From contig NC_052474.1 in assembly GCF_009730915.1 (NCBI RefSeq), positions 3,631,501-3,695,500 on the forward strand: DNA of 64,000 nucleotides. Direction: 5' to 3'. This DNA is from Dioscorea cayenensis subsp. rotundata (Eukaryota > Streptophyta > Magnoliopsida > Dioscoreales > Dioscoreaceae). Below the pieces are notes generated by a model that was not told the DNA's origin, searched no databases, and saw only the letters and a program-made list of their open reading frames with translations. The position numbers and the translations under genes were made by a program. Shown piece after piece: positions 1-64,000 of the stretch (positions are counted from its first letter, which is position 1; each line of letters begins with the position of its first letter).

Positions 1-532
1 CGGCTCGGCTCGTTTACAGCCCTAGTAACAGATGATTTTTTTTTTAAATTTTCATTTACCTTGTATTTTTTCTATCACTGAGATGCCTTCTTATCATCTT
101 GTAAATTGTACTCCAATTTTATGTTGATTTATTTATTGCTGGATGTGAATATTCTGATGTGACGCTTGGAGTGAAAATAATGACTATATTTTCCAAATAT
201 ATGTTGAGAATTTTTAAGATTTGTCTTCTTTTTAATGACCAATATGTCCTTGCTTCCCCACTTTCTCTTCCACTCTCGTTTGTTACCTCTGTTGTTCAAT
301 GTTATTCCATTTGGGTAAATTGCACTCATTTACTTCAGACTGCTGTTATTGGTGGATATTGATGCTTGTAGTACTTTTATACCTGATAGGCATGTTATTT
401 CCAGTATCTTTTCTTTAAATATACTGTTTGATTATCATGGCTCTATTTTGAGGAGTTTGTGTGCATATCACAAACTTGACCAATCTGATTCATATTCCGG
501 ATCGTAATTTATTTTATGTTTAACATTTACAG
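1..532 (+). other. Intron of the kinesin gene (5' part outside window)
   Basis: This is AT-rich, stop-filled sequence ending in a splice acceptor (AG at 531-532) just before the first recognisable kinesin exon. I see no exon inside it. The upstream motor-domain exons (P-loop and N-terminal half) must lie left of the window. Confidence 0.6.
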
Positions 533-3500
533 AGCATCGCCATGTTGGTTCGAACAATTTTAACTTGTTTAGCAGCCGAAGCCACACTATATTTACATTG
601 GTATGCTCTAATTGTTTTTAGGTTTTGTCCTCTAGTATTTGAATGGTTTCCTCTCTGTTCAAAATGAAGTTTTATGAGATAGTTATCTTTTCATCTGTGT
701 CTTTGTTCATATTTGTTTGATTAGCATTACTTTTCATTGTTAATTTTCTTCTTAGCTTTTATTTAAGCTATTTGAACAACCTTTTTATCAAACACTATTT
801 GTAATGCATGGTTGTGGTGAGATTTCATTCGTGTCATACTGTAATTTTATTTTTCATAAGGAATAATTGCAGCAAGATAATAATTATATGAGGTTGATTT
901 CTCAGTCTTGGAATACTTTGGGAGCTCTCTTTCTTCGAAATGTTTCTAGTTACTTGCTCGGCAAAAAAGTTGACATTATAACTTCTGAGTGACCATTTAT
1001 GCATGCCTACTTTTATAATATGAAGCAAAGTGTTTGAAATTTCAACATTTAAATGTAACATGCCAGCTGCAAAAAGGTCTTGTGAAATTCAAGTAAAATG
1101 TTTACTTTTGTCTCTGTTTCGGGCTCCTGTCCAATAGATTTATCTTCCTATTCACAGCCTGTTTTGAGAGCTTTTGTTGAATGTTGCTGTGTTGGAGGAA
1201 TAGTTTGCTTCTGCTCCACTTCGTTCTGTTAGACATGATGAAATATGGAGCATATGGAGAACAACTAACCCGATTTGGCTCTTTGAATTTTCTTTTTGCC
1301 CTTATATTTTTGTGCTATATGAACCATTTGAACCATTGTCCTTGTTGAAGTTCTATTTATGCATTCGATGATCTAATATGTTCTTTCTTGTAGATATGAC
1401 ATATTTATAATTTTCTGCAGATGATTGAGAGCAGTGTTCGTGGTGATGAGTATGATGGCGTGATATTTTCTCAACTTGTATGATTTCTGAAAAATTATTG
1501 TTTCACCTGCTATAATATGGTGATTGCAAGACCTCAACTCTTCATGTTTCTTTTTCAGAATCTTATTGATCTGGCTGGGTCTGAGAGTTCAAAAACTGAG
1601 ACAACTGGACTAAGGAGAAAGGAAGGATCATATATCAACAAAAGTCTTTTAACTCTTGGAACTGTAGGTGCTAACTTTAATTCTTTTTTCAGATCTACTG
1701 TCATAAGAGAAGAGAAGAAAGTATTGCATTCTATAAATGTTGAATGTGATTCCATCATATCATATTTGTCATATCTATTGATTATTGACCCTCTTCCCTC
1801 ATGCTCATTCCAAATTCTATTCTTTTGATTTGATCGTTTTCCTGGTCTATTTAGTTTTTAACAGAGAGCTTTCTTTCTAGTTATGTGACCTTATATAAGG
1901 CTATATATCTTTTTTAAAAGGAAATAAGGCTATATTACTCAAAATGCAAATGGCTTGCACCTTAGATCTATGGCATCACCTTTCATTGCTTTGCTTCTAA
2001 ACTTTTTTGTCAATTGTTGTGAAATAATCAGTATCTCTTTTCATTTGCTTTTCAATTTTCCTTTTATGTTGTAGGCTTACTTCGCATCTGTATAATTATT
2101 GATTAGATAGATTACAAAAAGCTACCAACTTAGGAAAATTTTGATTTTCAGGCTAAGACATTGGAGTGGCAACCCACATGCTTTGTGAATCACACCTTTC
2201 ATACTCTAGACACCTTCAATGCAATTAATAATCATTAGTTCTTAGCTATCTGTTGTCTAAGTCTTCATAACTTTTTACCCTTTATAAAACTAACGTATTG
2301 TGTTGGTTGAGTTTGAAGGTAATTGGAAAGCTAAGTGAAGGAAAAGCATCTCATGTGCCTTATCGTGATTCAAAGCTGACTCGTCTTTTGCAATCTTCCT
2401 TGAGCGGCCACGGACATGTCTCGGTAAGTATCTGATCAATAGTTATGTCAGGGGTGTCTTCCAAGTGTTTTATATTATTATTGATATTATAGATAATTTA
2501 TGTAACTTCATATTTGAACCTGTCTGACCTTAATGAATATAAATCTTGTTTTTTTTTTTTTAAATACTTTCTCTATGGCTTGTGTAATTTTAATATTCAT
2601 ATGAAATGGAATTTGCATTTGTACCACGTGTTATGCAGCTTATTTGCACCGTTACGCCTGCATCCAGTAACATGGAAGAAACGCATAACACACTGAAGTT
2701 TGCTAGCAGAGCAAAACGAGTTGAGATTTATGCCTCTCGGAATAGGGTGAGTATTTTCCAGGACTGTTCATATAAATGGGATTCCCTCTGTAGTGTTTGC
2801 AAATGAGTGGCTTATAAATTTTGCTATATCAGATAATAGATGAGAAGTCTCTGATCAAGAAATATCAAAAGGAAATTTCTAGTCTGAAGCAAGAACTTGA
2901 CCACCTTAGGAAAGGAATGCTTTCGGGTGTAAATCATGAAGAGCTATTGATCTTGCGGCAACGGGTATGGTCCTACTGATGTATTTATTTAGACATTGAG
3001 CTCTTTAGATTTACATCAATGTTTTCATTCATATTTTATGCGGTAATATTCTAGTTAAATTTGCATTCTGTTGTATATAAATAATTTTATATTTATCGCA
3101 TTTTTGTGTAATGATATATCCTTTTGCATTATCCTTGTGCAGCTTGAGGAGGGCCAGGTAAAGATGCAATCTCGTTTGGAGGAAGAAGAGGAAGCAAAAG
3201 CTGCTCTGATGAGTAGAATTCAAAGACTAACAAAATTAATACTTGTTTCTACCAAGAACACTATTCCTAGTTGTTTGAGTGATTTGCCTAATCATCAGCA
3301 ACGTCATTCAATAGGAGAAGATGAAGTAAGTTTTATCTTGGCTAGAAAATGGAAGCTAAATCACACCTTTTTTTTTTTTTTATAATCTCAACTTGACGGT
3401 CATGGTGAAAGCATGTTATTATATGTTGGGATTGGGTTACAGACTTGCCAAGATCTCTTTGAAATGACTAACCATATTAGAGAAATTAGGGTTTTTGATG

Positions 3501-6500
3501 ATTTATCATCTTATTACACTACACATCTTCTAAGGTATTTCTTCCACTTCTAGTTTACTAAAATTTCAACCTTTTCATATGTATTCCATGATTGTTTGTG
3601 TCATTTATGCCTTTCAGCATTATGCATGGAAGCATATTACTTATATTTTCTCAATTCACTGCTAGAAAAGTATGTTTTATTTATTTATTTATTGTTATTA
3701 TTATTATTATTATTATTTTAATGTTGGAGTGACCAAGTAAGTGTTTATTTTATTGTTTTGTGCACTTGCGCTGTTGTGTGTGTTGCTGTGCCTGTTTGTG
3801 CTTATGTGCCCGTTTCACTTGGCTTGTCAAGTTCAATCTAATGAAAGCACATTGTCCTGCAACAAAGCTGTTTCATGCTTGTTAAATATTGGTGGTGTTA
3901 TGTGACTTCTGCCTGTAAAGCTATTTCATTTTGTATTTATGTATTTTGGAGTTTTTAGTAACATATCAGATGGTGCTAATGATTCACATTTCCCAATTTT
4001 TGAACTCTAGAAAATGGATGTCTTACGTGAAGGTTCTCCACTTCTTCTGGAAAGTGCAAGCATATCTTCTGCTCTGTCAGATGTATTTGACCCACTTAAC
4101 GATCTTAAGAACAAGATATCTTCAGGCAAGGTGAGTGATGAACATTCGTCTATGGGTAGTTCAATCACGGAATCCACACAAGCAGGAGAACGAGGTGGTG
4201 GGACGGCTAATGGCCACATGCTTCCATTGGTATGATTTTGATGTGTGGTTTAAAACTGTGTACTCCATGAAATTTTTTATTTTTTATTTTTTTGTTTTTG
4301 TTGTTTTTGTGCTTGAATATCTGATATTGTTGAACCTCAATGATGCTTGCCTGTGTCTGCCTAGAAGAATTCTTTTGCTGTGTGTAGTTCTCACATGTGT
4401 GTTTTTATGTTTGCGTTGCATTGGTGTCACGTGCCACCTCTCATGTCATTTGCTGTGCATGTGAGTTTGCCTGCATACCTTCATGTGTGGGTTGCCTAAT
4501 CTTGAATCTAGTCTCAGATAGAAGGCAATGGAGATGAATGTTTGTCATCTTGTGATGTATTATGTTGTGGATTGCCCCCTCTCATGATTACTATTTACAA
4601 TTATGGTGCACTCGTCTATTCTCAAAAATAATAATAATAATTTATTAAATATTTATTTATTTATTTATTTTTTCTTGCCTATGCAGACAGGGATGACAAT
4701 GTCAGATCAAATGGATCTACTTACTGAGCAAGTGAAAATGCTTGCGGGTGAGATAGCATTCAGTAGCAGTACACTAAAACGATTAACAGAGCAGTCTATA
4801 GATGACCCAGAGGGTTCTCAGATTCAAGTATAAATTCTCTACTTTAGAAACGCATTTTGTTTATGTAAATATCATTCATGCCCTAACCTTATGCAGCTTT
4901 ACCATGGGACTGACAAGTTTTGAGTGACCATATGGTAGCCCCTGTTCTTAGGGCTGTTTTAGGGCTTTTTATGATCACCACAAATGAGGGTTTAAAACCA
5001 TACAAGTGGTAAATATCATAACTTGTTTAGAGGCATCGAGGCATCCAGCTATGTTGAAGTAGTAAGCAACATGAATTTATATGACAGACAGATGACATAA
5101 TTGAAAGGCGCGTAAATTTTATTGAGTTGTGATATCCATCTGTGTAGTTCTTACCATTCTTTACCGCCTTCAACCTCACATTTATCTGTTAGATCTGCCG
5201 CTATTTTTGTCAACAAAAGCCTTTGAAATGTATCATTTATTGTTTTATAGGATTTTTTTTTTCCTGAATACTATAAAAATAGATATGAAATGCTAGATAA
5301 TTGATGGATATTTCCTTATGATTTATTTGAATAACTATAGTACTTACCGAGAGAAAATATCTGTTATTTTCATGCTAATCTGCCTCCATGCCTTTAGATT
5401 TTTCCTGTTTCCTCCTGAATTGCATATCATAGCAAATGGCTTGTTTCTGTACCTAATGAGCCACTGGGTATATTTTGATTTGGAAGTAAAGTTCATGTTT
5501 TCTGAACATAACCTGGCAATTTTTACTTGTTTATCCTTGCTTCTTGATTCCTATAAATTGGTTCCCTTGTCCTCTAAGTGTTTATGTTAGCTAATTGCTT
5601 TCTTCCGTTTCTGTAGAACTAATTTATTGGTTCAGTTGGAAGTAGATTTCATGCATGGCAAAATTCACTTGTTTTTGATGGGTTCTGATCAAAGGGATGG
5701 TGGATGACAAGTTTTCATGCTTTTTGAAAGGAAAGGAATTTCTGTAATTTGAAGACATAGGCCATTAAAAGAATCCTCTTCTATAGACTTTAAAGTCAGT
5801 GGTTGTCAATTGTGAAGTAGGTTGGTTGCTCAATTTTAATTTTTTTCTAATGTTGTATGATTCTAAGTGGAGAATGCACTGTGCAATATGCTAAATAGTA
5901 TATCTTGTTCTGATTGTTCTGATTTATTGCACAGTGTAGTTTTGCTCCACCATCTATGATAATGATATACAACATTCTCTTTCACATGCCAATAACTTTT
6001 ATGCTGAGATAAAACCACCTTACTTTATGACAAAAGTGATACTCAACCGCCACTTTTTTACTTATTCTAGCAATGCCTGCGGCTGTGCCTTGTTTACTCA
6101 GATGAGCATGATTTTAATGCTCATCATTCGGTCATTGAATTGAACCAATACATGTTATAAGTTCAATATGTTTTTGATCCATGTTTTGATTTACATTATT
6201 GGCGTACTTTGTGTTGATGTAGATTCAGAACTTGGAACGTGAAATTCAAGAAAAAAGAAGGCAAATGAGCGTATTAGAACAACGCATTGTCGAAAGCGGT
6301 GAAGCATCTATGTCAAGTGCATCGCTGATTGATATGCAACAGGTGTGTTTCTTTTATTTTGTTTTCTTGAAGAAGAAGTTCGATTTTTCTTGTTCTGTTT
6401 CTATTTTGTATCCATAACTATATTCTTATTTTAATCAGAATGTCACGAGATTAATGACTCTATGCAATGAGAAGGACTTTGCGCTAGAGGTAAATCCCTT

Positions 6501-8444
6501 TCTTTAATATTCAAAGCATATTTAGTTGTTACTTATTTTATTTTGGATTTTGCATAAACCATTAATAAGTTATAATGCACTTTAATTTAGTATTTTCTGG
6601 TGGTCAAATTCTTGAAGTTCCTATTCTTATGCCATAAATGAGTGCCCCTCCAACTTCTTTGTTGCATTAACTCTTGAGCTAAATGGTTGCAGATAAAATC
6701 AGCAGATAATCGTATCCTCCAGGAACAATTAGATCAAAAGGTGCGTTTTGTGGTTTCAGCACGTCTAAATATCTCAATTAAAGGGGCTATTTTTGTTTAG
6801 TCCTTGCCTGCCTGTATTGTTCCTAAGGAGAGTGCAGGATATGAAATTATCTGCACAAATTACCAAAGTTTGTTTCTTGCAAGGCTTTATTTGAGTTTTT
6901 CTCTGGCAGTGTGCTGAAAATAGAGAGTTGCAAGAGAAGTTCATCTTTCTGCAACAACAGTTAGATTCAATGAAAGGAGAAAAGTTGGAATTACCTCCGG
7001 AACAGATTTTATTAGAGGACTTGTCCGGTCTGAAGAATAAGCTACAGTCTCAGGTTGTTTTTCCCATTTACAGCATTAGGAATTAGGATTCAACTTTACT
7101 ATTCAAGCTGTTGACATCAATAATTATGTTCATGAATTTAGATGTTTATTCTTTTTCTATATTATCTTGTTTCTTTTGATAAGCTTGTGTTATTATTATT
7201 TCCTATCATAATGATTGCTCGTTTGTCTAGTGTATTGTTCTAGCTAATTGGACTAAATTAACTTTATGATGCTGATTGTTCCTGACAGGAGGAGGAAAAT
7301 GAGAAACTTGCCCTTGAGAAACGTCAGCTCTGCGAAGAAAATCGTGGGTTGGTTACTCAGAATAGGAAGTTGGCTGAAGAGGCCTCATATGCAAAAGAAT
7401 TAGCATCTGCTGCCGCTGTTGAGCTGAAAACTTTGGCTGCAGAAGTGACTAAATTGTCACTGCAAAACGAAAGACTGGGAAAGGAACTTTCAGTAGCTCA
7501 AGAAATTGCATATTCGAGAGGTGGTAGTGCTGGTCTTCGTAAGCATTCTGAAGGCAAGAATGATGGCATCAAACTAGGGAGGAAGAGCAGGCCTGGTAGC
7601 AGGGGTGGTGAATTTGGGAGTGCCGGTTATGATGACACTGACTGTTGGAATGCTGAATTAGATACAATGAAGATGGAGTTACACACAAGAAAACAAAGAG
7701 AAGCTGCTTTAGAAGCTTCTTTAGCTGAGAAGGAGCTTTTGGAAGAAGACTACCAGAGGAAATTTGATGAGGCAAAGAAAAGAGAAGCAGCTTTAGAAAA
7801 TGACTTAGCAGGCATGTGGGTACTTGTTGCTAAACTGAAGAAAGGTGCATTGGGGATTTCAGAGTTAAGTGCTGATGAGAGATCTAGGCTTGGGATGGAC
7901 TTGGTAAATGACGCGGAGAAAAGCAAAAGTGACTCTGATGAGCCTCATCTGAGAGAGAGACAATCATCGGATGCTTTCACTGCAATAACTAACAGCCAGA
8001 TGGATCAAGCTTCTGAGTTTGAACCTCTTCTTGTCCGTCTAAAGGTATGGTCTGAATTGATTTAATAATTTTTGGTTAAGATACAATGCTTTGCCTTGCC
8101 TTCCACAGCGTGTTATAACAGTACTTCTGCATTCAGGCTAAGATCCAAGAGATGAAGGAAAAAGATCTTGAACCCTTAGGAAACGGGGATGCAAATACTC
8201 ATGTTTGTAAAGTATGCTTTGAATCACCCACTGCTGCAGTGCTCCTCCCTTGTCGACATTTTTGTTGTAAGTATATTTTATCATTGGCACAAAGCTGTAC
8301 TCTTGAAAATCTGTCTTTAGTTTGGTGCGAACTGATTACCGTGATATGCTGTGTCTGTCAGTGTGCAAACCTTGCTCTCTCGCTTGTTCTGAATGCCCCC
8401 TTTGTCGCACAAAGATTGCTGACAGGATTATTGCATTCACATGA
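533..8444 (+). CDS. KIN-7: Kinesin-7 motor protein with C-terminal RING finger (KIN-7D-like), 3' part
   Basis: A plus-end microtubule motor of the plant KIN-7 family. Exons I can splice with GT-AG junctions and matching phase: 533-600, 1421-1477, 1559-1663, 2319-2423, 2639-2746, 2833-2964, 3143-3325, 4011-4229, 4687-4827, 6223-6342, 6439-6489, 6693-6740, 6910-7053, 7289-8044, 8137-8266, 8362-8444. About 815 residues are encoded here. Seen: switch I ([10 protein letters not shown]), switch II ([10 protein letters not shown]), then [16 protein letters not shown] and the conserved end of the motor ([16 protein letters not shown]). A long coiled-coil tail follows, then a C-terminal C3HC4-type RING ([20 protein letters not shown], then CKPC and CPLC) ending IAFT-stop. 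The tail plus RING matches the Arabidopsis KIN-7D/MKRP2 group, which is annotated as organelle-associated; location is not provable here because the N terminus is missing. An alternative donor at 4131 would drop 33 residues in frame. The largest intron is 4828-6222. Confidence 0.93.
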
Positions 8445-9183
8445 AGGTGAGTTTTTTTTTCCCCCTATAAAATAAGCTTTGTGTGATCACTAAGATTACT
8501 GACACATTTGTTTCAGGGTGTTATGTCTGCATCTTCTGTACAATTGAAATCAGCCTGATTCTTTTATTAAGTTTTTCTTCTGAAGGTATATTCACATATT
8601 TCTTGTAAGTGGTGAGAGTTGCAATCCATTCTTCTTTTGAAAGGCAGAAATTGCCTTTGAAGTTTCAACTCTATATTAGTCCATATTTCCCTTTGTCCAA
8701 AATGTAATTGGTGTATTGCTGCATTTTGTGTATAGAAACCCCATACTGGAAGTTGTAGCTGAGACGATCGTCATTTAATATGATATTAGAAGAAAGAAAT
8801 TAAAAGGTTTCATTGGGGGAATTTCTTGATCCCCTTTTCTTCTATTCCCTGCATTCTTTTTCCTCATCTAACCTTGCTCAATTTATGGGTTCTTATAATG
8901 TAAGAGTTATTTAAAAAAAATACATACATATATACATGTAATGTCAGGTCTTAAAATTATTTAAAATTTAAATAACGAATAATGGTAAATAATTTAAATT
9001 ATTAATTCTTAATTTCATACTATCATTTCCCCATCTCATTTTTACATTTTTAAATGTAAAAAAAAAAAAAAAAACCTCAATAGCCAGAGCAAACGGGAAT
9101 TAATTTCCGCATTTTGTTTTCTTAAAAACCATTTTCACCAAAATATCCCACGAGCGTCGAGCTCACCATTGATTCTCTCTCCA
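8445..9183. other. Kinesin 3' UTR and short intergenic / promoter region
   Basis: A GTGAGT donor-like site lies just after the kinesin stop codon, so the 3' UTR may itself be spliced. The remainder is AT-rich with an A-tract at 9058-9074. It ends in the 5' leader of the CRM-domain gene. I see no independent gene. Confidence 0.5.
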
Positions 9184-11874
9184 ATGGCCGCCGCCGCCGC
9201 CGCCGCTTCCCTTGTTCTCGCCTTCCGCCTTCCCGTCACCATCTTCTCATCTCTTCGTTCTCTCCGATCCTCCTCCTCCCTCCCTCTCGCTTCTCCTCGT
9301 CTCTCCTTTCGCTCCTTCTGTTCCTCCGCCTCCTCCTCCTCAGCTCTCACCTCCTCTTCATCTCTCTCCACCGGCTTGCTCCACGATTCAAACGAAGACG
9401 AGGAGGTACCAGGATCACAAATCTTGGAAACCGAGCCTCAACCAGAGCCTGAGCCTGTGCTTGTTTGTGCTTCATCGCCCCCGCCGAAGCTAAGCGTGAA
9501 GGAGAAGAAGGAGCTTGCCTCGTACGCTCATAGCCTAGGCAAGAAGCTCAAGTCCCAGCAGGTCGGTAAGTCCGGCGTCACCCCTTCTGTCGCTGCCTCC
9601 TTCATCGAGACTCTTGAGGCCAACGAGCTCCTCAAGGTCTTCCCCCCTTTTTTGATTAACTCTTCTTGATTTCTCACATTTTATACAGTAATTTCACTCT
9701 TTCCTCCTCTGCTGAATTTGGTACTGTTATCTTACTAGAAGATTGATTTTGATGGTAAACCCTAATGCACTTTGCTGGTATTATTTATTTTTCTTTGGGA
9801 CATTTTGAAGCTAAAACTTGTGGATGGCCTGTGATTATGTGTGCAACTAGTTTAGATAAATCATGTATAAAAAACCTAGCTTTTAGTTTAGCGAAAGCTT
9901 TGCTTCATGTGATTAATTGAGCATTGGCACTAAGGAGTTCAAAGAAGTTCTAGTGAATTCAAATGTTACTACAATATTATAGTTTTTTAGCTAACTTTTT
10001 GCGTTCCTATTTTATTGCTATAAATGATTGTTTTAATGCAACTTATAATACAACTTCATAAGGCCACAAACTTTTGATAACTTCCATGAGGCACATTTTC
10101 CCTGCCCTTTGCCATATTAAGGTATTTCAACTGGAAAAAAAAAGGGGGTTAATTAATCATCTCAAGCCCAGGTTCAACAAATCGAGATGGTCTTCTTGAA
10201 TCTATAGCTTGTAATATTCCATTTAGCTCAGTTTGGCATTGTTTTCCTATTAATTGTTGTGCAATAATCTCACTGGATTGGATCAATTACCACTATGTTC
10301 ATTTTATCTCTTCTACTCTTGATGCACCAGAATGAGAAAAACAATTGTTTGTGGTATAGAACCTGCTTTTAAGTTTTATCACTTCATTGGATTTAATTCT
10401 TCTGTCCATTTGTTAAGATTTGTTTGGTAAATAAAACTTCCTTTGTGTATACTTCTCAGTACTAATTTTCCTAGGTTGTTCATTGTTGAGTGGTACTTGC
10501 TTTCTGTGGCCATGTTAAACATTATGCATGACGAGATAATATTGTTGCAATTTGGCATATCAACTTCCCATGCAAATTGAAGAAGCTGTTGCTTACCTCT
10601 TCTTGTTACTGCTTCAACAAAGCATCTATGGAAGCCATCGAAGTCAGGTGAATTTAGTGTGTGTACTGCTTTGAAATCTTTATCACAACCTGGGCAAGAT
10701 GTTGATTGGGCTAGATTGGTATGGTGTTCAAGTAATGTTCCAAGACATTCATTTATCCTATGGTTGGCATTGCATAACAGGTTAATGACTAGAGATAAAC
10801 TATATGCATGGAAGGTGATTGATTCAGATAATTGTGCTTTATGCAATTCATCTGAGGAGGACATTAGTCATATCTTTTTTGGTTGTAGTTTCTCCCAAGT
10901 TGTTTGGTCCAAGGTCCTTAAAGCTGTTTCTATTAGCAGGAAACCCTTGTCTTGGACTAGAAAAATCAGTTGGTTTCTTAGGAAAGCTAGAGGCAAAACA
11001 CAACTTGCAAAGATGCGAAGGACTGCAATTTCTGCTAGTGTGTACATGATATGGAGGGCAAGGAATAGCTTATTTTTTCAACAGAAGGTTTACACGATGG
11101 AGGAGGTATTTAGATAGATAAGAGAAGTAATGTTTTCTAAATACTCTGTTAGTTCACCTCAAGGTCCTGGAAGAGATCTTCTGCATATATGGCTTTAACT
11201 CAATTGAGTGAGTGTGGGTTTTTGTTGTTCTTTTGCTGGAAATGGAATCATGTTGTGGTAAGGATGGGAAGAGGTTGCGGGAGAAATGTTTGCTGAGTTG
11301 GGCGGCTTAGGTTCTGAATGTTTGTGAGGAGCATTATATCTGGTGTGTTTTTAATCTAGGATTAACTGAGTGATTTTTTGTAGATGTTTGTTGTTGGATT
11401 GTCTTCATTGGGTGTGTATGTTGGTATCTTTGCTGGGTTGATGTTTGTTGTGGGATTGGAACTCTTAGGTATTGTTTTGTGTATGTTTGTTTGGAATTCT
11501 TAATTGTCTGCTGAGCTTGTATTGTTTAAAGGAGTTGGAGCTCAATAAATGTTTACTTTTGGCTTGACCAAAAAAAGAACAAAGCATCTAACTTCTTGCA
11601 TTTGCATGAGCAGCTCAAAGTGCACGGAAGCTGTCCCGGAGAGTTATCTGAGGTGATATCTCAACTGGAGAATGCAACTGGATCTGTGGCTGTTGGTCAG
11701 ATTGGACGAACAGTGATCCTTTACCGGCCTAGCATCAGCAAGATGAAAAAGAGAGAGGCTGAGATTACCAGATCGAACTCAAAACCAAGAGAATTTGATA
11801 CTGTTTATTCAAGGGCGCAAAAGAGAGGTCAATTTCGCAGAGCCTCATTGCAACATCTGAGCGAAGCTGCGTAG
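9184..11874 (+). CDS. Single CRM (CRS1-YhbY) domain RNA-binding protein, probably organelle-targeted
   Basis: A two-exon gene: exon 1 9184-9636 (donor AAG|GTCTTC) and exon 2 11614-11874 (acceptor GAGCAG|CTC), both phase 0, giving 237 residues. The ATG at 9184 opens an Ala/Ser/Arg-rich, almost acid-free N terminus of about 60 residues that looks like a plastid or mitochondrial transit peptide. An acidic linker follows, then one CRM domain (about residues 102-198). Its landmarks are LSVKEKKELASYAHSLGKKL, a VGKSGVT loop corresponding to the family GxxG signature, ELLK at the exon junction, and TGSVAVGQIGRTVILYRPS at the end. CRM domains bind RNA in ribosome assembly and group II intron splicing. 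Single-domain plant versions are less well characterised, so the exact target is unknown. The C-terminal basic tail may add RNA affinity. The intron (1977 bp) contains a LINE insertion. Confidence 0.88.
10629..11577 (+). mobile_element. 5'-truncated LINE (non-LTR retrotransposon) with zf-RVT domain, in the CRM-gene intron
   Basis: The 13-bp sequence AACAAAGCATCTA occurs at 10616-10628 and again at 11578-11590, a textbook target-site duplication. The 949 bp between them end in a short A-rich tail (GACCAAAAAAAG). Reading from 10629 there is an open frame to 11117 with the hallmark plant LINE C-terminal zf-RVT domain: WKPSKSGEFSV at the start, FILWLALHNRLMTRDKL, then CALCNSSEEDISHIFFGCSF with its Cys/His ligands and YMIWRARNSLFF. 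This is the downstream end of a reverse-transcriptase ORF. The RT itself is missing, so the copy is a dead-on-arrival 5' truncation. It lies in the same orientation as the host gene. Confidence 0.88.
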
Positions 11875-13525
11875 TATGATGTTCTTCTCCTCGGTTGTTC
11901 ATGTTGAACTTAGTTCAATCACGGCTCACAACTGCTAAGATAATTTTCACAAGGTCATCGCACAAGGTAGTCATCTTCCCTTCGGCTTTTTTTACTTGTT
12001 TGTGAGTCTGTGACCCCCTCTTTTTTGATAAGTTATATATAATCCACTGTTTTATATTTTTGTATTAACATTTACTGATTTTTGAATTTTTCATATTTTG
12101 GGAAGTATACATGATAACATGAAGTGCAGGATGTTCAAGTTGGAAGGCTTGTAAGGTCTAGTTAATTCCTGGTTTGTGATGGAGTTGATTAAGCCTCATT
12201 AGAAATCCATGCTGTGTTAAGTATAATATGCAAAATTCATTATATGAAAGTTATGTAATAAATTGGAAATTTTGGAATTTAAGAAATCTAACATAAAAGG
12301 AGAATATTTTTTTTATGTCTATTGCTTTTCATCGTTTTGATTTTGTTCGTTATTGAACCAAAATATTGCACATGTGATAATTTCTAATGGATGATTCACA
12401 TAAGAAAAAAATACCTTGTTTTATTACTGACAATGTATGTAAAATTGAGTATAGCAAATTACAGAGATACATTCAAATAATGGAAAAAATAACTGAGGAT
12501 TCTTGACTTGTCCTGTCCATATTCCTTACTATATATATATAATGCACAAAGGTGTTATATGTTTGTAGTGTAAAAGCCAAATTTCATGAAGCTCACATCT
12601 AACACATGTTGCCAACCATGCTAAGAACTCATTTAAATCTTATTGTTTATAACAAGTTTGATAAAAAAAAACTAATCTAATACCTTAACAATTGCCTCTT
12701 TTTTTTTTTCCATTTTCAATCATTGAAGTTGAATAAAGAACTAAATTTTTTATTTATTATACATGAGTTATTGGAGAAAACCATATTGGATAATCTTTGT
12801 ATCATAGAAAACTGCTTACCTTGCAAAGATTAATATTTCATTAGATAGTCAAGTGACAAAATTCTTAACTATTTGGTAAATATAATTGAATATGATTTTC
12901 AATAGGCTTTTTACAGTTTCTTCCCAATGTTCTTTGCATTTTGTTTCTAAATAGTTTATTTAAATTAAACATCTTTACAAATATTCTGTTTAAGTTTATT
13001 TTTATTTATTCTCCAAAAGAATTAAATAAGATTTAAAAGAGATATCATTTGAAATAATTTTATATAATTCTACGTTTACTCCACTGTTTAAATTAATAAA
13101 CATAGATTATATCTAAAAATGTAGGTAATACACTTAAATTAATATTGTATTAAATAAACATGTTATCATTATATGTTTATATAATGAAAAACAAATAGTT
13201 TTTTGATAAAGCAAACTTAAACCTCTGAGATCCCATGAAAAAGTGGATTGCTAAGGTTTCTCTCAATTTAAAACAGAGAGCAATTAATTTTAGGGAATGG
13301 AGAAAGAGAAAGAAAAAACCTACAACATTGATTCTGTTCTTTGTTATTAATTCTTAATTAAGTGATTTTGATGTAACGTAACATTCAAAACGTCTTATGT
13401 TAAGAGTTGTCCTTCCATTCATTAGCTCGTGTTAAATTTTGATTTTTTTTTTTTTTAAATTAATATATGAACTCCAATACTCAATTAATTCTATTCTTTG
13501 CCACTAATTTTTTAATTCTCATATT
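11875..13525. other. 3' UTR of CRM gene and AT-rich intergenic DNA
   Basis: The first 250-350 bp are probably 3' UTR. The rest is very AT-rich, with a short AT microsatellite near 12533. I see no coding signal, RNA gene or recognisable element. Confidence 0.4.
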
Positions 13526-13526
13526 T

Positions 13527-13740
13527 TTATTTTTTTTTTATTAAAAGGAGACACAGAATTACAAGCAATCGGAAGGAGAAATTAGCGGAATAAAATAGAC
13601 AATAAGTCCATTAAGAGGAAACACAACAAAACAATTAGACTTAACCAATACTCATGTTGCTTATCAATTCACCATGATCATCCATATTGAAGCACCGGCA
13701 TCATCCACATTGGAGCATTGGGCAATGGATTGATTTTAGT
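13527..13740 (-). mobile_element. Probable antisense retroposon 3' end with poly-A tail
   Basis: Read on the minus strand, the stretch ends GTGTCTCCTTTTAATAAA followed by an A-rich tail (T-tract near 13527-13540 on +), which resembles the 3' end of a plant LINE. No target-site duplication was identified and no ORF remains, so the call rests only on the tail. Confidence 0.35.
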
Positions 13741-16078
13741 TTTTATAAGTTTATGAAAATATATATATATATATATATATTTGAACAGAGATTTTATTTT
13801 ATTTTTTTACAATAAATATTTTTTTATAAAAAACACTAGAATTTTTTTTTTTTGATAAATAGACTTGAAAAACGCCAAATTCCTTTGTTTAAGGAAATTA
13901 GAGACGATAACATTAATATTTCAGTACACATTTGCTCGGGTCCTATTTACAATAAACCACCAAAGCAAAAATATCCTATGCCAATAAATCAAAATGCAGT
14001 CGTCGTCCCCAACACCACAAAGTTAATGACTACTTCAGTGCCTTGTCATTCACAGAGTGTTCCCATCCCCAGTGAATCCCAAAGGAAAGGGATAATGGGA
14101 CCTCATGTGCCAAGTCAAAGTCACCCACTGACTGACTGACAATGCCTCCAAATTAAGGTACCTTAACATTCATCTAACAATGCAGATTTAGTATCAATTT
14201 TAACCTCACTCTAAACTTGCTATTTCTTTAGCAATTTTACAGTTGATCTTATGTTAATTTCTAACTTGATTACTTCTTCACCACCTTTTTAAATGCAGGT
14301 ATACATAAAAAGGGTCTGCCAAATATCAAGGAGAGTTGATTAAAGTTGATAGTATGAAGAATTATTTATGATGGTTAAAGAACAGACACAGAGAGCCTCA
14401 TCTCTCTTTTTTTTCTTTTATAATTGTTATTTTTTTGTTGGCAGTATCATGTGATTACCACACAGACAGAGAGCTACAAGAAGAAGATAACAAATCCAAT
14501 TCATTAGATTAATTCAAGACCATGAATAACCATAGACCAATTACCAATACATCAAAGTGTAAACTAGCTTCATGTTGTATAGAAATTCATTGATAACTTC
14601 TTCATCATCATCATTCTTATTATTGTTATTGTTATTATTATTGTTATTATTATTATTATTATTTTTATTTTTATTTTTACTGCTGTAGTGAATTCAGGAA
14701 AGGATATATAAAAATTCAGAGTATGTTTAACCCAACCAGCCTAATCTTCCTGGTTTTAGATTCAACTCTCATGATCTTCTTCCCTTTTACTTTTTTACTG
14801 CATCAAAATCCAAAATAAATCTGCATTGCTTGATTCTAATAACCCAAAAGCTTTTAAGTTAATTTTAATATTGATGTCAATATATAAATCTAAATTTTCT
14901 CTAAAATATATAAGGCATACAACTAGTCAATGTTGGCTTTATATATATTTATATATAAAATCAAGAAGAAATGACCTTTGTTTTGCATGTGGTGTCTTGG
15001 TACTGTTTCTTGTGGCCATGTTTTTGGGTATGATTTTTATGGACTGTAGTTTCAGTGGGATTTTAATTAGTGGTTATTATTTTAAATAAAACAGATAAAA
15101 ATTAATAATGTAGTGGCCTAAACAGTGAAATTAAGTTTTTCTGTTTCCATCATTTGATTCTATGTTTATTGTTGCTGGATTTGACTGAGGAGTACAAGAG
15201 CACTAAAATTCTCTATTTGTTCATTTGATGTTTTCTTTCATTTCCTGTCACAAATGGGCTCCATTGTATTCATATTTTAAAAGGTTCAAATATATTTATC
15301 TATGCATTATTGAATGTCCTGTTATTTCTAAGTAAATTTTTTTTTAAAATTTTCAAATTACCATATTGAAGAGAATATAATGTGCCAACTAACATGGTTT
15401 TTTTTTTTTTTGTTTGCCCCTTTGGCGGATAAAATATTTTGGTAGTAATTGGAGAGGGTTAAAGAAAGTAAAATCTGATCTTTCACTATTATGCTCCATT
15501 TGACTTTCATAACAACTAAATAAATCATTTATAAAGTAAAGTTAATATCTTGGATTATGAATGTTACATTTTTACATATATTCATCAATACAGTTACATA
15601 AATATTTATCAACAATTACAAAGTGTTTATTCTGTTTGTTAAATTTAATTTTTCTGATATATTGTTGAACTTCAAACCAATTTGAAAAATTAAGTATACA
15701 CAATAGAAACAGTCTTCTGAAGAACATATTAAGTAGTGACTTTTTATGGTTAATAGTAAAGATTTTGCCCATTATAAGATTTGCCTTTTCAGCTTGGATG
15801 TAGAAAATTCATTTCTTCATTTCTCCATTTTCTTATGCAATGTAAGTTATTTTTTCTAAATAAAAAAGTTTTCGCTCAAATGCTCATATACTTGTTATAA
15901 TATGTAAAAATTTAAAAGAATTTAAAGATAAATTTAACATTTAAATGATATTTGACAAATTCCACTAAGCAAATTCTACAAAACAAAGTATAAATTTGAA
16001 TTTTTCTATTTTCGTTAATAAATCAATGATTTATTCATCTTTATAAAAAACATATATATATATATAGATTTAAATAGA

Positions 16079-16115
<37 letters not shown>

Positions 16116-16490
16116 TAGATTTGAATATATAAACTTGTCCTCATATTATTAGAACAATAAATAATTCTACATCCGCTTACCAAGAAAAAGAGAGCAAACA
16201 AAGGTTTGAATCTAGAAATAATAAGCAAACACTCTTAATCAAACTCAATGAATGAAAACACTCATTAACAACCTTATAGATAAAAACAAGGCATTTGGAA
16301 ATTTACAAGACAATCAAAGGGCTTCTAATTAAATCTTCATTTGGCCTGTTTCTCACACCTTGTCAAAAGACACTCAATGTGGCACAACAAAGAGAAAGCA
16401 AGGCATAAAGACATGAAAGTTATTCCAAGTATAAAAACACAAACTTGGATGTTCTTGTTTTCCTTCAAACACTGATAATACAAAAGCAAC
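13741..16490. other. AT-rich intergenic region with microsatellites
   Basis: Contains an AT dinucleotide tract at 13759-13780, a T-tract at about 13838-13852 that may be another antisense retroposon tail, an ATT/GTT trinucleotide-rich stretch at 14620-14665 and a long AT tract at 16082-16112. A 95-residue open frame at 13852-14139 has no recognisable features and I do not call it a gene. Confidence 0.4.
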
Positions 16491-16715
16491 TCATTCATTC
16501 AATCTTGATAATTTTTGCTTTAATACATTTGCATCATAGAGAACTTTTGTTAAACTGAAATGCCAATTGAACTGATTGAGACTAAGAAACTCCATCTGAC
16601 AATTCATACATGTACAACCAGAAAAGAAAGAAAACAGACAAAACCTCATTGTTTGTACCACCATATGATGTGTATGTGTATAAGAGAGAAGGAAAAAAAA
16701 ACAGAAAGAGACAAC

Positions 16716-16747
<32 letters not shown>

Positions 16748-17164
16748 AGTGGTTGAGATGGTTCACAAGAGTAGCATGGGAGGATGGAGTGGGCAGGCTG
16801 CAGTTCCAAGAGATGCAGAGAGGAAAGCACAAACCATCCTTTGTTAATGATCCATCCACCACCACAACAAGAACAATGAAATGAAGACTGGAAAAAAAAA
16901 ACTAAGAAAAAAAAAATCCAATTTTTATAACAATTCATCATCATCATCATCATCACCATCACCAGAACTACAACACAAGGATTGAAGAAAAAACATACTG
17001 TTTCTATATATATATATATATAAGAGCTAAGCTAAAAACACACACTCATTTCTCCTAGAATTTCTAGTTCTACAATTTTCAGTGAAGGTCTCTCTGGTCT
17101 GGAGAATAAGAAGCTAAGAAAAACAAACTAAGTCTGAGCTAAATGTGAATTCAATGATTAGGAT
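16491..17164 (-). other. Downstream / 3' UTR region of the GATA gene
   Basis: Low-complexity DNA downstream of the GATA stop codon: a GA tract at 16719-16738, a CAT-trinucleotide stretch near 16937-16955 and a TA tract at 17004-17021. The open frames here are products of these simple repeats. Nothing else is recognised. Confidence 0.4.
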
Positions 17165-18233
17165 TTAGGAGTAGATGGGAAGAAGAGGGGAGGAGGGAAT
17201 GGTGAGGAGGAAGTGGCGGCGTTGCTCCTCTTCAGCCTTCTTCCGGCGCATTTCCAGGACTTTACGGTGACTGTTGGAGTGAACATGGCTGACAAATGTT
17301 GGGCTGCACGCCGGCCGGTACTCCGGGAGGAGCCGACCAGACTTGTACCGCACGCCGCACGCGTTGCAGAGAGTCTTGGCCCCTAATGGCCCAGCTCGCC
17401 ACTGCGGTGTCTTCTGGACGCCGCAGTGACTGCACCTTCTCTCGCCGGTTGCGCCAGCGGTGGCGGCAACGATGGACTTGGGTTTCCGGCCTCTTTTCTT
17501 TGGTTTGGGGCTTTGCGGGGCTTCATCGTCTAAAAGGAGGAGACTTGGTGGTTTGAAGTCGTAGATGAGGCACGGCGGCGATGAGGACGACGACGAGCAG
17601 GATGACACCGGAGAAGAGGTGGAAGACGAGGACGTGGGGTCGGGGTTTTGGCCGGAGCTTGCCCGGACCCAACCGGCCGTTCGGTGACGCTTGCTCCGCT
17701 TAGCTTTAACAGGGACTACGGCTTCCACCTTGGGCTCTATTTTCGGCACCGGAACGCCGGGGATAACGCCGGAGCACGGTGGGAACTCAGAGTAGGAGTC
17801 ATCCATGATACGCGAGACCCATTCCAGCTCCGCCACATCCGCCGCCTGAGAAGCATCAACCAAAACCCTCAATAAACCTCAACCTCCATCAAGAAAAATC
17901 CCATTTTTAAGCTCATTTGACCATTAAAACCCAAAGAACGAGAAATACAAAAGGGGGCTTCACCGGCAAAGCGATTTCAGAAAGTGGAGGGAGTTCCAAG
18001 GAAAGCGACGAAGAAGAAGACGAGTTAGAGTTCTCCGGTTCAAAGACTTCAGCTTCCTCATCTTCTCTCACTCCAGCTTCATCCGCTTCCTCTTCAGCTC
18101 CAAAATCAAGAAGGTCATCAATGGAGAACTCATCCCCCAAACTACTCCCTTTCTCCAAACCCACACCGACCTCCTCTCCCACCACCTCTCCCATCTCCTC
18201 CCTCGAGCTCACCTTCAACGCCACCACCTCCAT
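17165..18233 (-). CDS. GATA: GATA-type zinc-finger transcription factor (subfamily I)
   Basis: A two-exon minus-strand gene. Exon 1 is 18233-17964 (90 codons, ATG at 18233) and exon 2 is 17845-17165 (226 codons plus TAA). The 118-bp intron has donor CCG|GTGAAG and acceptor TTCTCAG|GCGGCG. The splice joins SEIALP to [11 protein letters not shown], the usual '.P..D.AELEW.S' element of this subfamily. The protein is 316 residues: acidic N terminus ([10 protein letters not shown] near residue 35), Ser-rich middle, basic nuclear-localisation-like stretch [10 protein letters not shown] (about 204-213), then a single type IV GATA finger (C-x2-C-x18-C-x2-C, about 228-253: [20 protein letters not shown], then [20 protein letters not shown]). 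Such proteins bind WGATAR sites in light, nitrogen and growth control. An acceptor upstream of the chosen one fails on phase. The exact orthologue (GATA5/7-like) is not resolved. Confidence 0.93.
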
Positions 18234-18317
18234 CTTCACCTTCACAAACAAAAAACAAAAAAAACCCCCAAAAATATATATAAAAAAACTACACAAAAAG
18301 CAAAAAGACCCTTCCTT

Positions 18318-18336
18318 TTTCTCATATTTATACATA
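18318..18336 (-). promoter_or_regulatory. Candidate TATA box of the GATA gene
   Basis: On the minus strand this reads TATGTATAAATATGAG, about 90 bp upstream of the GATA start codon and followed by a C/A-rich leader. Position and sequence suit a plant TATA element. There is no transcription-start evidence. Confidence 0.45.
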
Positions 18337-18472
18337 AAAATCCCTCACCGGAGAAACCAGAGCTTGCAAAGAAGAAGAAGAGGAAGAAGAAGAATGGTGG
18401 AATGAAAAAGAAGTGAGCGTTTGGTGCAGCATTGAATAGCTTGAATGAGTCCGTGGGCGCAACCAATGCACG

Positions 18473-18477
<5 letters not shown>

Positions 18478-18514
<37 letters not shown>
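18478..18514. repeat. (CT)n microsatellite in the GATA gene upstream region
   Basis: An uninterrupted CT tract of about 37 bp, 245-280 bp upstream of the GATA start codon (GA on its coding strand). GA/CT tracts are common in plant core promoters and bind GAGA-type BPC proteins. A role here is only inferred. Confidence 0.85.
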
Positions 18515-18520
<6 letters not shown>

Positions 18521-19014
18521 TACTTTAACCCCCGCTTTTCCCTCTTTTCACTCTTCCACTTTATAAAACGCACAAGCTTATCAACTCTGAATTTCAAATC
18601 CCGGTGTGGTTTTATCGAGATCGGTTTCATCCGACGGTCCACGTTCATCCTGAATTTGATTGTATGCCGGCTCGAACCGTTTTCAACCGGCTCCTTCCCA
18701 CCAAATCGATTTGATTTTTTTTATATATATATTTCTTATTTTTCTTATCTATTTTGTTCTGATTTTTCTCATCCATTCCACCCACTCTCTCCTCCAGATC
18801 ATCTTATTAAATTTGATTTTTTTTTAATTAGTAAATGTGAGGGTGTTTGGGTAAAATCAAAGCCTGGAATTCGTTCCGTAGAAGGGAAGCTAGAGGGGGA
18901 GGAGGTCCAACCCAGTGGGTCTCATTAGTTGGGGGTATAGCGGTCATTTCATGTGGATAATCGGGTTGGATTTTTACCGGGTAAGACATGCCGCCGACCC
19001 GAGTCCGCATCGGG

Positions 19015-19036
19015 CCACGTCGATATCGTGACGTGG
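19015..19036. promoter_or_regulatory. Inverted ACGT-core pair (bZIP-type site) upstream of the GATA gene
   Basis: CCACGTC at 19015-19021 faces GACGTGG at 19030-19036 across an 8-bp spacer containing GATATC. ACGT-core sites are bound by plant bZIP factors (G/C-box, ABRE). It lies about 780 bp from the GATA ATG in an unusually GC-rich island (about 18880-19130) within AT-rich DNA. Confidence 0.4.
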
Positions 19037-19340
19037 ATCGTTTTTATTGGTCCACGATGAGACGGTCTCGTTAGTGGATTCGGGCGCCACTGATTCGAAT
19101 TTCAAACCAGAGGTTTGAAATTAAACATTACCAACCGTTTGGAGAAGGGCCGCGCTTTGAAAATTTTTTTTTTTTATTTCTTTTCTTTCTTTCTTTCCTT
19201 TAATTATTATTATAATTTTAATTATTTATTATTTATATTATAAATAAACTTAAATTAGTGTTGCAATGTGATGCCAAGAGTGGACATCGTGGCACAAAAG
19301 TTAGATGATATCAAGAAAATTTATCATTCTGGTCCATTCC

Positions 19341-19427
19341 TAGTGCTATGTGCTGCTATGTGCTATGTGCTATGTGCTGCTATGTGCTATGTGCTATGTG
19401 CTATGTGCTATGTGCTATGTGCTATGT
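19341..19427. repeat. Heptamer minisatellite (TGTGCTA)n
   Basis: About a dozen copies of the 7-mer ATGTGCT, some shortened by an extra TGCTGC junction. Because 7 is not a multiple of 3, three successive frames read through it and create a spurious Cys/Tyr/Val-rich open frame. Slippage origin is obvious. No gene is called. Confidence 0.9.
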
Positions 19428-20632
19428 TCATTCATCAGATAAGATGTCTATATCCAAATTCTTTGAAATTTTTTAAATATTTGTTTCGTTTAATATTAAC
19501 CGTAAATTTTTCATGAAAGATACACTAATTTTTGAAAAAAAAATATTTGGTACTTATCTTATAATGTTATCCATATTTTAGTCCTTTTGTTCGGTTACTA
19601 TTTATATGATAAAATATGCATGTTTTTTTTTAATTGTGTGGCATGCATGTGGCAAAATCAATTAGAATTGAGAAATATCTAATTATTTTTATAAAAAAAT
19701 TATTTAATTTAATTAATATTTTCCAACTACAATCAAATATTATTAAAAGTATTGATCAAATATATAATATTGTTTTATAATACATGTAAATCATTACATA
19801 TATTTTATTTATGTCTTAATCATGTATATTGTGAGAGATTTAAACTATTGACTCAATCATGTGTATGGTACGAAAATACCTTAACAATTCCATTGTTGTA
19901 TTGATGGTGATATCAAAATTATGCACATTCGTTCTTATATCTTTAATTCAATCCCAAAATTTTGGCAATAGTTAAAGGTGAACATAAAAAGCATTGATTT
20001 AGTGAAAAAATAAAATAAAATAATTATTAATAAATAAAATTTATTTTTATTGGTGTTTAGTTTGAGTGACATGGGAGTTTGAAGAGGAGAGGTAGCCCAC
20101 CAGGCAGGACATGTGAGTATGATGATATCAAAACGAAGATGATCACGTGATTGACGGTGGAAAACAAATAGAAAAAAAAGAGAGCATGAAACAAGGTGGA
20201 CCATCAAAACAATGGACGCTAATTTAATCTCTCTCACTTACCAAAAAAAGTTCATATTATGAATAATTATTATTAAATATTATTAACCAACAATGATGAA
20301 TGCCTCCATAATCTTGCATTCTCATAATTAATTTATTTATTGTAGTGCGAGTTATAAAATATTGATAATTATATGAATGAATAGTACTAAGGAGGTTGTA
20401 CAATGCTTAAAATGATTGCCTAATTAGGAATTTTGAATTAGTGTCATGTTAAACACCGCTTTTGGAATGATTTATTCTATAATAAAATTAAATAATTATA
20501 TGTGAAATCGTTGCCTAGCTCAAATTTTGTATGTTGGGGGATTTTTTTTCTCTCTTCTAGGCATGCAAGGGTTTGTCATTTGCTATAATTATCTTTAATC
20601 AATATTAGAAAAAAAGACAACCACTAGACATT
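19428..20632. other. AT-rich intergenic DNA
   Basis: No coding signal or recognised element. Short A/T tracts only. Confidence 0.4.
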
Positions 20633-20635
20633 TTA

Positions 20636-21602
20636 GGACGCGTTTAGTTGGATATAATTGAAAATGCAGTAGATTTGCATTTACTAATTTTTGTATTTGA
20701 AAATTCAGGAGAGCCAAACTCAGTGTTTGGTTGAATGCATTTGTAATGCTAATCACAAAATTTTGTATTTTGTTGGAGTGATTTGTAAATTTAGAATTTA
20801 TTAAATATTTAATATAATATAATATATTAATTATATATTATATTATTAATATTAATTACACTATAATCATATTTTATTTAATATTTTATAAAATATAATT
20901 ACGGTGTAATTAATTTTATGAGTAATTAATATAATTAATATATACTTAATTTATTATAATAAAATATAATATATTAATTATTTATTAAAATAATTAATAT
21001 AATATATCAATTATATACTATATTACTAATATTAATTACACTATAAATGCATTTTATTTAATATTTTATAAAATATAATTATGGTATAATTAATATTATG
21101 AGTAATTACTATAATTAATATATACTTAATTTATTATAATAAAATATAATATATTAACTCTTTATTAAAACAATTAATATAATATAATATATGAATGATA
21201 TGTATTATATTACTAATATTAATTACACTATAAATGCATTTTATTTAATATTTTATAAAATATAATTATAATGTAATAAATATAATTAATATAATATAAT
21301 ATATCAATTACATATTATATTACTAATATTAATTACACTATAATTATATTTTATTTAATATTTATAAAATATAATTATAGTGTAATTAATATTATAAGTA
21401 ATTAATATAATAATTATATTAATTACTGGATGGGATTCACTGGATGGGATTTTGAAATTCGGTCATTTTTGCCGAATTTCATAATCCCGTGACTTTTGGA
21501 TTTAAAAAAGAGATTCAGATCCATTGAAACAAACAAAGAATTTCTCAAATCCAAGAATTTTCAAATTTAAGTATTTTAAAATACGGCCAAACAAATAACC
21601 CC
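20636..21602. mobile_element. Harbinger/Tourist-like non-autonomous DNA transposon with internal tandem array
   Basis: The ends are GGACGCGTTTAGTTGG (left) and, reverse complemented, GGGGTTATTTGTTTGG (right), imperfect terminal inverted repeats of the 'GGG..GTTTGG' style. The element is flanked by TTA at 20633-20635 and 21603-21605, the TTA/TAA target duplication typical of PIF/Harbinger and Tourist MITEs. At 967 bp it is long for a MITE because its middle is an expanded AT-rich tandem repeat (next feature). It has no coding capacity. Confidence 0.65.
20811..21420. repeat. Tandem repeat of about 180 bp, about 3.5 copies, inside the Tourist-like element
   Basis: The landmark ATTAATTACACTATAA recurs at about 20851, 21031, 21217 and 21328, giving periods of 180, 186 and 111 bp. 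The last unit is shortened. Each unit also carries a TTTTATTTAATATTTTATAAA block and an AATTAATATAATATA block. The array is over 85 % A+T. Confidence 0.8.
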
Positions 21603-21605
21603 TTA

Positions 21606-22246
21606 ATGAAAGTTACCATAAATGATGGGTGAATGGTGCAAATTCGAATCCTTTGTGCCGCAATATTGTGCAAACCTACTGTAGAGATACTGTACAAATA
21701 TTATATCAGTCATATTCACTCACTGTTCACAAGGTTCCCTGTGAGAGGAGCCGTTTCCTCCACCCCTCCAAAGTTGCAAGATAGAGGGATTTATAATTAT
21801 GGTGTTGTGGTCATTAATATATCATCTTGGGCGCATATAGCGGGTCATAAATACCCCTGCATGTTACCATGCTCTACATTGTAAATCCTTAGGCATCGTT
21901 AAGCCACCGTAAGTGATGCACAATTGTATATATCAATTCTTTTAACGCCCCTTTGTGGGGCGACACTTGTTGCGTTCGTCAAAACAAAAATATTAGAAAC
22001 CTAAATTATTAGTTATTACAAAAATTTTGATTAATTAAAAAATATTTAAAACACAAACTATAAGGGAAAACAAAAAGTTAAAACCTTGAAAATTGGAAGC
22101 CTAACAGTACTTAGGTAACTCAAAGCACCTTCGACATTTTTTTAGATAAATTTATTTTCCTATCGGAACGGTTGAATTTCAATATTAGTATATTTTTAAA
22201 AAATAAAAAGTACTAAAACATCAAAAGTACAAAGAATCATTAAATA
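21606..22246 (+). other. Unclassified repeat-like segment
   Basis: The stretch 21630-21985 has the texture of a retroposon: a B-box-like GCAAATTCGAATCC near 21640 and an A-rich end (CGTCAAAACAAAAAT) near 21975. I cannot identify a convincing A box or target-site duplication. The rest is AT-rich. Confidence 0.3.
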
Positions 22247-22469
22247 TAGGGAAAATTACTGTTCACCCCTCGTAATTTTCAAAACTTCCCAAAAACCCCC
22301 TTCTACTTTTACACACCACGGACAACCCTTCCGTTAGTGTTTAACTTCCTTTTACCCCCTACCGTTCACTTCGAAATGGGTCCATGTTGTGAAATCCCAT
22401 TTTTGGCACGAAAATGGTGGGAAAGGAAAGCCGAAATCACATCATGTATTGACCTTTTGAAGAACTTTC

Positions 22470-23835
22470 TAGCTTGGTTTCGATAGAGCGATGCCGAGGA
22501 GTTGCATTACATCTTGTTGTTCTCCTCGTTTATCATACTCGAAATATATAAATCGGTTTCTCGAGCGAGAAAAATGAAATTGATTTCCATCGGATTGGTC
22601 GAGTGCACTTCATCTTCGAATGAGATCGTAGTCGATTTTATTGTCGAGGCGAGCGTATGCCGTTGATAAAGTCTTCTCGTTTATGGTTGTAAAGTTGTAT
22701 TACGACGAGAAGAGCGATGAATTCTGACGAGTTCATTTCGTTGTAAAGTTCTTCTCGTTTATGGTTATCTATTTTGTATATTTTTAAATAATGTTTAACT
22801 ATTTGCTATTATCCGTTTAAATATTTTACTAATATGTTTAATAATTGTCATATCCGGGTTTAATACTTCCCATCTCCGTTTAACATTATCTTTACATGTA
22901 TAACTATTCATATTAACGTGTAAATTCTCAAAGTCTCTGCGTAAAACGGTGATCTTTTTCGTTTGATCTGAATTGTTGGCATGTGGCGTGGCGGTGTGAG
23001 GTTATGGTATCCCGTGCGTAGAATTAATGGCGGCATTAATTCTTATGCGCGATAACTATAGAATACCGAACACCCGTTCGTTCTCATCGATCGATATCGG
23101 CATCTGTGCGTTTAACTTTTTCCGGATATGAAGAGTCGACCAGCTTGTGGACTTCACAGCTAAATAGCAGGAAGAAACCTCCCACGTGACTGACCACTCC
23201 TCGATCGTCCTCATCATCCTCCTCCCTCTTCCTCCTCTTCCTCCTCTTCCCATGGACAACCACTCTATCGAAAGTATGTTTACGTGAGCCTTCTTCCCTT
23301 ATCTTGAGAATCGATTAAGCCGTAATCACGAACTAGTTAAACTATCTTTTTCTTGCCCAAGCGAAATCTTTGTCATAATTGCACGAATCGCGGAGGATTC
23401 TCCAGCGGTGGATGACGGGAAAGCAATTAAGAGAGCATTTCGACTTGGGTAAGAAAAGAAAGTTTTCACGTATTGCGTGATTGCGGAGGATTCTCTAGAG
23501 GAGGGAGATCGTGAAACATCCTTTAAAGACGAGGGTTGACATTTACCACTGAGACTTTTACGTTATCGTTTAAGAAAATGACTTCAGTGTACAACTATTA
23601 CGTTCTGTGTTTAACTATTAGGATCTTCGTTTAAGTCTGGCCATGACACATTGATTAATAGTCGTTTTCATGAATGTGTGTTGTTTAACCCTTTTTTTAA
23701 TGTTATGCGTTATGCGAGGTTCGAGTTGATGCGCATGTTATGCAGCCATGTGAGCGTTCGAATGTCTGGGACACTTGTTTTAGATTATCACGGTCGAGTC
23801 GTGAGTGTCCAAAGTCCGAAGCGGACGTTGTAAAT
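22470..23835 (+). pseudogene. Rearranged transposase fragments in the left part of the MULE
   Basis: Two patches repeat parts of the main transposase region. 22590-22660 resembles 24795-24855 (shared TTCATCTTCGAATG / CTCCATCTTCAAATG and GTCGAGGCG / GTCGAGGCA blocks). 23715-23760 resembles 26588-26635 (GGTTCGAGTTGAT then TGTTATG.AGC). They indicate internal duplication or a nested second copy. None is open over a useful length. Confidence 0.5.
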
Positions 23836-24585
23836 ATTGTAAATGTTGTAAATGTTTTATAAATAAAAAGCGAAACAAGCTTATTTGATTTGTGAACTTA
23901 CGAAATTTAAACATAGACCTAGTAAAAAAACAAAGCAGATGTGGGAAACAAAAGAGCGTCGTTGTAAACAATAGAAAATACATAAATATGTTTAAAGCAG
24001 TGACAACGGTGTTTAAGAAAAGAGTTACTCTTTAAAGCAGTGACAGCGGTGTAAACATGATAGAAAAAGTTAAACACTACTCAAGTTACTCTTTAAACAA
24101 TGATAGACGGTGTTTTAAGAAAAATACGTAAAGATGTTTAAGCGGTGACCGGGAGGGTACCCATCTTCAGCCGATTTCGAGTGAAAGCATTCGATTTAAA
24201 CAATAACATATTATTTACATGATATAGACTTTAGTTAAACGAGTTAACCGTTTTTTAAACACTATATGTATCTGTTTAAACATAAAAAAAGCAGCGTTTA
24301 CGAGAGACTCATGTTGAGTTGAGAACTTTCATTCGAGCGATGAAAATATGTCTTCCTCATGACGAGTGACATATATTTCCCTTTTTGCCCTTGGGATGGA
24401 GGGAAAAATACAGCCCAATCACATCACGTCTAGTCTAACCTCTATCGTACACTGCTAAGCTTTTTTAGTTTTGCCTTTACATCTGCATTTTGTTCTTTTA
24501 CATCTTCTACTTCTTCTTCTTACGTCTTCTTTTTGTTCTTCATTTCATTTGGTTTATGCTGATTTGGTTTTCGGCGGAGTATATT

Positions 24586-27110
24586 ATGGAGAGTTTTTGT
24601 GGTATTGCTAGATTGAGCGGGGGAGGGAAGAGTGCTAATGTTCGGGCTCGAGACTTCTTGGGAGTTGGTGTTAGGCGAGATATGTGACGATGGGGTCTCG
24701 AAGTTTCTCTTATCGAGGTTAAGTTCATCACACGGATGGATATAAAAGCGGTTTTGCCCGATCGAAAGCGATGTTGACTTCCGGTCGGATGTGTCACGTC
24801 CACTCCATCTTCAAATGTCTTTGTAGTTGATCTTGTCGTCGAGGCAGGAAAATGTGCCATTCTAGAGATCCTAATGAAAAGCGAGGGTTTTACTCGTTGT
24901 AAGTTCCTTTTTCTTTTAATTATTCCGGTTATGCAGGGGGTCATTATTCTTTAAATATATCAAAAGTCATTTGGTTAACATATTTTACTAGTCCTTTACG
25001 TTATTAGTTAATTGGTTAAGTATTTAATTTAACGTTTAACTATTGTCAGTTATCAAACTTAAACATTATATTCTCAACTTAACATATTGATCTTTTCATT
25101 TGGTGAAGTGTTGGCGGGAATTCGGATTACGAGTGCTCCCGATTCGTCCCCATGGTGACCACGGCGGTGTGGGATGTCTTCCTTCCTCGATCGAGTTATT
25201 ACGAAGTGTTGTCGTTGGATATTGGACATGACGTTTTGGCGAGTGTCGAACATTTCAGGGATGTACTTCAAAAATCATGCAATCGAAAAGGAATTTTTGA
25301 CTTAAATTCGTAAGAGCGAAAAACGTCGAGTGTGTTGTGGAATGCTGCTGCTGGAGTGGTTGTCGTTAGCGCTTCATGCATCAAAGAGTATAACAAAAAA
25401 ATACTTTTCGAGAATCAAGACGATCAACCCAGTCGCACTTGCGGTGGTGGCATAGGGTTGACGTCGCATCGAGCGTCGAAAAATGGGTTAGCCCTGCGAG
25501 TGATTGAGCTCGGGGACCGTCCCTTGTCTGAGGCCATCGACATTCAGGAAGGACATGTTGCGGGAACATGGTGTCCACATACCATACAAAGCGAGGCTTG
25601 GTTGGGGAAAAAGAGCATGCCGGGTGGTCCTCGGACGAGTGACATCTCCGACTATGTTGTTTGCTTTTGGTATGTGGATAAGGTGGGCTGAGACAAATCC
25701 AGCGGCGTTGCGATCGTGGAGAGAGGCGGTGATCGTTTTAAGCGTGCATTCTTTTTCTTCGGTAGCGTGTATTGTGGGATTGAGAGGGCTTGCGGGGCCA
25801 GCTGCTGTTTCTCGATGGTACCCGCCTCCTTGGAAAAATATCGGGAGTACGACTCTTTCGGGTGCCGCGGGGAAAGATGAGTAACAATGGTTTTCCACGT
25901 CGCCTTGGTATAGTCGACAGCGAGACCCGATGCCAATTGGACTTAGTTCGTATCTAAGTTAGGCGATGCCTTATCACGGTGGAGATTATCATGAGATAAT
26001 TACCTTACGTGTCGAGACAGGTCGAGGGCCTTGTGAGCGCAATTGCGAGAGTCTTCCCTTCGCCGCCACGTGCGTTACGTCTTCGACATTTTGGAGCCAA
26101 TTTTATAAAAAGCCCGATGTCGAGACTTGGGAAGGCGTTGAGGGAGATGCTTGGTCTATATGCTTCCGCGTTGCGTGGGCATCCGCGGCTAAAAGATTTC
26201 GATGATACTAGTGAATGAGCTGCGAGGGCCGTATCACTCGAAGCTCATCGTCTGGTTGATTAATAAATCGGATATGGCACATTGGTGAGATTATCGTTCG
26301 GGAGGTGATCGTTGGGGTGAGATGTATTCGAGCGTCGGCGGAGTCGTTCGATGCTTGGATCGAGGAAGCTCGTCGTTTCTAGGGGTGGCGAAAATGGTGC
26401 GACTCCGTAAGGTCTGCGAATGTTGGTTTCTGATTAACATTTAGTATTACCCTTTAAACATTCTCGATCTTTGTTTAATTACACTTGTCGACTTTAAATA
26501 TTAATCGTTTAGTTTAAATAATTTACGATAATGTTTAAACATGTTGTGAGTATTTAACCATCAGCTGTCTTTGTTTAACCTTATTTGCAGGGTTCGAGTT
26601 GATCGCGTGTTATGTAGCAGGCGTGAGCAGCGACGAAATGGGAGACCTACTTATGCCAGACGTACATTCGAAGTTAGAGATCATTGTTGAGGGCGGTCGA
26701 AATCTTACGTGTTGATGCGTTGTGTCGATGATCGTTACGAAATGTCGACGATCACGGCAAACTACGTGGATCTCGCCATCGAGAACTTTGTTACGTATCG
26801 AAGGTGGCAAGTTTATGGTATCCCTTGCGAGCATACTTGCGCGTGACAATGCGAGCCGAGACACAGCGTACGTGATTTATTGGCGGGTGCTTCAGCAGTC
26901 GACGATTACAAAGCTGGCGTCTGAGGAAGCTATATTCCCAGTGCAGGCGATGACGGGCCTTGAGACGGATCAGTGAGCCGTTTGCGACCGCTGTGGCTAG
27001 AAAGCGACTACGGGCGGCTGAGGCGAAAAAGGATCGAGTCGCGGCGTTTGATGTCCATGAGTTACATTGCGGCATGCGCGAGGATCGGTCAGATCGGCGA
27101 TCTTGCATAG
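24586..27110 (+). pseudogene. MuDR-type (MURA-like) transposase, frameshifted
   Basis: Recognised by motifs that fall in MULE order but in changing frames: an N-terminal ATG region at 24586; YKARLGWGK near 25580 (the family's 'AWLGKE' element); the first DDE-region motif FLDGT at 25808-25822; LYHGGDYHEII near 25970-26000; a GLVSAIARVFPSPP block at 26030-26075 followed by RHFGANF; INKSDMAHW near 26255-26285; a SWIM-type finger at 26761-26846 whose second half RRWQVYGIPCEHTCA is clear while its CxC half is scrambled; and a degenerate CCHC-like knuckle near 27057-27110 (LHC...RSC). The Asp expected before GLVSAIARVF is lost to an indel. A probable intron lies at about 26430-26590. The protein would catalyse cut-and-paste transposition. 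This copy cannot. Confidence 0.8.
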
Positions 27111-27899
27111 CTGTCGCCGAGCTAGGCATTGTTAATAAAGCCCGGCGATGACGAGGAAACATTGTGTATTGATGGGAGTAGTTTCCATGTTAAACTCTTA
27201 CTCTTTCTGACGAATTGAATGTATTTAAGCAGGAGGCGTTGTTATTTTAAGCGGATACTGTTTGTAATTTGAAATATTTCAGTGATGTTTTAAAGCGATA
27301 TATGGTATATTTAAACAATGAAGCGGAAATGTACACAACTTCTGACGTAAATTAAACAATGAAATGGCCGAATGAAATTTAACACCTTCTGATTGAAAAC
27401 AAACAAAACTTTACATTGAGATATACAAGCATGTTTTGAATGATGCGTATACTCGCCCTGACTTCGCGGGTATCTAAATATTCTAAAGAAACATTGTTTT
27501 AAAAGCGTTGTATTGATGGGGCGACTTTTCCATGTTGATTAAGCAGTGAGTGCGTTTATTTAACGAGCGGTGTTATTTTAAGCGAGTGCACCGTAATTTT
27601 TGAAATATTTAAAGCGATGTTTAAGCGATATATAGTATATTTAAACAATGAAAGTGAAATGTACGTAATTCAGAGTAAATTAAACAATGAAATAGCGAGA
27701 TGGAATTTAACATGCTTTCGATTGAAAACAAACAAAATTTACATTAAGATATACAAGTCGTACTCTTGAACACGAAAACAATGAATTGAATTTGTCGGTT
27801 ACATTTGAAACAAAATTGACGGTCGAGATATACGGGACATGTTCTTGCAAAAACAAAATTTAACCGCGCTTGTGACCCCACGTTTATCGTGGGCCTGAG

Positions 27900-30800
27900 A
27901 TTTACGCCTCCACTCCTTAGGTATCACGGGTAGCATGTCGTAATGCGAGGGTGAGGGCGTCATGCTGCGGTGGCAGTAACTTCTCACCCTCACGGTGGTG
28001 CTCGATAAACCGCATGGCGTGAGCCGGTGCGATCGGCGCTTCCTTGTTTTTAGGCGTGGGGTTTTACGTATGTCGATGCGTGGCGGGGTGCTGATCGTCG
28101 CCGAGCTCGTCTAACTCCATGCTCGACACAGAAGGTCGAGATAGATTCATTGTATCGAGAATATGCACAGTCGAGATTAGAATCTTGATTTAAATACCAA
28201 GCGGATATTAATCCGGACGTAATTAAAAGAACTACCATGTCGAGCGTCCTTATCGTACCCGGGACGTGAAGAATAATGCTGTATTCTTGTTTTGATCGTT
28301 GTCCGGACGACGGCGTGGAAAGTGGCCATTCACGTGATTGCTCGGGAGGATGACAATTTGAACTTCATGCGAGTTTCTTGTAGCGGCATCCCCGATCGCT
28401 TACCGTAATTGTCGTGTGCGTCGTCTGCGCACGGCGTACGCGGTATGGCGATGATGCGTGATGGGCGGCGCTTCTTGCATAAGGATATGGCTCTTTGCTC
28501 GTGACTTTTGTATTATCGCATCTGGCGTCCATCACATCATCAGGTGACCGTCTCCTTCCCCTCGGCCGGCGTGTATAATCTCTGTCGGCGGTGGTGCTCT
28601 GACGTCGTTCTTCAGCAGCGGCGAGTCTTTGAGGTTAAAGCGATAACCGAGATATAATAAGACCGTATTTGTAAATATTTAAATGATGTGCTCGATTTGT
28701 TACATGATATTATATATAATTAAAGCGATAAGTAGACACTTAAATGATAACGATAAAGGTATTAAACACTATTAGGGTAATAGTTAAACACTATAATAAA
28801 ACCCTTTAAACAATATCGTAAAAACGTTTACGCTTACCGAATCCGTAGGCCGGCGATTGAGGAAGATCCTCGTCGACTCTGCTCGTATTTGTTAAAACGA
28901 CTCGAGGCAGACCATTTCTTCTTCTTGAATAAAAAGCTTTACGGTGATGCGGTCGATTTTTGATTGGCCTTGATCGTCTCTCGTTGCTTTCGATCGGGGT
29001 CTGATGACATCTTCCTTCGATCGCGAGGGGACGATGGCGGCGAGCATCGGCTCGAACAGCGTCCTTACATGGTTGTTCTTGTTGTGGGATTGTGATAGCG
29101 ATCTTGAGGAGACGGCGGCGGCAGCGTCAGCCATGACCTCTTACGTGGTTCTTGTTGTGGTGGGCATTGTGTCGCTGAGCGATCTTGTCGGCCGTCGGCA
29201 GCGGCAGATTGACGATCTTCTCAGCGCGTGGCATGACAACGACATGCGTTTGGGAGGCCAGCGCCCTTAACTTATTCTTGATCTTCGTTGATTGTGTCCG
29301 TCTTTGATCTGGCCGATCTCAGCGATCGGTTCAGCGGGTCGAGGATTCAGCGACGAAGTCGGCGACCTTCTCAGCAATGACCGCCACATCGATCCCTCGC
29401 GATGTCCTTCTCAGCGCCAGACATCGATGCCGCCGATCGGGCTGTTGCTATTATTTCATCGTCGGCCCTGACGGTGGAGAGCGAGAAAGCGAGTGATTAT
29501 TCTCTCTCTCATCGAAGTCTCTTGAATGTGGCCGCCTTGGAATGACCTTCCGATGATGTCCTCGTCGTCGAGTCCGGCCTCGTTTAGTCCGGTGCTGAGT
29601 TCTTTCGAGGATGGCGCGGTCGATTGTGACGTCTTTCCGTGTCGCACGCCGCCGAGCCGACAATGACTCGGTCGTCGATACTCTGGCGTCTGCGCAGGGT
29701 TGCGGTGACATCTTACTCGTATGTCGGGAATACATTTCTACCGGTCGGAGTGCCATGGTCGAGTGCCCTACTCGCCCCAATGCGTTGTCGTGGTGAGGGG
29801 TTGTTGCAATCTGTAGGGGTGAGGGAGGGCTCTCCGATCGAGATCGTCTGGCGTAGTGGGTGGAAATGGGAGGCAGGCGTCCGGTAGCGATAGGCGCCTG
29901 CCTCTGCCTTGAGCCCAGTGGTTCGGGCGATGGCGTCCGTCGAGTCGGTTGGCTGATAAATATCGCTATTGGCGTCGCCGGGAACCATCTCGAGAAACAC
30001 ACATATGTAAAGCGAGCAATTTCGGTGAAATCGTTCGTTTTAAAACTATAAAAACTATGTTTAAGCAGTGTTTATATATTTAAAGCGTTATAGAATATAA
30101 TTAAGCGGAGAACAAAATATTTAAACGATATGAATAAGAGTTAAGCGGTAAATCACTAAAGTTAAAGCGCTAAATAAAATGTTTAAGCGTTAAAGACTTA
30201 TGTTAAACATTGTCCGTGATTTATTACCTCTTTTCCGTCGGCGATGACAAGCTCGTTTCTCACAGTCGCTTGCTTCCGGTAGTAACTTTCACCGTGACTA
30301 TCAACATCCTTGGGATCTTGCGAAACGGACTTTCTTCCCGTTCGGTCGGCTACGTAAAACCAGGGCGTTAAGCGTGCCAGAGCAACCCTTAATGTACCTG
30401 TGTTGATAGTCTTACCGTCAGCATCTATCTTGCGCTCAGGCGGTAGCTAATGGAATATCCTCCATAAACCCGCTTGTCGTCGCTGCGCCCGTGCGTGTCG
30501 CCCGTGGGTGATTAGATCGTCGCGTAATCAGCGATCAGTTGGGCCGAAGGCGTGATGTATTTGGGAAGAGACGTCGCATGAGGTCACGCGTCGAGTTTGA
30601 AAGAGTATCTTCTTCTCCCTGCTGTGAACAAGTTTCACTGAGCGAGTGCTCTTCGATGGAGTCTACGTGTCTCAGTGGGTCTTTGATAGATATGCCGCCG
30701 CTTGAGCCCAGGCTGGTTTTCTTCTTACGAAAGACCAGCTGCGTCGCCGTCGTGGCCGAGACCAACCGCGAGGCCACATCTTGAGGTCTGAAACTCGTGG

Positions 30801-31010
30801 GGCTTTCCCGATCCACGAGATTTATTGAGATGTAGACCATCATTGCCTTTGCGAAAAGAGAATCAGAAGGGCTCTCTCTTGGTATATGAGCTTCTAGCTC
30901 GGTGAGCAGCGCAAGCGATTGTCCAGGTCGAATAATCTCCAGTGTCAGGGGTCGTGTTGTATTTTCAATTAGACTAAAAGTCTCCACTCTGGGTGTCCAG
31001 AATAGCATCG
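27900..31010 (-). pseudogene. Ulp1-like (peptidase C48) gene of the MULE, frameshifted
   Basis: On the minus strand, 28356-28322 reads IVILPSNHVNGH. This is the 'N-H-x-N-G-H-W' catalytic-His region of plant-transposon Ulp1 proteases, with the following Trp replaced by Phe. In another frame, 28271-28230 reads SSRPGYDKDARHMV, and 28014-27990 reads MRFIEHH, the segment that normally follows the catalytic D-C-G. That Cys motif is not readable here. Open frames further upstream on the same strand (30535-31008, 28892-29134) probably belong to its N-terminal part but have no motif I know. Ulp1 proteases remove SUMO-like modifiers. Their role in transposons is unsettled. This copy is inactive as read. 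Confidence 0.65.
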
Positions 31011-31969
31011 ACCATTAACTGGGTTGACACGCCGCTAATCACAAACTGCGGCCAGTAACAACGCATCGACGTGCGGTATTGACAAAGTTTAGCGGAAATA
31101 TAAGGTTTTAAGCGGTAAACTCTGGGTTATTAAGCAGGAGATATAAAATGTTAAGCAGAGACCCATTTTGTTAAGCGAGGCGAGAATAACTTACGAGGAG
31201 ACAACAAATGTTAAGCTGTAACATCTCATTTCTTAAGCGTCAACCTCGTTTGTAAAAGCTACGACCATACTCAAGCGAAGCGGGAAATGTACGTTATAAA
31301 TATTCACGAATCATATGATCGAGAAAAACTAATTCGATGGTGTATACATCTGACAAATGCAAAACAAAACAAAACCCCGCGTAGAAATCTCCTATGAGAC
31401 TAACAAAACCCAGTAGAAATCCCCTGCAGAGACTTGATATCTTCAACAAAAAGCAGAGCGCAAAACAAAAGAAAAATCTTTCTTTATGTGAGCGAGTTAA
31501 CGTAAAAGCCATATCTCAATCTTAGATTTCAAGTCGATGAAATGCCAACTAGTTGCGGCGGAGGGACTTCTCCTTCGAGATCTACGGGTGGAAAGGGAAA
31601 AAGGCGATGAAATGCCGATTACAGGAGAGCTTAGCCGTAGAGACAACTTCGGAGGCGACGGAAATGGAAAAAGGCGAAGGCGTGAGTTGAGAAAAAGCGA
31701 TTAAGCGAGCTCGATAAATTACGTCTCTCGGGAGTTACCTCTACGGAAAACCGCACTCACTCTGAGTCGCTCGAGATGGTGCCGTGCCACGACTCGTCTG
31801 AGGCGTTTTACGTCGAAAAATTTGAAACTCACTCCGATTCGCATCAGATTCTGAGGGGTTTGGGGTTTGAAAAACGTAGAGTTTAAAAAGGAGGGGATTT
31901 TGGGGATTACAAAGCTAATGGGGTGTTTTTGCGATTTTACAGAGCTAAAAGGGTTTTTAGCAATTTCCA

Positions 31970-32969
31970 NNNNNNNNNNNNNNNNNNNNNNNNNNNNNNN
32001 NNNNNNNNNNNNNNNNNNNNNNNNNNNNNNNNNNNNNNNNNNNNNNNNNNNNNNNNNNNNNNNNNNNNNNNNNNNNNNNNNNNNNNNNNNNNNNNNNNNN
32101 NNNNNNNNNNNNNNNNNNNNNNNNNNNNNNNNNNNNNNNNNNNNNNNNNNNNNNNNNNNNNNNNNNNNNNNNNNNNNNNNNNNNNNNNNNNNNNNNNNNN
32201 NNNNNNNNNNNNNNNNNNNNNNNNNNNNNNNNNNNNNNNNNNNNNNNNNNNNNNNNNNNNNNNNNNNNNNNNNNNNNNNNNNNNNNNNNNNNNNNNNNNN
32301 NNNNNNNNNNNNNNNNNNNNNNNNNNNNNNNNNNNNNNNNNNNNNNNNNNNNNNNNNNNNNNNNNNNNNNNNNNNNNNNNNNNNNNNNNNNNNNNNNNNN
32401 NNNNNNNNNNNNNNNNNNNNNNNNNNNNNNNNNNNNNNNNNNNNNNNNNNNNNNNNNNNNNNNNNNNNNNNNNNNNNNNNNNNNNNNNNNNNNNNNNNNN
32501 NNNNNNNNNNNNNNNNNNNNNNNNNNNNNNNNNNNNNNNNNNNNNNNNNNNNNNNNNNNNNNNNNNNNNNNNNNNNNNNNNNNNNNNNNNNNNNNNNNNN
32601 NNNNNNNNNNNNNNNNNNNNNNNNNNNNNNNNNNNNNNNNNNNNNNNNNNNNNNNNNNNNNNNNNNNNNNNNNNNNNNNNNNNNNNNNNNNNNNNNNNNN
32701 NNNNNNNNNNNNNNNNNNNNNNNNNNNNNNNNNNNNNNNNNNNNNNNNNNNNNNNNNNNNNNNNNNNNNNNNNNNNNNNNNNNNNNNNNNNNNNNNNNNN
32801 NNNNNNNNNNNNNNNNNNNNNNNNNNNNNNNNNNNNNNNNNNNNNNNNNNNNNNNNNNNNNNNNNNNNNNNNNNNNNNNNNNNNNNNNNNNNNNNNNNNN
32901 NNNNNNNNNNNNNNNNNNNNNNNNNNNNNNNNNNNNNNNNNNNNNNNNNNNNNNNNNNNNNNNNNNNNN
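31970..32969. other. Assembly gap (exactly 1000 N)
   Basis: A run of exactly 1000 N, so the size is a placeholder and the true distance is unknown. The open frames that appear to cross it are artefacts. It hides the right end of the MULE. Confidence 0.99.
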
Positions 32970-33643
32970 TTTTTTTCCGAAATTTATTTTTAAATTTAAT
33001 ATATTTGTATAATTTTTAATAAATCACAATCAAACATTAGATTATATGCTCTACTTAATTAGTGAAGTATTAAATAGTGGTAGTTTTAAAAAATAATAAT
33101 TTTTTTTTATAAAATATATATAATAAATTTAATTTTAATTAAATTTTTTTAATCATATGAATTTGGTAAATGCGATAAATAAAAAAGAATTGAGGAAGTA
33201 TATATATATATATATTTTTTTAAATACAAAGTTTATTTTCTAAAGTGGCATCATATATTGAGTTCCAGTCATGTATTGCAATTAAATTATATGCATGGGG
33301 TTTATGTAACGTACCATTAATAAAAAGAGAACATACTAAATCAAGCAATGTTGAATAAAGCGACATAGTTAGACAAAGACGGCGATAAAGATGTGAAGTT
33401 TGAAAACCTATTTTAATGTCTAGACAGACGGAAACCTGCTCATTTGTCTTGTAGCTTGTGTTTCATTGCATGTTGGTCAGACTTATTAGGTAATGAATTA
33501 TCTGTTTCATTCAGTTTCGTGCAATATAAAGAATAAATGCTTTTTCTTTAAAAAATTAGAGGTACAAATACCTAATTATACATGCTTTTAAAGTTTTTAG
33601 TAATATATTTTTTAAAACTTCCATATGATTTATAGACAAGTGT
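32970..33643. other. AT-rich intergenic DNA right of the gap
   Basis: No gene. AT microsatellite at about 33199-33215. The composition returns abruptly to AT-rich, in contrast with the CG-richer MULE left of the gap. Confidence 0.4.
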
Positions 33644-33651
33644 AACACACG

Positions 33652-34261
33652 TAGGGGTGGTAATAGGGCGAGAAATCCCCGATCCTCATTGGGACCTGAC
33701 CTAACGGGGATAGGGATTCTCCGAATCCCTCCCCCATGGGGGCGCGGACAGGGGCCAATCCGTCCCCGTTTCCTAAATGGGGATGGGGACGGGGAGTACC
33801 CTCCTTGCCCCGTGGGGATCCCCGACCCGATTAAAATACACACACATATATATACTGTGTATATATGTATGTATAATTTTTCCAACATTAAAAATTTCAA
33901 TGGCATAGGTGATAATATAAAAAACTCTAATTTTAATTTAATTGTGCTAATCACATAACTATTTATTTTAAACTAATAACAATTAAAATTAGATATAAGA
34001 GCCATGTGTTAAGTAGTTTTGATCTTATCATAATTTTATGTATATATTTATGTTGAGTTGCTTTTTATATTCCAATACGCATAATATTTTTTTACTAATA
34101 GAGAATCCTGCGGGATGGGGATCGGGGATGGGAGAGAATTCCCCGTCGAAGAATCGGGGATAGGGGAATCCCGTCCCCGCCATTGACGGGGACGGGGACG
34201 GGGACGGGGACGGGGAGGGGGAGGGGCATCCCCGCTCTCGCCCACCCCATTACCACCCCCA
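33652..34261. mobile_element. hAT-type MITE with GC-rich terminal inverted repeats
   Basis: The left end TAGGGGTGGTAATAGGG and right end (reverse complement TGGGGGTGGTAATGGGG) are inverted repeats, and both subterminal regions are rich in GGGGA/CCCCGT blocks. The flanks are AACACACG (33644-33651) and AACACATG (34262-34269), an 8-bp target duplication with one mismatch, as expected for hAT transposons. The middle is AT-rich with no transposase. The right subterminal part has an array of GGGGAC units (about 34188-34222). Confidence 0.78.
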
Positions 34262-34544
34262 AACACATGCAATAGTACATATTATTCTATATTTAATATT
34301 TCATAGATAGTAATTTTTTTAAAACATTATTTTTAAATTGTACTATAATATGAGAATTTTTTTATAAATATTTTTTAATTATAAAAAATTATTAAAATGT
34401 ACCTTTTTTTAAGTATAAAAATTTCTAAAAACTGAACATTCTTAATCTTGTTGTATATTTTTTTTACAAATATGATAAAAATATATATTATGTACATCTT
34501 TATTTTGTTAATATTTTTTTAAACAAAAAGTGATAGACGTTATA

Positions 34545-34760
34545 TATATATATCAAAGCATGCGTATGGACTATGAATTAATCATTAAATTCGCACACTC
34601 TTAACTGAAGACGAGAAGTTTGGGCTTTGAGTCCACACCCACAATCCTTTACTCGTTATCGTTATTGTTTTCAACAAAATTTGAACTCAAAACATTTTAA
34701 ATATTTCACTCTCATTTTATGTAATAAAATCAAATACCATTAGACTATAAACTCTTAAGT
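34545..34760 (-). mobile_element. Possible tRNA-derived SINE fragment
   Basis: The minus strand reads TATAGTCTAATGGTATTTG (A-box-like, as in plant Au-type SINEs) and about 50 bp later TTTGAGTTCAAATTTTG (B-box-like). No clear tail or target duplication was found. The downstream end is approximate. Confidence 0.4.
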
Positions 34761-34776
34761 TTCCGTATTAACATTA

Positions 34777-35170
34777 GGGCCGTTTTGGTTCAGCGGTAAT
34801 ATAGAAAGATTACCATGTGTTATGTGATAATCTGAAAATATTACTATGTTTGGCATTTTACTAACAAGAAAACATTACCAAAAAAGTTAGTAATCCTATT
34901 ACCACAAAAATTTAGTATCTATCTTGGATTACCGTGGCAATCTTATAATTTTTTATATTTTACCAAATTAATTACTATAAATCAAACACGATAATAAACT
35001 ATGACCGATAATAAAAATTCCTAATTAAACATAATTATATTAGATCATTACAATATTTTCAACTATATAATATTTTTAATTATATTATTATAGTAATCTC
35101 GTTACGTAATAATATATCAGTACTAGAAATCAAACATAATAATTTGTCATTACAAGAAATCAAACGGCAC
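34777..35170. mobile_element. MITE-like element with GGGCCGTTTTGGTT ends
   Basis: The left end GGGCCGTTTTGGTT and right end (reverse complement GTGCCGTTTGATTT) are imperfect inverted repeats around about 394 bp of AT-rich DNA with internal inverted blocks. The flanking trinucleotides TTA (34774-34776) and TTC (35171-35173) are close to, but not, a perfect Harbinger-type TTA duplication, so the superfamily is uncertain. Confidence 0.5.
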
Positions 35171-35550
35171 TTCTCACTCGTTATTCCCTGTGTTTATAGG
35201 GACTTAAAATTTTCATACACAGTAGAAACTTTTACGGTTGTCAATGGCGATTGACCAAAGGCGGGCTGCATTTTATTGAAATAATGGATTTTGGTAATTA
35301 TTCCATTTAACAAAAATATAAATAAAAAAGTATTATATATATATATATATATAAGGGCCAATGGGCCATTAGTTTGGTCCAACAACGAGAGAGCGCTCCT
35401 AATTCTAAAAAGCAACAACCAATTCGTCAACCGCGCCTCCCCGCGTGTTTCGCTACACGACAAACCCGCCAACAAGTATTTCTTCACCAACTCCACTCTC
35501 TCTCTCTGTGTACGAACGTGATACCGATCCGTTCACTCTGATCATTCGCC

Positions 35551-37572
35551 ATGCCTTCCCGCCAGCCCATGCCCCCGCCGCCGCCGCCGCCGCCGCCGCC
35601 ACCGCCGAAGCCACCGCCGCATACCGCGGCCATCCGCCACCACCCCATGGTCGTCCCACTTATTGCTGCGGTGGCTCTGGCAACCGTCTTCGCAGCGGCC
35701 TCTGCTCTAATCTTTTTCCTCTATCGCCGCCGTGAGTCGAAGGGGCTCCCTCTCGATGCCGGTGGTGCAGCCACCGGCGTTGCAGCACTTCAGCTACGAG
35801 CAGCTGCGGCGAGCCACTGGGTCTTTCTCCCCTTCCCATCGCCTTGGACAGGGAGGGTTCGGTCCTGTGTTCCGCGGTGCTCTCCCCAATGGTCAGGCCA
35901 TCGCCGTCAAGCTCATGGAAGCCGGATCCCTCCATGGCGATGTCCAGTTTTTGAATGAGCTCGCCCTCGCGGAGAAGATGGTCACCTTGGATCGCCGGTG
36001 GGTGCTTCCCCCTCTCGGCTTCTGCCACTCCCGATCCAAGCCAGCTCGATGGCGACGCTTCAAGCGGGAGACGAGCATCGACGATGATGATCCGTCTCCG
36101 GGGCGACGGGTTCTTTTGGTGTACGAGTTGATGCACAACGGTAGTCTCCAGGATGCGTTGCTCGACCGGCGTTGTCCGGAGCTCCGTGATTGGTCTCGCC
36201 GCTTCTCCGTGGCCCTCGATATCGCCCGCGGCCTTCAGTTCCTTCATTCGATATGTGACCCCCGGTGATCCATGGAGATATCAAGCCCAGCAACATTCTC
36301 CTTGATGCCAATCTCTCTGCTCGGATCGCTGACTTCGGTCTTGCGACATTCAAGAGCTCCATCGGCGATGAACTTCAGCGTGATGAAGAGGACGCCGTCG
36401 AGAAGACTAAAAAGATCGAAGATGGTGCTTCGGTTATCACGGTCGAGAGCTTGGTTACGACGACGGCGACGACGGAGACCTATGAGAAGACGAAGACACA
36501 GGGGCAGGAGGAGGATGAACGGTTTTCCAGAGTTGAAGAAACCGAGACGTCGTCCTCTCAAATGGAGGTTGCGGGTTGTTTGGATGTGGCTTCAACTTCG
36601 GAAACGGTAGGGTTCGATAGGCTGAGTGTCGACAGCGAAACGCAGAGAAGCAGCCGGAAAAGACCTGGTGGCGTGCTCTCCAGCAAGGACTACGTGATGG
36701 AGTGGATCCGCTCGGAGATCAAGAAAGAGCCTCCAAGGAGCGATTGGATCGCCGCGTCTTCTCCTTCGGTCTCGTCCGGGAGTGGCAAGCGGAAGGCGTC
36801 GGAGAAGCGGAAGCACCAACGGAGACTCGAGTGGTGGGCATCTCTCGACGAGGATCGTACAAAGAAGAAGGAGAAGAGCCGGCCAGCAAGGGAGTGGTGG
36901 CGTGAGGAGTTCAGCGAGGAGCTGGAGAACAAACACACGCTCGCAACGATTACCAAATTTTCTAGCAATGCTGAAGCTGAAGAACAACAAGGGTGGCTAA
37001 ACAATGACACTGATTCATCGATGAGCACAAGAAGGAAGAAGAAGAGGAAGAAGAAGACGAGTGGAGGAACCGGTGGGCAGAGTGGCCAGGACTCTGTAGA
37101 CTTTCCCAAAGGCAGCACCTTTAGTAGCACTCCAAGCTTGCGAGGCACAGTATGTTACGTTGCCCCTGAATTCGGCGGTCGCCGGGGGCAATCATCAGAG
37201 AAATGCGACATTTATAGCTTTGGAGTTCTACTCTTGGTCATTATCTCCGGCCGGAGACCATTGCAAGTGACTGCCTCTCCAATGTCTGAGTTTGAGAGGG
37301 CTAATCTCATCTCATGGGCTCGGCAGCTTGCTCGCTTGGGGAGGCTTCTTGACTTGGTTGATCCATCTCTCAGTGCCGTGGACAAAGAACAAGCTCTTCT
37401 CTGCATCACTGTTGCTCTGCTTTGCATTCAAAGGTCTCCAGCACGGAGGCCTTCTAGCAAGGAGATTGTGGGAATGCTTTCTGGTCAGTCAGAGCCTCCC
37501 AGTCTCCCTCTGGAGTTCTCTCCACCACCTCCTGGAAAATTCACATCCAAGTCCCGCAGGAAATCCAAGTGA
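35551..37572 (+). CDS. Proline-rich receptor-like Ser/Thr kinase (At2g45590/At4g25390 type), two compensating frameshifts
   Basis: A single-exon membrane kinase. From the ATG at 35551 the frame gives MPSRQP, a run of Pro, and one membrane segment (VVPLIAAVALATVFAAAS, about residues 34-58) ending FFLYRRR. It then shifts near 35730 into a second frame with the kinase N-lobe (GQGGFGPVFRG P-loop, AIAVKLMEAGS with the ATP-anchoring Lys, LLVYELMHNGSLQDALL). It shifts back at a C5 run (36258-36262), where CDPR-stop should continue into PVIHGDIKPSNILL. The C-lobe follows: DFGLATFKS, a family-typical insert of over 200 residues rich in Arg/Lys/Glu, then CYVAPEFGG, DIYSFGVLLL and a kinase end before TGA at 37570. 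The HGD in place of HRD makes it non-RD. Total span is 674 codons, the family length. Net shift is zero, so two sequencing indels or one ancient out-of-frame block fit equally well. Confidence 0.85.
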
Positions 37573-39950
37573 GTTTAAAGCAATCATTTTTTTTCTTAAT
37601 CAGCGTTTATTTAATTCTTGCACATCCAATTTCATTTGCATTCTTTTTTATATAATTGATTTATGTACAAAGATATCAAGAAAAAACCAAGAAAGAAAAG
37701 GATGCTTTTGTGCAAAGTATACACAGAGGATTTCAAATCTGAAGAAAGTTCTTGTGTGTCTATCAGAAAGAAAGGTCATTCGCGTTTGTATGTGCATGCT
37801 GGGATGGCTTTATGGGACATGAAAACACACTATTCTGAAAGTTATAGTATTGTTCTGTGTCTTCTGGACCCAGTTTTCTGTTAGCTTTGTTCCATTTGTG
37901 CATAATTGCTGTGAAAAGCAAAAGGACTGCTCAAAGTCCTGCCACTTCTTTTGGCATTGTATGTATTGTCTGGTTTACCTTTTTATTTTTTTTATGTGAG
38001 AGTACGGTAGTTCTTGAGGAGCACAGAGTCTCTCTCAAGTGGAGGTGGGGATCATTCAAATGTCAATTGTCATATAGGGGTGACACTGTGGTAGTTGGTG
38101 ACCTATTTTCATTTTCTATACTGGATTGTTGTTAGTAATTTAAGAGAGAATCATGTGGTGCTGAAATATAAAATTAAAAATAATTTTGTTTGGACTTGAA
38201 ACTTGCCACTTGAGTTGGATTCATTTGGAATTAAATCTTAACATTGCTTTTGACCAATCCGGTTCAAAATAAGGCCTTGTCATCTTTGGTTTATTATTTT
38301 TATTATTGTTATCAAGCGGGCAGCATTAGCACTCATCACTGGAAATAATGAAAGTTTATTTTGATGTAAGTCTGTCTATTTAGGTTAGTGTAACTTAAAG
38401 CAAGTTTAGCTTTGCAAGCTTGTAACGGGGGAAATGAGATGGCAATCATATTAAGAGGCCGAGAAGAGTGGAGTTTTCTTCTGGAAAATGAAATGAAGTT
38501 TGGGTGTGCATGTGCAAGGCCTTGTTTCAGTGTTCTCAAGGAAAAGGATGTCTGACCCTTCTGGTTACTTCATTATTAGTGCCTCCTCTCTAGCGTATCG
38601 AATGCTGTTGTTTTTGTCATCTAGCTAGAAAGTAATGTGTTTTGAGTATTTTGACCATTATTTAATAGGTTTTAATTTGAAGTCAGCTACAATATTCTTC
38701 ATCATACTTCATTATAATGCCTGAGAGCAGCGGGGATGAGTAAATATTCCTACTGATGTAAAGCTTTCTCACATTTTCAACTCTCCCCACCGCATCAGGT
38801 TTTTATTTATTTGGTTGCTACGAGGATGCATTTGTATACCATATAGAGAGTGGTGGCAAATGCTGGAGCTATATGGTGACAGCTCTTATGAAATAGAAGT
38901 GAAATTGAGTTTCATTATGTATTTTATAGTAATTAGATTTGGCATTTGCTCCTCACACACGACAGAGAAAATGTGAGAAGGCTTGCGATTCCTCCAATTG
39001 CCTGGTCTCTGGCAACAGGTACATCTCCAGTTGTTTTGTTTGTCAATGTTACTGTCTCTCTGTAGTCTTCTCTCAGCCGGATGTCTGCATTAGGGCTATA
39101 AATATTCACGCAGAAAAGGTTGCTTCATTGGTATCTAATTACCTTTCAATTTCCCATTTATGTGGCAAATATGAGTAATGCTTACTGGAATGTTTGCTTG
39201 GTAAATTTGGGATCCAGTGGGATTTATTTATTTATTTATTTTGAATTTCAGTAGAAATCTTTTCATCATGTTATCCTCTTGGAGGCTGATATCAATGATA
39301 TTACCTATCTCATCTGTGTTTGTTGGTGCCCATATCCATTAGAGCGCTTAGCTGCTGAGTATAATGGTCAGCCTTAAGATTGAGCTGCTTGATTTTCATA
39401 TTGCTGAGCTCTTAAGTCTGTGGATCTGATGATATGGGGACCAGGGTAGCTATTCAACTAATTTCAACTTCAAATTAGTTTCTATGACTTTTTCAACAAT
39501 TTTTATGCACTAGTCTGCAAGAGAACGGGAAAGGTATTGCTCCACAGGTTTGTGATTATAATCATGCCATTGGGACAGTTCTATTTATATTAATTTCATG
39601 AGGAAATACCTGATTAGTTGGTTTTCCATGCCCAAACTTGAACAACAATTAATCCATTTATCACCTATCATGTCCTGCAACTTGTTAGCATGAATTTTTT
39701 TTTTCTTTGTTTAGGGATTGATGCAGGCTGGAGCAGTCAGATATACAGAAAATTTCGGCTGCATATATATATGCAATGGACTTCAGCAGATAATCTGCAA
39801 CAACACTGAATTATTCTCTGATCATGCCTAAATACTCTCTGAGAAGGATAAAAAGAACATGTGGTCATCAGCAGACACAAATCAACATATGTCATTGCAG
39901 AGTTCTTCAAACTGGAAAAACCAAAGAGCAAACAGCTTATGTTGTGTTGG
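37573..39950. other. 3' UTR of the receptor-like kinase and intergenic DNA
   Basis: No gene recognised. Short open frames (37663-37884, 38939-39178) lack features and lie in ordinary AT-rich sequence. TTTA microsatellite at about 39226-39240. Confidence 0.4.
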
Positions 39951-42054
39951 TCAGATTTCTCTTGAATTGGAGCTGCCATCCAACAGAGTATCAGCAGAAG
40001 AAGCCCTGGATGAGGCTCGGGAAGAACGATCATGCCCTCTCGTTGTCACTGTTTTGCAAGAATAAGTGAAGTTACCTGTGCTTGTGTATCCATCAAAAGC
40101 CAATGGCGGAGCATAGTATGTGGGCTGTGGCACAGTTGCCGGAAGGCTGGGCAATGGAGCTTCAAGTGTCAGTACCTGTATAGCCTGCCTGATTGATGGC
40201 CGGAAATTATGGTCAGGGTGAGCACACCACAGCCCCAGTGTCATCAACCTCTCAACTTGCTTCTTTTCAAATTCACCATTCAGTCTCTCATCCACAGCTT
40301 CAATGAGCCTCCCCTGTCCATAGAGCTCCCACACCCAGTCCACCAGCCTCATCTTCGCCTCACCTGCTTTAGGATCCACTGGCTTTCGTCCACAAGCAAT
40401 CTCCAGAGCCACCACTCCAAAGCTATACACATCAGACTCCTTGCTTGCCTTGCTCGTTGTCACACATTCTGGCGCAAGGTACCCCATTGTCCCTGCAAGC
40501 ACTGTAGTCTGTGAGCCAAGGCCATGGTCTACAAACCTGGCAAGGCCGAAGTCTCCAAGCTTGGCATTGTAACTGGAATCAAGCATCACATTGCTGGACT
40601 TCACATCCCGGTGAACCACACACTGTTCCCACTCTTCATGGAGATAGAGCAGTGCAGAGGCAAGATCATGAGCAATCTTGTACCTTACTGGCCATTCTAG
40701 AGAACCCATCTTGCCAAAAAGATGCGAGTCAAGGCTGCCATTGGGCATGTATTCATAAACCAAGAGTAATTCATTATACTCATGGCACCAGCCTATCAAT
40801 CGCACCAGATTCCGGTGGCGCAGCCTACTTATCACTGTCACCTCTGATACGTACTCCTTCCTTCCTTGGCTTGAACCTGGGGCGATCTTCTTCACAGCCA
40901 CCTTCTCTGTCTTTGAGCTATTTGCTTAAAACTCCCAAATACACTCCTCCGAATCCTCCCTGCCCAAGCTTGCCTTGTTCGTTGAAGTTCTTTGTTGCAG
41001 CAATCAGCTCTTTGTATGTGAACCTCCTTGGCCCTGTCACTTGTACAAACTTATCCTCCATTGATCTGTCAAGTGCAAAGATTTCATTGTCTTTTTTCTT
41101 CCTGACTTGCATTTCTTTCTTTGCAAACAGGAAGTACCCAATGCCGGTCACCAACACTCCGATTGCGATGATGACAATTCCCACCAGCCAAGGCACATGC
41201 CTCCTCACCTGATCATGACTGGCTGGTCCTGTTCCATTCAATTGCTCACCGTCTCCAAAACAAGAATTAAAATCCCAGGCAATTATCTGGTGTAGTTCTG
41301 TTGAGTGTCCTGTCGAAGCTGATAATCCGACAATCACTGTTGGAGGAAGAACTTGACTGAGATTAAGATTGTATGCCAAGCTTGGAGTGCCATTGAATGC
41401 TTCTCCATCATAGGAAAGGAAGACATAGAGATCATTTGTGGTGCTATTGTAGCCTATCCACGCAGAGCCCTGGTTCTCCTCTTTGAGATCACTATGCCAA
41501 CTCATTGTCTGGTTGGAGACTATTGAATTGAAGTTTATGCCAATGTGATTTCCATCAGGATCCCATCTATTTTTGTAAGTATCAAACTCCACAGCAAGAA
41601 GCCTCGTCGCTGAGGAATTGTTGGTGGTGGTGTTGTAAAGGCCTAGCCACTGCCCGGTGGCGTTGAGTGGCATTTTGTAGTCCACTGGTGCCATGAAGAA
41701 TGCAAGACCATCTCCGTAGTTGCTCTCATTGAGAACCTTGATGTTGAAGTTGAAGTGTGTGACAAAGTCGGCAGCAAAGCCAGTTGCCATGTCCCAGATT
41801 TTGATTGGCATTGTATAGACCACATGGCCTGCACTGAATATAAGGTTGCCATCGGCCTGATTGCGTGTCAGCTGAATTATATGGTCTCCATTGGCATAGG
41901 CATCGCCGGAGTAGTTAATCCCAGGGGTGTTTGGGCTAAATGATGTGAAATTAAACAAAGTATATGATGTGATTGCAGGAACAAAACAAGTGACAAATGA
42001 GAAGAACACTAGTATTACTACATTCAGGGATGGAGAAGTGGAGAAGGAAGCCAT
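39951..42054 (-). CDS. L-type lectin receptor kinase (LecRK-IX type), one frameshift
   Basis: A single-exon gene as usual for the family. The ATG at 42054 starts MASFSTSP with a hydrophobic signal peptide. Next come a legume-lectin domain (SYTLFNFTSFSPNTPGINYS near the start, VEFDTYKNRWDPDGNHIGIN for the carbohydrate/metal site), a membrane span around residues 288-308 (WLVGIVIIAIGVLVTGIGYF), and the kinase P-loop GQGGFGGVY (about 364-372). At 40918-40930 the frame ends in TAG after YLGVLSK and resumes one base off as ANSSKTEKVAVKKIAPGSS. It then runs through HRDVKSSNVMLD, DFGLARFVD, GTMGYLAPE and DVYSFGVVALEIA to TGA at 39951. The span is 2104 bp, one more than 701 codons. These receptors perceive extracellular signals in defence and development. 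The frameshift means no full protein as assembled. An indel error in TTTTAA is a simple alternative. Confidence 0.87.
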
Positions 42055-42356
42055 TGTAATTGAAGAAGGGATGGTGTTAGTTGAGACTTTGTTTGGCTTT
42101 GGTCTTCTTAGAGTTGACAATTGTTTGCTTGGAGTTTTTTTGGGTTGCTTATTTGAGAGGAGATTGAGGTGAAGAGCTTTGGTTTTCTCTTCAAATGATA
42201 AACCAAGTGATTAGAAATGTTGTGCTTGGCTTCCCTCCATTTGGATGATGCCTGCTGCTTAAAAGACTCTTGTATGGATTCCTTTAAATCTTTGGCCGGC
42301 TTGTAATAATCCAAGCAAATGATACATGTTATCAAGCCAATTTAGTGGTTAAATCA

Positions 42357-42398
<42 letters not shown>

Positions 42399-45293
42399 CC
42401 GTTCAAAACAATGGTTGCAAAGAACTTGTCTTAATTTATAGGGTTGTATGTACTTTTTGGTATCTGTAGTGTAGTGTAGGGTAGTTTTTTTATTTATTTA
42501 TTTTTATATATATTTTCAAAAAAATTCAATAGGGCTATGTTCATAGTTGATTTTTCTAATTTATTTTGATGGGTACCTTGACACGGTGCATGTTTGGAAT
42601 ACTCCTTTGTACCTTGTTATTTTTGAATGAGCTATATTTAGGTGGCTAATTGTATATGATCATATGACGTTATTATTATTATTATTGAAAATTGTTTGCC
42701 AGCATAAATTACCTTGTGATTTTTTTTTATTCTTATGATAAAGTAGATAAATTCTGTTTCATTGAAAAATAAGATGGATGTAGAATTGCAATAACAAAGT
42801 AAAGTAAGAGAAATATAAAAATTCACAGAGATCGATGGAGACACAGTAAAAAAAGGAGATAAATGAAAAATAAAATAAAATACTTCAATTACTCATCATT
42901 CATCAGGGAAACTGTGACAACTTTAGTGCACACTCCTCCAATTTTATTACGGCTAAAGGGCTTGTAAAATTGAGGTTTGGATAGTCTCTTCCAATTTTGC
43001 TCTTTTTGCTTCCAAAGTTTTTGAGTGATTCCGGATATGTTTTACTTTGACAACATAAATTATGTTAAAGTATGTCGAAGAAAAAATCTTTACAAAACAC
43101 TACATGTCACAATTTTTTTCCTATATAAAGGTCAAAAAACCACTAATAATTCTTTGCCACGATGCATTTTATATGGTCATATAAGCTATTGAGATATTTC
43201 ACTCCAACTACAACTAATATTGGGTATAGTGCTTGGACTCAACCCAACTAATGTAGGTGTGGTTGGGCCTCTTAAATTTTTATAAAAAATTTAAAAATCA
43301 TATAAACATAAAAAATGAAACAAATGTGTTCTTCTTCTTTAAACGGTTTTCCGTTATAAAATAGAAAGAAATTACCAAAATAATAAATAAATAAATAAAT
43401 AAAAGAAAACAAATGGGTCATATGACTACACCGGCCCGGTTGGCCCATCTACTTCAGAATCCAAAAAACCCAGTACTGATTAAAGCATTACATGTAATAA
43501 ATAAAATCATAGTGTATTTCAGAAATAATCAAATATGCAGGGACCAAAAGAGAATTTAGGTCCCATTTTTTCCATTGATGAACATCTTCATGCTACCTAC
43601 TGTATTTAAACGTAAATAACCTTTTTCCAATTCAGTAAAAAAAAAAGAAAAAAAAAGGAGGTTTCATTGTTGATATTTGTGAGTCAACACAACAGTCTTC
43701 ATGTGGAACTCCAATGAGGAACTCATATCTCCAATTCAGGCATTAGTCTTGTCACAATTTTGGCACATGGGAATAGTTTCAATATTTAAAAGCACAAAGA
43801 TAAGAAAAGAAAATAATAAAGTTATATACATACATATAAAAGAAATAGATAAGAAATAGATATTTGCATCAATATAATTTCATCATTTTGGGGGAAGTAA
43901 ATATATTTATATATGAAAATAAAATTTTTAGAATAACACAAGTATCAGTTTATATGTTAGTTCACTATACTCTAAAATCCTCAGGTTTTTTTTTTTGCAT
44001 CATATAAATCAATTAAAAGTAAGATGTATAGAAAATCATTCAATGTGAAAGTTATATTTCTTTAAAATTATAAAATTCATTTGAGAATTCTTTAGTATTA
44101 AAAGTTATAATAAATTATAAATTAGAAGGAAATTCCAAATATCTTGAGAAAATATTAACTGAATCCATCTTTTGTAATCCCTTATTCAGTAATTTAATTT
44201 TTATTTTTATAAAATATACTCAAACCACAAGTTGATGGTCAAATTAAATAAAAGAGTATATATATATATATATATATAACTTCAAAGGTTGAGAGTTGGT
44301 AACACAACAAATTTTTTAATAATACATTTAAAAATTTTACTAATTTCCTTCCACCAAAGAATATTTTTATTGTAGAATTAAGAGATTCTGAGATAAGATT
44401 TAAACTTGTCAAATCTAAAACAAGCATAGTAGACAATTTATATATATATACACACACAGTCACACACACCTTTCTCTCACTTATTTGATGATTTTTTTAA
44501 GATTAATGATATGAATCTTGCTAGGAGTAGTGACCTTTCGGCAAAGTTGAGACAACAAGGTTTGACTTTATTTTATCCTAAAATCAATGTAAAATACGGT
44601 CTCATACACATGTAAGTTATAGTGGAATTATTAATCATGGCTACCTACATCTATATTAAAGTATTTTAAAATTAATACAATCCCATAGTCCTAATAATTG
44701 TATGTCAAACAGAAATGTCAACCCCTAAAAAGTAAACCTAAAAGATTTGTATGTATTTTACCAATAAAAAAAATAGGAGGAATTGATAACTTTATTAATC
44801 ACATATTAATAAACTAATAAAAAAATAACTATTATTGCTAATACAATAGCCGGATTGTTGTACAACTATTTTTTTGTATGGAAAATTGAGGATGTGCATA
44901 TTTAATAAGATAACATAAGCTACTCAAACTCTTTAAATTAACTAATTAATCTTGTTTAAATTTAGAGTTGATAATTATACTTAAACGATTATCCTCCTAA
45001 TTTAATTGATAGTATTAAAATTTAAAAAAAAAAACTCAATGAGATTGTATTTGTTATTAACTGCAAAAGGTTGAAGTACTCATCAAGGTTAGCTAAAATG
45101 AGATATTAATTAGCAAATATGCAAATGATGACGTGTGTGTTTTTGTTCCCTGTAATGAAAGCCATTAAAGATGGTAATGATGTGAGTTTGAGGCAATGGA
45201 TATTGATGATTCATAAAACTTTGTCCAGAATGGAGACAAACAAATGGGGGACTCCCACAAAAGCCAATAAGCACCACCACCACCACCACTACC

Positions 45294-45325
<32 letters not shown>

Positions 45326-46320
45326 CATTATTCAATTCACTTCAATTGATCAATTCATTTCATGTCATTTGATTTGATAAAATCCCACCAATTAATGGCC
45401 AAAGAGGGTGCAATTCAATTCAATTCAATTCAATTCAATTCAATTCAATGTTATTTAGAAAGAAGATAGCAACCCTGAGCCAGCACTTTTGTCCTTTCCT
45501 TTGGCTTCTCTCCTTCTCAGTCCTCTCTCACACAAAAGGGCCCCCACTCTTTACCCACACACACATCTCTCTCTATCTTTCTCATCCAAAGAATGTTGCT
45601 GCATTTAAGGACAGTCACTGGGACAAATGTCCCAATGCCGCTTCCCCACCTATCTCTTCTCATCACTCCTCTTTTCTTTTTCTCGGAATGGAGTTGGCAA
45701 TACAATTTTGTTTCATTATAACAATATGAAGTTAACAGTAGCAAAAAGCAGGAAGTACTAACTACTAAGAGAAGATAGATATATATATATATATATATAT
45801 AGGTAGCTAGCTGACAAAAGAGAAATGGAGAAAGGCCATTTAGCATTAGCTTAAGGCTTTCAAGTTTCAACTCATGTATCCACACTTAGTAAAACCATAA
45901 TTAAGATATATATATATATATATTGCTAATCCCATGATCTTAGAAGGGCTTAATTTTGTTCTGATGCCTCCATGATCTCTTCAGACTACTCTTTAATTAA
46001 TTGCATTAATTTTTATAGTTATATTATGTGTTATATATGGAATTCCACCTCTCTCAATCAGTTGCTTTTGATGGAACAATTAATGAAAGAAGAAAGAGAC
46101 ACAACAGGCCTTGTTGATGTTCAAAGTGGCTCTCTTTTATGGGGTCATGACTGCCATTCTTGGTACTATTAGAATCATCAACAGTTTCCATTTTCAAACA
46201 TCAATATACAAACTCAAGATCAAATCACCATCATGCATCTTTCTCTCTTATTTTTTCCACATACATTCATCACTTTCTCCTTAGTAACTCCATTCATAAA
46301 AAAAGAAAAAGAAAAAAAGT
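42055..46320. other. LecRK upstream region and long intergenic stretch
   Basis: About 4.3 kb without a gene. It contains an AT tract at 42361-42396, a TA tract at 44255-44277, a CCA/CAA trinucleotide tract at 45274-45327, a perfect pentamer array at 45411-45449 and TA tracts at 45778-45801 and 45906-45922. The only sizeable open frames are low-complexity or short. No RNA gene is seen. Confidence 0.45.
45411..45449. repeat. (CAATT)n pentanucleotide microsatellite
   Basis: Nearly eight perfect tandem copies of CAATT. Confidence 0.95.
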
Positions 46321-47210
46321 TTATAGAAAAAACAAAAAAACAAAAACAAAAACAGTGCCATTTTCTATTGATGATATAATTATCACTTTTTGAGATTTCA
46401 GCAACCACTCTGCAAAAGCATCTAGTGTCTTTGTATCAGCTCGGTAGTGCTTTTGAGTGAACTCAAGCAACGCTGACCAAGTGAAATCAGGGTAAACTCT
46501 CGGATGCTCACTGTCAACCAAACTACACGGCGGCCTGACTATCTTGCTCATCTCCGGGCAAAGAAAGAAGGCCAATGACTTCCTCGTCTCATCACTATTC
46601 ACCACTGCTCTATGCAAGCAGCTCTTGTATCTCCCATTTGACAACGCCTGGTTATGTATGCATTAATATATTTACATACTGAAATTTATCATATATATAT
46701 ATATATATATAATATAACTATAAACATACGCATATATGCTTTTGCTAACCATGAAGGTGTCTCCAATGTTAACCACAAAAGCATTAGGGTTGGGTCTGAT
46801 GGTGCGCCACTTACCATCACTGAGCACCTGTTCTTTCAAAACATATATAATAATAAGTTTGAGCTTTTTTTTCTTCATATATATATATATATATATAAAG
46901 TGTAATAGTTTTTAAGTGTTTTTTTGTATTTTTTGACCTGAAGACCACCAACATGATCTTGATGGAGAATGGTGAGAGAAGTAGGATCACAATGAGGGCC
47001 GGTGCCAAGTGTCTGATCAGGCCTTTGACAAAGAGGGTAATAATTCAACCTCATTATAGAGTCATTCCTTTCAAAGAAGTCTCTGAACCCTCTTTTCCCT
47101 ACTCCCAAACTCACTCCCAAAACCTCCATTATCTCCAAACTCAGCTTGCTCATTGCCTCACAGTATCTCTGGTACACATCCCTAACAACAACAACAACAA
47201 CAACAACAAC

Positions 47211-47243
<33 letters not shown>

Positions 47244-47901
47244 CACCAACTATATATATATATATATATATATGCATGCGTTTGTTTGAAGTTTGAACTG
47301 GTCTTGCAGTTAAAAAAAAGGATACAGTTATTTACCCAAAATGGCGGAATTCATGGCCGAGAGTTTGGAGGAAATAGTCATGAACGACGTTGGGAGAGAG
47401 AGAGAACCGGAAGGAAAGAGTCTCTTTCCAAGGGAGCTTGGACGAGAAGCGGCCGGTGAAGCTGCTGGCGTAGCCGCAGCACTCACCGGCCAATCTCTGA
47501 GCTTTCTGTTTGTCTTTGAGAGGCATAGAGAAGAAGGAATCCATGCAAAGAAGGGCAACACGCAAGAGCTCATGATCTACTCCATGGTTAATTACCTGGA
47601 AGAAGCCATGGCGTTCACAGGCATCTCCAACGATGCGAGACACGTCGGACATGGCAGTGGGGTTGCCGGAGAGGAAGTCTTGGAGGTCTATGAGAGGGAG
47701 ATGGAGTTCCTCAGACGCGTCCGGTGTTGGCTTGTCTTCTTCCGGCCAGATGAATTGGGAGGGGATGTTGAGTTCATGGCTAAGGATGCTGGCGTCGAAG
47801 ACCAGTGACGGTGGCGGTGGTCGCTTAGTGATGAGCTCGCCGGAGCTTGGCGGTGGTGCTTGTGGTGATTCAGGCTTGAAACAAGAAGGCATGTGAACCA
47901 T
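46321..47901 (-). CDS. GA20ox: Gibberellin 20-oxidase
   Basis: A soluble 2-oxoglutarate/Fe(II) dioxygenase that oxidises C-20 of GA12/GA53-type gibberellins toward GA9/GA20, the main rate-setting step for bioactive GA. Exons: 47901-47336 (ATG at 47901), 47181-46938, 46827-46750, 46647-46321; junction phases agree. Seen: [10 protein letters not shown]; the GA20ox signature [21 protein letters not shown] (2-OG/substrate region); [18 protein letters not shown] with Fe ligands His and Asp; third ligand in [11 protein letters not shown]; and the 2-OG-binding Arg in ETRKSLAFF. As read the protein is 404 residues with a hydrophobic FVFVFLFFL tail that the family lacks. One A fewer in the A5 run (T-run 46387-46391 on +) would give tandem stops TGA TAA right after EWLLKSQK and a normal 383-residue protein. 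The last intron (after DTFM) is additional to the two introns I know for the family. Confidence 0.92.
47183..47241. repeat. Trinucleotide microsatellite forming the 3' end of GA20ox intron 1
   Basis: On + this is (ACA/AAC)n followed by (AAT)n. On the gene's strand it reads (TTA)n(TTG)n running directly into the acceptor TTAG|GGATGTG at 47181, so it takes the place of the polypyrimidine tract. A TA tract follows at about 47250-47273. Confidence 0.85.
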
Positions 47902-48628
47902 GGTAGCAATGTGTTTGTGTTTTGGATAATATATATATATATATATATATAGCATGGAGAAGATGAAGAGATGTGTGAGTGTATATATATATATAATAAT
48001 AATATATATAGATATGTATGTATGAAGGGTTGGTGTGTTAGGATTATAAGTTAGTGAGAATGATGACATGCAAATGGAATGTGATGTGTGATTAGGGAAT
48101 CTAGGTGTAATCATCTTTTGTTTTTGAGGGAAAAGGTAATTTGATGCATATATATCTATGCTATTTTTAGCAAAATCTTGAGTTTTTGTGAAGTATTATT
48201 ATTATTTTTAATTATCTTAGTCTTTGCTAGAATTTTCTTCTAGCTTCTAGTATGAATATTGTTGCTCTTTTAATTACTTAATGATTTGTTTTTAAATTTT
48301 AGAATTAAAAATATATACTTGAAATGTTGTAAGAATTGGGTGTTAAAATTATTTATTAATCCCTTGAGTAGATCTTATATATATATATATATATATATAT
48401 AGGATGGATTTTTTCTATAGAAGGAATCTTGTAATATGGGCTTCTTAAAACCAACTTATCTATACATATTATTAAATATGATGTACAATCAATTTTTAAA
48501 GTGTTTCAAAAAATAAATTTAATTTTTTTATTATATTTAAGTTTTTATTTATATTAAATATGATTTTAATAATTTAAAATTTTAATTATATCACAATAAA
48601 TGTGCATGAGAAGGTATGCTAACAGTTA
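47902..48628 (-). other. GA20ox 5' leader and upstream region
   Basis: AT-rich, with TA microsatellites at about 47929-47951, 47981-48010 and 48378-48402. I could not single out a TATA element among the TA tracts. Confidence 0.4.
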
Positions 48629-48923
48629 CTCCCTCCATTTCATTCTAAAATATGTGTTGTCACACAATAATTAAAGATATCATTAATTTTTTTTTAAATT
48701 TAACATAAAAATCAATCAAATTATTAAACCATTCCTTCTTTGAACCATGTATTTTTCTTAGGATTATAAATATTACTTTATTTATTTATATAACTTTAGA
48801 AAATTAAAGATGAATAAAATTAGAAAAAAAATGAATAAATATTACTTTGATATTGTAAAACAATAACTATTTTAAAACAAACATTTTTTTCTTAAAATGA
48901 GTTGTATTTCAGAATGGAGAGAG
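48629..48923. mobile_element. Stowaway-like MITE
   Basis: The left end CTCCCTCCATTTCATTCTAA and right end (reverse complement CTCTCTCCATTCTGAAATAC) are inverted repeats of the Tc1/mariner Stowaway type, flanked by TA at 48627-48628 and 48924-48925. Length is 295 bp, AT-rich inside, with no coding capacity. Confidence 0.72.
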
Positions 48924-48950
48924 TATCACTTAGGGGGTTATTTAATGATG

Positions 48951-49051
48951 GTGTTAGAGTACATTATTGCCTCAAAGTACATTATTGGCTCCATGATAGT
49001 GTTAGAGTACATTATTGCCTCAAGTCCTCGAAGTACATTATTGGCTCCATG
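48951..49051. repeat. Tandem duplication of a 48-53 bp unit
   Basis: Unit 1 (48951-48998) and unit 2 (48999-49051) share GTGTTAGAGTACATTATTGC at their start and AGTACATTATTGGCTCCATG at their end. Unit 2 has a 5-bp insertion. Within each unit GTACATTATTG occurs twice. Confidence 0.9.
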
Positions 49052-49080
49052 TTATATCATGCTACGACGCTTGGTATTTT

Positions 49081-49294
49081 TTTATTATTTATTTATTTTT
49101 TGACAAAGTTGACAAGCGACAATGCTTGACTGATCTCCTGGGGATAAATCTTCCCGCAATGCAACCCTAGAGTAATCCTCACATATAACTCATACAGAGG
49201 ACCCTAAACATAAATTGTAATATGAGAGATTCGAACTCGAGACCTTCCAATCACAATCACGGGTAATCACCATTGGGCTAACCCACAATTCCTG
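49081..49294 (-). mobile_element. tRNA-derived SINE with target-site duplication
   Basis: Read on the minus strand from about 49294: GGTTAGCCCAATGGTGATTA (A box), then about 30 bp later GGTCTCGAGTTCGAATCTC (B box), a tRNA-unrelated body, and an A/T-rich tail (T-rich on + at 49078-49100). TTGGTATTT occurs at 49072-49080 and 49296-49304, a 9-bp target duplication. The two-box RNA polymerase III promoter plus tail is diagnostic of a tRNA-derived SINE. The family name is not known to me. Confidence 0.78.
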
Positions 49295-49665
49295 TTTGGT
49301 ATTTATCAAATACATTAAAATTGATTATTATTTTATTTAATATTCATTATGAAAAACATGAAGCGGATGAGGATCTTTCTTCAAATTAAGTAGTTGCCAA
49401 TTTCATATTTATTAATTGGGTTTGTGAAAAATGCTATCAATCATACAATCACGACCTCTCATTCACAATCACGGGTAGTTATTATTGGGCTAACCCACGA
49501 TTCCTGCTTGGTATTTATCAAATACATTAAAATTGATTATTATTTTATTTAATATTTACTATGAAAAAAATGAAGCAAATGAGGATCTTTCTTCAAATTA
49601 AGTAGTTGCCAATTTCATATTTATTAATTGAGTTTGTGAAAAATACTTTCAATCATACAATTACA
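49248..49665. repeat. About 210-bp tandem duplication of SINE head plus flank
   Basis: The block comprising the SINE head (CACGGGTAATCACCATTGGG) and its flank (GGTATTTATCAAATACATTA and onward) at 49248-49455 is repeated at 49461-49665 with a few substitutions. Both contain TGAGGATCTTTCTTCAAATT. The second copy has only the SINE head, so the duplication happened after SINE insertion. Confidence 0.85.
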
Positions 49666-50193
49666 TTCAAGTTTATATATCTACCATAATAATTATTTAA
49701 ATTTAAATATTTGTAAATTTTGAAATCAAGATCACAAGTCACATTTTTTATTTAAAATAATCCCAAATAATGTAATACTTAAATTCATCAACCAAAATTG
49801 TTTTTATATATAATTGCTAGATTTATAAACTAATAAAGATATTTATAAATAAAACCAAAAACAAGAATACGTCAAGGCCGTCCAATTGGCCGCACAAAAT
49901 TGAATCAAAGGACGTACAAACAAACTAATCCTTGCTCTATTTGAATAAATGGAGATGGATCCCACTTAGAACTTTAAATATGTTTTGTCTTCTACTGTTT
50001 TTTTTTCTCTAAATTAGAAGTACATTAAAGACCTAATATATATTAATAAGAACAAAAGTTACATAATAAATGAATGGTAACTGATAAATTGACATAAAGT
50101 ATAATATACAACTATGAAAAAAAATTGCAACTAGAAACTGTGATAAGATAACTAAACAAAACGAGCACATAAATTGATAAAAACAAGTGTGGT
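49666..50193. other. AT-rich intergenic DNA
   Basis: No gene or recognised element. Confidence 0.4.
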
Positions 50194-50209
50194 AAAGAGT
50201 TTAGAAATA

Positions 50210-51160
50210 CTTTTAGACTCAGTCCAAAAACTAAAGTACTGACGCATCGGGATATAGTTGAGGACTTGTTTAGTCTATGAATACCCAAGTCAACAACTAA
50301 ATGAAAACCTAAATCCTTTTTAGTCTAAGAATACCCAGGAATTTAGAGGAAAACATATCAATTTTATTTCAAATTCAAGCTGCTTTCATAGCCCGAAGGC
50401 TTACAAATAAATAGACTAACAAGAAACACTAAAGGAGAAATAAATCGAAAATTTTCCAAAAATAGAAAATTCACGATTGACCCCATAGAATAAAAATTAA
50501 AAACCAAACATAGCGAATGCCAAAAACGGCGTCTCAATCAGAGATCTTTAGCCCAAGATATCGATAGAGGAAATCTTTCCATAAACGACAAAATTGCTGT
50601 TTTTGAGGCCCAGATAATGGAATTTGGCCGAAAAAGGGTGTGACTCACAAGTTTGCGTAGCAAACTGTGACTTTTGCTTGTTGACCTGTTTTCCATCTAA
50701 TGGGGTCCTCTGATCACCAAAATTACCTCTTTAGAAAAATTATGAAAATGACCCCGCCTAGGTCATCGCATCCCACTTGTCCAGGTAGGTGCAAGCTAGC
50801 TCATCAATCAGGTCCGCATCAAGTACTCACTTGTTTTCCTAAGCATAAGGTCGGCTGAGGGTAATATTCCCTGCAAAACTTTCAATTCGGGAGTGATTCA
50901 CCCCCATGTCTTCTTCTTGACAGCTGAAGAAGACCTCTGTCGCCTTCTGATGGCCTTCGTTTCTTCAGTTGTGTCCTTTTAAATTTGTTTGTTTGTTTTG
51001 AAGCTTTATTTCATGTTGTTAGGTTTAGATGATACATCACTCATGGTGAGAGCCCTTAAAACTTGGTTGACGCTGTTTCTTTGTTTTTTTGTTGTTTGTT
51101 TATTGTATTTGTTTTTTCCTTCAATAAATTCATGGTTTATCCATTTTATTAAAAAAAAAA
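50210..51160 (+). mobile_element. Retroposon (LINE-type 3' end) with 14-16 bp target duplication
   Basis: AGAGTTTAGAAATA occurs at 50196-50209 and at 51161-51174, and the right copy directly follows an A tail preceded by TTCAATAAATTCATGG. This is the structure of a target-primed insertion. The right third (about 50850-51160) looks like a plant LINE 3' region. The left part, read on -, contains sequence that looks like another retrotransposon's leader, so the insert is chimeric. No coding domain was recognised. Confidence 0.72.
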
Positions 51161-51174
51161 AGAGTTTAGAAATA

Positions 51175-54117
51175 GACCAACTACTAGGTGTAGACAACCA
51201 ATTAGAGTCAAACATTAGTGGTTGCTCACGGTAATCATCACTAAGTGAAGATCAATTAACCAAGGTCATCTCTTAATTACCTTCATGATTCCACTAAATA
51301 ATCAAGAGTTATATGTATACACACACTTGTTATTATTATAGCATTATATTATTTTATAACTAGTTGTGAAGTTTCTCTAATTATGACATTAACTTGGAAG
51401 ACAAATTAAAGGTGTTGAATCCTCCAAGCGACATTGTGTTAATCTACAATAAGTATGACTTTGTTGTGTTTGTTTGAATAATTTTAATGTTTATGCTGTT
51501 TCTCACTAGTGCTACAGAAAAGCTTATAGCTTTTTCATGGTGTCTTAATTCACTGGTGTGTTTCTTATTCCAAGACAAGACATTCCCTGATGGATTGAGT
51601 GATTGATTAGCTGTTGATTAAGAGGAGTAAATTCAAGGAGAAATACAAGTTGATCTATCACTATTGATGAGAATAGTAGTAAATAATAAGAAGATAAAAA
51701 GAAAACATAATCTTTAGTGATGGCTGCTAAGTGTACATACAACAAACATTATGCACTTGTGCAACATATCAAGGTGGTTGGCATCATCATGTCTTATAAC
51801 CCATATTGAAACTCATGCATGATGGTTTTCAAACCATATGTGTGTGTATATATATACATATATTTAATAAATGGATAAACCATGTTTTATTTAAAATATA
51901 GTAACAAAAATTATTTTTTATGTCTAATAAGTAATAACCACAAGATGGTCTATAAATAGATAATTTGTTTCTGTCTAATTATGTATAGTAAAATGGCTAA
52001 TCTATCTTCTCATATGTGCTTGTATGTATAGTATATTAATTTGTAGTGCATGTTTTCTTAACGAAAAGATAAAACCATGTTTGACTTAAAATAGAGAATA
52101 TAAATCATGTCATGCAACATATGGCCAATAAACACAAGTAAAACAATGCGAACTAAGACTGTTCAATCACTTTTAGATTTGTCTAATCATATATAGTAAT
52201 ATAGTTTTTTCCTTTTAGTTCTAATGCACACAAACAATTTGTTTTGACTTTGTGAATGTGACTTAATTTATTTAATTACAAATGCTGGCTAGCGATCAAA
52301 TATGTTGCCATAATAAGTTGCACCTTATCTAATTCCCCTCCATTGAGAATGCATGTGTCTTCTTCCTAATTGGTTAGCTTGCACCACTTGTGCTTATAAA
52401 CAATATTGAATGAAAGATACATGAATTTTTTAAATTATTTATTTTTAATTTATTTAAATCACACATAAAAATTCAATAATTTATAGAAGGTGGAACAACA
52501 CCAGCCTTTCATGTCATCAAACAAAAGAAGATCAAAGGCCAACAAAAAGACAAACAAGAAAATCTATGCATCACTACTCGACTGAGTCCAAGCCAAACCA
52601 AAGTATTCATAAAGATTGATGACAAACTAGATTGAGTGTGCCTCTATTTTTCCCACCCAATCATTTCAAAGCTTGAACATTGTCTACAACCATGAAGACA
52701 CCCTTCTCTCTTTTTTTATTTTTTTATTATTTATTTATTTTCTCTAAAAATACTCTCTCTCTCAACTTAATGATATTTATATTTATATAAAATTAGTAGA
52801 CATTCATGGTCATGGCAAAGCCAGTCACTCTCTCTCTCTCTCTCGCACACACACAACTTAATGATATTTATATTTATATAAAATTAGTAGACATTCATGG
52901 TCATGGCCAAGCCAGCCTCCACTAAACTTGGAGGTCCAAGTCCAAGAGTTTTACTTCACTGTAAATATATATTACAAGAGTTACATCAATCACCATGCAA
53001 TTATATTAAAATAATAAAATAAAATAAATACTCAACATTCTTTAAGTTTTTTACATCAGTTATTTGCATATGGTATTTATTTTGAAGAAGACATGAAATC
53101 TAACCGCAAACCCATGTAAAGTGATCGAGGGCACATGTGTATTAAAGTATTAATTACAGACCTTTTTAATTTTCCTTAAATAGGGAATTTTGGCTATCTC
53201 TTTGTCAAAAAATAAAATAAAATAGAAAATTTTATCTAAACGAATAAAAAACTAATAAATTCAGGAGTGATCGATTCCCATTCTTTAGTCAGCTTGAGGA
53301 GGTCCGGTGAATTTTGCCTTTTCAACTGTCTTGGACATATTTCTATTTTTTTTAATTTATTTCTTTCTTCAGTGTTTGTTGTACTTCTTTGTTATTGTTG
53401 AGGCTCGTTTCATCTTTGGTGACTGCAATTAGCCTCTTATTTAGGTGTTCTTTTTTTTTTCTTCTTTTATTTTCTTGTGATTAAGTTTGCTTGTTCTGTT
53501 TGTTTCTATTTTTTTAGTAAATTAGTGATTTATTTATTAAATAAATAAATAAATTTTTAAAAAACAAACTGATCTAAAACAAATAATAATATAAAATTAA
53601 ATTAAAATAAAATGTATCATTTTCTAACAAATTAAACTAATTATTAAAAATAGATATGAAGAAACCAATTTGGTAAGAAAAGTGTTTCACAAATCTTATT
53701 TACCAATGTATAATTTTTTATTTTAAATGTTTAAATTGCCTGTCCAAAAGTTTAATAAGGGAATATATCATCAAAGTAGGCAGTGGCAAGCAAGATGATT
53801 CTAATCATGATTTTTAGTGTGGATGGGGCAATAAACCACAACAAAAAGAACATTATCATTGTTTTCATCAAATGAAAACATTATGTTTAATTCTTCATGT
53901 TGTCGCTAGATGACAAACATTATTAAGAGATTATTAAAGAAAAAGGAAAGTATGATATATATATATATATAGTTAGAAAATGCCAAGAAAATCAAGTGAT
54001 CTTTCCACTTGGGACAAACACCCAATCACTTATCTTCTCGTGTTGGTGTTCTGTCTTTGTCGGATATATATATACATTTTGATTTATTATAATCAAATTA
54101 TAATAATCTTATTAATT
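51175..54117. other. Long AT-rich intergenic stretch
   Basis: No gene. 53265-53570 resembles the 3' end of the 50210-51160 retroposon (CAGGAGTGATCGATTCCCAT versus CGGGAGTGATTCACCCCCAT, then Ser/Phe-codon-like T-rich text and an AAATA-repeat tail) and is probably a second, older fragment. TA tracts near 51848 and 53958. Confidence 0.4.
52763..52918. repeat. About 90-bp tandem duplication separated by a CT tract
   Basis: The sequence CAACTTAATGATATTTATAT ... TAGTAGACATTCATGGTCAT occurs at about 52763-52825 and again at 52853-52910 with one difference (GGCAAAGCC versus GGCCAAGCC). (CT)n and (CA)n tracts precede each copy and probably seeded the slippage. Confidence 0.88.
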
Positions 54118-54960
54118 AATCGGTTAATTATTTGATTAATTAATTAATTAAAAAGTATGTAATCTCTTGCAAGATTGAGTGATACTCACATAACTTAAAT
54201 TCTCTTTTTGGATTTTGTTTTTGATATAATACTTGAATTGGTCCTTTTACTTTTTTCTTTTTTTCTCTTTTGGTCCCTCTACTCAGAAATACGCCCCAAT
54301 AATCTTTCTATTCTTAAAAATGATTCTACTTAGTCCCTTCTACTCTAAAATGGACCAATTAATGGCTGTAATTTCAAGAGCAAAGGGACTAGAAGGGAAT
54401 AGATTAAGGGTAGAGGGACTAAGTTGGGTCATTTTCTAGAGTAGAGGGATTAGTGGGGCACATTTCTAAGTAGAGGGACCAAAAAAGAAGAGAGAAAAGT
54501 TGAGGTACCAACTCGGGTATTATATATATATTTTTTTAAATTAACCCATATTTTAATTGAAAAATAAGATACTATTACAATCAGAAATACAAATACATAA
54601 TAGAAGTGAGGGATTACATAGTACAAGGGGTGAGAGTAAGTATGACAATATTAGGTGTTGTGACAGTTTTGAATAGAGTGATACTAAAGAGACAAAAGTT
54701 GTTAACTATTTGATTAATTAATTAATTAAAAAGTATGTAATTTCTAGCAAGAATATTGGATGACACTCATATAATGTAAATGCTAACTCTCTCTCTCTCT
54801 CTTTTTTTAATGGATGAACCTCATTTTATTAGGAAATAAGATAACGTTATAATCAGAAGTAAAAAGTAAGAGACTAGGGATTAAAGTAAGTGTGACAACA
54901 TTAGGTGTTGTGGCAGTTCTGGATAGAGTGGCACTCAAGAGACGAATACCAAATATAAGT
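54118..54960. repeat. Duplicated segment, one copy interrupted by a foldback MITE
   Basis: Copy 1 is 54118-54210 plus 54535-54690. Copy 2 is 54700-54795 plus 54808-54960. Shared blocks are TTAATTAAAAAGTATGTAAT at 54139 and 54725, and ATTAGGTGTTGTG.CAGTT at 54650 and 54900. Only copy 1 has the MITE between its two halves. The right-hand halves resemble an antisense retroposon 3' end. Confidence 0.72.
54226..54525. mobile_element. Foldback MITE with long inverted repeats
   Basis: The left arm (ATAATACTTGAATTGGTCC ... TTTTGGTCCCTCTACTCAGA ... ACTTAGTCCCTTCTACTC) and the reverse complement of the right arm (ATAATACCCGAGTTGGTACC ... TTTTGGTCCCTCTACTTAGA ... ACTTAGTCCCTCTACCC) match over about 130 bp, so the transcript could fold into one long hairpin. 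TA flanks both ends. No protein domain. Confidence 0.75.
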
Positions 54961-56552
54961 CGGCCATTATAAATGACATATGAGAAGACCAATTAGATGC
55001 TTTAGCTAATGTCGAGGTCGTATTTTAAGAGATAAGGTAAGTTTTTTTTTTTCCAAAATGTTAAAAAATCTACTTAAAAAAAAAACTAAGAAAAAAAAAA
55101 TCCAAATTTTAAATAATGATTTTATCTGCTAATCTTTTGTTTCAAATGATACACATATATAGACATATTAATTTTTTGTGACAGTCTATTAAAATATAAC
55201 CATGCACCTAGGGAAAAGAATAAAACCCTAGAGGTATTTTAGTCATGCCAATCTTCATGTCTATGGCCTTTTTTTTTTTGACAAATAATCTGGAAGTCCA
55301 TGTATTTGGTGGCACCAGGAGATAAACAAGTAAACACCCCACTTTTTAACTGGGTCATAAAAGCAAAACCCCTTTATTATTGTAGCCACTTAATAAATAA
55401 ATAACCAAACAAATGAAAGAAGAATTGGAGGAGCACCTCAAATGTGTTGCCCTTGTTGAGTGGATCTCCATATCTAAATAATTGGCATTTTAATTATTTG
55501 CATCAATAAATGGGAATATAAAATAAAATAAAATAAACACTGATTTGGTTTTATAAGTGGGATGATGTGAAAGCCATTGATCCCCAAATCTAAACCCATG
55601 TCTTCATACCAAGCAATAAAAATATGAAGAATGGAAGTAAGACCAATGGGAAGTTGGTGTTCATCCAAGGCTTGCGTTTCCTTCATTTGAATACTCTGGA
55701 ATTTATTCTTAAGCTTGAATATTCGGAATTGATGATTGAGAATTTATCCAAAGAACAAATATTCTAAAATGGTAAAAAGAAACCTCATATCTTTCATGCC
55801 CTCATCTTTTAATGAAAATGTATGTAGTAAAATAAGGGAGGAAAAAAGTTCTCATATCTTTGACCAAATATATTATTATATGAAGTTCTGATGCCACCTC
55901 TGGTTTATTTTATAATTCAATAGATAAGCAAGGACAAACTAAGGGAATCCATTAGATTTAGAGGAAAATGGGGAATCATTATCTCAAATTTTTGTTTATT
56001 TTAAAGGCCCTGAATGAAACAATTTTCTGTTGATATATTATTTATTTAACTTGAAAAGCAATTTAAAGAAGGAATGACATGGCATAAGACAATTGGGACA
56101 AGGAGACATACAAACAGAGCCAAAACTCTAGCACTGATAACAAATAACAAACACTTTGTACATGCATTCTGAAACCTGAATTCAAGTATTCCAAAACACA
56201 GAAATTACATGTTAAAAGAATAAATAACTTTGTGACAATGAAATTTGACAAGATGCAGGACTCCACTGTAGTGTAACAAATAACTTTAGAGACTGACAGG
56301 CGACATGAATCAATTTCACAAAAGTTGTTCCTATACAATGACTGCAATGATTGAACAGAAACAAGATGCATTTATTTATATATATATATATATATTTTCT
56401 TTTTGAGTAAAGCACCATGCTAGGAATTTGCTGCATAATCTTGTGATGTTACTGATCAGGGGATAAAGCCGCATTTTTAAGCATAGAAATTGCTTGCAAA
56501 TCATCGTTCACTGTAGAAGAAACATTGATGGGATTCCTAAACCACAACAGAG
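54961..56552. other. AT-rich intergenic DNA
   Basis: No gene recognised. The right part (56060-56552) is the likely 3' UTR of the coiled-coil gene on the minus strand. Confidence 0.4.
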
Positions 56553-59514
56553 TCAGTTGTCTGAGGTAAGTGATAAAATGAAAGCAAAAACAGCATAGAG
56601 CCCCACTGTCACGTCCTGCCATCCACGTCGAAACCCGGCTCCAGTCCATGCAGATCCTGAAGATGCCTTTCCCTTGGGGAAGATTGTATTGCCCTTCCCT
56701 TTTCCCAAATTCAAATTCTGTCTCTTGTCTCTGGCATCTGCAGGTGCTGGTTGTTTGCTTGCATGTAATTTTGAGTTGCCACCGTCACTACCAGGATTAA
56801 CCTGGCTCTCCAGATTATCTCCTGCTGAATTAGATGCAGGCTGAATTAAGGGTTGGGGAGCTGTTGGGACGCTTTGTATTTGTTGTGCAGATTTAACATC
56901 CTGTGACGAGAAAGAAAGTATTTAATACATCCTCTAACTCAAATATGATGGACAACTATTTTACACATGTATAGGTCCAAATGTTTTTGCCTAGGTAGAG
57001 GGCCATGCAGGACAAAAGGAGATTATCAGAAAGTAACAAACAAAATAGAGATTTCATACATCACAACGACATAAGAAAAAAATCAAGTAAAATTTAGAAA
57101 TCATCCAGTCATCAGAAAATGAATTGGTTGCTGAGGCAAAGATGGCTCAGCCACAATGGTAGTCTATCATCTAAGAAAGCCAAATAAGTGAATTATCATT
57201 GTGAAAATTTAACCTGTAGTTAATAATAATCTGATAATATACAAGCAATATATGGAGTGGAGCAAACTGAATAAGAAGTTACAGATATCAACAATCTAAC
57301 TGAGGGAAGGAAGAAAAAGTGGTGAAGTAGATTTACAGAGACATCACATGAAACCCTGCTTGGGTTGAGAGCTTCCAGTCTTCTCTTTAGTTCCTCCAGT
57401 CTTGTAAACTGACTATTTGTACTTTCTTGGACCTATTTCACAAGAAAGAAAGAAGACATTACGGATAGAGAAGGCAAATTCTGTAATTCAAAACCATAAT
57501 GAAAAAGAAATTGACATGCCAGCTGACTAAGGTCATCACACAGTTTCTGCTTTGTTGCTTCTTCTTCCCTTACAGCTTGGGCTGCTGCTTCCCACACCTG
57601 TAAGACAATATTAGTTAATCCTCAATAAGAAAAATACCATGACAGCAACCACATGCACAGAAAATGATGGTATGACAATACGACAGTAGACAAAAGAAAC
57701 TTTCATGAAACTATAGGTTTTACCAGTTTCCAGTTATTGACAGCCAAAAAACTTCAAAAACAACTAATAATTTTCCTTTTTATTATGTGAAACAAAATAT
57801 TTAATGATTTTGACTAAAAATGGTGCATTATGACCTATGCTAGTTTAAGTATAAATGGCATAATGTGAAGAATGATCAATTGAACACACAAGTTATGAAT
57901 GCAGTTATTAGACTACATATGATGCATATACATCATATAGATTTTACAAATTCCTGAAGGAACCTAAAAATTTTCATGACTGAATATGTCCATTGCTTAG
58001 GGAAGACCATATCTATCTGTTTATCTATTATACAAAGTAAACATGAAGTGGAGATAATTCTATAATCATGTTTATACTCTTAAAAATTCCAAAATTCTAT
58101 GCATGTAAGTGTTGAAATTAGTGTTTGTTCCAAGATGGTGGACAGCAGGCTAGTTAAGCAAAGTGGTTGCTCAAGCATCAAATAGAAGGGAAAAGATATA
58201 ATAGATAGATCAAATTGGAAAGCAAAAATAAGACATGTTTAAAGAGATCAACAAATTTCTAGATGCACTCATAGAATGCAAATACTACTATGATGAAAAT
58301 GTAAGAGGATTGAAAAGCAATTGACATAGGGCTAAGCTGCCTAAGACAAACAATGTAATTGCCACAAGGTCCACAAGAACGCTGCAGTTAGCAATATTAT
58401 CTGCAATAAAATGTCCACGAGAACACAGCAGTTTTAAAAGCAAATTAATATTAATTGGGAGCAGTTAAGAACCATTATATGCTTTTATCGTCATGATTAT
58501 TAACATACGAAATATATCCATCAATGCAAAGACGGAGATACAGGAACACGTAGACTCCAATCGGTAATTCATTTGGATCATCATTTCGAAAGGTTTTTAT
58601 AGGAAAACAGAGAATGTATGCATGTCACCGGATATAGAGTTTCTGACATAATTTCAAGCATCAAATGAAAAAGATTTTAAGGAGTTGCAACAATATCCTG
58701 CTTCATAAAATGAGGAAGCAAGATCCATTGTGATTTCGATTCATATAAACCCACCAAAATTTTCATAATTTACAGTACATTTGATTGTTTTATTTGCATT
58801 TTGATCAATCTGGTTTGCATGAACAGGGCATCAAACAAAGGAGTCTAGAGGAAGACATTTAACACAAAATAACAACTAATCTGGGCCAAAAAAACATCAA
58901 GAATATTGGAAAATCCAGCACGAACAAGACTAACCTTTTTTGCTTGATCTTCCTTCTGTTTGGCTAAACGAATTTTCTCAGTTGACAATTCTATCTTCTT
59001 CCTCAAGTGCTCAAGCGCTAACAACACAAGCCACACAAGCAAACACTCAGCCAAATTTATACAAATGAAGTTAACTTCACAAAAACAAGAAGACTAACCT
59101 GCTTTCTTCGGCCCAGCAGTAAGCTTCAGCTCCAATGTGAGGTTCTCCAGCTCCCGCTCAACATCACGAATTTTGGAATAATTTTCTTTGATATATCTAT
59201 CATTTTGCAAGAATTACAAATAAAACTCACATCAAAATTAGATCACAAGGCCAAGGGGAATCAAAAAGCCCGGATCTGAGTCACAGAAAGAAAAGGAGAG
59301 CACCTTTTGAGCTGGAGCTGCTCTTCCTCGATGATCTGAAGACAATCAAAAAGGAAAAAAAGGATCAGTCTCTCTGCTAGGGATCCACATTAGGAGCAAG
59401 AAAGACGGTAAGGAGGAGGAAGAGGAGGACCTTCTCGGTGTAAGCAATGACGGGGGACTCACGGGCAATGCCATCGGGGCCGATCTCTGGCGCAAGAGGC
59501 GGGCGTGAAGCCAT
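56553..59514 (-). CDS. Conserved coiled-coil protein of unknown function
   Basis: Seven exons on the minus strand: 59514-59431 (ATG; MASRPPLAPEIGPDGIARES), 59335-59304, 59196-59099, 59017-58935, 57597-57520, 57432-57337, 56900-56553. All phases agree, giving 272 residues. Residues 28-155 are a highly charged, heptad-rich coiled coil (YIKENYSKIRDVERELENLT, LEHLRKKIELSTEKIRLAKQ). The rest is Gln/Pro/Ser-rich with a basic GKGKGN patch. The donor after exon 5 is GC (CAGCTG|GCATGT), a permitted GC-AG intron. As read the C terminus is hydrophobic (GLYAVFAFILSL) and ends at 56553. Removing one A from AAA at 56631-56633 (+) would instead end the protein GAGFDVDGRT-stop at 56609, which from memory is how plant relatives end; I cannot verify this. 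I assign no function. Confidence 0.75.
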
Positions 59515-60150
59515 CGGCGCGCGGAGAGGATTGATGAAGAGCAGAGAAGAAGAAAGGCTTCGTTGTTTTCACGTCGAGAGAAAAGCTCAAGAACGCACGG
59601 TTGCCGATGAGATCTGAGAACGAGCACCTCGGCCGACATCTGGGTTCGGATCCAATTCATTGATAGAGAATTTGGAACCCAATTGAATGGGTCCAGGTCC
59701 ACCATCAAATGCAATTTGGATTTCCAAAATTGAATGCTGTTAATTTATCTTCATATATTAAAACAGATTTATGGTTTTTATTTTCAAATATTTGGACAAT
59801 TTATAACATATTTATAATTATATTAATAGTTTACTAATGAAGGATTTCTTGAAAGTTTTACATCACTGCAAAACAAAGAAAGGTAAATAATGTGGGAAAG
59901 AATCCTGCTTAAAATCAGATTAGTGGTCTCATTGGCTAATGCAGCTTTACAAGGTTGACAAATATTCTTCTTCATAAGAAATGGAAAGATAAAAAAAAAA
60001 ACAGAATGATTATTAGAAAGAAAAAAAAAATGATATTTAGAGACAGAAGAAGCACTAGCAACGTGAATTTTTTTTTTTTTCTATGTCCAGCATTGCAGAA
60101 CAGCAGCTCCCAGTATCAACATATCCTGCATAAATGGTTCTCCTTCCTAA
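59515..60150 (-). other. Leader/promoter of the coiled-coil gene and 3' UTR of the GAUT gene
   Basis: The first 150-200 bp upstream of 59514 are the GC-richer 5' leader. The rest is AT-rich with A tracts (59990-60030) and leads into the GAUT 3' UTR. No other gene. Confidence 0.45.
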
Positions 60151-63100
60151 TCAGCTCTGACTATATACTGAAGTAAGCTTGCAAGTCTGCACGTATGGGT
60201 CGTTGTAAGTGATGTATTTGGACCAATATGGCCTGTACCTGGCCATTGCCAGCTCCAACCAAGGTTTCATATTGCCATTGTAGTGAATAACAGCAGCTTT
60301 CTTGATCTTTGCAGGATCGATGCTGGGGTTATATCCCAATCCAAGAACATGCCATGATTTGTTCAGGGGATATGTTAACCCATAGAATGTTATCAGTCCA
60401 GGCGGCAGTGTGCCGAGTTTCCATAGTGATCTGTTTGCATTCTGTAAACAAAATGAGATCAAGTCAATGATGATGGAAATAAATTAGGGAGTAGAAACAT
60501 ATGATGAACTCTATAATTAAGTGTTGATACAGGTAACATAATGTAAGAAAACAAGTGTGAAAAAACAAATGATAAATAAAAAAGTTCTTAGCATTAGAGA
60601 GTCAGGAATCTGATCATTGAGGATAGCAGGGGATGGTTCAACAATGGCATGATTGGCATAATTGCCAGAAGGCATTTACATCAAAATTTGAAAAAAAACC
60701 TAAGCAAGCAGAGCACAATACATTACTCAAATCATGTTGAATGTCATACAAGTTTAAAATAGAAAACTGCATTAATCTAACTTTCCTTCCCTTTTGCTAC
60801 ATTCAAGAAAATAGCTAACCATACACACATCATTTGTTTGCTAAATAATGATAAAAGAAATGATAACAAAATTCTAGGGATACTAGTAGGCGAAAATTAA
60901 TACATGAAGGGAAACAGAGCGACAGAGAAATGCAAACAAGATAGAGAATATGTGCATAAAATTTACAGTGAAAAAACTAAGAGAAGACTTAATGGGAATT
61001 CTGGGGAATAGGCAATTATTTTCTGGGCCGCGAATGATGAGCTTATTTTCTAGTTATTTAACATCACACATGTCATAATGGCAACATGGTCAAAAAAGAT
61101 ATAAATCTCTTCAAACAGAGAAGAGATACAAAGCAATAATAACAATCTTCACTCATAATATATGCATAACGCTACCAAACTTCAGCAAGAGTAACTATGA
61201 CTAAAAACAAGCATAAAATTGAAACATAAATCACCAGCTGAGGAAATGAACCATAAAATTGTGATAAGAAACCTAGAATTGCAAGGTAGACAGAAGTTCC
61301 ATGGAAGAGTTCCTGCTTAAAAAAAATGAATATCTGAGCATAGCCAGAAAATTTGTAAACATATTATAAAATTACACTACTTACAGTGCCAATAAGTGGG
61401 AAACACCGATTATTGGATTTGCAGAATAATCAGCCTTACAAACAAAATAATAAGATGAAGAATTTGATGCAAAACAAAAGAATACACCCAGCAGATATAT
61501 GAAAAGAAAAGACGGCAATGGAAAGTTGGAAACTAACCAGTGTCTGCCACTTGTGATAAATTCCAGTAATATCCTTCTTCTTCCACACTTTGAGATCAAA
61601 AAGATTCATTCCATAAGCCCATCCACAGGCGTTGGGATCAAAATTTTGAGAAATATGAGGGTTCGAGAAATTGAGATATTTGTCAAAACGGTGAAAACTT
61701 TCACCACAGGTCTCCACAGCACCATTTACATTTCCCTTAAGATCCACCGACCACAATCCTGTCAAATCCTTCTGAACAACAATATCATCATCCAGAAACA
61801 AGATTTTATCCAACTTAGGATAAACCTCTGGCAGATAAAACCTTAAATGGTTCAGCATTGAGAGGTATTTGGGGTTTCGATATTTTAAATTGGAAGAACC
61901 TGCAGAGATCGTGGTAGGATGATTGGCCCGAAAATAGTACTCTTTCATGGCAGAAGACTCAAGCTGTCGAAGAACTGGACAATATGAAGAATTCAGCCAT
62001 TTAAAGTCATCCACATTTTCCACGTGAATGGTTGCCTCACCAGGAGGATTCAGAAGAAACCACATATTCATTGCTCCAAAGTTCAATTTATCAGTAACCA
62101 AATGAAAGACGTGCTTCTGTGGGTCCTGAAATCCATTAAAACAGTGGCGCTGAACTATAAGATATGAAAAATGGATGTCAACAGAAATCAGTGTTAACAG
62201 AATGTCTATTCACCTTGGCATTCATGATGGTAGAGTTGACAACTACAGATGCAGCCAATACATTGTCAGAGAAGAGAGCATAATGATATAGATTGGGATT
62301 TTCCAAATTCTCACTTCTAGGAAATTTCCTTTTCTCGGGTGGTAGTAGGTAGTAATCTATGCTTAGGCGCATAGATAAGCAATGGATTCCATTGGGGATT
62401 GTTTTTGCAACCAACTGGCTTAGAAATGTGCTCTGTTTCTTCAGCCCCCTGACCTGTTCATCAGCAGATTGAAGCATAGAGCGAAGATCCCGGGTTACTG
62501 CTTTGCACTCAAACAATTGGTCTCTTGCTTTTATTAAAAATTGGCCCATCTCTTTAATTCTCTGTGAGACACTGAAAACCAGGAGGGAATAAGGTACTCA
62601 CACAACTTACAATAGTCTAAAAACCAAAGACTTACCTATGACGAATTTCAGAATCAGTACTGGCATCTCCCAGTGCACGCTGGCTTTCCTTAAGCTGTCT
62701 CAGTAATTCTAGGTAAAGGCCAAGCTTATTCTTGGACTTGGCAATAGATGAGTACACCCTAGCCATGATCATTTGGTCTCTAATCAATCGTACAGTTGAA
62801 TCAGAGCTTTCGCTGTCAAATTCTCGCCTCCATATGCTATATTTTCCCAAAAACGCAGAATCCACTGCTTTTGATCGCTCAACAGCAGCATTTTCAGGCT
62901 TAATTATTACTTCATCATCTTGTTGTCCAGGATTGACTGCTCTCTTATCCCTCTTCTCCCTTTTCACCTCTTCCAATCTCTGATATTTAAAATAGGAAAA
63001 ACAACCAAAACTCAGATGATAAATTGTAATAGTAAAAATAAAGGTAATTCAAGGAAAAAGAATTAATTCTCCAGCAAACCATCAATCCTTATTTTTTATG

Positions 63101-63770
63101 TTTGAAATGGTCAGGTGGGGTTGAAATCATTATGTAGAAGACAGTTTTCTTTCTGAACATGAGATTTTGAAAAGGAAAATGAAGACCAAAGCTCAAAAAG
63201 GTTACTCTTCGAGTGGGTTTTGCTGAAGTGCCAAGGAGTTGAACTGATTCTGCATTAGAATATTTATATTAAAATAAACTAAATAACACAAAATGCAAAA
63301 TAATAAGACAGTAATATCATGCAATTCACCTTCCGTTGTCTGCACACTGATAGAAGCAATGTTTTCACACTTGTCGTAACAAATCTTTTCAATACTCAAA
63401 CCAGCTTCTCTACTCTTCTACATGCAAAAAGATCAGTAATGATCATGATCACAAATTATTTGAAAGAAAATAACTATTCTAACTTGGAAACTAAATGAAG
63501 ATTACATCTGAAGAGGAATTGTTGGGCTGATCAGCACCGTCTAGTTCATTTGTCATCTGTGAAGATGAATAGTTTTCTTTAACAAACTCAACAGTCGATG
63601 CACCTTTGTCATACCCGCTTGCAGAAGCTGTGGCAATCAACTGTGTCAAAAAGAAATACATATTATATACCTAAGCATATTAAAGCAGTAGAAGCAAAAA
63701 GTGGAATAAGAGGAATATTGACAAAGCAACATTACTGCTTTGATTGAGGAGTTTCGAATGCCATGCTGGT
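60151..63770 (-). CDS. GAUT: Galacturonosyltransferase, GT8 family (GAUT4/GAUT3-like), 3' part
   Basis: A Golgi glycosyltransferase adding galacturonic acid from UDP-GalA in homogalacturonan (pectin) synthesis. Exons on the minus strand: 63770-63736, 63640-63506, 63417-63330, 63249-63206, 62979-62636, 62571-62214, 62125-61538, 60441-60151 (TGA at 60153-60151); junctions and phases agree. More 5' exons, including the membrane anchor, lie beyond the right edge. Seen: a divergent stem, a helical region with MGQFLIKARDQLFECK, STFLSQLVAKTIPNGIHCLS, KKRKFPRSENLENP-type text (PEKRKFPRSENLENPNLYHY), KHVFHLVTDKLNFGAM, the catalytic metal-binding LFLDDDIVVQKDL, GAVETCGESFHRFDKYLNFS, NACGWAYGMNLFDL, ITGIYHKWQ, and LWKLGTLPPGLITFYGLTYP with HYNGNMKPW near the end. 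Conservation is high throughout and no frame breaks are present. GAUT4 is the closest match from memory, with GAUT3 the alternative. Confidence 0.93.
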
Positions 63771-64000
63771 CTGCAAACAAAGATATCCCACAAAAATTAA
63801 GTAAATCAGCTACTCCATGCAAAGAAAATCAATGGATATGAATTTGCAATGGGCAGCCTTTCTTATGAAAGGTCATTGTGGGCGAAAACATTGCAGCAAG
63901 AGTCAGCCAAAAATTTATAGATTTATATATAAATCCATGCAGGCAGGTTTCATTCTTCCAAAAAGATTTTTTTTTTTACCCAATTGAATCCTAAATGAAA
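63771..64000 (-). other. GAUT intron (continues past window)
   Basis: Follows an acceptor (AG on -, 63772-63771). AT-rich, with no exon recognised before the window edge. Confidence 0.5.

What the first reader, a model, noticed from the sequence alone, without database searches (positions are those of the whole stretch)
22249..31969. Kaonashi-like MULE: MuDR transposase converging on a Ulp1-type protease
Transposase motifs in order (DGT, GLVSAIARVF, SWIM GIPCEH, CCHC remnant) on + and an ILPSNHVNGH Ulp1 catalytic-His region on - sit in one compositionally distinct block of about 9.7 kb. Plant MULEs that carry a SUMO-protease-like gene are known (Kaonashi), but what the protease does for the element is unresolved, and a second gene of this size with an unrecognised N-terminal half may be worth describing.
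Basis: partly seen in the sequence, partly recalled or inferred. Interest (0 to 1): 0.72.

Follow-up and report, generated by a model that had tools for sequence, protein, structure and literature searches.

The report
Yam-like jumping gene with spaced tags
This is an old, broken plant DNA transposon carrying a transposase gene and an opposing SUMO-protease-like gene, and its non-coding parts are studded with a short DNA word repeated every two turns of the double helix, which suggests a landing platform for a protein that keeps the element from being silenced.

Summary
Window 22249-31969 is a full-length Mutator-like element (MULE). In other genomic copies the left end falls at 22249 (15 of 16 read) and the right end one base past 31969 (10 of 10 readable), where an assembly gap begins; 5 of 9 copies with both junctions have exact 9-bp duplications. 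The + strand transposase is proven through relatives (DBD_Tnp_Mut 7e-23, MULE 1e-15, SWIM 3e-7). The - strand gene is Ulp1/C48: no Pfam hit in the window or in 8 copies, but collinear His and Cys blocks of copies match a C48-positive sister element of the same convergent layout. In the window the catalytic Cys codon reads Arg. Spacers between motifs are unrelated, and the pattern recurs in the 17 copies examined. This resembles VANC/KIU anti-silencing systems of Arabidopsis VANDAL elements. DUF1985 was not found in this family. Anti-silencing is inferred, not shown.

The parts
22249..31969 (.). whole MULE, 9.72 kb; last terminal base lies in the gap
   Evidence: copies start and stop here; 9-bp target duplications in 5 of 9 readable copies (by eye)
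22249..22262 (+). left terminus GGGAAAATTACTGT, short imperfect inverted repeat
   Evidence: local alignment of the two ends scores 56 against a mean of 37 and a maximum of 59 in 200 shuffles, so long inverted repeats are not supported
31956..31969 (-). right terminus, reads (G)TGGAAATTGC on the minus strand
24590..27150 (+). transposase gene, frameshifted; exons about 24590-24896, 25108-26406, 26592-27150 (splice-like sites by eye)
   Evidence: Pfam on ORFs of copies; tblastx to sister element; frames
27850..28640 (-). Ulp1 (C48) catalytic part, frameshifted
   Evidence: Cys-side block 28021-27926 in the window E 0.03, in copy C214 E 3.6e-11
28322..28362 (-). catalytic His block, ILPSNHVNGH; His codon 28322-28324
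   Evidence: homologous block in copies E down to 2.4e-12, not reported for the window itself at E 1
28029..28031 (-). catalytic Cys site, reads Arg here. Among 13 sequences with the QGSAD block: Cys in 7, Arg in 5 (window included), Tyr in 1
   Evidence: alignment to the sister protein
28836..31900 (-). unrecognised amino-terminal half of the Ulp1 gene, extent approximate
   Evidence: no Pfam family better than E 0.026 in 24 frames of 8 copies; no DUF1985 match in the copies
22790..22875 (.). phased TTTAA array, upstream of transposase
23569..24280 (.). phased TTTAA array, upstream of transposase
   Evidence: spacings
26453..26579 (.). phased array in a transposase intron, spacings 21,19,20,21,19,21
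27190..27710 (.). array in the spacer between the two gene ends, with an internal duplication (27236-27429 and 27567-27757, 82%)
28678..28810 (.). array in an intron of the minus gene, spacings 42,20,22,22,21
30040..30208 (.). array in an intron of the minus gene, spacings 20,19,41,42,20,8,13

Best explanation
The block is an inactive copy of a Mutator-like transposon with two convergent genes. Gene one is the transposase (shown through relatives). Gene two encodes an Ulp1-type protein (shown by homology through relatives). Most of its non-coding stretches carry the word TTTAA (best form TGTTTAA) at about 20.75-bp spacing, so that motifs face the same side of the helix (shown). The most likely mechanism is an anti-silencing system of the VANC/KIU type: a protein made by the element, most likely the minus-strand Ulp1 gene product, binds the phased motifs cooperatively in cis and in trans and removes repressive marks or blocks RNA-directed methylation, so that the transposase is expressed (all inferred). 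The Ulp1 domain may act by stripping SUMO from silencing factors at the bound element (speculative). In the copies read here the system looks broken: the genes are full of frameshifts (some may be assembly errors) and the window's protease has lost its catalytic Cys, though binding without catalysis could survive that loss.
For: Termini and duplications; transposase domains; Ulp1 blocks and a sister element with the same layout. TGTTTAA 32 in the element against 4.0 expected (maximum 8 of 50 order-2 shuffles), and 17 in the 53 kb of window flank against 22.1 expected; 18-39 in each of 17 copies, window included. Phase: 77 in-phase and 13 out-of-phase pairs; jittered positions mean 30.5, maximum 50 of 2000; 300 order-2 shuffles at most 13 in phase; best period 20.5-21.0 in 14 of 17 copies and about half of that in the other 3. 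Best of all 5-mers in the element: in minus out 64; 12 shuffles at most 12, four 10-kb control stretches of the window at most 15, 8 other MULE loci of 3.3 kb at most 9. Spacers unrelated: adjacent identity 0.35 (16 pairs), random 0.33, shuffled 0.30. Motif core varies less than other A/T words in a leave-one-out test, 0.0177 against 0.0278. 3 of 505 TGTTTAA lie in protein-homologous stretches, 63 expected by length. Spacer-array length 430-905 bp with direct repeats in 15 of 15 copies compared. The same places (upstream of the transposase, introns) and the same repeat turnover are described for VANDAL21 targets (PMC5735166 passages), and KIU Vandals are said to recognise motifs in non-coding regions (PMC13317346 passages).
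Against: No binding, methylation or expression data. The sister family with a better Ulp1 gene shows no strong phased word (AACAT 13 in, 3 out; 12 shuffles of it reach in minus out 9), although only 7.6 kb of it was read. One of the 8 other MULE loci, L004, also has TTAAA as its most phased word, weakly (6 in, 0 out), so the phase may not be exclusive to this family; the genome-wide count that would settle it did not complete. The core conservation excess is modest (1.6-fold). Copies are related, so the 17 are not independent. Lack of the motif in coding parts is partly due to higher GC.
Confidence: 0.6

Rival explanations
1. The phased motifs are binding or enhancer sites for the transposase or for host factors (transcription, splicing or replication of the element), not for an anti-silencing protein.
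For: The binder is unknown; arrays flank and interrupt both genes. Nothing here ties motif to protein.
Against: Sites lie mostly inside, in introns and the 3' spacer, not at the ends where a transposase acts; the closest precedent for such arrays in the papers seen is VANC.
Confidence: 0.2
2. The arrays are the eroded remains of a 21-bp minisatellite without function.
For: The 3' spacer does contain longer tandem duplications; tandem-repeat software finds a few 20-22 bp units of about two copies.
Against: Spacers between cores are no more alike than random in the window copy, while core and spacing persist in several separate blocks and in the 17 copies.
Confidence: 0.1
3. The periodic word reflects DNA mechanics (curvature or nucleosome placement) of AT-rich non-coding DNA.
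For: Two-turn phasing of A/T steps can affect wrapping; the blocks are AT-rich.
Against: The word is specific (TTTAA, often with TG before it), the AT-rich flanks of the same window show no such phase (16 in and 24 out on the left, 41 and 37 on the right), and T-tract-then-A-tract order is the one that does not curve DNA (recalled).
Confidence: 0.08
4. The Ulp1 piece is only a captured host fragment carried passively.
For: MULEs often capture gene pieces (PMC2528002 passages).
Against: 14 of 18 other stretches match it and a second family has the same gene in the same place.
Confidence: 0.05

Closest known systems
KAONASHI (KI/KIU) non-TIR MULEs of Arabidopsis
   Same: MULE with an Ulp1 gene in reverse orientation to the transposase; degenerate termini; KIU Vandals said to recognise motifs in non-coding regions (PMC2528002, PMC13317346: passages read)
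   Different: likely monocot host; motif TGTTTAA with 20.75-bp phase; DUF1985 not detected; the copies read are broken
VANDAL21/VANDAL6 with VANC21/VANC6
   Same: short motif in upstream regions and introns, tandem-repeat turnover (PMC5735166 passages); degenerate TIRs (PMC10398659 passages); 9-bp duplications (PMC6446971 passages)
   Different: VANC21 and VANC6 motifs are YAGTATTAY and AGTTGTCC/AGTTGTAC; a figure legend of PMC5735166 names DUF1985 and DUF287 as VANC domains, and the word Ulp1 does not occur in its main text; Arabidopsis
ULP1-carrying MULEs of melon, rice and grapevine
   Same: transposase plus Ulp1, either orientation (PMC2528002 passages; van Leeuwen 2007 seen only as a reference)
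   Different: no phased motif array mentioned in the passages read

Membership tests
Mutator superfamily (MULE) | MuDR-type transposase domains | tested here: met
   DBD_Tnp_Mut, MULE, SWIM in ORFs of copies; window copy alone only SWIM at 0.047
Mutator superfamily (MULE) | 8-11 bp (usually 9) target duplications | tested here: met
   5 of 9 readable copies exact 9 bp (by eye); the window's own cannot be read because of the gap
KAONASHI (KIU) MULE | Ulp1/C48 gene opposing the transposase | tested here: met
   not by Pfam directly
KAONASHI (KIU) MULE | no or degenerate terminal inverted repeats | tested here: met
   only a short imperfect match at the ends
KAONASHI (KIU) MULE | intact catalytic His and Cys | tested here: not met
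   window copy: His present, Arg at the Cys site; of 13 sequences with that block 7 read Cys, 5 Arg (window included), 1 Tyr
VANC anti-silencing system | short motif repeated in non-coding regions | tested here: met
VANC anti-silencing system | motif regions expand and contract as tandem repeats between copies | tested here: met
   15 copies, the 3' spacer only
VANC anti-silencing system | DUF1985 domain in the protein | tested here: not met
   0 of 24 frames of 8 copies; no family copy among the 150 scored DUF1985 places of 455 candidates. Elsewhere in the genome 10 of 47 C48 places have DUF1985 1.4-2.6 kb upstream on the same strand
VANC anti-silencing system | protein binds the motif and removes DNA methylation | not testable with these tools
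   needs bench work
VANDAL clade | transposase groups with VANDAL transposases | not tested
   no plant reference transposases at hand

The most novel reading that the evidence does not exclude
A sequence-specific anti-silencing system of VANC type operates, or operated, in a monocot: a MULE whose Ulp1-type protein, without a recognisable DUF1985, reads a new word (TGTTTAA) laid out at two helical turns through the non-coding parts of its own element.
Probability: 0.4. Interest if true: 0.75.

Novelty: new variant of a known kind. Interest (0 to 1): 0.58.

Why it matters
How one small protein recognises a whole transposon and little else, and what the captured SUMO-protease domain does, are open questions in plant transposon biology. 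Here motif and spacing persist while the spacers between motifs are unrelated, which points to selection on motif plus helical phase and gives a directly testable prediction. If the host is a monocot, such self-recognition extends beyond the plants in which I know it to have been shown.

Tried and rejected
Pfam on whole frames and ORFs of the window for C48: nothing. Weak hits (CHASE4 0.0013 and EAD1 0.15; Syntaxin 0.045; PI-PLC-Y 0.086; DUF1380 0.026 and DUF736 0.039) were judged chance matches. PDB search of two Ulp1 fragments: no C48; one chance-like hit to tripeptidyl-peptidase 2 at 0.0046. My first guess for the catalytic Cys (near 28190) was wrong and was replaced by the site at 28029-28031. 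A simple conservation comparison was biased because motifs were chosen on the window copy; one search replaces it and gives a smaller effect. A third class (words of the same letters that overlap a core, mismatch 0.0185) was not used, because it shares most of its bases with the core. Long inverted repeats: alignment of the two ends did not beat shuffles (56 against a maximum of 59). No Rfam family reached its threshold in the window. Looking up the yam reference to fix the host by size gave no figure.

Not answered: a genome-wide count of phased arrays by pattern, and a search of the genome with the Ulp1 fragment; the machine was busy each time.

Full report
What is there. Window 22249-31969 is one complete Mutator-like element. 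A DNA search of the host genome (584,211,761 bases; the window is C4:3631501-3695500) gave 74 matches. Besides the window they lie in 18 other places, at 71-93% identity; only 19 of 4282 first-look candidates were scored, so this is a lower bound. Sequence was available for all 18 stretches; 16 of them with the window copy were used as the '17 copies'. Dropped from that set were C9:30.64M, which lacks the left end, and C4:9.77M, which is short and rearranged. Some of those kept are cut by the fetch or hold gaps (C12, C1543, C619, C7, C15:4.46M, among others). Left junctions fall at window 22249 in 15 of 16 and one base later in 1; right junctions one base beyond 31969 in 10 of 10 readable, where the gap begins. 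Exact 9-bp duplications by eye: TAAACAAAA, TTTTTAAAA, TAAAAGAAA, TTAAATAAT, TATTAATAA, that is 5 of the 9 copies with both sides readable. One more agrees in 7 of 9 bases and three do not agree.

The transposase. The window copy is too broken for Pfam, but ORFs of copies carry DBD_Tnp_Mut (7.3e-23), MULE (1.4e-15) and SWIM (3.1e-7). The genome holds many other MULE matches, many in long open frames (150 scored of 3312 candidates).

The minus-strand gene. Pfam sees no C48 in the window or in the copies tested. The genome has 47 C48 matches (150 of 365 candidates scored), none in this family. Two of these loci, fetched as L052 and L053, align with the family's minus strand in collinear blocks: a DDVMD block, the catalytic His block and the catalytic Cys block (tblastx 4.6e-17 and 9.6e-20; per-block tblastn down to 2.4e-12 for His and 3.6e-11 for Cys). 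At E below 0.001 the His block is found in 10 and the Cys block in 4 of the 17 copies; in the window only the Cys-side block appears, at E 0.03. L053 with the adjoining L054 is a sister element with the same convergent order of transposase and Ulp1; its Ulp1 ORFs score C48 at 0.0047 and 0.0024, and those of L052 at 0.0016 and 2.9e-6. In the window copy the Cys site reads Arg, as in 4 other copies; 7 read Cys and 1 Tyr. So some copies lost the residue while others kept it. The amino-terminal half has no recognised domain.

The phased array. TGTTTAA occurs 32 times in the element against 4.0 expected from an order-2 model, and 17 times in the 53 kb of flanks against 22.1. Over the 17 copies, pair distances between TTTAA/TTAAA cores peak at 20-21, 40-42, 60-63 and 80-84 bp. 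For the window copy 77 pairs are in phase and 13 out of phase over equally many distances; when positions are jittered by up to 10 bp the in-phase count averages 30.5 with a maximum of 50 in 2000. Among all 5-mers TTAAA is by far the most phased (in minus out 64), against at most 12 in 12 shuffles, 15 in four 10-kb control stretches of the window, and 9 in eight other MULE loci of 3.3 kb. Against exclusivity: in one of those eight, L004, TTAAA is also the top word, weakly (6 in, 0 out). One intron has spacings 21, 19, 20, 21, 19, 21. Spacers between phased cores are unrelated, so it is not simply a worn tandem repeat. The arrays lie upstream of the transposase, in introns of both genes and in the 3' spacer; intron limits are by eye. 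3 of 505 TGTTTAA over the 17 copies fall in protein-homologous stretches against 63 expected by length, a contrast that is partly compositional. The 3' spacer varies from 430 to 905 bp among 15 copies and holds direct repeats in 15 of 15.

Interpretation. VANC21 binds YAGTATTAY in non-coding parts of VANDAL21; tandem-repeat turnover of such regions is reported upstream of VANA21 and in introns of VANB21 and VANC21 (PMC5735166, passages). PMC10398659 (passages) adds degenerate TIRs as a common VANDAL feature. PMC13317346 (passages) says that KIU genes are Ulp1-carrying VANC genes whose elements recognise motifs in non-coding regions, with the Ulp1 capture placed at the monocot-eudicot separation and conserved in eudicots. 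I recall, without having been able to read it (not held), that Sasaki et al. 2022 reported helical periodicity as a determinant of VANC targeting; only its reference entry was seen. The present element fits this anatomy closely. What is inferred and not shown is that the Ulp1-type protein is the binder and that the outcome is loss of silencing.

Host. The plastid rbcL of the assembly scores best in the PDB with 1wdd (1078.5 bits) and 5wsk (1067.4), above all other chains listed (at most 1059.8). I recall these two as rice and wheat, and spinach, tobacco, pea and Arabidopsis among the rest; the table names no organisms. This favours a monocot. DUF1985 gave 150 matches (150 of 455 candidates scored), and 10 of 47 C48 places have it 1.4-2.6 kb upstream on the same strand, with none on the opposite strand within 5 kb among the rows compared. 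So VANC-like domain pairs exist in this host, though not detectably in this family.

Limits. Indels in the copies are nearly as frequent as substitutions, and neighbouring host ORFs also look frameshifted, so part of the decay may be assembly error. Copies are related and do not count as independent tests. The searches for in-print reports of such arrays in monocots were made, in an open-licence library only; none of the listings or passages that I saw reports one.

Noticed in passing
L054 with L053 (C9:3086000-3093600): Sister MULE family, more intact, with the same convergent transposase and Ulp1 layout but without the TTTAA phase; its best phased word is AACAT (13 in, 3 out), near shuffle level.
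   Followed up: partly
genome-wide: DUF1985 is abundant in this genome and sits 1.4-2.6 kb upstream of 10 of 47 C48 places on the same strand: VANC/KIU-like genes in a probable monocot.
   Followed up: partly
L004: Another MULE locus whose most phased 5-mer is also TTAAA, weakly (6 in, 0 out, 26 sites in 3.3 kb).
   Followed up: no
window 22544-22650 and 24740-24845: 72% identical segments: part of the first transposase exon region seems duplicated upstream.
   Followed up: no
window 35711-37572 and 39951-42210: Kinase-like host ORFs next to the element each break into two overlapping frames, which may be assembly indels or pseudogenes; gene names are by eye.
   Followed up: no
window 20788-21444: AT-rich array of about 180-nt repeats just left of the element.
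   Followed up: no
C17:15.82M and C20:14.50M copies: A further duplication of about 490 bp in the 3' spacer array.
   Followed up: partly
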